DNA of 43,301 nucleotides. Source: Burkholderiaceae bacterium (GTDB lineage: Bacteria; Pseudomonadota; Gammaproteobacteria; Burkholderiales; Burkholderiaceae_C). Shown here piece by piece: positions 1 through 43,301 of this stretch. Each line of letters begins with the position of its first letter. Position 1 is the first letter of the stretch. Made by a program: the position numbers and the translations under genes. The stretch spans positions 1 through 43,301 of the forward strand of contig JAMLIT010000031.1 of assembly GCA_023954035.1 (NCBI GenBank), written 5' to 3'. The notes beneath the pieces were generated by a model. That model was not told the origin of the DNA. It did not search any database and worked only from the letters and a program-made list of their open reading frames with translations.

Positions 1-134
1 CGCAGAAATCTCATTGAGCTGGAATGCACCCTCCGCGGAAGTATTCATCTGGTCTCAAAGAAAGCGTGTTGCCAAAGACGGGTGAGTCCATTCGGCCTGC
101 GCCGGCTTTCTTCTTTCAGAAGATGTTGTGGTGC

Positions 135-362
135 TCAGCGCCGGCGCTGGTCGCGGTCTTCGCCCAATTCGTGGCCCACCAAGGCGCCGCCGGCTGCGCC
201 CGCAATGGCGCCGCCGGTACCTAGCAAGGCGTTGCCGGCGACACCGCCCACGACAGCGCCCACACCGGTGCCGATCTGGGCATTGGTGGGATTGGAGGAG
301 CACGCGCCCAGGCCCAGCGAGGCAACAAAGGCGGTGGCAATGACAAGATGACGGGTTGACAT
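135..362 (-). CDS. Small glycine-zipper lipoprotein
   Basis: A 75-aa protein with an N-terminal hydrophobic signal segment ending in a lipobox (LGAC, Cys about residue 20), followed by Gly/Ala-rich repeats of the glycine-zipper kind (GTGVGAVVGG, GAIAGAAGGALVG) and a charged tail. This is the pattern of small outer-membrane or periplasmic lipoproteins of the OsmB/SlyB-like group, in which glycine zippers form membrane-associated helix hairpins. I start it at the ATG at 362 because the lipobox then sits at the expected distance and a purine-rich AAAGGGA lies about 8 bases upstream; an in-frame ATG at 407 would put 15 polar residues before the signal. It lies downstream of the cupin gene on the same strand, with a 123-base gap. 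Its precise role cannot be inferred. Confidence 0.72.
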   Translation of the reverse strand: MSTRHLVIATAFVASLGLGACSSNPTNAQIGTGVGAVVGGVAGNALLGTGGAIAGAAGGALVGHELGEDRDQRRR

Positions 363-485
363 GGTGAAGTCCCTTTCAGGAAAGTGGAACAATGGCTTGT
401 GCCGCAAAAGGCAGGCACAGGACCGATGGGGCCACTATCTCTCATGCGGAATTTCGGGGGTGTAGGACGCCCCATGCAGCCAACG

Positions 486-827
486 TCAGAGCAGGCGCTG
501 CGTGCACAGGCTGATGGTGAGCAGCAGCGAAGCATCGCTGCGGCCGGTCAACGCATGCGGTGTGGCGCCTTCCAGATGCACGAAATCGCCGGCCCCCAGC
601 ATCTGCACCGCGCCCGGCGTTTGCAGCTCGCACTCGCCTTCGATGCACAGCAGCGTGATTTCACCGGGCACCTGGTGCTGCGGCAAAGTCTTGCCCTCGG
701 GCACCACCAGCCGGATGACCTCGAGTTCCTTGGCTTTGAGGATGGCCGTATTGACGGAGCCTTTGAGCGCCGCGCCCAGCGGGACAATGCGGACGACTTC
801 GGACGAGGGGGTGTGACGCAGGGCCAT
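486..827 (-). CDS. Cupin-domain protein
   Basis: A 113-aa single-domain cupin. The central part alternates short beta-type hydrophobic stretches with Gly/Pro turns (EGKTLPQHQVPGEITLL, then GAGDFVHLEG and PHAL), the usual spacing of cupin motifs 1 and 2. Motif 1 normally has two His and a Glu; here H, Q and E can be picked out, so metal binding is possible but not certain. The N-terminal third resembles small stress-type cupins that bind no known substrate. The start at 827 is chosen over 893 because the homologous part begins there and a GAG-containing ribosome-binding region precedes it. It follows amiC by 43 bases on the same strand and may be co-transcribed with it. Confidence 0.7.
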   Translation of the reverse strand: MALRHTPSSEVVRIVPLGAALKGSVNTAILKAKELEVIRLVVPEGKTLPQHQVPGEITLLCIEGECELQTPGAVQMLGAGDFVHLEGATPHALTGRSDASLLLTISLCTQRLL

Positions 828-870
828 GGCGGTCTCATTTGGAACAGGCGGGCGGACGCTTGCCAGTGTG

Positions 871-2361
871 TCAAACCGAGCGGCTGCGCGCAAGCGGCGG
901 GTTCTTGGCGAAGTAGCGCGTGATGCCGCGCATCAGCGCGTCGGCCAATTGCTCCTGGTAGGCGCTGCTGCGCAGGCGCTTTTCTTCTTCGGGGTTGCTG
1001 ATGAACGCGGTTTCCACGAGCACGCTGGGAATGTCCGGTGCCTTGAGCACCGCAAAGCCGGCCTGCTCGACGCGCGGCTTGTGCAGCTTGGCCATGCCGC
1101 CAATCTCGCCCAGCAGCACGCTGCCAAGTTTGAGGCTGTCGTTGATCTGTGCCGTGGTGCTCATGTCGATCAGGGCGCGGCGCACATGCAGATCCTGGGC
1201 GCGCACGTTGAGCCCGCCCACCAGATCGGCCTGATTTTCCTTGTTGGCGAGCCAGCGCGCGGCCGAGCTGGATGCGCCGTTCTGGCTCAGCGCAAACACG
1301 CTGGCGCCGCGCGCGTCGGGGTTGGTGAAGGCGTCGGCATGGATGCTGACAAACAGGTCGGCCTGCACACGCTGCGCCTTTTGTACGCGCACCCCCAGCG
1401 GGACGAAATAGTCGCCATCGCGTGTCAGGTAGGCCCGCATGGGGTTGCCGCCCACGGTGGTGGCGTTGATGCGCTCACGCAGCAAATGTGCCACTTTGAG
1501 CACCACGTCTTTCTCGCGCGTGCCGGCGGGGCCGGTGGCGCCGGGGTCTTCGCCGCCGTGGCCAGGGTCCAGCGCGACGATGATCAGGCGGTCCGTTTTG
1601 CGCGCCAAGGCCAATGCGGGCGCGTCGGCCGGGCGTTTGGAAGGCAGGGCTCGCGCGGTCGTCGCCCCCGCCTGCTCACGCGGGGAGGGGAGGGCCAGTG
1701 CCAGCCCGGGCGCGGCGGCATCGCGGCTGCCGCCCGCGCGGGCGATGAGTTCGCCCAGCGGGTCGGGCGCGGCAGCGGCGGGCGCGTCGGAGCCCGCGGC
1801 TGTGGCGGTGGCCTCGGTGGTGGCTGCACGCTCTGCGGCGGGGCCCGATTCGGTCGAGAGCTGCAGGCGTTCGGCAATCAGTGAATCCAGCGGGTCGACC
1901 GGAACTTCGGGGTACAAGTCGAATACCAGGCGGTGGCCGTAGGCCGCCACAGGGGCCAGAGAAAATACCTGGGGCTTGGCGGCGCGCTTGAGGTCGACCA
2001 CCAGGCGCACCACGTTTGGGGCGTTCTGGCCGACGCGGATGCCTGCGATGTTGGGGTCATCGCGCCCGACTTTGCCGACCAGCTCGCGCAATTGCGGGCT
2101 CAGATCGATGCCTTCGATGTCCACGGCCAGCCGTGGCGGCGTGGTAACGAAAAACTGGCGCGCCTTGAGCTGACCATCGGATTCGAGCGTGACGCGCGAA
2201 TACTCGGGCGCGGGCCAGATGCGTACCGCCAGAATGCTTGCGCCGCGAGCAATCTGCTGGCGCCCCAGCAACAGCACCAAACCGCCCGCCTGCAGCAGCG
2301 CGCGCCGAGAGGGCCATGCGGGGCGGTTTGCAGGGCTCGGAGGAGGGGCAATGGGCTTCAT
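871..2361 (-). CDS. amiC: N-acetylmuramoyl-L-alanine amidase AmiC
   Basis: A 496-aa periplasmic cell-wall amidase that cleaves the amide bond between MurNAc and the stem peptide to split daughter cells. The N-terminus carries a twin-arginine signal (SRRALLQAG, residues 18-26) followed by a hydrophobic stretch and an ARGA cleavage region, as in the Tat-exported E. coli AmiC. Residues about 43-150 form an AMIN domain (septal targeting). An Ala/Pro-rich linker (about 190-260) leads to the Amidase_3 domain with zinc and catalytic residues visible: DPGHGG, the Glu of TREKD, FVSIHAD and the Glu of VLVETAF. It overlaps tsaE by 4 bases (ATGA), a tsaE-amiC arrangement seen in many proteobacteria. Confidence 0.95.
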   Translation of the reverse strand: MKPIAPPPSPANRPAWPSRRALLQAGGLVLLLGRQQIARGASILAVRIWPAPEYSRVTLESDGQLKARQFFVTTPPRLAVDIEGIDLSPQLRELVGKVGRDDPNIAGIRVGQNAPNVVRLVVDLKRAAKPQVFSLAPVAAYGHRLVFDLYPEVPVDPLDSLIAERLQLSTESGPAAERAATTEATATAAGSDAPAAAAPDPLGELIARAGGSRDAAAPGLALALPSPREQAGATTARALPSKRPADAPALALARKTDRLIIVALDPGHGGEDPGATGPAGTREKDVVLKVAHLLRERINATTVGGNPMRAYLTRDGDYFVPLGVRVQKAQRVQADLFVSIHADAFTNPDARGASVFALSQNGASSSAARWLANKENQADLVGGLNVRAQDLHVRRALIDMSTTAQINDSLKLGSVLLGEIGGMAKLHKPRVEQAGFAVLKAPDIPSVLVETAFISNPEEEKRLRSSAYQEQLADALMRGITRYFAKNPPLARSRSV

Positions 2362-2807
2362 GGGCGCAGTCCTTGCAGCAGTTTCTCGCCATGCGGCGTG
2401 CCTGCTTGCAAGGTGGCGCGCCGCGCGGTTTCGTTCAATGCTTCAATGTGGATAGCAAGGTCCGCAGGCGGGATCAGGCCGGCAGCCTTCTCTGGCCATT
2501 CTGCCAGCTTCAGGCCGGTGCTGGCAAATAGCTCGCGAAAACCCGCGTCTTCCCATTCGCGCGGGTTGCTGAAGCGGTAGAAATCAAAGTGCCAGATGGC
2601 AAGGTTTTCGGCTTCGTGCGGCTCCACCACGGCGTAGGTGGGGCTCTTGATGCGGCCCTGCACCCCGAGCGCGCGCAGCAGATGGCGCACCAGCGTGGTC
2701 TTGCCCGCGCCCAAGTCGCCCTGCAGGCTGAGAAAGGCGTTGGCGATACCCGGTAAGGCGGCGAGCTGTTGCGCGAAGGCCGCAGTATCGTCCTCACTCT
2801 CCCACAC
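2358..2807 (-). CDS. tsaE: tRNA threonylcarbamoyladenosine biosynthesis ATPase TsaE
   Basis: TsaE works with TsaB and TsaD to make the t6A37 modification on ANN-decoding tRNAs. The Walker A motif GDLGAGKTTLVRHLL and the family signature KSPTYAVVEPHEA followed by IWHFDFYR are all present, and LKLAEWPEKA is the typical C-terminal signature. The start is uncertain. No ATG occurs in frame; a GTG at 2805-2807 gives 149 aa with Walker A near residue 31, slightly shorter at the N-terminus than usual. A rarer ATT at 2846 would add 13 residues but would place the start against the queG promoter. It overlaps amiC by 4 bases and is divergent from queG. Confidence 0.9.
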   Translation of the reverse strand: MWESEDDTAAFAQQLAALPGIANAFLSLQGDLGAGKTTLVRHLLRALGVQGRIKSPTYAVVEPHEAENLAIWHFDFYRFSNPREWEDAGFRELFASTGLKLAEWPEKAAGLIPPADLAIHIEALNETARRATLQAGTPHGEKLLQGLRP

Positions 2808-2840
2808 CAGCGAGCGGGTCTTGTGCGCGGGGGGCGTTTC

Positions 2841-2846
2841 TACAAT
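2841..2846 (+). promoter_or_regulatory. -10-like box for queG (leaderless)
   Basis: TACAAT lies 6 bases before the queG ATG, with no Shine-Dalgarno sequence between. If used as a -10 box, transcription would begin at or next to the start codon. No good -35 is seen at 16-18 bases. Confidence 0.5.
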
Positions 2847-2852
2847 CGGGCG

Positions 2853-3932
2853 ATGGTGTTCAGCAGCAGTCAACTCGTTCCTCAAATTAAGCAATGGGCG
2901 CGCGAGCTGGGATTTTCCCAAATTGGCGTGGCCGGTGTGGATCTGTCGTCCGCCGAGCCGGGTTTGCAGGCCTGGCTGGCGCAGGGTTTTCATGGCGAGA
3001 TGCACTACATGGAGGCGCACGGTATGCGCCGCGCGCGCCCGGCGGAACTGGTGCCGGGCACGGTGAGCGTGATCACCGCGCGCATGGACTACCTTCCAAG
3101 AGACACGCCCGACGGCTGGCAAGCGATCGAATTTGCGCGTCTGGCCGACCCGCAGCAAGGCGCAGTTTCCGTTTATGCCCGGGGGCGCGACTACCACAAG
3201 GTGCTGCGCGCACGCCTGCAAAAGCTGTGCGACCGCATTGCCGAGGCCGTCGGCCCGACGGGCTACCGCGTATTCACAGATTCCGCGCCGGTGCTCGAAG
3301 CCGAGCTGGCCGCGCGCAGCGGGCAGGGCTGGCGCGGCAAACACACGCTGGTGCTCAACCGCGAAGCGGGCTCCATGTCGTTCCTGGGCGAGATCTACAT
3401 CGACATGCCACTGCCCGAGAGCGAGCCGGTCTCTTCGCACTGCGGAACCTGCCAGGCCTGCATCGACGTCTGCCCCACACAGGCCATCATTGCGCCCTAC
3501 CGGCTCGATGCCCGGCGCTGCATTTCCTACCTGACCATCGAGCATGCGGGTCCCATTCCGCTGGAGTTGCGGCGCCCGATCGGCAACCGCGTCTACGGCT
3601 GCGACGACTGCCAGCTGATCTGCCCCTGGAACAAGTATGCGCAGGCCAGTCCCTTGGCCGACTTCGATGCCCGCGCCGGGCTCAGCGGCGAGCAATTGGT
3701 GGATCTGTTTGCCTGGGACGAAGCGACGTTTTTGCGAACGACCGAAGGCGGCCCGATCCGCCGCATCGGCCACGAGCGGTGGCTGCGCAACGTGGCAGTG
3801 GCGCTGGGGAATGCCCTGGCCAAGACCCACGACGCCCGATTGCGCGCCGCGCTGAGCGCCCGCGCCGCGCACGAGAGCGCGCTGGTGCGCGAGCATGTGC
3901 AGTGGGCGCTGGAGAACGAAAATATTGAATGA
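2853..3932 (+). CDS. queG: Epoxyqueuosine reductase QueG
   Basis: A 359-aa cobalamin- and iron-sulfur-dependent enzyme that reduces epoxyqueuosine to queuosine in tRNA, the last step of queuosine synthesis. The two 4Fe-4S cluster motifs are clear: CGTCQACIDVCPTQAI near residue 195 and CDDCQLICPWNK near residue 250, with the N-terminal DUF1730 segment in front and a HEAT-like C-terminus. The ATG at 2853 gives the expected length and matches the typical N-terminus; an upstream in-frame ATG at 2769 would run back through tsaE. The last codons and the stop (AATATTGAATGA) coincide with the left end of a palindromic repeat that recurs at 27411, so the C-terminal Asn-Ile-Glu-stop appears to be repeat-derived. 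Confidence 0.95.
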   Translation: MVFSSSQLVPQIKQWARELGFSQIGVAGVDLSSAEPGLQAWLAQGFHGEMHYMEAHGMRRARPAELVPGTVSVITARMDYLPRDTPDGWQAIEFARLADPQQGAVSVYARGRDYHKVLRARLQKLCDRIAEAVGPTGYRVFTDSAPVLEAELAARSGQGWRGKHTLVLNREAGSMSFLGEIYIDMPLPESEPVSSHCGTCQACIDVCPTQAIIAPYRLDARRCISYLTIEHAGPIPLELRRPIGNRVYGCDDCQLICPWNKYAQASPLADFDARAGLSGEQLVDLFAWDEATFLRTTEGGPIRRIGHERWLRNVAVALGNALAKTHDARLRAALSARAAHESALVREHVQWALENENIE

Positions 3933-4155
3933 AATAGGCCTCTAGGGACGTCCTGCATAACTCCTCGCGGCGTGTGATAGCCCGGACTCGGGCGGTCTGC
4001 GTCGTTGCGTTTCACAGCCAATAGCTACGGCTATTGCCTGCAAAACGTGCCTAGCATCCCATCCCGATCCGCGCTACACCCACTCGCGTAGAGTTTTCCA
4101 GGACATCCCTAGCGCTTATTCTGTAAGCGTAAGCAGCTATCAATTGCATAGTATT
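3921..4155 (+). repeat. Palindromic AGCGCTTA repeat, copy a (interrupted)
   Basis: This is a copy of the dispersed repeat described at 32640. The left part (AATATTGAATGA...GGCCTCTAG, 3921-3945) and the right part (CTAGCGCTTATTCTGTAAGCG...AGCTAT, 4109-4142 and tail) are separated by the element at 3946-4108. Removing that element and one CTAG restores a normal copy. It lies between the convergent stop codons of queG and the AEC permease gene and contributes the queG stop. Confidence 0.85.
3946..4108. mobile_element. 163-bp palindromic MITE-like element with CTAG duplication
   Basis: The ends are GGACGTCCTG on the left and, on the other strand, GGATGTCCTG on the right. The similarity continues inward (AACTC, CGCG) as an imperfect inverted repeat along the whole element. 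The exact centre, 4027, is a perfect stem CAATAGC-TACG-GCTATTG (4019-4036). The flanks are CTAG at 3942-3945 and CTAG at 4109-4112, which reads as a 4-bp target-site duplication inside a dispersed repeat. It encodes no protein. A non-autonomous element mobilised by a transposase elsewhere in the genome is the simplest reading; the structure could also fold as a long hairpin RNA and help stop transcription from both convergent genes. Confidence 0.75.
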
Positions 4156-4159
4156 TAAC

Positions 4160-5065
4160 TTAGCGCAGCATCCCCAGCGCCAGCGACAAGCTGGCCGGTC
4201 CGAGCACGGTAGAGAGCGTCACCAGCCCCGCCACGTACGGCCCGTTGTAGCCCATGCGCGCCGCGAGCACGTAGCAGCTCGACGAAGTGGGCAAGGCCGC
4301 AAACGCCAACAGCACCGTGGTTTGCATGGCATCAAGCGCCAGGAGCCGCGCCACGCCCCAGGCCACCAGGGGTTGCAGCAGATGGCGGATGGACAGCACG
4401 GCGACGCTCAGCGGCCGGTTGTCCTTGAGCGAGCCAAACTGCAGTCCGGCGCCGGCCGCCATCAGTCCCAGGGCAATGGCTGCCGCGCCGACGCGGGTCA
4501 CGCTGGGCGCCAGGAGTTCTGGAATGTGCAGACCCAGCAGATTGGCGCACAGGCCGGCGCCGGTGGCCAGAATCAAGGGGTTGCGCAGCAGTTCGCGGGC
4601 AAAGTGGTGCTCGCCGTGGCGCGCCATGGGCCACACGGCGGCCACGTTGAAGAGCGGCACCGACACCCCGATCAGCACCGCAATCAGCTGCAGGCCTTGC
4701 GGGCCGGCCAGGCGATCGGCGAGTGCCAGGCCAATGAAGGAGTTGAAACGAAACGCCACCTGCGCCGCGCCCGCGTGCTCGCGCGCGTCGATGTGCCGGC
4801 GCAGCCCCGGCAGATAGGGCAGGGCATAGGCCATCGCAATGCCTGCCAGCCCGCTGAGCAGCCCCGCCGCAATCAGCGCCGAGGCCGGGCCCAGTTCGAT
4901 GGGGGTTTTGACGATGGACTGGAACAGCAGCACCGGAAACAGCAGGTAGTAGACCAGCGCTTCCACCGGCTGCCAGACGCTGCGGTTGAGTGGCGTGAAT
5001 CGGCACACCAGGTAACCCAGCAGGATGAGCGAGAAATCGGGAAAGAGGATTTGTGCGTAGACCAC
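4160..5065 (-). CDS. AEC-family transporter (auxin efflux carrier/malonate-malate permease type)
   Basis: A 301-aa inner-membrane protein of about ten hydrophobic helices, split into two halves of five by a short hydrophilic loop (MARHGEHHFARELLRNPL, about residues 148-165). The opening FSLILLGYLVCRF, the LLRNPLILATGAGL segment and a helix with TTVLLAFAALPTSSSCYVLA near the C-terminus are the recognisable AEC family features. Members export or import small organic anions such as malate or malonate; the substrate cannot be told from sequence. The gene is divergent from xerD with a 75-base spacer, and its stop codon abuts the tail of the repeat at 3921-4155. No operon partner is evident. Confidence 0.88.
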   Translation of the reverse strand: MVYAQILFPDFSLILLGYLVCRFTPLNRSVWQPVEALVYYLLFPVLLFQSIVKTPIELGPASALIAAGLLSGLAGIAMAYALPYLPGLRRHIDAREHAGAAQVAFRFNSFIGLALADRLAGPQGLQLIAVLIGVSVPLFNVAAVWPMARHGEHHFARELLRNPLILATGAGLCANLLGLHIPELLAPSVTRVGAAAIALGLMAAGAGLQFGSLKDNRPLSVAVLSIRHLLQPLVAWGVARLLALDAMQTTVLLAFAALPTSSSCYVLAARMGYNGPYVAGLVTLSTVLGPASLSLALGMLR

Positions 5066-5126
5066 GGCGCGCAGGATACCTGGGCTGGTTGTGCTGCTCT
5101 GCCAGGTGCTGCCGGGCGTGCCGTTC

Positions 5127-5132
5127 TGCTAT
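5127..5132 (+). promoter_or_regulatory. -10-like box for xerD
   Basis: TGCTAT lies 8 bases before the xerD ATG, again without a ribosome-binding sequence. It fits the leaderless pattern of other genes in the window but is a weaker match to TATAAT. Confidence 0.3.
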
Positions 5133-5140
5133 CGTTTCGC

Positions 5141-6046
5141 ATGCCATTTTTTGAAGCCAGCCAGAGCGCCATCGACCAGTTTGCCGACGCTCTGTGGCTC
5201 GAAGACGGCTTGTCGCGCAACACGCTCTCGGCCTACCGCAGCGATCTGCGGCATTTTGCCCAGTGGCTGGCAGCGCAGGCGGCGCCGCTGGCGCTGGATG
5301 CGGTGGCCGAGCACCATATTCAGGCCTATTTTTCGGCGCGCCACCACGGCACCCGCGCCACTACGGCCAACCGGCGCCTCACGGTGCTGCGCCGCTATTT
5401 TCATTGGGCGCTGCGCGAGCGCCGCATCGACGCCGACCCCACCGCGCGCCTGCAGGCGGCACGCCAGGCGCTGCGCGTGCCCAAGACGCTCTCGACGGCG
5501 CAGGTGGAAGCGCTGCTGGCGGCGCCCGACGTGCGCACCGCGCTGGGCCTGCGCGACCGCAGCATGCTCGAACTCATGTACGCCAGCGGCCTGCGGGTCT
5601 CCGAACTGGTGCAGCTCAAATCCTGGAACCTGGACCTGGGCGCCGGCGTGCTGCGCGTCCTGGGCAAGGGCGGGAAGGAGCGCATGGTGCCCTTCGGCGA
5701 AGAAGCGGGAAGCTGGCTGGAGCGCTACCAGAACGAAGCGCGCGCCGCCATTCTTTCCGGGCAGCAGAGCGAAGATTTGTTTGTGACCGCGCGCGGCAGC
5801 GGCATGACGCGGGTGCGCTTCTGGGGCATCGTGCGCGAACATGCGCTGCGCGCCGGCATCATGTCACCGCTCTCGCCCCACACCTTGCGCCATGCCTTTG
5901 CCACGCATTTGCTCAACCACGGCGCCGACCTGCGCGTGGTGCAGTTGCTGCTGGGCCATGCGGATATTTCAACCACCACGATCTACACCCACGTAGCGCG
6001 CGAGCGCCTGCGCGAGCTGCACGCGCGCCACCATCCGCGCGGTTGA
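5141..6046 (+). CDS. xerD: Site-specific tyrosine recombinase XerD
   Basis: A 301-aa recombinase that, with XerC, resolves chromosome dimers at dif. The N-terminal SAM-like core-binding domain (residues 8-100) and the catalytic domain are complete. The catalytic residues can be placed as R152 (ASGLRVSELVQL), K176 (LGKGGKERMVPFG), H247 and R250 (SPHTLRHAFATHLL), H273 (LGHADISTTTIYTHV) and Tyr282. The C-terminus ELHARHHPRG is typical of XerD rather than XerC. The ATG at 5141 gives the usual length. The gene converges on the EAL-HDOD gene that ends at 6055, only 8 bases away. Confidence 0.95.
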   Translation: MPFFEASQSAIDQFADALWLEDGLSRNTLSAYRSDLRHFAQWLAAQAAPLALDAVAEHHIQAYFSARHHGTRATTANRRLTVLRRYFHWALRERRIDADPTARLQAARQALRVPKTLSTAQVEALLAAPDVRTALGLRDRSMLELMYASGLRVSELVQLKSWNLDLGAGVLRVLGKGGKERMVPFGEEAGSWLERYQNEARAAILSGQQSEDLFVTARGSGMTRVRFWGIVREHALRAGIMSPLSPHTLRHAFATHLLNHGADLRVVQLLLGHADISTTTIYTHVARERLRELHARHHPRG

Positions 6047-6054
6047 AGGCGCTT

Positions 6055-7335
6055 TTATTCGCCGCCCAGGCTGTCGGCCCACGCCAGGGCCTGCAAGTGG
6101 GCCCAGTTGACTTGGTGGTTGGAGAGCTGGAGCTGCTCCGCGTTGTGCGCAAAGGCAGCTTCGTCGCCGCTCTCGCAGGCTTTGGCCAAGGCCAGGAAGG
6201 GCGCGAAGATGCCGCGATCGTGCAGCAAGGCATCGACCACCGACTCGGGCAGCGCCACCGAATTGAGCGCCTTGTCCAGCGGCATGCCCAGCATGGTGTC
6301 GAGCATGGAGAAAACGCCGACCACAAAGGCGTTGTCGCATTCTTCTGCAGGCAGCAATTCCAGCGCCAGCAGTTCCATCAGGCGGCCACGCACCACGGCC
6401 ATGGTGCCAACGGCAGGCGGCGAGCCGCCAGCGCGCGAGGTGGTCAGCAGCAGGGCGGCCCAGCGAAACAGCTTTTTCAGGCCCAGGATCATCACCGCGT
6501 GGCGGAACGAGGTGATCTCGCACTGCAGTCCGAAACCTGAGGAATTGATGAAACGCAGCAGGTTGAACGACAGCGTCGGATCGCGCTTGAGCAGCTCTTC
6601 GATCTCGGCGGTGCTGCCTTGGCGCCGCACCAGGTTGATGAGCTGGATGATGGTGGCCTGCGAGGGGCGGATGGTCTTGGCCTGCACCAGGGAAGGCTTG
6701 GCAAACCAGTAGCCCTGAAACAGCTTGACGCCCAGGTCGGCCATGCGCTGGAACTGCTCAGCCGTTTCCACTTTCTCGGCCACGATCTCTGCCTGGCTGT
6801 AAGTGCGGGCAAATTGCACCAGCGGGCCGGCCAGTTCGGGCTTGAAAGCCGACATGTCGAGCTTGATAAAGGCCGCCATGGGAAGCCAACTGGCGTAAGC
6901 GCGGCGCAGCACCTGCTGATCAAACGCCAGACGAAAACCGCGCGTCTTGAGTTCGCTGAAGATGTCCAGGCACGCGGCAATCGCCTCGGGCGTGGCACCA
7001 TCGGACAGCGTGGGCACTTCAAGGACCACCTTGTCCGGGTGGATCAGCTCCAGGTGACCGCCGGCCAGGCTCTCGTGCGTGCAGTTGATGAACACCGTAA
7101 GCTTGCCCACCAGCGCTTCGGCGCCGCCATACGACAGCGCATTGAACAGCAGGGCGGCGTCGCTGGCCGCGGTGTGGGCATCGTGGGCCGTGGAGCGGTC
7201 AAACAGCTCGTAGCCGAAAACCGCACGTTTGGCGTCGACGATCGCCTGGCGGGCAATCACCGCGACATCGCCCGCCGCCACCGGGTCGGAGGAAGCGGGA
7301 GACATGTTCGCGGTGGGTTCGGGAGGTGAAGACAT
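6055..7335 (-). CDS. EAL-HDOD signalling protein (degenerate EAL), copy 1
   Basis: A 426-aa cytoplasmic protein with an EAL-derived N-terminal half (about residues 25-205) and an HDOD domain (about 210-415), the YuxH/CdgJ architecture. The EAL signature is reduced to YELFDR (residues 42-47), and the DDFGTG catalytic loop of active c-di-GMP phosphodiesterases is absent, replaced around AFDQQV; the late FQGYWFAKP motif is kept. It therefore probably binds or senses rather than hydrolyses c-di-GMP. The HDOD part contains SGFGLQCEITSFRHAVMILGLKKLF, a typical HDOD core segment read here in two stretches. Family members act in motility and surface behaviour. It lies 71 bases downstream of a close paralogue and is probably co-transcribed with it. 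A second start is possible at 7305. Confidence 0.85.
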   Translation of the reverse strand: MSSPPEPTANMSPASSDPVAAGDVAVIARQAIVDAKRAVFGYELFDRSTAHDAHTAASDAALLFNALSYGGAEALVGKLTVFINCTHESLAGGHLELIHPDKVVLEVPTLSDGATPEAIAACLDIFSELKTRGFRLAFDQQVLRRAYASWLPMAAFIKLDMSAFKPELAGPLVQFARTYSQAEIVAEKVETAEQFQRMADLGVKLFQGYWFAKPSLVQAKTIRPSQATIIQLINLVRRQGSTAEIEELLKRDPTLSFNLLRFINSSGFGLQCEITSFRHAVMILGLKKLFRWAALLLTTSRAGGSPPAVGTMAVVRGRLMELLALELLPAEECDNAFVVGVFSMLDTMLGMPLDKALNSVALPESVVDALLHDRGIFAPFLALAKACESGDEAAFAHNAEQLQLSNHQVNWAHLQALAWADSLGGE

Positions 7336-7406
7336 GGCGGACGGCCTGAAAAGAAAAAAGAATTAGCGCCGGACGGGCGAGCTTCGATTCTAGGCGGCGG
7401 CCGCGC

Positions 7407-8669
7407 TCATTCGCCGATGCGGTCGGCCCAGGCCAGGGCCTGGAGGTGCGCGCCGTTGATCTGCGCGCTGCTCAGTCGCAGCGCGGTCGCCGCGGTCTCG
7501 AAGCTCGCTTCGTCGCTGTTCTCGCAGGCCTGCGCCAGTTGCAACAGCGCGCCCAGCGGCCCTTCGCGGCGCAGCAAAGCGTTGGAGACCGGAACGGGCA
7601 CGGTGATGAGGTGCAGGGCGGATTCCATGGGCAAACCCAGCATCGCGTCGAGCAGCGAGAAAATGCCCACGACAAAGGCCTCGTCCGCCATTTCCTGGTC
7701 AAAGATTTCCAGCGCCAGCAGTTCCATCAGCCGTCCGCGCACCACGGCGGTGCTGCCCACGGAAGGCGGCGGCCCGCCATTGCGCGAGAGCGTCAGCAGC
7801 AGCGCGCCCCAGCGAAACAGTTTTTTCAAGCCCAACAACATGACCGCCTGGCGAAACGAGGTGATTTCGCGCGTCAGGCCAAAGCCCGAAGAGTTGATGA
7901 GCCGCATCAGGTTGAAGGCCAGGCCGGCATCCTTTTTCAGCACTTCTTCAATGTCTTCGGTGCTGGCCTGTTTGCGCACCAGGCTGATGAGCTCCAGGAT
8001 GGCTGCCTGCGAGGGCGACACCAGCCGCGTCTGCACCAAGGAGGGCTTGGCAAACCAGTAACCCTGAAACAGGTCGATGCCCTGGCTCGACGCCATGTCG
8101 TACTGCTGCGCCGTCTCCACTTTTTCCGCCACCAGTTCAGCCTGGGAATGGCGCCCGGCGTAGCTGATCAGCACTGCCAACTGGTCGGGCGCCAGAACCG
8201 ACAGGTCCAGCTTGATGTAGTCGGCGAGTGGTAGCCAGGGGGCATAGGCCGATTGCAGGATGGAGTGGTTGAAAGCCAGATGAAAGCCGCGCTCGCGCAG
8301 CGCGGCCAGCATGGGGTAGCGCGCGCTGACCTCTTCGCGGGCCGCATGGCCAAGCGGCGGAATCTCGAGCACCACCTTGTCCGGATCGATCAACTCGAGG
8401 TGCCCGCCGGCGAGGCTTTCGTGGGTGCAGTTCACGAAGATCAGTGTGCTGCCCACCAGGTCTTCGGCGCCGGCGTGCGAGAGCGCGGTGAACACCAGCG
8501 CCACGTCCGTAGCGGCGGTGTGACCTGGTCCGGTGCGGGAGCGGTTGAACAGTTCGTAGCCAACCACCGCTTGCTGCGAATTGACGATGGCCTGGCGCGC
8601 GATCATGGCCACGGAAGAATCCTTGGCCGGGGGCGGCATCGGTGGCACAGGGGAGGGCAGACTGGACAT
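7407..8669 (-). CDS. EAL-HDOD signalling protein (degenerate EAL), copy 2
   Basis: A 420-aa paralogue of the gene just downstream, with the same order of a degenerate EAL half (YELFNRS in place of EAL, no DDFGTG loop) and an HDOD half. Identity is high around FVNCTHESLAGGHLEL, FQGYWFAKPSLVQ and LGLKKLFRWGALLLT, so the pair arose by tandem duplication. The start at 8669 is chosen because the domain begins soon after it; an open frame continues to 8825 but through sequence with no similarity to copy 1. The proline-rich N-terminal 15 residues differ between the copies. The function is likely regulatory; the output partner is not visible. Confidence 0.85.
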   Translation of the reverse strand: MSSLPSPVPPMPPPAKDSSVAMIARQAIVNSQQAVVGYELFNRSRTGPGHTAATDVALVFTALSHAGAEDLVGSTLIFVNCTHESLAGGHLELIDPDKVVLEIPPLGHAAREEVSARYPMLAALRERGFHLAFNHSILQSAYAPWLPLADYIKLDLSVLAPDQLAVLISYAGRHSQAELVAEKVETAQQYDMASSQGIDLFQGYWFAKPSLVQTRLVSPSQAAILELISLVRKQASTEDIEEVLKKDAGLAFNLMRLINSSGFGLTREITSFRQAVMLLGLKKLFRWGALLLTLSRNGGPPPSVGSTAVVRGRLMELLALEIFDQEMADEAFVVGIFSLLDAMLGLPMESALHLITVPVPVSNALLRREGPLGALLQLAQACENSDEASFETAATALRLSSAQINGAHLQALAWADRIGE

Positions 8670-8752
8670 TGTTGCGGGCGCTTGCGATGGGGCAAGCTCA
8701 AATCGGATCGCCTCGGCCCGCCGGGCCGTGACCAAGGGTTGCAGGATAAATT

Positions 8753-9601
8753 CTAGGAGCTTGTCGGACCTGGAAATGAGGAAGCATTGGGCGCATGCGA
8801 TGCATTTTCTCCATACGCGAGCCATGCCAGTTCGGTTTCGCTAAAGCCCGCACGGCGTCGGGCCTCGAGATTGTGCGGCGGCTTGGGCTGCGGCGCTTCA
8901 TGGCGCTGCACCAGCACAGTGTAGTGGGCCTCGGCGTTCAGTCCGGCGCGTTCACACAGCCAGCGATACCAGTGGTTACCAATTGCCACGTGGCCGACTT
9001 CGTCGCGCAGGATGGTCTCCAGAATGTCCGCTGCCGCAAGCGCATCGGCGGCGCCCGTCTGGCGCAGCTTGCGCTGAATCAGCGGCGTGGCATCCAGGCC
9101 CCGCGCCTCCAGGGTGCGCGGCACGAGCGCCATGCGGGCCAACACGTCGCCACCGGTTTTCTCGCACATGGTCCATAGCCCCTGGTGGGCGGGGAAGTCG
9201 CCGTAGTCGTATCCCTGGCTGCGCAGATGGTCACGCAGCAGGCAAAAGTGCCGAGCTTCTTCTGCAGCAACGCGCAGCCAGTCGAGGTAGTACTGCCGAG
9301 GCATGCCGCAGAAGCGCCAGACGGCGTCGAGCGCCAGGTTGATCGCGTTGAACTCGATGTGGGCTATGGCATGCAGCAGCACGGCGCGCCCGATGCGCGT
9401 GGCAGGTGAGCGCCTTGCCACCTGGTGGTGTGCCAGGAGTTCGGGCCGCTTCGGGCGGCCGGGCAGGTCGGGCGGCGCGTCAAGGGTCCCTGATGCTATG
9501 GAAAAAGAAGCGGCGCGCGCTTGCAGATCAAGCGTCAGTGCCACTTTTTGGTCTGGATCGCAAAGGCGCAGTGCTTGCAGTGCGTGGTGTCGAAGTTCCA
9601 T
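8753..9601 (-). CDS. DUF455 ferritin-like domain protein
   Basis: A 282-aa protein of the DUF455 family, common in Burkholderiales. The helical core carries carboxylate/His pairs expected of a ferritin-like di-iron site: [31 protein letters not shown], and [15 protein letters not shown]. The substrate or role is not known to me; some relatives sit next to tRNA or oxidative-stress genes. The ATG at 9601 is preferred because it lies directly behind a -10-like TACAAT on this strand; the open frame extends further upstream only into the divergent carbonic anhydrase gene. It is divergent from that gene over a palindromic promoter core. Confidence 0.82.
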
Positions 9602-9603
9602 CC

Positions 9604-9615
9604 CTACAATTGTAG
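9604..9615. promoter_or_regulatory. Palindromic divergent -10 element
   Basis: CTACAATTGTAG is a perfect 12-bp palindrome, so both strands read TACAAT. On the minus strand the box is 9609-9614 and ends 7 bases before the ATG of the DUF455 gene (leaderless). On the plus strand the box is 9605-9610 and would give a leader of about 45 bases to the carbonic anhydrase gene, which does have a GGAAG ribosome-binding region. Confidence 0.55.
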
Positions 9616-9661
9616 AAAGCACTCCGGAGCCGTTTTCGGAGGCAGGACACGGGAAGACAGC

Positions 9662-10192
9662 ATGGCAGTCTATGCATTGGACGGCGCAGAGCCGCAGTTG
9701 GCGCCGGGCGCCTGGGTGGCGGACAGCGCACAGGTGATGGGCGCGGTGACGCTGGGCGAGAACGCCAGCGTGTGGTTTGCCACCGTGGTGCGCGGCGATA
9801 CCGAGAGCATCACCATTGGCGCGGGGTCGAACGTGCAGGACGCGAGCGTGCTGCACGCCGATTTTGGCCAGCCGCTGGTGATTGGCGAGCGCGTGACCGT
9901 GGGCCATAAGGTCATGCTGCACGGCTGCTCCATTGGCGACGAGAGCCTGATCGGCATTGGAGCGGTCGTGCTCAACGGCGCGAAGATCGGCAAGAACTGC
10001 CTGGTGGGCGCAGGCGCCCTGGTCACCGAGGGCAAGGAATTTCCCGACGGCTCGATGATTCTGGGCAGCCCTGCCAAGGTGGTGCGCCAGCTCACGCCCG
10101 AGCAGATGGAAGGGCTGCGTTGGAGCGCCCAGCACTATGTCGACAACGCGCGCCGTTTCCAGGCCGGGCTGCGACGCATCGAGCAGGACTGA
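9662..10192 (+). CDS. Gamma-class carbonic anhydrase family protein
   Basis: A 176-aa left-handed beta-helix protein with hexapeptide repeats throughout (for example [18 protein letters not shown] and [20 protein letters not shown]). The zinc-binding His positions of gamma-carbonic anhydrases can be seen in LHADFG and in [10 protein letters not shown], where the two His are five residues apart as in the family. Residues VRGD and the [10 protein letters not shown]-terminal motif are typical. It may hydrate CO2 or bind a metal without strong activity, as many bacterial YrdA-type relatives do. The ATG at 9662 follows GGAAG by about 7 bases. hslO follows after 6 bases, so the two form an operon. 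Confidence 0.9.
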
Positions 10193-10198
10193 TCCCCG

Positions 10199-11182
10199 GT
10201 GTCGGAACTGCACAAATTCATTTTCGAGGGCCTGCCGGTGCGCGGCGCCATCGTGCGCCTCACGGGTGCCTGGCAGGAGATGCTGGCGCGCCGCGCCGCC
10301 AACACCACCAGTGGCGCCTACCCGGTGCCCGTGCGCGAACTGTTGGGCGAGATGGCGGCGGCGGGCGTGCTGATGCAGTCGTCCATCAAGTTCAACGGGG
10401 CACTGGTGCTACAGATTTTTGGTGACGGGCCGCTGCGCCTGGCGGTGGCCGAGGTGCAGTCCGATTTGTCGCTGCGTGCCACGGCCGCGCTCACCGGCCC
10501 GGTGCACGAAGGCGCCACGCTGGCCGCCATGGTCAACCTGGCTGGAGGCGGGCGCTGCGCGATCACGCTCGATCCGCAGGACAAGTTCCCGGGGCAGCAG
10601 CCTTACCAGGGCGTGGTGCCTTTGGTAGACGCGCACGATCGGCCGCTCTCAAGCATGAGCGAGGTACTGGCCCACTACATGCGCCAGTCCGAACAGCTGG
10701 AAGCGACGCTGGTGCTGGCGGCCGACGACCAGGTGGCCGCAGGCCTGCTGATCCAGCGCATGCCGGTGCAGGGCGAAGCCAACCTGGCCGGCAGTTCGGG
10801 CGAGTCGGCGGCCCACGGCACCGACGAGGACTACAACCGCATCGCGACGCTGGCGGCAAGCCTGACGCGCGAGGAGCTGCTGGCGCTGGACGTCGACGCG
10901 ATTCTTCGCCGCCTGTTCTGGGAAGAACATCTGGCGCGGTTTGTTCCGCAGGCGGGTGCACAGGGCCCGCGCTTTGCCTGCTCGTGCAGCCGCGAGCGCG
11001 TGGGCCGCATGCTGGAGACGCTGGGGCGCGCAGAGGCCGAGAGTATCCTGGCCGAGCAGGGTCAGATCGAAGTGGCCTGTGAATACTGCGGCCAGCAGTA
11101 CCGTTTTGACGCGGTGGATGCCGCGCAGATTTTTGTTGCTGCCCCCGTGCAGCAGCCGCCAGGGCCTGCGAGCTTGCAATAG
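10199..11182 (+). CDS. hslO: Redox-regulated chaperone Hsp33
   Basis: A 327-aa chaperone that is activated by oxidation and unfolding and prevents protein aggregation in the cytoplasm. The N-terminal Hsp33 fold begins with KFIFEGLPVRGAIVRLTGAW-type sequence, and the zinc switch is present at the C-terminus as CxC (FACSCSRERV) and CxxC (CEYCGQQYRFD). It starts with GTG at 10199, six bases after the stop of the carbonic anhydrase gene, without a strong Shine-Dalgarno sequence, which suggests translational coupling. It ends facing ftsB, with a palindromic repeat between them. Confidence 0.95.
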   Translation: MSELHKFIFEGLPVRGAIVRLTGAWQEMLARRAANTTSGAYPVPVRELLGEMAAAGVLMQSSIKFNGALVLQIFGDGPLRLAVAEVQSDLSLRATAALTGPVHEGATLAAMVNLAGGGRCAITLDPQDKFPGQQPYQGVVPLVDAHDRPLSSMSEVLAHYMRQSEQLEATLVLAADDQVAAGLLIQRMPVQGEANLAGSSGESAAHGTDEDYNRIATLAASLTREELLALDVDAILRRLFWEEHLARFVPQAGAQGPRFACSCSRERVGRMLETLGRAEAESILAEQGQIEVACEYCGQQYRFDAVDAAQIFVAAPVQQPPGPASLQ

Positions 11183-11210
11183 CAGGGCCTCTGTCACAGC
11201 ACAAAATATA

Positions 11211-11270
11211 AATAAAAATAGCTTCTAGCGCTTACCCAGTAAGCGTTGATAGCTATATTTTTGATAGTGA
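11211..11270 (+). repeat. Palindromic AGCGCTTA repeat, copy b
   Basis: This copy is close to a perfect hairpin from 11218 to 11256: outer arms ATAGCT and AGCTAT, inner arms AGCGCTTAC and GTAAGCGTT, three-base loop. It is bordered by AAAATA on the left and ATATTTTTG on the right. It sits between the convergent hslO and ftsB genes and could act as a terminator for both. Confidence 0.85.
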
Positions 11271-11294
11271 CCTGCAGGATGCTGCGCTGATTTT

Positions 11295-11570
11295 TCAGGG
11301 CAGGTACTGCACAAAAATCTCGTCGGGCTTGACCATGCCCAGCTCGCTGCGCGCCTTTTCTTCCACCATGTCCAGGCCTTCGCGCAAGTCCTGCACCTCG
11401 GAGGCCAGGCGCTGGTTGGATTCTGCCGCCGCTTCGTTGGCGTCGTTCTGTTGGCGCAGTTGCTGCTGCATGGCGGCGACGCGCGGAAGACTGCCCCGGC
11501 CCAGCCACAACTGCCCCTGCAGCGCAGCCAAGAGCGCGATGAGCACCACCGTGACGATGCGTGAGCCCAT
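11295..11570 (-). CDS. ftsB: Cell division protein FtsB
   Basis: A 91-aa bitopic membrane protein of the septum initiator (DivIC/FtsB) family. It has a short N-terminal cytoplasmic tail, one transmembrane helix (VTVVLIALLAALQGQLWLG, about residues 6-24) and a periplasmic coiled coil rich in Gln, Asn and Glu (AMQQQLRQQNDANEAAAES), then the conserved VEEKARSELGMVKPDEIFVQ motif. It forms a complex with FtsL and FtsQ in the divisome. It lies 27 bases downstream of eno, the same eno-ftsB order found in many proteobacteria. Confidence 0.94.
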   Translation of the reverse strand: MGSRIVTVVLIALLAALQGQLWLGRGSLPRVAAMQQQLRQQNDANEAAAESNQRLASEVQDLREGLDMVEEKARSELGMVKPDEIFVQYLP

Positions 11571-11597
11571 GGCGTGGCCTGCGACCGGAGTGCGGCT

Positions 11598-12902
<1,305 letters not shown>

Positions 12903-12905
12903 TTA

Positions 12906-12958
12906 AGTCAAATTGGCTGCCAGCGCTTATTTGGTCAGCGTTGGAAGCTATGAATAGA
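12906..12958 (+). repeat. Palindromic AGCGCTTA repeat, copy c (degenerate)
   Basis: AGCGCTTATTTGGTCAGCG followed by AGCTAT matches the repeat core with several changes (one arm reads CAGCGTT). It lies between the DUF1330 gene and eno and could weaken read-through or feed eno separately. Confidence 0.65.
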
Positions 12959-12968
12959 GAAGCAATCC

Positions 12969-13259
12969 TCAGACGCCTTCGACACAGATCATGCGCATCA
13001 CGGCAGCGCCGGCGCGGGCTTCCTTGGCTCTCTGGTATTCGGGGGTATCGTAGAAAGCGCGGGCGGCTTCGAAGCTGGGGAATTTCAGCACCACCGTGCG
13101 CCCGGGATTCCAGTCGCCTTCCAGCACTTCTACCCTGCCACCGCGAATGCACACCTCCGCACCGTGGACGCGCATGGCTTCGCTGCTCCATTTTTTGTAC
13201 TCTTCGTACTGCTCGGGGTTGGTCACCTCGACCGAGGCAATGATGTAGCCACTGGCCAT
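12969..13259 (-). CDS. DUF1330 domain protein
   Basis: A 96-aa protein of the DUF1330 family, a small dimeric alpha-beta barrel fold. The family pattern GYIIASVEVTNPEQYEEYKK, then GGRVEVLEGDWNPGRTVVLKFPS and ARAFYDTPEYQRAK, is complete. No enzyme activity is established for the family. I use the ATG at 13259, which has GGAG seven bases upstream; a TTG at 13265 would add two residues and overlap the kdsA stop. It lies immediately downstream of kdsA on the same strand and is most likely translated from the pyrG-kdsA transcript. Confidence 0.88.
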   Translation of the reverse strand: MASGYIIASVEVTNPEQYEEYKKWSSEAMRVHGAEVCIRGGRVEVLEGDWNPGRTVVLKFPSFEAARAFYDTPEYQRAKEARAGAAVMRMICVEGV

Positions 13260-13261
13260 AC

Positions 13262-17126
<3,865 letters not shown>

Positions 17127-17130
17127 CGCC

Positions 17131-17595
17131 ATGAACCCGTCTCCCACGAAAAGCGAATGGGATACCCCCAAGGATGGGGACTTTGCGCGCTACGTCGAGC
17201 GGCTGACGGCCGCCCACACGGTGGCCTTGCCGGAGGAGCCCGGCCGCGTCCCGCATGTCGGCGAGGCGCGGACACGCTCCAGAACCGTGGTCACAAACCT
17301 CAGCGGTCCCGAGGAGCGTTCGCCCAAGGCGTCCTCCTTCGCCGCACTCACGGTTGTGCAGGTGGGGCTCTTTTTGTTGGCTGCCGTGCAGTTCGGCTTG
17401 CTGATCATCGCAGGCCTGGGCTCGCTGGCCGGCGTTGCCGCGGCAGTGCTTGCCTGGTGGCTGGTGGGCCGATGGAAGGCTTTGCTTGGCGGGTCGCGGC
17501 AGGGGGCCGGCGTGTCCAAGGCGTCTCTTGCCGCGCTGCAACGTGAACTGCAGGCCCTGGCCAAAGAAAAGACCCGGCAGTCTGCGCGCAAATGA
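17131..17595 (+). CDS. Hypothetical membrane protein between coaBC and dut
   Basis: A 154-aa protein not assigned to a family. The N-terminal 75 residues are polar and charged. Two hydrophobic helices follow (about residues 75-92, [18 protein letters not shown], and 93-112, with [15 protein letters not shown]), and the C-terminal 40 residues are basic. It is preceded by GGAG seven bases before the ATG. It lies 4 bases after coaBC and its stop overlaps the dut ATG by 4 bases, so it is a tightly packed member of the coaBC-dut operon. A membrane role is all that can be inferred. Confidence 0.75.
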
Positions 17596-18038
17596 ATATC
17601 GACATCAAGGTGCTGGACGAACGCATGGCCGCCGCCTTGCCGACCTATGCCACTCCTGGCAGCGCGGGGCTCGATTTGCGTGCCTGCCTGGTCGATGCGC
17701 TCACCCTGGCGCCCGGCGCTTGCGAAATGGTGGGCACCGGCCTGGCGATTCACCTGGCCGACGCCGGCTATGCGGCCTTGATTCTTCCTCGCTCGGGGCT
17801 CGGTCACCGGCACGGCATTGTGCTCGGCAATCTTGTGGGCCTGATCGACAGCGACTACCAGGGCGAACTCAAGCTCAGCGTCTGGAACCGCAGCGCCGAA
17901 CCCTTCGTGGTTTCGCCGATGGACCGCTTGGCGCAACTGGTGGTCGTGCCCGTGGTGCAGGCGCGGTTCAACCTGGTTGCCTCGTTTGCGCCGAGTGCGC
18001 GCGGCGAGAGGGGCTACGGCTCGACTGGGCAAGGCTGA
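17592..18038 (+). CDS. dut: Deoxyuridine 5'-triphosphate nucleotidohydrolase
   Basis: A 148-aa trimeric dUTPase that hydrolyses dUTP to dUMP, keeping uracil out of DNA and feeding thymidylate synthesis. All five motifs are visible: [11 protein letters not shown] (1), [11 protein letters not shown] (2), [16 protein letters not shown] (3), [10 protein letters not shown] (4) and the C-terminal [10 protein letters not shown] (5). It overlaps the preceding gene by 4 bases (ATGA). No terminator is obvious in the 172 bases that follow. Confidence 0.96.
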
Positions 18039-18210
18039 GTTCATGCGTAGGTGCCCCGTAGGTGCCCACTGGCAGGCTCGCAGCGTGCTGGCTGACGCGC
18101 GCCCCATGCCTCGCCCTTCAACCACCGCAAAGCTTTGTGATTCCAATGGTTCTTCATTCCATGCTCGGCTTGTACCGGCCGAGCGCGATCAGACTATTCA
18201 GGAGAAAAGC

Positions 18211-18699
18211 ATGAAAATTTCCAGCTTGCAGCGACCGGCATTTGCGCTGGCCAGCGCTGTTTTGGCCCTCGGCCTGACCGCCTGCGCAGCGCCACGATCG
18301 GACTATCCTGTCGGTGGCTACCAGCAGGGTGCCTACTCTGCTCCCGAACGCGGCGTGGAATATGGGCGGGTGACGAACATTTATCAACTTCAAAGCCAGG
18401 GCTCGGGCAGAACCTCGGGCGCTGGCGCGGTGATCGGCGCCGTCGTGGGAGGCGTGCTGGGGCACCAGATTGGAGGTGGGAGCGGAAGAACGCTCGCCAC
18501 CGCGGCCGGTGCAGTGGGCGGAGCGGTCGCAGGCAACGCCATCGAAGAGCGCAACAGCGCGGGCGGCCGTGCCAATGGCTACCGCATCGTGATCCGCCTG
18601 GACCAGGGCGGGCAGCGCGACTACGACGTCAGTTCGCCGGGCGACTTGCGCGTGGGCGATCGGGTACGCATGGTCAACGGCCAGATCTCGCGGTACTGA
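18211..18699 (+). CDS. Glycine-zipper 2TM lipoprotein (SlyB-like)
   Basis: A 162-aa lipoprotein with a signal segment ending in LTAC (Cys about residue 25), a Tyr/Gly-rich stretch, then a glycine zipper (GAGAVIGAVVGGVLGHQIGG and GAVGGAVAGNAI) and a C-terminal domain that includes YRIVIRLDQGG and RVGDRVRMVNGQI. This is the SlyB/Pal-related outer membrane architecture. The ATG at 18211 has AGGAGA upstream. The 172-base gap before it holds a tandem GTAGGTGCCC pair (about 18046-18066) and a short GCTCGGC/GCCGAGC hairpin at 18163-18184 of unknown significance. It converges on the SlyD-like gene with 8 bases between stops. Confidence 0.85.
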   Translation: MKISSLQRPAFALASAVLALGLTACAAPRSDYPVGGYQQGAYSAPERGVEYGRVTNIYQLQSQGSGRTSGAGAVIGAVVGGVLGHQIGGGSGRTLATAAGAVGGAVAGNAIEERNSAGGRANGYRIVIRLDQGGQRDYDVSSPGDLRVGDRVRMVNGQISRY

Positions 18700-18707
18700 C
18701 CGCGCAC

Positions 18708-19232
18708 CTACTGGAGTGTGCGGCTGGCCGGCCCCTGGGCATGCACCCGAAAAAAGCCGGTGCCCGCACTCCCGCGTTCCACCTCGTCTTCGCTCGCAGG
18801 CCGCACCGCATGCACTTGTAGATGCAGGCGCAAGGCGATGCCTGCAAGCGGATGGTTGCCGTCCAGCACCACGTGTTCGGGATAGATCTGCGAGACGGTA
18901 TACAAGCCCTCGCGTCGCGCGTCCGCGCTGACGCCCGCGGGCAGGGCCGTGCCCTCGAAGCTCATGCCTTCTTCAATTCCTTCGGGAAACACGGCGAGGG
19001 GCTCGAGAAAGAGCAATTCCTCATCAAAATCGCCAAAGGCTTCCTCGGGCTCAAGATGCAGGTCCAGCTGCGCGCCGGCCGTGTGGCCCTGCAGCGCTTC
19101 CTCGATGCGGGCAAGCAGATCGTTGCCACCGACGAAAAATTCCACGGGGTCGGCAAGCACGTCCAGTTCCTCGCCCAGCGTATCCTTGAGCACCCACGTC
19201 AGGGCGACCACGCATTGGTTTGTAATTTCCAT
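18708..19232 (-). CDS. FKBP-type peptidyl-prolyl cis-trans isomerase, SlyD-like
   Basis: A 174-aa SlyD-family isomerase and chaperone. The FKBP core starts ITNQCVVALTWVLKDTLGEE, is interrupted by an insert-in-flap region (LDLHLEPEEAFGDFDEELLF), and continues with VVLDGNHPLAGIALRLHLQV, the usual SlyD order. The His/Cys-rich metal-binding tail of E. coli SlyD is absent; the C-terminus is short and ordinary. Start chosen at 19232 because the fold begins there; a GTG eight codons upstream is possible. It is divergent from the next gene with a 119-base spacer. Confidence 0.88.
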   Translation of the reverse strand: MEITNQCVVALTWVLKDTLGEELDVLADPVEFFVGGNDLLARIEEALQGHTAGAQLDLHLEPEEAFGDFDEELLFLEPLAVFPEGIEEGMSFEGTALPAGVSADARREGLYTVSQIYPEHVVLDGNHPLAGIALRLHLQVHAVRPASEDEVERGSAGTGFFRVHAQGPASRTLQ

Positions 19233-19351
19233 AGGAGAATTCTCGCATCCCGCCACCCGGCGCGCTTGCGGCAGACCGATTCCTTTGTGCTCTTCGATAG
19301 GTCGAGTCGGTTTGCCGGCTGTGCGGGCAGCCCCGTTTCAAGGAATCGCCG

Positions 19352-19858
19352 ATGGACACCGTAGACCCGCCCCGCCCGCTGCTGGAAGGCCGTTTCGAGG
19401 GGCGCAATGCTTTTGCCGAACTGGTGCGCGACGCGCTCGCCGCTGCCGCACAGGCCGGCTGGCGTGAGCTGATCCTCAGCGACGCGACATTTTTCGATTG
19501 GCCTCTGGGCGAGCGTGCGGTGATCGAATCACTTAACGCTTGGGCGCGCGGCGGACGGCAACTGGGCTTGCTTGCCAAGAGCTATGACGAGGTGGTGCGC
19601 CGCCACCCGCGTTTTGTCGCCTGGCGCGCCACCTGGGGCCACATCATCACCTGCCGCGCCTGTCCGAACGCAGACGCCCTGGATCTGCCCAGCGTCATCT
19701 GGTCGCCTGAGTGGGTGATGCAGCGCCTGGACCCTGTGCGCAGCGTCGGTGTCGCCGGAACCGAACCTGGCCGCCGCGTTGCGACCCGCGAGTTGCTGCG
19801 CGAGTGGATGGAGAACAAAAGCGTTCCGGGTTTTGCCTCGACGACGCTGGGTTTGTAG
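19352..19858 (+). CDS. Conserved hypothetical protein
   Basis: A 168-aa cytoplasmic protein without signal or transmembrane segments. It has a helix-strand pattern with hydrophobic strands such as ELILSDATFFDW and RQLGLLAKSY that resembles one half of a phospholipase-D-like fold, but no HKD motif is present, so catalysis of that type is not supported. Cys at HIITCRAC near the middle is notable. I cannot assign a family with confidence; the DUF7931 group is possible. It is preceded by a purine-poor leader, and a 277-base gap follows before the next gene. Confidence 0.7.
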   Translation: MDTVDPPRPLLEGRFEGRNAFAELVRDALAAAAQAGWRELILSDATFFDWPLGERAVIESLNAWARGGRQLGLLAKSYDEVVRRHPRFVAWRATWGHIITCRACPNADALDLPSVIWSPEWVMQRLDPVRSVGVAGTEPGRRVATRELLREWMENKSVPGFASTTLGL

Positions 19859-20010
19859 CGGCCTGAGGGGCGTCAACCGATGGCCCGCCGGGAGCGTTGT
19901 AGCCAGCGCATGCCGCGTCAGTGCTTGCTGCTCGCCGAGTGGAAAGCGTTGCGAATCGAACACAAATAATTTTTGTCTATTCGTGAAAACCGCAATTGAC
20001 AAACGCTGCC

Positions 20011-20016
20011 TATAAT
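20011..20016 (+). promoter_or_regulatory. TATAAT box upstream of small lipoprotein gene
   Basis: A perfect TATAAT about 120 bases before the ATG at 20136. A TTGACA at 19996 is only 9 bases away and cannot pair with it as a -35. If used, it gives a leader of about 113 bases. Confidence 0.45.
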
Positions 20017-20135
20017 CCGCGCCAGAGTGAATTCTTGCGCTGTCGCAATCAACTCTTCCAAAGCGAAGCCGAGCTGCAAGAGGCTGGACGTTTTGGCACT
20101 TTCTGGTCTATCACTGTCCCCTGAGGAGAACTGCA

Positions 20136-20402
20136 ATGAACAAGTCTTTCGTTATCGCTTCGTTGATCGCCGCCGCCGCTCTGGCTGCTTGTGGCAAGAA
20201 GGAAGAGCCCGCTCCCGCGCCGGCTCCGGCCCCGGTGGAAACCCCTGCAGCAGCACCTGCACTCACTGCAGCGCCTGCCGCCCCCGCATCCGAAGCGGCA
20301 GCGCCGGCAGCGCCCGCGTCTGCGGCTGCGTCCGGTTCCGCCGATGCCGCCAAGGCTGCTGCGGACGCAGCAGCAAGCACCGCGGCATCTGCAGCCAAGT
20401 AA
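20136..20402 (+). CDS. Small Ala/Pro-rich lipoprotein
   Basis: An 88-aa lipoprotein: hydrophobic signal (residues 1-18), lipobox LAAC with Cys19, then GKKEEPAPAPAPAPVETPAA and a long low-complexity Ala/Pro/Ser stretch ending in AASAAK. Apart from the lipid anchor it has no fold that can be recognised. The start follows GGAGAA by about 6 bases. It is a single-gene unit: its own -10-like TATAAT lies upstream and a strong intrinsic terminator follows. Such proteins are abundant surface or periplasmic spacers in related bacteria, but the function here is unknown. Confidence 0.75.
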   Translation: MNKSFVIASLIAAAALAACGKKEEPAPAPAPAPVETPAAAPALTAAPAAPASEAAAPAAPASAAASGSADAAKAAADAAASTAASAAK

Positions 20403-20450
20403 GAAAGCATCGAGCCAGCGCGCAAACGCTGCGCGCCGGACTGCATGCCC

Positions 20451-20481
20451 AAGCCCCGCGCGTTCGCCCGGGGCTTTTTTG
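20451..20481 (+). terminator. Rho-independent terminator after the small lipoprotein gene
   Basis: AAGCCCCG pairs with CGGGGCTT and is followed by a run of T. The rest of the gap to 20583 holds nothing I can name. Confidence 0.85.
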
Positions 20482-20583
20482 TGGATTCTTGGGCGGCATC
20501 AGCGGGCGACCGCAAGCCAGGGCGTGCCGCCGAAGCGGCGATCGTGATCGCGTCGGCTTCTCATCCGAGCGATCGCGGTCTTC

Positions 20584-21678
20584 TTACTTGAGGTCGTCGG
20601 CGATCACGCGCACGATGCGGGCGGCGTTCTCCGAGTTCTCTGGGGCGCCGCTGGCGTCCAGTACCGACACCACGCTGGCATTGCCTTCGCTGCGTACGAC
20701 GATGCGGTATTTGAGCGGAGGTGTCGCCGATTTCGAACTGCCAAACACGCCCAAGACCTTGCCGAAGAAGCCGGGCTCCTTCTGGTCGGTGCCAGGGGCC
20801 ACGTAGCGCACGAAATACACGCCCTGGCTGCGGTCGCGGTCTTCCACGGTGAAGCCGGTTCGGTCCAGCGTCAGGCCCACGCGGCGCCAGGCGCGCTCGA
20901 AGCCTTCGTCGATCTGTACAACGGGGATATTGCCCTGGCGAGCAACGCGCACGCTGGCCGCCTGGGGCGACGAGGCTGCAGCGGCACGGGCGGCTTCAGC
21001 CGGCACACCGAGTTTGACCATCATGCGGCGCAGGAACTCGACTTCCAGTTCCGGGTCGGTCGGGCGCGGCTGCCACACCGTGGAGTCCTTGGCAGCGCTG
21101 TTGTAGACCTCGATCATTCCGCGGTGGCTGACAAAAATCTCCGTGCTGCCATCGGGGCGGCGCTCCAGGCGCGTGCGGAATTTGTCGCGCTCGCCGGTGG
21201 AGTAGAGCGAATCAAACACCTTGCCCAAGGTGGAGCGAATGAAGTCCTGAGGAATCTTGGCGCGGTTTTCTGCCCAGTCGGTTTCCATGATTCCCAGATT
21301 GATCTGGTCAAGCGACAACGTGAAACCGTTTTCCAGCCAGAAATCGCGCACCGGGTCCCACAGTTTTTCCACCGGGCGCTGCACCACCAGCCAGCGCTGG
21401 TCGCCATTGCGCTCGATGCGAACGTCGCCCATTCGGTTGGCTGCTGCCTGGCTGTCGGGTGTTTGGGCCGCCTTGCCGGCTTCGAGGGCATTGGCCGAAA
21501 CGACGCCGCCGGGCACGGCATAGCGTGTGTCGCGCGAGAGCTGCTTGAGGTCTGGCGGGACTTCCAGCGTCTGGCCTTTGCTTGCGCTTTTGTAGTCAAT
21601 CTTGTCGCCCTCCAGCACCGAGCAGGCAGATAACGCAATGGTCAGGCCGAGCAGGCCAAATCGTGCAGCATGTTTCAC
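20584..21678 (-). CDS. bamC: Outer membrane protein assembly factor BamC
   Basis: A 364-aa lipoprotein of the BAM complex that folds beta-barrel proteins into the outer membrane. The signal ends in the lipobox LSAC (Cys19). The conserved N-terminal unstructured region is followed by two helix-grip domains; KLWDPVRDFWLENGFTL lies in the first and GFERAWRRVGLTLDRTGF in the second. It lies 43 bases downstream of dapA, the same dapA-bamC order as in E. coli, which supports the assignment. Confidence 0.9.
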   Translation of the reverse strand: MKHAARFGLLGLTIALSACSVLEGDKIDYKSASKGQTLEVPPDLKQLSRDTRYAVPGGVVSANALEAGKAAQTPDSQAAANRMGDVRIERNGDQRWLVVQRPVEKLWDPVRDFWLENGFTLSLDQINLGIMETDWAENRAKIPQDFIRSTLGKVFDSLYSTGERDKFRTRLERRPDGSTEIFVSHRGMIEVYNSAAKDSTVWQPRPTDPELEVEFLRRMMVKLGVPAEAARAAAASSPQAASVRVARQGNIPVVQIDEGFERAWRRVGLTLDRTGFTVEDRDRSQGVYFVRYVAPGTDQKEPGFFGKVLGVFGSSKSATPPLKYRIVVRSEGNASVVSVLDASGAPENSENAARIVRVIADDLK

Positions 21679-21721
21679 GCGGAAGATCCTCTTGAATTCG
21701 AAAAACCGGCTTGCGCCGCAA

Positions 21722-22618
21722 TCAGAGCAGACCGCTGGCGCGCAGCGCGCCTTCGACGGCAGCCTCGTGGGCCGTGCCCAGCGGTGTCATCGGCAAGCGC
21801 ATGGTGCCGCCGCACAGGCCCATGCGGGACATGGCCCACTTGACCGGAATCGGGTTGGCTTCGATGAACAGGTTCTTGTGCAGCGGCATCAGGCGGAACT
21901 GGATTTCCATGGCACGGCGAATGTCGCCGGCCAGTGCAGCCACGCACAGCTCGTGCATCAGGCGCGGTGCCACATTGGCCGTGACGCTGATGTTGCCGTG
22001 CCCGCCGCAGAGCATCAGCGCGACCGCCGTGGGATCGTCGCCGGAGTAAACGGCGAAGTCCTTGGGCAGGTCGCGGATCAGCCACTGCGCGCGCTCGATG
22101 TTGCCCGTGGCTTCCTTGATGCCGATGATGCCCGGCACCTGTGCCAGGCGCAGCACGGTGTCGTGCAGCATGTCGCCCACCGAGCGGCCCGGCACGTTGT
22201 AGAGCACGATGGGCAACTCGCCCGTGGCTTCGGCAATGGCTTTGAAGTGCTGGTACAGGCCCTCTTGCGTGGGCTTGTTGTAGTAGGGCACGACCTGCAA
22301 CTGGCTGTCGGCCCCCACGCCTTTGGCAAAGCGCGCCAGTTCGATGGCTTCCTTGGTGGAATTGGCGCCGCAGCCGGCCATCACGGGCACGCGCCCTGCA
22401 GCCTGTTCCACGGCAACGCGAATGATTTCGCAATGTTCTTCGACATCCACAGTGGGCGACTCGCCCGTGGTGCCGACGACGCCGATGCAGTCGGTGCCCT
22501 CGGCAATATGCCAGTCGATGATTTTTCGCAGGCTGCCATAGTCCACGCTGCCATCTTCATGCATGGGCGTGACGAGGGCGACGATGCTGCCGGTGAGAAG
22601 CGGGCGGGAAGAGGTCAT
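21722..22618 (-). CDS. dapA: 4-hydroxy-tetrahydrodipicolinate synthase
   Basis: A 298-aa enzyme that condenses pyruvate with aspartate semialdehyde in lysine and diaminopimelate synthesis. The Schiff-base Lys is in [11 protein letters not shown], the catalytic Tyr in [12 protein letters not shown], and the substrate loop in [11 protein letters not shown]. The start at 22618 begins [19 protein letters not shown], the family form; an open frame continues 14 codons upstream. bamC follows in the same operon. A methyltransferase gene on the same strand ends 38 bases upstream. Confidence 0.97.
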
Positions 22619-22656
22619 GTCAGCGGAAAAAACGCAAAGAGGCATTCTAGCGGGGC

Positions 22657-23259
22657 TCACCCTGGCCGCGGTCCGTCGTGCGGCAGCGATGCCTTGAGCG
22701 GCCAGCGCACGGCGGCTTGCGCAACATCGGCCGGGCGAACGGCCGCGATGCGTTGCAGGTAGCGCGCCGGCGCATCGAGAAAGCCATCTTCATAAGCCAC
22801 CACGCGCAGATCGGCGCAAGCGCGCAACAGTTCACCCGGCTCCAGCAGAAAGTCGGGGTTCGCGGGCTTGCCCACGCTTTCATTGCCCTGGGCAAAGGTT
22901 TCATACAGCAGGACACCACCCGGCGCTACGCTTTGCACGATGCACCCAAAAAGGGGTCGCCACAGATAGTTGGTGACCACTACCGCACCAAACTGCTGGT
23001 CGGCCAGTGGCCATGGTGCGGATTCCAGATCGCACTGCAGTACCTCGCCGAATGCGGCAGCCGATTGCAGGGCATCGGCGGCCCGGTCCACACCCAGCAC
23101 GGCGTGGCCTCGCTCTGCGAACCACTGCATGTGCCTGCCGTGGCCACAGGCCAGGTCCAGCACGCGCGCGCCAGCGGACACCAGGTGCGACCAGCGGCGC
23201 ACCCATTCAGAGGCTGGGGGTGATGTCGTCACCAAAATACTTGAAAATGATAGCTTCAT
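22657..23259 (-). CDS. Class I SAM-dependent methyltransferase
   Basis: A 200-aa protein with the Rossmann methyltransferase fold. Motif I is [14 protein letters not shown] (about residues 33-46), followed by an acidic end to strand 2 (VLGVDRAA) and the [11 protein letters not shown] strand; it resembles TehB-type and other small-molecule methyltransferases. The substrate is unknown. The start is doubtful: the ATG at 23259 lies inside a palindromic repeat copy and gives eight residues (MKLSFSSI) encoded by it, whereas TTG at 23235 or GTG at 23232 would begin nearer the homologous part ([11 protein letters not shown]). No convincing ribosome-binding sequence precedes any of the three. Confidence 0.82.
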
Positions 23260-23302
23260 ACGCTTACTGGATAAGCGCTAGAGGCCATTTTTACTTCAAA
23301 AA
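23241..23302 (-). repeat. Palindromic AGCGCTTA repeat, copy d
   Basis: Read on the minus strand it gives GGCCTCTAGCGCTTATCC followed by AGTAAGCG and AGCTAT. It fills the 43-base gap between the 48-aa peptide gene and the methyltransferase gene and extends into the latter, providing its annotated start codon. Confidence 0.85.
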
Positions 23303-23449
23303 TCAAAAGCAGGCCCAGACCTGATCGGCCAGCATGATCAAAAAATCGGGCCGCTGGTAGAGCGCAAACACCGCCGCTGCGGCCACCAGCAGCACGGCCG
23401 CGACGGCCAGACGCTGCCAAAGGGTGCGTGCGCGGCCTTGCGTCATCAT
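23303..23449 (-). CDS. 48-aa single-pass membrane peptide coupled to the MFS gene
   Basis: A small open frame beginning with two Met codons. The peptide starts MMTQGRARTLWQRL, has a hydrophobic helix (AVAAVLLVAAAAVFAL, about residues 15-30), and ends with FLIMLADQVWACF. Its ATG overlaps the TGA of the upstream MFS gene by 4 bases (ATGA), the standard arrangement for translational coupling, and a repeat copy begins right after its stop. The basic N-terminus followed by one helix predicts an inner-membrane protein with the N-terminus inside. A role as a small partner of the transporter is inference from position only. I could not check conservation. Confidence 0.6.
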   Translation of the reverse strand: MMTQGRARTLWQRLAVAAVLLVAAAAVFALYQRPDFLIMLADQVWACF

Positions 23450-24678
23450 GCGACGGCGGCTGCGCCGCCCCGTGCAATCGGGTGTTCGCGCACGGGCAGG
23501 TTGATCAGGCCGGCCAGCACGCCCAGGGCAATGGCCAGTACCCAGACGACGTCGTAGCTGCCGGTGCGGTCATACAGGAAGCCGCCCAGCCACACGCCCA
23601 TGAAGCTGCCCACCTGGTGGCTGAAGAAGACGAAGCCGCCCAGCATGGAGAGGTGTTGCACACCAAAGATCTGCGCCACGGCCGCGTTCGTCGGCGGCAC
23701 TGTGGAGAGCCACAGCGCGCCCATTACCGCCGAGAAGATGTACACCGACATTGCAGTCAGCGGTGCCAGCAGAAATACGGTGATGACGACGGCGCGGGCA
23801 AAGTAGATGAACGCCAGAATGTGGCGCTTGGCCATGCGTTGGCCCAGTGTTCCGGAGATATAGGTGCCAAAAACGTTGAACAGCCCGATCAGCGCCAGCG
23901 AATAACTCGCCACCTGCGGGCTCAAGCCGTGATCGCGCAGGTAGCTGGGCAAGTGCACGCCAATAAAGACCACCTGAAAGCCACACACAAAGTAGCCGGC
24001 AGTCAAGAGCAAGAAGCTGCGATAGCGCAGCGCTTCGGACAGTGCCGCGCCAATGCCCTGGGTACGCACGACCGGCGCGACGCCGGCAAAACGGGGCTCG
24101 CGCAGCCAGAATGCCAGGGGCACGATCAGCAGCACCATGGCAGAGAGGGCCAGCAGGGCCTCCTGCCAGCCGAGCGAGGTGATGAGAAAACCCTCGACCG
24201 GAACCATCAGGAACTGGCCAAAGGAGCCCGCAGCCGCCGCCACACCCATGGCCCAGGAGCGCTTCTCGGGCGCAATCTGCCGGCCCAGCACGCCGTAGAT
24301 CACGGCGTAGGTGGTACCGGCCTGGGCCGCGCCGATCAGCACCCCCGTGGTCAGTGCAAACAGCGTCTCGGTGGGCGACAGCGCCATGCCGATCAAGCCC
24401 AGCGCGTACAGCAGGGCCCCACCGACCAACACCCGAAAAGCGCCAAAGCGGTCCGCCACCATGCCGGCGAACACGCCGATCACGCCCCAGGACAGGTTCT
24501 GGATGGCAAGCGCCAGGGCAAAGGACTGGCGCGTCCAGCCCATCTCTTGCGTGATGGGCTGCAGCCACAGCCCAAAGCCATGGCGTATGCCCATGGAGAG
24601 CGTGACCACGGCCGCGCCACAGACAAGCACCTGAAACATGGAGAGCTTGGGAGGAGGGGGGTGCGTTGCAGCGTGCAT
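23446..24678 (-). CDS. Major facilitator superfamily transporter
   Basis: A 410-aa twelve-helix secondary transporter. Between helices 2 and 3 lies the MFS motif form GMVADRFGAFRVLVGG, and the repeat of the signature in the second half appears as GTLGQRMAKRH. The overall pattern, with GIRHGFGLWLQPITQEMGW near the N-terminus, places it in the group often annotated as oxalate/formate-type or monocarboxylate-type antiporters; the substrate is unknown. The start at 24678 is chosen because it lies 8 bases behind a TACATT box on the same strand and begins just before helix 1; an open frame extends to 24759. It is divergent from parE and heads an operon with the 48-aa peptide gene. Confidence 0.88.
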   Translation of the reverse strand: MHAATHPPPPKLSMFQVLVCGAAVVTLSMGIRHGFGLWLQPITQEMGWTRQSFALALAIQNLSWGVIGVFAGMVADRFGAFRVLVGGALLYALGLIGMALSPTETLFALTTGVLIGAAQAGTTYAVIYGVLGRQIAPEKRSWAMGVAAAAGSFGQFLMVPVEGFLITSLGWQEALLALSAMVLLIVPLAFWLREPRFAGVAPVVRTQGIGAALSEALRYRSFLLLTAGYFVCGFQVVFIGVHLPSYLRDHGLSPQVASYSLALIGLFNVFGTYISGTLGQRMAKRHILAFIYFARAVVITVFLLAPLTAMSVYIFSAVMGALWLSTVPPTNAAVAQIFGVQHLSMLGGFVFFSHQVGSFMGVWLGGFLYDRTGSYDVVWVLAIALGVLAGLINLPVREHPIARGGAAAVA

Positions 24679-24686
24679 AGACGGGA

Positions 24687-24692
24687 AATGTA
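24687..24692 (-). promoter_or_regulatory. -10-like box for the MFS gene (leaderless)
   Basis: Minus-strand TACATT ends 8 bases before the ATG at 24678, with no Shine-Dalgarno sequence in between. Confidence 0.4.
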
Positions 24693-24772
24693 TCCAATTG
24701 CCCGGCGGTCTGCTGTCGCCGCTGGGGCCAGTGCACGCCACGCCGGGCTGGGGTTCCATCCAGTGAGGCCAC

Positions 24773-24778
24773 TACAAT
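24773..24778 (+). promoter_or_regulatory. -10-like box for parE (leaderless)
   Basis: TACAAT lies 8 bases before the parE ATG. The intervening bases (CCGCGCCC) contain no ribosome-binding sequence. Confidence 0.5.
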
Positions 24779-24786
24779 CCGCGCCC

Positions 24787-26784
24787 ATGGCAGCCAAACT
24801 TCCCTCCACTCCAAGCGCTTTGAGTGCTTTGAGCAATTACTCCGAAGGTTCGATCCGCGTCCTCAAGGGCCTGGAGCCGGTCAAGCAACGTCCGGGCATG
24901 TACACCCGTACCGACAACCCGCTGCACATCATTCAGGAAGTGCTCGACAACGCCGCCGACGAAGCACTGGCGGGGTACGGCAAAAAGATCAAGGTCACGC
25001 TGCACCAGGACGGTTCGGTCGGCATCGATGACGATGGCCGCGGGATTCCGTTTGGCCTGCACCCCGAAGAAAACGCGCCGGTGATCGAGCTGGTGTTCAC
25101 CCAGTTGCACGCTGGCGGCAAGTTCGACAAGGGCAAGGGCGGCGCCTACAGTTTCTCGGGCGGTTTGCATGGCGTGGGCGTGTCGGTCACCAATGCGCTG
25201 TCGCAGCGCATGGAAGTGGCCAGCCACCGCGAAGGTCAGGTGGCCACGCTGGTGTTTGCTGCGGGCGATGTCGTTGAGCCGCTGGCGCTGCGCCCGCAAG
25301 GCCCGGGCGACCGGCGCCAGGGCACCACGGTACGTGCCTGGCCCGACGCCAAATACTTTGAATCGGCCCAACTGCCGATGCACGAGCTGACGCATTTGCT
25401 GCGCAGCAAGGCGGTGCTGATGCCGGGCGTATCGGTGACGCTGAACATCGAGAGCACGCGCGAGACGACCACCTGGCAATTCAAGGGCGGCCTGCGCGAC
25501 TATTTGTCGCAGACGCTCAGCGCCGATCCGGTGATCCCCTTGTTTGAAGGCGAAGGCTTTGCCGGGCGCCAGGACGACAGCTTTGCCGAGGGCGAGGGCG
25601 CTTCGTGGTGCGTGGCCTTCACCGAAGAGGGTGCGCCGGTGCGCGAGAGCTACGTCAACCTGATCCCCACCCGCGCCGGCGGCACGCACGAGAGCGGCCT
25701 GCGCGATGGCTTGTTCCAGGCGGTCAAGGGCTTCATCGAGCTGCACAGCCTGTTGCCCAAGGGCGTCAAATTGATGCCCGAGGACGTGTTTGCGCGCGCC
25801 AGCTATGTGCTCTCGGCCAAGGTGCTGGACCCGCAGTTCCAGGGCCAGATCAAGGAGCGGCTCAATTCGCGCGACGCTGTGCGGCTGGTGTCGAGTTTCG
25901 TGCGCCCGGCGCTGGAGCTGTGGCTGAACCAGCATGTGGAATACGGCAAGAAGCTGGCGGAGCTGGCCATCCGCGCCGCGCAAACGCGCCAGAAGGCTGG
26001 CCAGAAGGTGGAAAAACGCAAGGGCTCGGGCGTGGCCGTGCTGCCGGGCAAACTGACCGACTGCGAAAGCCGCGACCTCGCCTACAACGAAGTCTTTCTG
26101 GTCGAAGGCGACTCGGCCGGTGGCAGCGCGAAGATGGGCCGCGACAAGGAAACCCAGGCCGTGCTGCCGCTGCGCGGCAAGGTGCTCAACACCTGGGAGG
26201 TGGAGCGCGACCGGCTGTTTGCCAACAACGAAATCCACGACATTGCGGTGGCCATTGGCGTTGATCCGCATGGGCCCGGCGACGAGCCCGATCTCTCGGG
26301 CCTGCGCTACGGCAAGATCTGCATTCTCTCGGACGCCGACGTGGACGGCTCGCACATCCAGGTCCTGCTGCTCACGCTCTTCTTCCGGCATTTCCCCAAG
26401 CTGATCGAGGCCGGCCACATCTACGTGGCGCGCCCGCCGCTGTTTCGCGTCGACGTACCGGCGCGCGGCAAAAAGCCGGCGGCCAAGATGTATGCGCTGG
26501 ACGAGGGCGAGCTGGCGGCCATTCTCGACAAGGCCGAGAAAGACGGCGTAGCGCGCGAGAAATGCCAGATCAGCCGCTTCAAGGGCCTGGGCGAGATGAA
26601 CGCAGAGCAGCTGTGGGATACCACGCTCAACCCCGACACGCGCCGCCTTCTGCCGGTGCAACTTGGCAGCATGGACTTTGCCGCGACGGAGGGCCTGATC
26701 ACCAAGCTCATGGGAAAGGGCGAGGCCAGCTCGCGGCGCGAGCTGATGGAGTTGCTTGGGGATACGGTAGAGGTGGATGTGTAA
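24787..26784 (+). CDS. parE: DNA topoisomerase IV subunit B
   Basis: A 665-aa ATPase subunit of topoisomerase IV, which decatenates replicated chromosomes. The GHKL ATPase site is seen in QEVLDNAADEAL and in the ATP-lid region around KGGAYSFSGGLHGVGVSV. The Toprim domain has LVEGDSAGGSAK and SDADVDGSHIQVLL, and the C-terminus carries RFKGLGEMNAEQLWDTT. The 665-residue length and the short RLLPVQL-type C-terminus fit ParE, not the longer GyrB. The ATG at 24787 gives the usual N-terminus (YSEGSIRVLKGLEPVKQRPGM). parC normally lies close by in related genomes; here the two are separated by about 5.9 kb of accessory genes. Confidence 0.96.
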   Translation: MAAKLPSTPSALSALSNYSEGSIRVLKGLEPVKQRPGMYTRTDNPLHIIQEVLDNAADEALAGYGKKIKVTLHQDGSVGIDDDGRGIPFGLHPEENAPVIELVFTQLHAGGKFDKGKGGAYSFSGGLHGVGVSVTNALSQRMEVASHREGQVATLVFAAGDVVEPLALRPQGPGDRRQGTTVRAWPDAKYFESAQLPMHELTHLLRSKAVLMPGVSVTLNIESTRETTTWQFKGGLRDYLSQTLSADPVIPLFEGEGFAGRQDDSFAEGEGASWCVAFTEEGAPVRESYVNLIPTRAGGTHESGLRDGLFQAVKGFIELHSLLPKGVKLMPEDVFARASYVLSAKVLDPQFQGQIKERLNSRDAVRLVSSFVRPALELWLNQHVEYGKKLAELAIRAAQTRQKAGQKVEKRKGSGVAVLPGKLTDCESRDLAYNEVFLVEGDSAGGSAKMGRDKETQAVLPLRGKVLNTWEVERDRLFANNEIHDIAVAIGVDPHGPGDEPDLSGLRYGKICILSDADVDGSHIQVLLLTLFFRHFPKLIEAGHIYVARPPLFRVDVPARGKKPAAKMYALDEGELAAILDKAEKDGVAREKCQISRFKGLGEMNAEQLWDTTLNPDTRRLLPVQLGSMDFAATEGLITKLMGKGEASSRRELMELLGDTVEVDV

Positions 26785-26805
26785 GCTCCGCCACCTGCCT
26801 GTAGA

Positions 26806-26826
26806 TGTATGTGTTCATAATATACA
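26806..26826 (+). promoter_or_regulatory. Putative brnTA operator/promoter
   Basis: TGTAT (26806-26810) and ATACA (26822-26826) form an inverted repeat with 11 bases between, overlapping a CATAAT -10-like box (26816-26821) that lies 9 bases before the brnT ATG. BrnA antitoxins repress their own promoter, so this is the likely site; the inference rests on position and symmetry. Confidence 0.4.
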
Positions 26827-26830
26827 AACC

Positions 26831-27130
26831 ATGTTGAATCTGGCAGAAATCACCGGCTTTGACTGGGATCGTGGCAACGAGCGCAAGAACGACAAACACA
26901 GTGTCGCCATGGCACAGGCGGAGCAGGTCTTTTTCAATGCGCCGCTTTTGCTGGTCAGTGATGTCAAGCACAGCCAGCAGGAGCCGCGCTACCACGCCCT
27001 GGGCCGCAGCGATGACGGGCGTTTGTTGCACCTGACCTTCACGTTGCGCGGGGCAGGTCGTCTGATTCGCGTGATCTCGGCCCGGGACATGCACCGCAAG
27101 GAGAGAGCTTTTTATGAACAAGCCCACTAA
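26831..27130 (+). CDS. brnT: BrnT family type II toxin
   Basis: A 99-aa RelE-fold ribonuclease toxin. The family pattern is clear: FDWDRGNERKNDKHSVAMAQ at the N-terminus, EPRYHALGRSDDGRLLHLTFT in the middle and IRVISARDMHRKERAFYE at the end, with the basic and catalytic residues of BrnT (K, H, R) in place. BrnT toxins stop translation by cutting RNA and are held by BrnA. The ATG at 26831 fits the family start and sits behind a possible -10 box without a ribosome-binding sequence. brnA overlaps its end by 17 bases. Confidence 0.92.
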   Translation: MLNLAEITGFDWDRGNERKNDKHSVAMAQAEQVFFNAPLLLVSDVKHSQQEPRYHALGRSDDGRLLHLTFTLRGAGRLIRVISARDMHRKERAFYEQAH

Positions 27131-27377
27131 AAAAATCCCGCACTTCGCCACCGAGGCCGAGGAGCGTGCCTTCTGGGAAGGCCAGGACTCGACCGATTAC
27201 CTCGATTGGGCCCATGCCCAGAGCGTGGTGCTGCCCAAGCTCAAGCCGACCACCAAGACGATTTCGCTGCGGCTGCCCCAGCACCTGCTCGACTCCATCA
27301 AGGCTGCCGCCAATGCGCGGGATGTGCCTTACCAGTCGCTCATCAAGGTGTGGTTGCAGGAAAAGCTGCATGGGTGA
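27114..27377 (+). CDS. brnA: BrnA family antitoxin
   Basis: An 87-aa partner of BrnT. The C-terminal half is a ribbon-helix-helix domain (TTKTISLRLPQHLLDSIKAA and VPYQSLIKVWLQEKL) for DNA binding and dimerisation, and the N-terminal part (HFATEAEERAFWEGQDSTDY) wraps the toxin in the known complex. The ATG at 27114 has AAGGAGAG about 8 bases upstream, so its translation may be stronger than that of the leaderless brnT, which would favour antitoxin excess. Confidence 0.93.
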   Translation: MNKPTKKIPHFATEAEERAFWEGQDSTDYLDWAHAQSVVLPKLKPTTKTISLRLPQHLLDSIKAAANARDVPYQSLIKVWLQEKLHG

Positions 27378-27410
27378 TGGTGCCCGACCCCGAGCGTTTT
27401 CGTGCCCAAG

Positions 27411-27477
27411 AATATTGAATGATTTTGGCCTATAGCACTTGCTAGATAAGCGCTAATAGCTATTTAATTGATAGTAA
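27411..27477 (+). repeat. Palindromic AGCGCTTA repeat, copy e
   Basis: AATATTGAATGATTTTGGCC, then AGCACTTGCTAGATAAGCGCT and AGCTATT, ending GATAGT. One arm is degenerate. The left end matches the end of queG. It lies between brnA and mod, in the same orientation as copy f on the other side of the restriction-modification pair. Confidence 0.85.
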
Positions 27478-27528
27478 TCGCCCTGGCAATGAGCCAGCGC
27501 ACGATAGAACAATACGCCGGAGGGTTCC

Positions 27529-30072
27529 TTGTCTGCCATCCATGATCTGATCGCCCAAATCAGCGATCCACGCCTGCGCGAGCGCCTGGCTACCGAGTGG
27601 GACAACGCCACCAAGGAAAGGAAATTCGGCCTGGTGTTTGAAGACCACCTGCCCGAGTTGTTGCCGCTGCACGGTGCCAAGCCGCGCAAGGGTGATCTGG
27701 TCTGCCGCCGTCAGGGGGCTCTGAAAGATGTGTGGCAAATCAAGTCGCTCCATGCGGGCATCGGTACTTGCGTCAAGCCCAGCAACGAAACGCACCCCAG
27801 CGAACTCACCCGTGCCGCGGTGGAGTCGGTGCAGTTCCCGGTGGATGAACTGCTGGTGGTGCGGGAGTTTGGCGAGCCGATTTTCCCCGCGCTGGTGCCG
27901 GTAGATGCCGTGGCCAACGGCCCGGCAGATGCCCCCTGGCACACGCTGATCGAGGCCGACAACTACCACGCGCTACAGCTGCTGGATTATTTGTATGCCG
28001 GTCAGGTGGACTGCATCTACATCGACCCGCCCTACAACACCGGCGCGCGCGACTGGAAATACAACAACGATTACGTGGATGGCAACGATGGCTGGCGGCA
28101 CAGCAAATGGCTGGCCTTTATGGCAAAGCGTCTGACGCTGGCAAAGCGGCTGCTCAAGCTGGATACCGGGGTGCTATTCGTCACTATTGATGAAAAGGAA
28201 TATCTGCACCTTGGAATGCTTTTGGAGCAGGAGTTTCCGGAAGCACGCATTCAGATGATCAGCACGATGATCAACCCAGCTGTGGTTGCACGTGCAGGCG
28301 GTTTTGGTCGGGCGGACGAATACATTTTTGTAGTGATGTTTGGGCAAGCAGCTCCCAGCCGAATTCGACTAAATCGTGAATGGGTTTCTGGAAAAGGGCG
28401 AACCCACACTGGAAACATTCGTTGGGATTTGCTTCGTCGCTCGGGCACGAATGCAGAGAGGAGCCACTCGCCGGGTTGCTTCTATCCCATCTACATCAAC
28501 CCAAAAACAAAAACTATCGAAAGGATTGGTGCAGCCTTGCCCGACGGGGTATCAGTTGCCGAACAAATTCCTGGTCTTACAGCGGTACTGCCAATCCGGA
28601 AAAATAGGACCGAAGGCAACTGGCAGTGGTCACCCGGGACGTTCAAGGAGCGGATGGAGCTTGGGCGGGTACGAGTGGGCGGCAACGAAAAGCGAGGTTT
28701 TGTTATTTACATCCTGAAAGACGGTGAGTACGCAAAAATTCAGCGAGGTGAGTTTCAAGAGGTTGGGCGCGCAGATGACGGCTCCATTCTTGTGGAAGAT
28801 GCAGATGCCCGCTTTGTTATGGCTGTACCTGGCAGCCAATGGCGTATCGCAAGCCACGATGCCACTCAATATGGTTCTCGGCTACTTGGCGACATCCTTC
28901 CAGATCGACGCTTCCCGTTCCCCAAGAGTCTGTACGCAGTAAGAGATACGCTCCGTTTCTATCTCAAGGACAAACCGAACGCCTTAACCGTAGACTTCTT
29001 CGCCGGCAGCGGCACCACGCTGAATGCCGTCAACCTGCTCAACGCCGCCGATGGCGGCCAGCGGCGCTGCATCCTTGTCACCAACAACGAAGTCTCCGCA
29101 GAGGAGGCTGCCGTGCTGACCGCCCGCGGCTTGCAACCCGGTGATGAGGCGTGGGAAGCACAAGGCATTTGTCGCGCCGTGACCTGGCCGCGCAGCAAGT
29201 ACACCATCCTTGGCCAGCGTGACGATGGCTCGGTGCTGACAGGTGAATACCTGACCGGCAAAACAGTGGAGCGCGAGAAGGCGCGCAGCTTCACGCAAAT
29301 CGGCTTTGTCGATCCGGCCCAGCTCGACACAGTGCCCAAGAAAAAACAGGTGGTGGCGCTGATCGACGGTTTGCCGCAAACGTTGGTGAAAGACCCGTGC
29401 CGCTTCATCGTCTCGGAAGACCACAAGGCCAGCGTGCTGTTTGACCCGACGGCCGCCGAGGATTGGCTGGAAGCGCTGGACGGGCAGGAGCACATCACCG
29501 ACTTCTATATCGTCACGCCCGTCAAGCGCGTGTTCGACCGGTTGAAGGCGCAGGTGGTGGAACTGCTTGGGCCGCTCCTGGTGCAGGAAGAAGAAAAGCG
29601 CGCTATGAACGCGGGCTTTGCAGCCAACCTCGCCTACTTCAAGCTGGACTTTCTGGAGAAGGAGCGCGTGTCGCTGCGTCGGGCGTTCCGCGAAATTCTG
29701 CCGCTGCTGTGGTTGAAAGCGGGCGCCGTGGGCCCCCGACCGGAATTGAAGCGCAGCGAGCCAGAGCCCGCCCTGTTTGCCGCAGAGGGCAGCAATTTCG
29801 TGGTGCTGCTGGATGAAACCCGCATGGGCCGCTTACTGAAAACGCTGGATGGACGCACGGGCCTGGCGCAGGTGTTCATCGTCACCGATGCGGACGAATC
29901 CTTCAAAACCATGGCGCAGGACGTGCGCGAGGTCGCAGGCAAGGCCAACCCCCGCTTGGCTGTGGTGCAGCTGTACCGCGATTACCTGCTCAATTTCATG
30001 ATCAACAAGAACCAGGACCGCGCAGCCGCACCGGCAAAGACGACGGCTGGCACACCGGGAGCGCGGGCATGA
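27529..30072 (+). CDS. Type III-like restriction-modification methyltransferase (Mod)
   Basis: An 847-aa site-specific DNA methyltransferase of the beta class, with motif IV DPPYNTG at residues 166-172 before motif I FAGSGTT at about 491-497. This order and the DPPY sequence indicate N6-adenine methylation. The stretch between them (about residues 220-480) should be the target-recognition domain; the DNA there is visibly lower in GC than the rest of the gene. The C-terminal 350 residues form an extension longer than in classical Type III Mod proteins. The TTG start at 27529 is chosen because CGGAGGG ends five bases before it. It overlaps the helicase gene by 4 bases (ATGA), and the pair lies between two copies of the palindromic repeat. 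Confidence 0.9.
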   Translation: MSAIHDLIAQISDPRLRERLATEWDNATKERKFGLVFEDHLPELLPLHGAKPRKGDLVCRRQGALKDVWQIKSLHAGIGTCVKPSNETHPSELTRAAVESVQFPVDELLVVREFGEPIFPALVPVDAVANGPADAPWHTLIEADNYHALQLLDYLYAGQVDCIYIDPPYNTGARDWKYNNDYVDGNDGWRHSKWLAFMAKRLTLAKRLLKLDTGVLFVTIDEKEYLHLGMLLEQEFPEARIQMISTMINPAVVARAGGFGRADEYIFVVMFGQAAPSRIRLNREWVSGKGRTHTGNIRWDLLRRSGTNAERSHSPGCFYPIYINPKTKTIERIGAALPDGVSVAEQIPGLTAVLPIRKNRTEGNWQWSPGTFKERMELGRVRVGGNEKRGFVIYILKDGEYAKIQRGEFQEVGRADDGSILVEDADARFVMAVPGSQWRIASHDATQYGSRLLGDILPDRRFPFPKSLYAVRDTLRFYLKDKPNALTVDFFAGSGTTLNAVNLLNAADGGQRRCILVTNNEVSAEEAAVLTARGLQPGDEAWEAQGICRAVTWPRSKYTILGQRDDGSVLTGEYLTGKTVEREKARSFTQIGFVDPAQLDTVPKKKQVVALIDGLPQTLVKDPCRFIVSEDHKASVLFDPTAAEDWLEALDGQEHITDFYIVTPVKRVFDRLKAQVVELLGPLLVQEEEKRAMNAGFAANLAYFKLDFLEKERVSLRRAFREILPLLWLKAGAVGPRPELKRSEPEPALFAAEGSNFVVLLDETRMGRLLKTLDGRTGLAQVFIVTDADESFKTMAQDVREVAGKANPRLAVVQLYRDYLLNFMINKNQDRAAAPAKTTAGTPGARA

Positions 30073-32591
30073 AGGTCACGCTGTTTGATTTTCAGAAAGA
30101 TGCGCTGGGTAAATTGCGCGACGCCTTGGTGAGCGCTCGCAAAAGTGTCTCGTCGGATAACCAGCAAGTCATCGCCTTTTCTGCAGCTACTGGCAGTGGC
30201 AAGACGATCATCATGACGGCGCTGTTCGAGGCCATTCTGGATGAGCCCGACGACCAGTTGGCCTGGCCGCTGGATTGGGCACCGCAACCGGATGCCGTGA
30301 TCCTGTGGGTGTCAGATATGCCCGAACTCAATGAGCAGACCAGGCTCAAGATTGAGAGCAAGTCGGACAAGGTGTACCGGGTCAATCAGCTCATCACCAT
30401 CGATGCGCATTTTGACGCGCCCCGGCTGGATGGCGGGCGCATTTATTTCATCAACACGCAGAAGCTGGCCGTCAATCAGCCGCTGACCAACCGGGGAGAT
30501 GGGCGTGAGCACCTGATTTGGGAAACACTGACCAACACGGCACGCGCAATTCCCGACCGTTTCTACGTAGTCATTGATGAGGCGCACCGTGGCATGACCT
30601 CGGGCAGGGGCGCGCAGGCCGCTCAAACCCTGATGCAGCGCTTCTTGCTGGGTTTCCCCGAAGTGGGGCTGGTGAAAATGCCGTTGGTGCTTGGGGTGTC
30701 GGCCACGCCCAAGCGTTTTCTGGACCTGATTGCCCATGCCGAGCACACGGTAACCACGCACAAGGTGGCAGTGCCGACTGAGGAAGTGCGCAAGTCCGGG
30801 CTGCTGAAAGACCGCATTCTGATCCATCACCCCGAAGCCGCCACCACGGCCGAGATGGCGCTTTTGGAAGAGGCGGCGCGGCGCTGGGGGAAGATGACGG
30901 TTGCCTGGGGTGCGTATTGCGCTGACGAAAATGAGCAAACTGTCTGGCCGGTGCTGGTGGTGCAGGTTGAGAACGGCTCTGACCGGCAGCTCACCAAGAC
31001 CGATCTTTCTGCGGCACTGACGGTGATAGAGAGCGCCATTGGCCGGCGTATGAATGAGGGCGAAGTCGCCCACGCGATGCACGACACTGGCGATCTGGAT
31101 GTGGGCGGCCGCCGAGTGCGCAAGGTGGAAGCTTCTCGCATCGATTCTGACAAGAACATTGGCGTCGTGTTTTTCAAAACCAGTTTGTCCACTGGCTGGG
31201 ATTGCCCGCGCGCCGAGGTGATGATGTCCTTCCGCCGTGCGGAAGACCATACCTACATTGCCCAATTGCTGGGCCGGATGGTGCGCACGCCGCTGGCCCG
31301 CCGCATCGAGAAGGACGCAGCGCTCAACGACGTGCATCTGTTCCTACCGTATTTCGATACAGGTGCTGTGGAAAGCGTGGTGGCGTCGCTGCACAACGCG
31401 GAAGATGTGCCCCCCGCCGAAACAGGGTCCAGCCGCAATCTGGTGGTGCTGAAACGTCGTGAGGGTACCGACGACATCTTTACCTCGCTCAATGAAACGG
31501 TGACCTACCGCGTGAATGCGGCCCGCGCGCAAAGCCCCTTGCGGCGCTACATGGCCATTTCGCGCAGCCTGACCATCGATGAGATCAATGACGACGCCTG
31601 GGCCACTGCCAAGCTCAATATTCTCGAGTGGATGGGGCTGCGGATTGCCGCGATCAAGGCGGCGGGCCAGTTTGATGCGGCAGCTAAGACGATTACACAG
31701 GTTGGTCTGCGCACGCTTGCAGTCAACAACGGTACGGGTGTGGCCGAGCCTGCGGCGGACTATCACATCGACGCATCGGACGTGGACATTGACCGCCTAT
31801 TTGAAGAAGCTGGCCGCGCCTTCAGTCATGGCTTGCAAATGGAGTATTGGCGCGACCACGCGGATCGTGATGCTCTGGAAGTCAAGGTTGAGGCGATTGT
31901 CCTGGCACGCAATGCCGCTGAAATTGCGGTATTGGAATCAATGGCGGAGACAGCCTTCGATAGCCTTTACGACCAGCACAAAAAGGCCATTTACAAGCTC
32001 AAAGAGCAGCGGCGCATCAACTACGAAAAACTGCGCCTGGCAACGGCCAAGCCTAATGAAGTGCCTTGGCACTTGCCTGCATCTATAGATTTCAAGCGCC
32101 TGCCGACCGATCCGCTGTGGGAGCGTCATCTGTATGTGGAGGGCAACGGCCAATTCCGCGCCGAATTGGGCAGCTGGGAGGCTGCGGTGTTGAAGGAAGA
32201 ACTGGCCAAGATAGAGGTGGTGGGCTGGTTGCGGAACCTCGACCGCAAGCCATGGTCGCTGGAGATTCCATACGAAACGGGTGGCGAAGTGCGGCCGATG
32301 TTCCCTGACCTTGTGGTGGTGCGGAAGATCGGAATCGAGTTGACTATCGACATTCTCGAGCCCCATGACCCTAGCCTGGGTGACAACTTTGAGAAGGCTG
32401 TAGGGCTGGCGCGGTTTGCGGAAAAGCACGGCGCGCTGTTCGGGCGCATTCAACTGATCCGCAAGCAGGCCTCAGCGAGAAGCGAGCACTTCGTGCGGCT
32501 TGAAATCAATCGGGTGGTGACGATTAAAAAATTGCTGCTGATCACCAGCAATCCGCAGTTAGACGCCTTGTTTGATTCGGATGCGGCATGA
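30069..32591 (+). CDS. Type III-like restriction subunit, DEAH helicase-nuclease (Res)
   Basis: An 840-aa superfamily 2 helicase that forms the restriction partner of Mod. Walker A is AATGSGKT (residues 39-46), the DEAH box is VVIDEAHRGM (about 167-176), motif III is GVSATPKRF (about 225) and motif VI is QLLGRMVRTPLARR (about 403). The C-terminal 110 residues look like a PD-(D/E)xK nuclease: MFPDLVVV near residue 745, then DILEPHD near 760, where the usual ExK is replaced by EPH. Type III Res enzymes cut after meeting two inversely oriented target sites. No frameshift or stop interrupts it. The gene overlaps mod by 4 bases and ends about 50 bases before repeat copy f. Confidence 0.9.
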   Translation: MKVTLFDFQKDALGKLRDALVSARKSVSSDNQQVIAFSAATGSGKTIIMTALFEAILDEPDDQLAWPLDWAPQPDAVILWVSDMPELNEQTRLKIESKSDKVYRVNQLITIDAHFDAPRLDGGRIYFINTQKLAVNQPLTNRGDGREHLIWETLTNTARAIPDRFYVVIDEAHRGMTSGRGAQAAQTLMQRFLLGFPEVGLVKMPLVLGVSATPKRFLDLIAHAEHTVTTHKVAVPTEEVRKSGLLKDRILIHHPEAATTAEMALLEEAARRWGKMTVAWGAYCADENEQTVWPVLVVQVENGSDRQLTKTDLSAALTVIESAIGRRMNEGEVAHAMHDTGDLDVGGRRVRKVEASRIDSDKNIGVVFFKTSLSTGWDCPRAEVMMSFRRAEDHTYIAQLLGRMVRTPLARRIEKDAALNDVHLFLPYFDTGAVESVVASLHNAEDVPPAETGSSRNLVVLKRREGTDDIFTSLNETVTYRVNAARAQSPLRRYMAISRSLTIDEINDDAWATAKLNILEWMGLRIAAIKAAGQFDAAAKTITQVGLRTLAVNNGTGVAEPAADYHIDASDVDIDRLFEEAGRAFSHGLQMEYWRDHADRDALEVKVEAIVLARNAAEIAVLESMAETAFDSLYDQHKKAIYKLKEQRRINYEKLRLATAKPNEVPWHLPASIDFKRLPTDPLWERHLYVEGNGQFRAELGSWEAAVLKEELAKIEVVGWLRNLDRKPWSLEIPYETGGEVRPMFPDLVVVRKIGIELTIDILEPHDPSLGDNFEKAVGLARFAEKHGALFGRIQLIRKQASARSEHFVRLEINRVVTIKKLLLITSNPQLDALFDSDAA

Positions 32592-32639
32592 GTGAAGACA
32601 GACCGGGCATGGCCAATCAGCACCTACCCCACACTCTCA

Positions 32640-32715
32640 TTTTTGAAAAAATTTGACTGATTTTCGGCCTCTAGCGCTTATGCAGTAAGCGCTAATAGCT
32701 ATTAAAAGTATAGTG
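32640..32715 (+). repeat. Palindromic AGCGCTTA repeat, copy f (best-preserved)
   Basis: AGCGCTTA (32673-32680) and TAAGCGCT (32686-32693) form a perfect eight-base stem with a five-base loop, preceded by GGCCTCT and followed by AATAGCTATT. It sits between res and parC, and its right tail contains TATAGT (32709-32714) just before the parC start. Used here as the reference copy for the family. Confidence 0.9.
32709..32714 (+). promoter_or_regulatory. -10-like box for parC inside the repeat tail
   Basis: TATAGT ends 9 bases before the parC ATG; no Shine-Dalgarno sequence is present. The box lies in the tail of the dispersed repeat. Confidence 0.45.
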
Positions 32716-32723
32716 ATTGAACC

Positions 32724-35075
32724 ATGAGTGAGCAACCCGACCTCGCGTTTTCTGCACCCGAGACGCCCGATGAACCGGGCCTGGGCAGTTACGCCCAGCG
32801 CGCCTACCTGGAATACGCGCTCTCCGTCGTCAAGGGCCGTGCCCTGCCCGATGTCTGCGACGGCATGAAGCCGGTGCAGCGGCGCATTCTGTACGCCATG
32901 GAGCGCATGGGCCTGGGTTACTCGGGCACCAACCGCAATGCGGCGGCCAAGCCGGTCAAAAGCGCGCGGGTGGTGGGCGACGTGCTCGGCCGCTTTCACC
33001 CGCATGGCGACCAGTCGGCCTACGACGCACTGGTGCGCATGGCGCAGGATTTTTCGCAGCGTTACCCGCTGATCGACGGCCAGGGCAACTTTGGCAGCCG
33101 CGACGGCGACGGCGCCGCCGCCATGCGCTACACCGAGGCGCGCCTGGCCAGGATCACCAGCCTGCTGGTCGATGAGATCGACGAGGGTACGGTCGACTTC
33201 ATCCCCAACTACGACGGCTCCACCCAGGAGCCGCGCCAGTTGCCCGCGCGCCTGCCGTTCACCTTGCTCAACGGCGCCAGCGGCATTGCCGTGGGCCTGG
33301 CCACCGAGATTCCCAGCCACAACCTGCGCGAGGTGGCCGACGCCTGCGTTGCGCTGGTCAAGAACCCGCAACTGTCCGAAGCCGATTTGCTGGCGTTGAT
33401 TCCGGGGCCGGACTACCCCGGCGGCGGCCAGATCATCAGCAGCGCGGCCGACATTGCCGACGCCTACCGCAGCGGGCGCGGCAGCCTCAAGGTGCGCGCG
33501 CGCTGGAAGATCGAAGAGCTGGCGCGCGGCCAGTGGCAGTTGGTGGTCACCGAACTGCCGCCGGGCGTCAGCACGCAAAGGGTGCTGGAAGAGATCGAAG
33601 AACTCACCAACCCCAAGATCAAGGCCGGCAAAAAAGCGCTCAGCCAGGAGCAAACCCAGCTCAAGGCCAGCGTGCTGGCGGTGCTGGACGGCGTGCGCGA
33701 CGAATCGAGCAAGGACGCCGCCGTGCGCCTGGTGTGCGAGCCCAAAACCGGCAAGACGCCGCAGCACGAGCTGATTACCGCGCTGCTGGCGCATACCAGC
33801 CTGGAAACGTCCTCGTCCATCAACCTGACCCTGGTCGGCATCGATGGCAGGCCGGTGCAGAAGTCGCTGCGCCGCATGCTGCAAGAGTGGATTGAGTTCC
33901 GGCAGGGCACGATCACACGGCGCTCGCAGCACCGTTTGAACAAGGTGCTGGACCGCATCCACATCCTCGAAGGGCGGCAGATCGTACTGCTCAACATCGA
34001 CGAGGTGATTGCCATCATCCGCGCGGCCGATGAGCCCAAGGCGGCGCTGATGGAGCGCTTCCATCTGAGTGAGCGACAGGCCGAAGACATTCTGGAAATT
34101 CGCCTGCGCCAGCTGGCGCGGCTCGAAGCCATCAAGATCGAGCAGGAGTTGAAGGAACTGCGCGACAGCCAGGGCAAGCTGGAAGAAATCCTGGGCACTC
34201 CGGCGGCACTGCGCCGCTTGATGGTCAAGGAAATTGAGCAGGACGCCAAGCAATTTGCCGACGCCCGCCGCACGCTGATTCAGGCCGAGAAGAAGGCGGT
34301 GGTCGAAGTCCGGGTGGTGGACGAGCCGGTGACGGTGGTGGTGTCGCAAAAGGGCTGGGTGCGCGCGCGCGGCGGCCACGGCCACGAGGCTGGCAGCTTT
34401 GCCTTCAAGGCAGGCGATGGCCTGTACGGCACCTTCGAGTGCCGCACCGTGGACACCTTTTTGGTCTTTGGCAGCAATGGCCGGGTGTATTCGGTGCCGG
34501 TGGCGCAATTGCCGGGCGCGCGCGGCGATGGCCAACCCGTGACCACGTTGATCGAACTTGAAGCGGGGACACAGATTGCCCATTACTTTGCCGGCCCGGC
34601 TGCCGCCACGCTGCTGCTGGCCAGCACGGGCGGCTACGGCTTTCTGGCGACGGTGGAATCCATGGTCTCGCGCAACAAGAGCGGCAAGGCCTTTGTCAGC
34701 CTGGGCGAGGGCGAGACGGTGTGCGCGCCCTCGCACGCAGCGCACGGCAGCGGCAGCGCTCCGCTGGCCGCCGCCACGCACGTGGCCTGCGCATCGGTGG
34801 GCGGGCGCATTCTTACGTTTGAGATCGCTGAACTCAAGCGCATGGACAAAGGCGGGCGTGGCCTGATGCTGATGGACCTGGACGCCAAAGACCTGCTCGC
34901 CGGTGCAGCCGCCTACACGCGCAGAATTCGCATTGAAGGCGTGGGGCGTGGCGGCAAACTGCGCGAAGAAACACTGGAGATTCGCTCACTCAACAATGCC
35001 CGGGCAGTGCGAGCGCGCAAGGGCAAGTTGGCGGATCTGGGTTTCAAGCCGAATGCGGTGGTTCGCGCCGAATAG
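32724..35075 (+). CDS. parC: DNA topoisomerase IV subunit A
   Basis: A 783-aa DNA breakage and reunion subunit. The N-terminal core has [20 protein letters not shown], the catalytic Tyr136 in [11 protein letters not shown] and the [14 protein letters not shown] loop. In the quinolone-determining helix it reads [13 protein letters not shown], with Gln97 at the position of the usual Ser and Asp101 at the acidic site. The C-terminal domain is a short beta-pinwheel with [16 protein letters not shown]-like blades, shorter than in GyrA, which supports ParC. The ATG at 32724 follows directly on a repeat copy. Confidence 0.96.
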
Positions 35076-35171
35076 CGGATCCGGTTCAGGCACTTTGTTT
35101 TTTTCGGGTCTTTTTGGTAGTACCCTCACGAACAACGCACGTTTACGTTTATACACAACGAGGGACTGACG

Positions 35172-36998
35172 ATGCAGCTGCGAATAGCCCACAAACTTTG
35201 GTTCTCGGTGCTTGCCATCGTTGTCATGCTCGCGGGCGTCGTAGGTTTCGCAGGCGTGCGTTCGGCGCGCGCTCAGGTCGAGAGCGACCAGGTCACGGCC
35301 GCGATGAAGCTGCGCGTGGACGAAGCCGTACGCTGGATGGGGCTGGCCGACAGCCAGGCTGCGCGCACCCAGGCCATCATCGTCAGCAGCGACTCGGCAG
35401 TCGAAGATGCCTTGAAGGGTGCCATGGAGGCGACGGCGGTGCGCGCGAGCGAGGTGCAAAAAACCATCGAGGCGCTGCCTCTGCAGGAAGCCGACCGCGC
35501 TCAGTTGGCCAAGGTGAAGGCTGCGCGCAAGGCCGTCGACGACGCGTTTGAGCAAACGCGCCAGCTCAAGCTGGCTGGGCAGATTCCGGAATTGGTGGAC
35601 TTCATGAAGAACACCTACACCCCGGCCGCACAAGCCTACCTTCAAGCGCTGGCCCAATTCGTGGAATTGCAGAAACAGACGGAGCAGGAACAACTGCAGC
35701 GCATTGCCGCGTCCCGGGTGACGACCATCCGGGTGGGCGTTGCCGCCATGCTGGTGGTGATGTTGGCGATTGGCGCGGGTGCCTTCCTGCTGATCCGCAG
35801 CATCCAGCGTCCCCTGCAACAAGCCACTGATCTGGCCGCAAAAATTGCCACAGGCGATCTGAGTCAACAGCAGGAGGTGCTGCGCAAGGACGAGTTCGGC
35901 GACCTGCTGCGCTCGCTCTACGCCATGAGCGCATCGCTCGCCGGGACGGTACAGCGGGTGCGCCAGAGCACCGACAGCATCGCCACGGCCAGCGCGGAGA
36001 TCGCTTCGGGCAACCACGACCTGTCGGCGCGCACGGAGCAGACGTCCAGCAATCTGCAGCAGACGGCCGCTGCCATGGAGGAGTTCACCAGCACCATCGC
36101 GCAGAGTGCCGGCAGCGCGCAACAGGCCAGCAGCCTGGCCGCCGGCGCCTCGGGCGTGGCCCGGCGCGGCGGCGAAGTGGTGACGCAGGTGGTGGCCACC
36201 ATGGAAGAGATCAACCACAGCAGCAAGAAGATCTCCGACATCATCAGCGTCATCGACGGCATTGCCTTTCAGACCAACATCCTCGCGCTCAACGCCGCCG
36301 TGGAAGCGGCGCGGGCCGGCGAGCAAGGCCGGGGGTTTGCCGTGGTGGCCAGTGAAGTACGCAGCCTGGCCGGGCGCAGCGCCGATGCGGCCAAGGAAAT
36401 CAAGCAGCTCATCGGCGCCTCGGTCGAGAAGGTCGAGACCGGCTCGCGTCTGGTGCAGGAGGCGGGCGTGACCATGCAAGACATCGTCGAATCGGTGCAG
36501 CGGGTGACCGACATGATCGGCGAGATCACCGCCGCGTCGACGGAGCAAAGTTCAGGCATTGCGCAGGTCAACCAGGCGGTGGGCAACCTGGACCAGATGA
36601 CGCAGCAAAACGCTGCCCTGGTCGAACAGAGCGCCGCCGCGGCGCAAAGTCTGCGCGAGCAGGCCGAGCAGCTGGCGCAGGTGGTCTCGACCTTCAAGCT
36701 GGGAAGTGGCTCAGCGATGGCGGTGCGCGCGCCCGTTGCGCCAAGCCCCCCGCGCCCGGCGCAGCGGGCCGTGGCGTCGCCCCCGCCGCGCAAGGCCTTG
36801 GCCTCCAACGCTGGGCCCAAGGCGGCGGCTTCCAGCGCCCCGCGCATCCGGGCCGCTGTCGCCGCCAAGCCGCCTGCAGCCAAGGCGGCCGCCGGTCGTC
36901 CGGCCCTGCGCGCGCCTGCGCCCCCGCTCGCGCCTGCTTCAGCGCAGAAAACGGCGTCGGCACCGTCGGCGGGCGAGGGGGACTGGGAATCGTTTTGA
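35172..36998 (+). CDS. Methyl-accepting chemotaxis protein
   Basis: A 608-aa transmembrane chemoreceptor. Transmembrane helix 1 is at about residues 9-28 and helix 2 at about 188-208, enclosing a periplasmic four-helix-bundle ligand domain of some 155 residues. A HAMP domain (about 210-262) and the cytoplasmic signalling hairpin follow, the tip being IAFQTNILALNAAVEAARAG. After the second methylation helix comes an 85-residue Ala/Pro/Lys-rich linker ending in the pentapeptide DWESF, the position and form of the CheR/CheB docking site NWETF. It starts behind GAGGGA about 6 bases upstream. The ligand is unknown. Confidence 0.94.
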   Translation: MQLRIAHKLWFSVLAIVVMLAGVVGFAGVRSARAQVESDQVTAAMKLRVDEAVRWMGLADSQAARTQAIIVSSDSAVEDALKGAMEATAVRASEVQKTIEALPLQEADRAQLAKVKAARKAVDDAFEQTRQLKLAGQIPELVDFMKNTYTPAAQAYLQALAQFVELQKQTEQEQLQRIAASRVTTIRVGVAAMLVVMLAIGAGAFLLIRSIQRPLQQATDLAAKIATGDLSQQQEVLRKDEFGDLLRSLYAMSASLAGTVQRVRQSTDSIATASAEIASGNHDLSARTEQTSSNLQQTAAAMEEFTSTIAQSAGSAQQASSLAAGASGVARRGGEVVTQVVATMEEINHSSKKISDIISVIDGIAFQTNILALNAAVEAARAGEQGRGFAVVASEVRSLAGRSADAAKEIKQLIGASVEKVETGSRLVQEAGVTMQDIVESVQRVTDMIGEITAASTEQSSGIAQVNQAVGNLDQMTQQNAALVEQSAAAAQSLREQAEQLAQVVSTFKLGSGSAMAVRAPVAPSPPRPAQRAVASPPPRKALASNAGPKAAASSAPRIRAAVAAKPPAAKAAAGRPALRAPAPPLAPASAQKTASAPSAGEGDWESF

Positions 36999-37026
36999 AG
37001 GGCAGCGGGCCTGGCCTGAGGCCCGG

Positions 37027-37485
37027 TCAGGCGAGTTCCGCGATCAGTTCGATTTCCACGCAGGCGCCCATCGGGATCTGCGCCACACCAAAGGCGCTGC
37101 GGGCATGGACGCCGGATTCGCCAAACACCTGCCCGAACAATTCGCTGGCTCCGTTGGTGACCAGGTGCTGCTCGGTGAACTCGGCGGTGGAATTGACCAG
37201 GCTCATCAGTTTGACGATGCGCTTGACCTGGTTCAGGTCGCCGCCGGCCGCCGCCTGCAGCGTTCCCATGAGGTCGATGGCGATGGCGCGCGCAGCGGCC
37301 TTGCCCTCGTCGGTGGACAGGTTTCGGCCCAGTTGCCCCACCCAGGGCTTGCCATCCTTGCGCGCAATGTGGCCGCTGAGGAACACCAGCTTGCCGGTCT
37401 GCACATAAGGCACGTACGCGGCGGCGGGCACCGAGACCGGCGGCAGGGTGATGTTCAGTTCCTTGAGTTTTTCGTAGACGTTCAT
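37027..37485 (-). CDS. RidA family protein
   Basis: A 152-aa member of the RidA/YjgF/UK114 family, whose well-known members deaminate reactive enamine/imine intermediates from amino-acid metabolism. The trimer-forming fold is recognisable in GKLVFLSGHIARKDGKPWVG and FGVAQIPMGACVEIELIAEL. The catalytic Arg of RidA proper (in the CRV/SR motif near the C-terminus) does not appear in the usual SRxxV form, where SAFGVAQIP stands, so it probably belongs to a Rid subgroup with another role. The start at 37485 has GAGGAAC upstream. It converges on the chemoreceptor gene with 28 bases between stops. Confidence 0.85.
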   Translation of the reverse strand: MNVYEKLKELNITLPPVSVPAAAYVPYVQTGKLVFLSGHIARKDGKPWVGQLGRNLSTDEGKAAARAIAIDLMGTLQAAAGGDLNQVKRIVKLMSLVNSTAEFTEQHLVTNGASELFGQVFGESGVHARSAFGVAQIPMGACVEIELIAELA

Positions 37486-37551
37486 GGCAGGTTCCTCGGA
37501 GTCGATAAACAGCCGATGGTACACAGCCATCCCGTCCCCGCTGCTGGGCAG

Positions 37552-37557
37552 TAGCAT
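37552..37557 (+). promoter_or_regulatory. -10-like box for comEC
   Basis: TAGCAT ends 6 bases before the comEC ATG, with no ribosome-binding sequence, the same spacing as at queG and coaBC. Confidence 0.3.
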
Positions 37558-37563
37558 CCGCGG

Positions 37564-40083
37564 ATGTCCACCGACACTGCGCCCCACGTGCTCGCCGAGC
37601 CGGTCGCCGGGTCGCCTCCCGCTGGAGCGCACGCGCGGTCGCGGCGCAATGCCCTGCGCGCCCCAGCGGGGTGGTGGGTGCCCGCCCTGTGGGGCGTGGT
37701 CGCCGGCTCTGCGTTGCAGATCCAGCAGCCGGCATTATGGAATTTCATGGCCTACGGCGCGTGCGCGCTTGGGGCGCTGGTTGTTGGTCTTGTCGCAGTC
37801 GTGCTGCGCAGGAACCCCGCTTGCCTGACCAGCGCGCTGGTTCTGGGGGCGGCGACTCTGGCGGTGTTTGCCATTTGCGGGCTGCGCTCCCTGCACTTTT
37901 CCAGGACCGCGCTGGACCCCGCGCTCGAAGGCCAGGATATCGTCATCGTCGCCGTGGTTTCGGGTTTGCCGCAGCCTATGGAGGTTGGCGTACGCTTTCG
38001 CGTGCGCGTGCTCGGAGGCGAACGGGAAGGCGCCCCGGTGCAACTTCCCGAAACGATCGATTTGGGCTGGTACCGCGACACCGGCGATGACCTGGACCAA
38101 CCCGGTGGCGCGGTCGCGTCGTCGACAACACCCCATGCGGGCGAACGCTGGCGGATGACGGTGCGCCTGAAAGCGCCGCACGGCGCGCGCAATCCGCACG
38201 GGTTCGACTACGAGCTTTTCCAGTGGGAACAGGGCGTGCAGGCGGTAGGCTACGTCCGCGCGGGACCCCAGGACGCGCCACCCGAGCGGCTCGATGCCGT
38301 CATGCGCTACCCGCTGCTGTTGCTGCGCGAGCGCGTGCGGGACGCCATCCTCGCCGAACTCGCAGCCATCTCCGAAGGCCCTGCCGATCTGCGCGCCGCC
38401 GGCGTCGTGGCGGCGCTGGTGACTGGAGACCAGCGCGCCATCGACCGCAGCGACTGGAACGTGTTCCGCGCCACCGGCGTCTCGCACCTGGTCAGCATTT
38501 CGGGGCTGCACATCACGCTGTTCGCCTGGCTGGCAACCCAGGGCCTGGGAGCCTTGTGGCGCCGCGCGCCGCGCCTGTGCCTCGTGATTCCAGCGCAGTG
38601 GGCGGGGCTGCTGGGCGGCTTGGTGCTGGCGGCCTTGTATGCACTTTTTAGCGGCTGGGGCGTGCCGGCCCAGCGCACGGTGCTGATGCTCGCGGTGGTG
38701 GTGGGCTTGCGACTGGCAGGGCGGCGCTGGCCGTGGCCTCATGTCTGGCTGCTCGCCTGCGCAGCCGTGGTCTTGCAAGATCCCTGGGCCTTGCTGCAGG
38801 CCGGTTTCTGGCTCAGTTTTGTGGCAGTAGGGGTGCTATTTGCTATTAATCCAATAGCTGGAAACGATTCCAGGGAAAGCGCTGGAGCCAGATTTTGCTC
38901 AATGTTTCGGGAGCAGTGGAGCGTGACGGTCGCATTGGCGCCCCTCACGCTCCTGCTGTTCGGCCAGGTGTCGCTGGTGGGTTTTCTGGCCAACCTGGTG
39001 GCGATTCCCTGGGTGACGCTCGTGGTCACACCGCTGGCGTTCGCCGGCGTGCTGTGGGCGCCGCTGTGGCATGTAGCTGCGTGGTGTGTGCAGGCGCTGG
39101 GCTGGTTTCTTGGACTGCTCGCCGCGTTTCCATGGGCGCAGTTCGAGGTGGCTGCGGCGCCACTGTGGGCGGGCTTGGCCGCGGTGCTGGGCGGGGTGCT
39201 GCTGGCCGCGCGGCTGCCGTGGTCGGTGCGGCTGGCGGGCCTGCCCCTGTGCCTTCCGGTACTGCTGTGGCAGGCGCCGCGTCCACCGCAGGGCGCGTTC
39301 GAATTGCTCGCTGCCGACATCGGCCAAGGCAACGCCGTGCTGGTGCGCACCGCCCGGCACGCCCTGCTGTACGACGCCGGGCCGCGCTACAGCCTGAGCA
39401 GCGACGCGGGCGAGCGGGTGCTGGTGCCGCTGCTGCGCAGCTTGGGCGAGCGCCTGGACAGGGTGATGCTCAGCCACCGTGACAGCGACCACACGGGTGG
39501 CGCTGCTGCCGTGCTGGCGCAGCAGCCTCAGGCGACGCTTACCGGTTCCCTGGGTGGGGAAACCGAATTGCTCGCCGAGCGCGCATGGACGCCTTGCGTG
39601 GCCGGGCAGACCTGGCGCTGGGACGGCGTGCAGTTCGAGGTGTTGCATCCCGTGCCGTCCCTGGCGCAGGAAGTCTCGCGCGGCGACAAACCCAACGCGC
39701 AAAGCTGCGTGCTGCGGGTGCAAGGCGCACGGGGCAGCGCGCTTCTGGCCGGCGATATCGAGCAGCCGCAAGAGCAGGCCATGGTCAAACGCGGCACGCG
39801 CCTGGCAGCCGACGTGTTGCTGGTGCCGCACCACGGCAGCAAGACGTCCTCGAGTGCGGCTTTTCTCTCTGCGGTGCAGCCTAAAATTGCCCTGGTGCAG
39901 GCCGCCTATCGCAGCCGCTTTGGCCACCCCGCGCCGCAGGTGCTGCAGCGCCTGCGGGCGCAGGGCGCGCGCGTGGTGGATTCGCCGCACTGCGGCGCTG
40001 CGACCTGGCGGTCGGATGCGCCAGAACAGATCCGCTGCGAGCGCGAGGTGGCGCGGCGCTATTGGCAGCACCAGCCGCCCTGA
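37564..40083 (+). CDS. comEC: DNA internalization competence protein ComEC/Rec2
   Basis: An 839-aa inner-membrane channel for single-stranded DNA in natural transformation. The N-terminal DUF4131 part and the central Competence domain carry multiple helices, with HLVSISGLHITLFAWLATQG as a recognisable segment. The C-terminal metallo-beta-lactamase domain (from about residue 575) has DIGQGNAVLVRT, LSHRDSDHTGG and VPHHGSKTSSS, the metal-binding set. Between residues about 423 and 445 lies an unusual insertion (AINPIAGNDSRESAGARFCS) encoded by a degenerate copy of the dispersed repeat, read in frame. Whether the protein remains functional is not known, but no frameshift is present. Confidence 0.92.
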   Translation: MSTDTAPHVLAEPVAGSPPAGAHARSRRNALRAPAGWWVPALWGVVAGSALQIQQPALWNFMAYGACALGALVVGLVAVVLRRNPACLTSALVLGAATLAVFAICGLRSLHFSRTALDPALEGQDIVIVAVVSGLPQPMEVGVRFRVRVLGGEREGAPVQLPETIDLGWYRDTGDDLDQPGGAVASSTTPHAGERWRMTVRLKAPHGARNPHGFDYELFQWEQGVQAVGYVRAGPQDAPPERLDAVMRYPLLLLRERVRDAILAELAAISEGPADLRAAGVVAALVTGDQRAIDRSDWNVFRATGVSHLVSISGLHITLFAWLATQGLGALWRRAPRLCLVIPAQWAGLLGGLVLAALYALFSGWGVPAQRTVLMLAVVVGLRLAGRRWPWPHVWLLACAAVVLQDPWALLQAGFWLSFVAVGVLFAINPIAGNDSRESAGARFCSMFREQWSVTVALAPLTLLLFGQVSLVGFLANLVAIPWVTLVVTPLAFAGVLWAPLWHVAAWCVQALGWFLGLLAAFPWAQFEVAAAPLWAGLAAVLGGVLLAARLPWSVRLAGLPLCLPVLLWQAPRPPQGAFELLAADIGQGNAVLVRTARHALLYDAGPRYSLSSDAGERVLVPLLRSLGERLDRVMLSHRDSDHTGGAAAVLAQQPQATLTGSLGGETELLAERAWTPCVAGQTWRWDGVQFEVLHPVPSLAQEVSRGDKPNAQSCVLRVQGARGSALLAGDIEQPQEQAMVKRGTRLAADVLLVPHHGSKTSSSAAFLSAVQPKIALVQAAYRSRFGHPAPQVLQRLRAQGARVVDSPHCGAATWRSDAPEQIRCEREVARRYWQHQPP
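38831..38897 (-). repeat. Palindromic AGCGCTTA repeat, copy g, inside comEC
   Basis: Read on the minus strand it gives TGGCTCCAGCGCTT, a diverged middle, then CCAGCTATT and TTAATAGC. The match to the family is partial but keeps the order of the blocks, and the open frame of comEC runs through it. Confidence 0.6.
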
Positions 40084-40110
40084 AGCCGACGGGCTTTCGC
40101 GGGCCGCTTG

Positions 40111-40128
40111 CACGGACTTCCCTCCGTG
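40111..40128. terminator. Possible bidirectional terminator hairpin between comEC and VF530 gene
   Basis: CACGGA and TCCGTG form a six-base stem with a six-base loop in the 70-base gap between convergent stop codons. No T run follows on either side, so the call is weak. Confidence 0.35.
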
Positions 40129-40153
40129 GGCCTTAGTTGCGGGCCGCGCTCCG

Positions 40154-40468
40154 CTAGCCCGCGGTGCGGCGCCGCTCGCGCAGCATGAAGAGGTACAGGC
40201 TTTCGAGCCTGGCGCGCGCCCAGGGCGTCCTGCGCAGGAATTTCAGGCTTGAGGCGACGCTGGGGTCGTGTTGAAAGCAGCGCACCGGCAGCCTTTCGGC
40301 CAGGCCGGGCCAGCCGTAATGGAGGACGAGCGCGCGCACCATGGCATCCAACGTGACGCCGTGCAAGGGGTTGTGGCGCTGCGCCGTGGGCTCAGCAGGC
40401 GGCGCGGGAGGCGCTGACTGGGTCACCAGGCACTTGGCTGGGGCCGTGCCCGCGCTATGGGGCTTCAC
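40154..40468 (-). CDS. VF530 family protein
   Basis: A 104-aa protein whose C-terminal 70 residues match the VF530 (DUF2132) family: NPLHGVTLDAMVRALVLHYG, the CFQHDPSVASSLKFLRRTPW segment, and ARLESLYLFML. Members are small DNA-binding-like helical proteins without assigned function. The N-terminal 35 residues are Ala/Pro-rich and unlikely to be folded. The start given is a GTG at 40468, which overlaps the end of bfr by 14 bases; a GTG at 40424-40426 would also be possible. The overlap suggests co-transcription and coupling with bfr. Confidence 0.8.
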   Translation of the reverse strand: MKPHSAGTAPAKCLVTQSAPPAPPAEPTAQRHNPLHGVTLDAMVRALVLHYGWPGLAERLPVRCFQHDPSVASSLKFLRRTPWARARLESLYLFMLRERRRTAG

Positions 40469-40931
40469 CCATCTGCGATTGCAGATAGTTCTGCAATCGC
40501 ACTTTGGAGATCAGATCGATTTGCGTCTCCAGAAAATCGATGTGTTCCTCGGTATCGTCCAAGATTTTGCGCAGCAGGTCGCGCGAAACATAGTCACGCA
40601 CCGATTCGCAATGCGCCATGCCTTCCTTGACGGTGGTCTGCGCGCTGCGCTCCAGTGCCAGATCGCAGGCCAGCAGTTCGGGCACGTCCTCGCCTACCAT
40701 CAGCTTGCCCAGGTCTTGCAGGTTCGGCAGGCCGTCGAGCATGAAAATGCGGTCCATCAGCCAATCGGCGTGCTTCATCTCGCCCATGGACTCGTCGTAT
40801 TCCTTCTTCGCCAGCTTGCCAAAACCCCAGTGCTTGAGCATGCGGTAGTGCAAGAAATACTGGTTGATGGCAGTCAGCTCGTTCTTGAGCTGGGCCTGAA
40901 GGTAGCTGATCACTTTGGCATCGCCTTGCAT
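40455..40931 (-). CDS. bfr: Bacterioferritin
   Basis: A 158-aa haem-containing iron-storage subunit that assembles into a 24-mer. The ferroxidase residues E18, E51, H54, E94 and H130 and the haem ligand M52 can all be placed (NELTAINQYFLH, MGEMKHADWL, LALERSAQ, DTEEHIDFLETQ). Position 127, Glu in E. coli Bfr, is Thr here with Glu at 128 and 129. The start at 40931 (MQGDAKVI) is the family N-terminus; the open frame continues upstream through sequence that is not homologous. It is divergent from ahpC, and the 177-base spacer holds an OxyR-like site, so the two iron and peroxide defence genes may share control. Confidence 0.94.
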   Translation of the reverse strand: MQGDAKVISYLQAQLKNELTAINQYFLHYRMLKHWGFGKLAKKEYDESMGEMKHADWLMDRIFMLDGLPNLQDLGKLMVGEDVPELLACDLALERSAQTTVKEGMAHCESVRDYVSRDLLRKILDDTEEHIDFLETQIDLISKVRLQNYLQSQMGEAP

Positions 40932-41001
40932 ACGGGCTCCCATTCTTGCGCTGCGTAAAGCGCCATTGTGCGGCACCTCGCCGCAGCGGGAGGGGCGCAA
41001 A

Positions 41002-41038
41002 ATAGATAAAAGGTATCGATATGATGAAATCAATTGAT
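41002..41038 (+). promoter_or_regulatory. OxyR-like binding site upstream of ahpC
   Basis: Four tetranucleotides at seven-base spacing read ATAG, GTAT, ATGA and TGAT at 41002, 41013, 41024 and 41035; the OxyR consensus is ATAG-N7-CTAT-N7-ATAG-N7-CTAT. The regular spacing, with partial matches, and the position 70 bases before ahpC support the call; the AhpC function fits. Confidence 0.5.
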
Positions 41039-41108
41039 TGGTTTTATTTATGGATCTTGTCTAGACTTGCACCGTCTTCAGTTCATTTCAACGAAAGGAA
41101 TCGCAACA

Positions 41109-41672
41109 ATGTCTCTGATCAACACGCAAGTCCAGCCCTTCAAGACCCAGGCCTTTCACAACGGCAAGTTCGTTGAGGTGACCGACCAGACGCTCAAGGG
41201 CAAGTGGTCCGTCATCATCTTCATGCCGGCTGCCTTCACCTTCAACTGCCCGACCGAAGTCGAAGATGCTGCCGACAACTACGCAGAATTCCAGAAGGCT
41301 GGCGCCGAGGTTTACATCGTCACCACCGACACGCATTTTTCGCACAAGGTCTGGCACGAAACTTCGCCCGCCGTTGGCAAGGCCAAGTTCCTGTTGGTGG
41401 GCGACCCCACGCACCAGCTGACGCGCGCGTTCGACGTGCACATCGACGAGGAAGGCCTGGCGCTGCGCGGCACCTTCATTGTCAATCCCGACGGTCAGAT
41501 CAAGACCATGGAAGTGCATTCCAACGAAATTGCCCGTGATGTGAAGGAAACCCTGCGCAAGCTCAAGGCGGCCCAGTACACCGCTGCGCATCCTGGCGAA
41601 GTCTGCCCGGCCAAATGGAAGGAAGGCGAGAAGACCATTGCTCCTTCGCTGGACCTGGTCGGCAAGATCTAA
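41109..41672 (+). CDS. ahpC: Alkyl hydroperoxide reductase subunit C
   Basis: A 187-aa typical 2-Cys peroxiredoxin that reduces hydrogen peroxide and organic peroxides. The peroxidatic Cys47 is in [11 protein letters not shown] and the resolving Cys166 in [16 protein letters not shown], both at the E. coli positions; the C-terminus [10 protein letters not shown] is identical in style. The ATG at 41109 has AAAGGAA about 8 bases upstream. It is followed by a strong terminator and then ahpF, its reductase, so read-through or partial termination would set the ratio of C to F. Confidence 0.97.
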
Positions 41673-41698
41673 GCGCACCCCGCCAAGCGCGCCAAGTC

Positions 41699-41727
41699 GC
41701 CCGGGTGCCTGGCGCCCGGGCTTTTTT
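41699..41727 (+). terminator. Rho-independent terminator or attenuator between ahpC and ahpF
   Basis: GCCCGGG and CCCGGGC form a GC-rich stem followed by TTTTTT. Located between ahpC and ahpF, it should lower ahpF expression relative to ahpC. Confidence 0.8.
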
Positions 41728-41760
41728 ACGCCCAAAAATCAAAATTTCAGGAGTTCTGCC

Positions 41761-43301
41761 ATGCTCGACGACACACTCAAAACCCAGCTCAAAGCCTATC
41801 TGGAGCGCCTGCAGCGCCCGGTGGAACTGGTGGCCACGCTGGACGACAGCGCCACGTCGAACGAGCTGCGCGAGCTGCTGGAAGACATCCGCGCCCAGTC
41901 GGACAGGATCACCGTGGTCGAGAAGAACGCGCTGGATGTGCGCAAGCCCTCGTTCCTTATCACCAGCCCCGGGCAAGACACGGGTGTGCGCTTTGCCGGT
42001 GTCCCACTGGGCCATGAGTTCACCTCGCTGGTGCTGGCGCTCCTGCAGGTCGGCGGCCACCCTTCCAAGGAAGCAGCGGATCTGCTGGAGCAGGTGCGCG
42101 GGCTCGAGGGTGACTTCCATTTCGAGACCTATTACTCGCTCTCGTGCCACAACTGCCCCGACGTGGTGCAGGCGCTGAACCTGATGAGCGTGCTGAATCC
42201 GCGCATCACGCACACCGCCATCGATGGCGGCGTGTTCCAGAGCGAAATAGAAGCGCGTGAAATCATGGGCGTGCCCACCGTGTTTCTGAACGGCGAGCGC
42301 TTTGGCCAGGGCCGAATGGAGCTGGCCGAAATCGTCGCCAAAATCGACACCGGCAGCGGCGCACGCGAAGCCGCCAAGCTCAGCGGCAAGGCGCCATTCG
42401 ACGTGCTCATCGTCGGCGGTGGCCCCGCCGGCGCGGCGGCGGCGGTGTACGCGGCGCGCAAGGGCATTCGCACCGGCGTTGCTGCCGAGCGTTTCGGCGG
42501 CCAGGTACTGGACACTGTGGGCATCGACAATTTCCTTTCTGTGCAACACACCGAAGGTCCGCAGTTTGCCGCTGCGATGGAGCGCCACGTGCGCGACTAC
42601 GAAGTCGACATCATGAATCTGCAGCGCGCCACGCGGCTGGTGCCCGCCAGCAGCGCGGGCGGCCTGATTGAAGTCCAGTTTGAAAACGGCGCGAGCCTGA
42701 AGAGCCGCACGGTCATCATTTCCACCGGCGCGCGCTGGCGCAACATGAACGTGCCGGGCGAGGAGAAGTACCGCACCAAGGGCGTGACCAACTGCCCGCA
42801 CTGCGACGGTCCGCTGTTCAAGGGAAAGCACGTGGCGGTGATTGGCGGCGGCAACTCGGGCGTGGAGGCTGCGATTGACCTGGCGGGGGTGGTGGCGCGC
42901 GTGACCGTGCTCGAATTTGCGCCTGAACTCAAGGCCGACGCGGTGCTGCAGAGGAAGCTCCTGAGCATGCCCAACGTCACCGTCATCACCAACGCACAAA
43001 CCACGGAGGTGGTGGGCGACGGCAGCAAGGTGACGGGGTTGAACTACACCGACCGCGCCACCGGCGAAGCGCAGGACATCGCGCTCGAAGGCGTTTTCGT
43101 GCAGATTGGCCTGCTGCCCAACACCGACTGGCTCAAGGGCACGGTCGAGCTGTCGCGCTTTGGCGAAGTCCAGATCGACGGCCACGGCCGTACCGACGTG
43201 CCGGGCGTGTTCGCTGCCGGCGACTGCACCACGGTGCCGTTCAAGCAGATCGTGATTGCGGCGGGCGATGGGGCCAAGGCGGCGCTGTCGGCCTTTGATC
43301 A
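41761..43301 (+). CDS. ahpF: Alkyl hydroperoxide reductase subunit F (3' end outside window)
   Basis: A flavoprotein disulfide reductase that passes electrons from NADH to AhpC. The window contains 513 codons and ends inside the gene; E. coli AhpF has 521 residues, so only the last few residues are missing. The N-terminal double thioredoxin-like domain has the CxxC in [15 protein letters not shown] (about residue 129). The FAD domain starts [18 protein letters not shown], the redox Cys pair is in [10 protein letters not shown], and the NADH domain has [17 protein letters not shown]. The final part, [19 protein letters not shown], is also typical. AGGAG precedes the ATG by 7 bases. Confidence 0.96.

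Follow-up and report, generated by a model that had tools for sequence, protein, structure and literature searches.

A palindromic IS5-group MITE downstream of queG and its apparent core in MITEs with different ends

The locus and the element

The DNA analysed here is a contig of 43,301 nucleotides from a Burkholderiaceae bacterium (assembly GCA_023954035.1, contig JAMLIT010000031.1; genome G000), referred to below as the window. Between two convergent genes, queG and a gene for a membrane transport protein, it carries a palindromic element flanked by CTAG tetranucleotides and adjoining a short repeat (Table 1). A first-pass annotation, made from the sequence alone, had delimited the element by exactly these coordinates, with the same sequence, between direct copies of CTAG, and both copies are read at the positions listed. 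It had also described an imperfect palindrome over the whole length. This is borne out by the arms 3942-3986 and 4068-4112, which are 71% complementary across 45 nt, and by folding: 3942-4112 folded as RNA gives -85.9 kcal/mol (z -9.3) and 3946-4108 folded as DNA gives -36.4 (z -4.4), values equalled by 0 of 200 shuffles in each case. The midpoint, 4027, had been assigned to a 7-bp stem and falls in the TACG loop of that stem (4026-4029). The ends are inverted repeats as claimed, with one correction: the right end in the window is one base off the copies in genomes G012 and G007. One altered end base gives the window copy the look of a fossil passed on by descent.

With its length of 163 bp, its terminal inverted repeats and no transposase gene, the element has the layout of a MITE. 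It is too short for a transposase, since the two insertion sequences (IS) with the same type of ends that were scanned encode proteins of 316-320 aa.

Table 1. Features at and around the insertion (positions in the window)
Feature	Position	Strand	Remarks
queG (epoxyqueuosine reductase), upstream, convergent	2859..3932	+	PF08331; ORF 2769-3932
Left target duplication CTAG	3942..3945	.	fits YTAR, as most flanks in the family do
Palindromic MITE of 163 bp, end type F1	3946..4108	+	bounds set by the duplication, by empty sites and by copies elsewhere
Left terminal inverted repeat GGACGTCCTGCATAACTC	3946..3963	+	17 of 18 bases as in an IS end (L237)
F1-specific left arm	3964..3986	+	arms 24-51% identical across end types
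Palindromic core TCGGGCGG...CATCCCGA, common to F1, F2, F3 and F4 MITEs	3987..4068	+	supported by covariation
Central apical 7-bp stem with TACG loop	4019..4036	+	
F1-specific right arm	4069..4090	+	basis as for left arm
Right terminal inverted repeat, GGATGTCCTGGAAAACTC on the - strand	4091..4108	-	one base unlike the G007 and G012 copies
Right target duplication CTAG	4109..4112	.	
AGCGCTTA...TAAGCG repeat; the target CTAG lay on its shoulder	4111..4129	+	
Membrane transport protein gene, PF03547, downstream, convergent	4160..5065	-	profile match

The insertion site

Removal of the element and one CTAG in silico yields GGCCTCTAGCGCTTATTCTGTAAGCG and restores the repeat, as had been predicted; the AGCGCTTA repeat itself recurs in the window far above chance, with 9 matches (up to 3 mismatches, both strands) against 0.11 expected. 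A small hairpin repeat, CTAGCGCTTA...TAAGCG...AGCTAT, is abundant (window positions 4111-4129, 11227-11245, 23261-23279 and 32673-32691) and also follows queG in many relatives.

Comparison with the empty site in relatives, proposed in the first-pass annotation, was made for 25 of the 26 genomes of the genus, G000 included, by reading 110 bases downstream of queG in each; G025 was omitted, its match extending over 44 bp only. A single uninterrupted CTAG occupies the orthologous site in nine genomes (G004, G007, G009, G013, G014, G017, G018, G020 and G021). G012 carries the same insertion, with an element 99% identical and CTGG as the left flank, and G024 has CTGG at this site and no element. 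The remaining 13 genomes are more diverged: no element was present in the bases read, and these either have no CTAG there or are too diverged to judge. Most simply, the insertion is older than the split between G000 and G012. The earlier claim of a real transposition event with exactly these boundaries is supported by the duplicated target, by the empty sites and by numerous copies that arose independently.

Another insertion-like stretch, of 99 bp, lies between queG and the same repeat in G018 (L147:1737-1835). Its ends are GGACTTGCGCA and GGACTTACACA, and its boxes GGCGTTGC and GCGCCTTGC resemble boxes of the core.

Copies, their distribution and their targets

In a search of 60 genomes, with no more than 14 candidates scored in each and copy numbers therefore lower bounds, matches occurred in 16 genomes (G000 included), all of the same genus, and extended from end to end in 9. 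Copies with 4-bp duplications of their own occur at other places in the genus and also in genera beyond it. The expectation of further copies thus holds for relatives, within the genus and outside it, and fails for the host genome, which has only one full copy. One G007 copy, at a different site (flanks TCAA/TTAA), is 99% identical to the window element, against 86% identity for the queG flank of that genome, which suggests that the copy moved or was transferred recently.

A scan of named genomes for the exact F1 end (the end type of the window element) next to YTAR returned 32 stretches: 25 from Acidovorax, 4 from Giesbergeria, 1 from Simplicispira hankyongi and 2 from MAGs whose names say no more than Desulfobacterales and Proteobacteria. 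In 26 of the stretches there is a partner end 159-163 bp away, F1-like (up to 2 mismatches) in 25 and different in one (L257); in L237 the partner is at 1216 bp, and 5 stretches have no partner. The partial copies fetched were truncated MITEs, with no IS among them, and the phage records searched gave no match to the element. In G025, an 80-bp half-length element (L062:2032-2111, contig C63) has F1-type tips at both ends and flanks that do not match; one tip seems to be derived from an internal CCTGCAAAAC beside the apex, which resembles an IS end.

The search with the element also recovered MITEs of equal size whose ends differ, and MITEs with three types of ends, F1, F2 and F3, were collected. 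The collection comprises 118 elements, 104 of them distinct (52 F1, 23 F2 and 29 F3 by left end), where distinct refers to sequence plus flanking tetramers, with the orthologues L001 and L004 counted twice and the identical L176 and L177 once. It was restricted to 155-168 bp, mostly with a minimum end score; part of the boundaries was set with a bonus for matching flanks, in one subset also for YTAR, and the F1, F2 and F3 end patterns contained YTAR. As a result of such selection, truncated copies and copies without a duplication are under-counted.

At the 17 loci bounded by BLAST alone, the duplication is perfect in 11, agrees in three of four positions in 3 and in fewer in 3; the perfect ones are CTAG (4), TTAG (2), CTAA, TTAA, CTTG, CTTA and TTAT. 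Among the 104 distinct elements, a set partly gathered using YTAR, flanks agree at four positions in 71, at three in 22 and at fewer in 11. With YTAR part of the patterns and scores that served to gather some of these elements, 66 of the 71 perfect duplications are CTAG, TTAG, TTAA or CTAA, and YTAR fits 165 of the 208 flanking tetramers. YTAR is given as the target of the IS5 group of the IS5 family (PMC10359306). CTAG is scarce in the longer fetched sequences, with 150 occurrences in 266 kb against about 870 expected from base composition. AGCGCTT-type repeats were scored at 9 of the 104 empty sites by scanning; by eye 7 are real, representing 6 independent insertions. At one locus of G018 (approximately L070:2454-2781, contig C62), one F2 and one F1 element form a tandem pair, CTAG-F2-CTAG-F1-CTAG, with their cores in opposite orientation.

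Insertion sequences with the same ends

With one mismatch allowed, YTAR joined to an F1 end occurs in 9 of 399 genomes of the family. At the same tolerance, the F2 end (GGARCCTCTGCAYGAATC) next to YTAR gave hits in 9 of 200 family genomes and the F3 end (GGCRATGCTGAAYAAGTC) in 22 of 200; reversed controls gave 0 throughout. F1 ends bound IS of 1183-1216 bp in G018 and G017, both of the genus of the host, in G177, G273 and G347, and at L237. G177 has 4 copies and G347 4 full copies plus a deleted one of 862 bp. For F1 IS with both flanks known, 7 of 12 have the same tetramer on either side, which is TTAG in three, CTAA in two, CTAG in one and TATG in one (G018). The flanks are unequal in five (L126, L130, L131, L134 and L237), and the right flank of the G017 copy is cut by a contig end. 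An F2 partner of 1170-1171 bp is present at 5 loci of G177 (one translated) and an F3 partner of 1167 bp at 1 locus of G064; both were located with the end patterns themselves, so that the search accounts for part of the agreement in their ends.

Two F1 proteins, one F2 and one F3 protein pass NF033581 (IS5-family transposase) with 327-346 bits for a cut-off of 140, and both F1 proteins scanned match Pfam DUF772 and DDE_Tnp_1. The F1 and F2 transposases are 67-71% identical, and that of F3 is 46-48% identical to either. The 18-bp ends and the YTAR target of the window element match those of IS roughly 1.2 kb long that encode an intact IS5-family transposase. When 8 elements were compared with 9 IS, the IS of the same type was the best match for 16 of 16 ends. 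Strong similarity is confined to the ends of about 18 bp; beyond, it reaches at best 73-76% over 29-30 bp, with E values of 0.7-2.4. The likeness of the arms to the IS past the 18-bp repeat is weak and independent of end type, and was discarded. Since the similarity is restricted to the ends, descent of the MITEs from these IS by deletion is not established.

No IS with F1 ends was found in G000, an 89%-complete draft, and an IS5-type element on its contig C33 has different ends. A listing of transposases and ends from 10 genomes provided three further types (L073, L074 and L075/L076) with YTAR-like flanks and other ends, which were set aside, and L080 and L081, whose F1 ends were then recognised. 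The absence of a transposase reported at first pass stands for DUF772 and DDE_Tnp_1, the two domains searched on the contig. From this absence it had been proposed that the mobilising enzyme acts in trans and that an IS with matching ends should be sought. Such IS5-family elements, sharing ends and target motif, occur in two genomes of the genus and beyond it, and we infer that the element was probably mobilised in trans.

A core common to MITEs with different ends

The element appears to be a mosaic, a property absent from the first-pass reading. To judge from the alignments, its inner 82 bp or so are common to MITEs of nearly equal size with F1, F2 or F3 ends, and each end type matches a different IS5-family transposon. 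Between types the arms are 24-51% identical, the ends 54-63%, the core stems 71-81% and the apex 57-72%.

Distances were computed for 99 elements, a set from which 5 of the 104 were dropped: L263 and L278 (unrelated interior), L257 (a chimera) and L208 and L209 (F2-type tips on F1 bodies). Mean core distances are 0.158 within F1, 0.111 within F2, 0.151 within F3, 0.164 between F2 and F3, 0.293 between F1 and F2 and 0.305 between F1 and F3. For ends plus arms the corresponding means are 0.152, 0.147, 0.170, 0.588, 0.470 and 0.581. Pairs whose cores differ by 0.10-0.15 have ends that differ by 0.12 if of the same type (n=487, maximum 0.36) and by 0.60 if they join F2 and F3 (n=223). In the core tree (99 rows) F1 forms one group and F2 plus F3 another (support 99%), and F2 and F3 are intermixed. 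In the ends tree (99 rows) the three types separate, with supports of 78, 93 and 99 and a long-branch warning. For the core, a single F2 clade is rejected with 104 rows (p 0.012) and, with 99 rows, a single clade is not rejected for F2 (p 0.36) or F3 (p 0.34); the mosaic inference uses short alignments of about 82 columns each.

Individual elements combine ends and cores in other ways. L257, from Acidovorax sp. HMWF029, is F1-like at 1-123 and F2-like at 124-163, with a sharp junction, and L208 and L209 of G018 have F2-type tips at both ends of F1 bodies. The core also occurs at 6 distinct loci in elements of 198-269 bp with a fourth type of ends, F4 (GAAC[TG]TG...), whose duplications are of 3 bp, with identical TTA or TAA at 4 of the 6; it is absent from 51-bp elements with F4 ends. 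The reverse case is provided by L263 and L278 of G128, two MITEs of 163 bp that have F2 ends, YTAR duplications and an interior unrelated to the core. In G197, a 273-bp F3-ended element with a TTAG duplication (L294:1505-1777) has apparent diverged core boxes, off centre.

The types could alternatively be an ordinary superfamily of IS5-group MITEs that descend from one ancestor: the ends would have drifted with their transposases and the constrained core would have stayed alike, with no exchange of modules. The common length (155-166 bp) and register of the three types, the common frame GG.....CTG.A of their ends, the single F2 or F3 core clade that the 99-row tests leave standing and the similar conservation of paired and unpaired core stem columns (given below) all agree with this. 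Within types, however, core and ends diverge about equally, so that the core is not much slower, and the F2 and F3 cores are about as distant from each other as cores within F1 despite their unlike ends. L257, as a direct chimera, and the presence of the core in the longer F4 MITEs with other ends likewise argue against a single line of descent, which we regard as decidedly unlikely.

Conservation of the hairpin

Twenty-four representatives with less than 88% mutual identity were drawn from 101 elements, L263, L278 and L257 having been removed first. Pairing is kept in 92% of cells for the whole structure and 93% for the core alone. Pairs changed on both sides number 24 of 42 in the whole structure and 12 of 23 in the core, values reached by 0 of 500 shuffles and much lower in slid controls, over which a structure taken from the same alignment is favoured. 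Covariation of the outermost pairs is expected, as both ends follow the transposase. Conservation in the core stem is 0.84 at paired and 0.86 at unpaired positions, and in the arms 0.59 and 0.62, and the conservation of unpaired core positions fits selection on the core.

The core covariation, and the position of the window copy between convergent genes, would suit a hairpin kept for an RNA or protein-binding role, such as protecting or ending transcripts, with transposition incidental. Paired changes could, however, also result from copying between the arms of a DNA palindrome, with one of them serving as template. Rfam returned no match above the gathering score in the window and no terminator- or promoter-like site was found in 3900-4200, and we consider such a role unlikely. 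The Rfam result speaks equally against a REP, ERIC or integron-attC palindrome of non-transposon origin, an interpretation that the strong palindrome, its intergenic position and its repetition among related genomes might invite. REP/RAYT systems are not known to make target duplications and have a tyrosine transposase as partner. The 4-bp duplications set the element apart from these systems and, with the empty sites and with ends and a target motif like those of IS5-family IS, leave this origin hardly credible.

Relationship to known elements

To judge from its features, the element is of a kind already known: it is an IS5-group MITE, and MITEPsy1 of Pseudomonas syringae pv. phaseolicola is a close counterpart. 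MITEPsy1 is described as an IS5-related element of 100 nt with 18-nt terminal repeats and 4-nt duplications of CTAG or YTAA; it transposes in vivo, and its authors think that the IS5-family ISPsy2 supplies the enzyme, though no ISPsy2 movement was trapped (PMC3189936). They call its distribution somewhat restricted, yet report similar sequences in other bacteria (PMC3189936). The window element resembles it in the IS5-type 18-nt repeats, the CTAG/YTA-type 4-nt target and, by eye only, a similar end frame (...TCTGAAAAAGCC). It differs in its length of 163 bp, and sharing a core with differently ended MITEs sets it apart from MITEPsy1 as there described. With IS5-group IS it has in common the YTAR duplication, and its F1, F2 and F3 partners the profile matches reported above; unlike these IS it has no transposase gene, and only the ends of about 18 bp are clearly common to both. 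TIMEs, as presented in the title of PMC4133298, are Tn3-derived miniature inverted-repeat elements that generate mosaic elements; the tie of such elements to mosaic formation is the likeness and the Tn3 origin the difference.

The usual account of bacterial MITEs derives them from a single insertion sequence by shortening. This view is quoted in the abstract of PMC5896051. Here it is the middle that the different kinds appear to have in common, and the ends read by the transposase look exchangeable. A search of the open-licence literature yielded no paper recognised as describing this family and no description of a re-ended core, and the IS and MITEs may have names in ISfinder.

How the core may have changed ends

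The reading that we consider very probable is that of a non-autonomous IS5-group MITE whose enzyme is encoded elsewhere and which belongs to a modular superfamily, the core having been re-ended and having changed its mobilising enzyme over time. An IS5-family transposase from another location would recognise the 18-bp ends and insert the element at YTAR, here CTAG, duplicating 4 bp. One hairpin core of about 82 bp would have acquired three or more sets of ends, and the match of F1, F2 and F3 each to a different IS5-family transposon suggests that the core changed enzymes; F4 would be a fourth set.

For the exchange of ends, insertion into rare CTAG-type sites duplicated by earlier insertions would bring differently ended elements next to each other. 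Their common core would then offer homology for recombination or template switching, by which the outer ends of two elements could come to lie on one core, and within the hairpin one arm could be copied onto the other. The tandem pair of G018, where each insertion duplicated its target, makes core-sharing neighbours a likely route to new combinations of ends, as we infer; the opposite orientation of the two cores would lead to inversion rather than deletion, which counts against this route.

With about even confidence, we would go further and regard the conserved palindromic core of about 80 bp as a module that can be exchanged between elements. It would have taken up four or more sets of transposon ends, some of them with 3-bp TNA duplications, and would persist by switching between distantly related transposases. 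Such MITEs would be lineages of a core rather than shortened derivatives of one IS. The core sequence itself may be under selection, for example as a site of exchange or as a bound hairpin. These elements could offer a concrete, testable system for non-autonomous elements that outlive their enzyme, in particular in G007, which carries the core in F1, F2, F3 and an F4-like element.

A 162-bp core-bearing F2 MITE with flanks CTAG/TTAG lies on the conjugative IncP plasmid pRK1-5 of Cupriavidus basilensis (L348:1466-1627). The core can thus travel, and plasmids are a possible vehicle between families.
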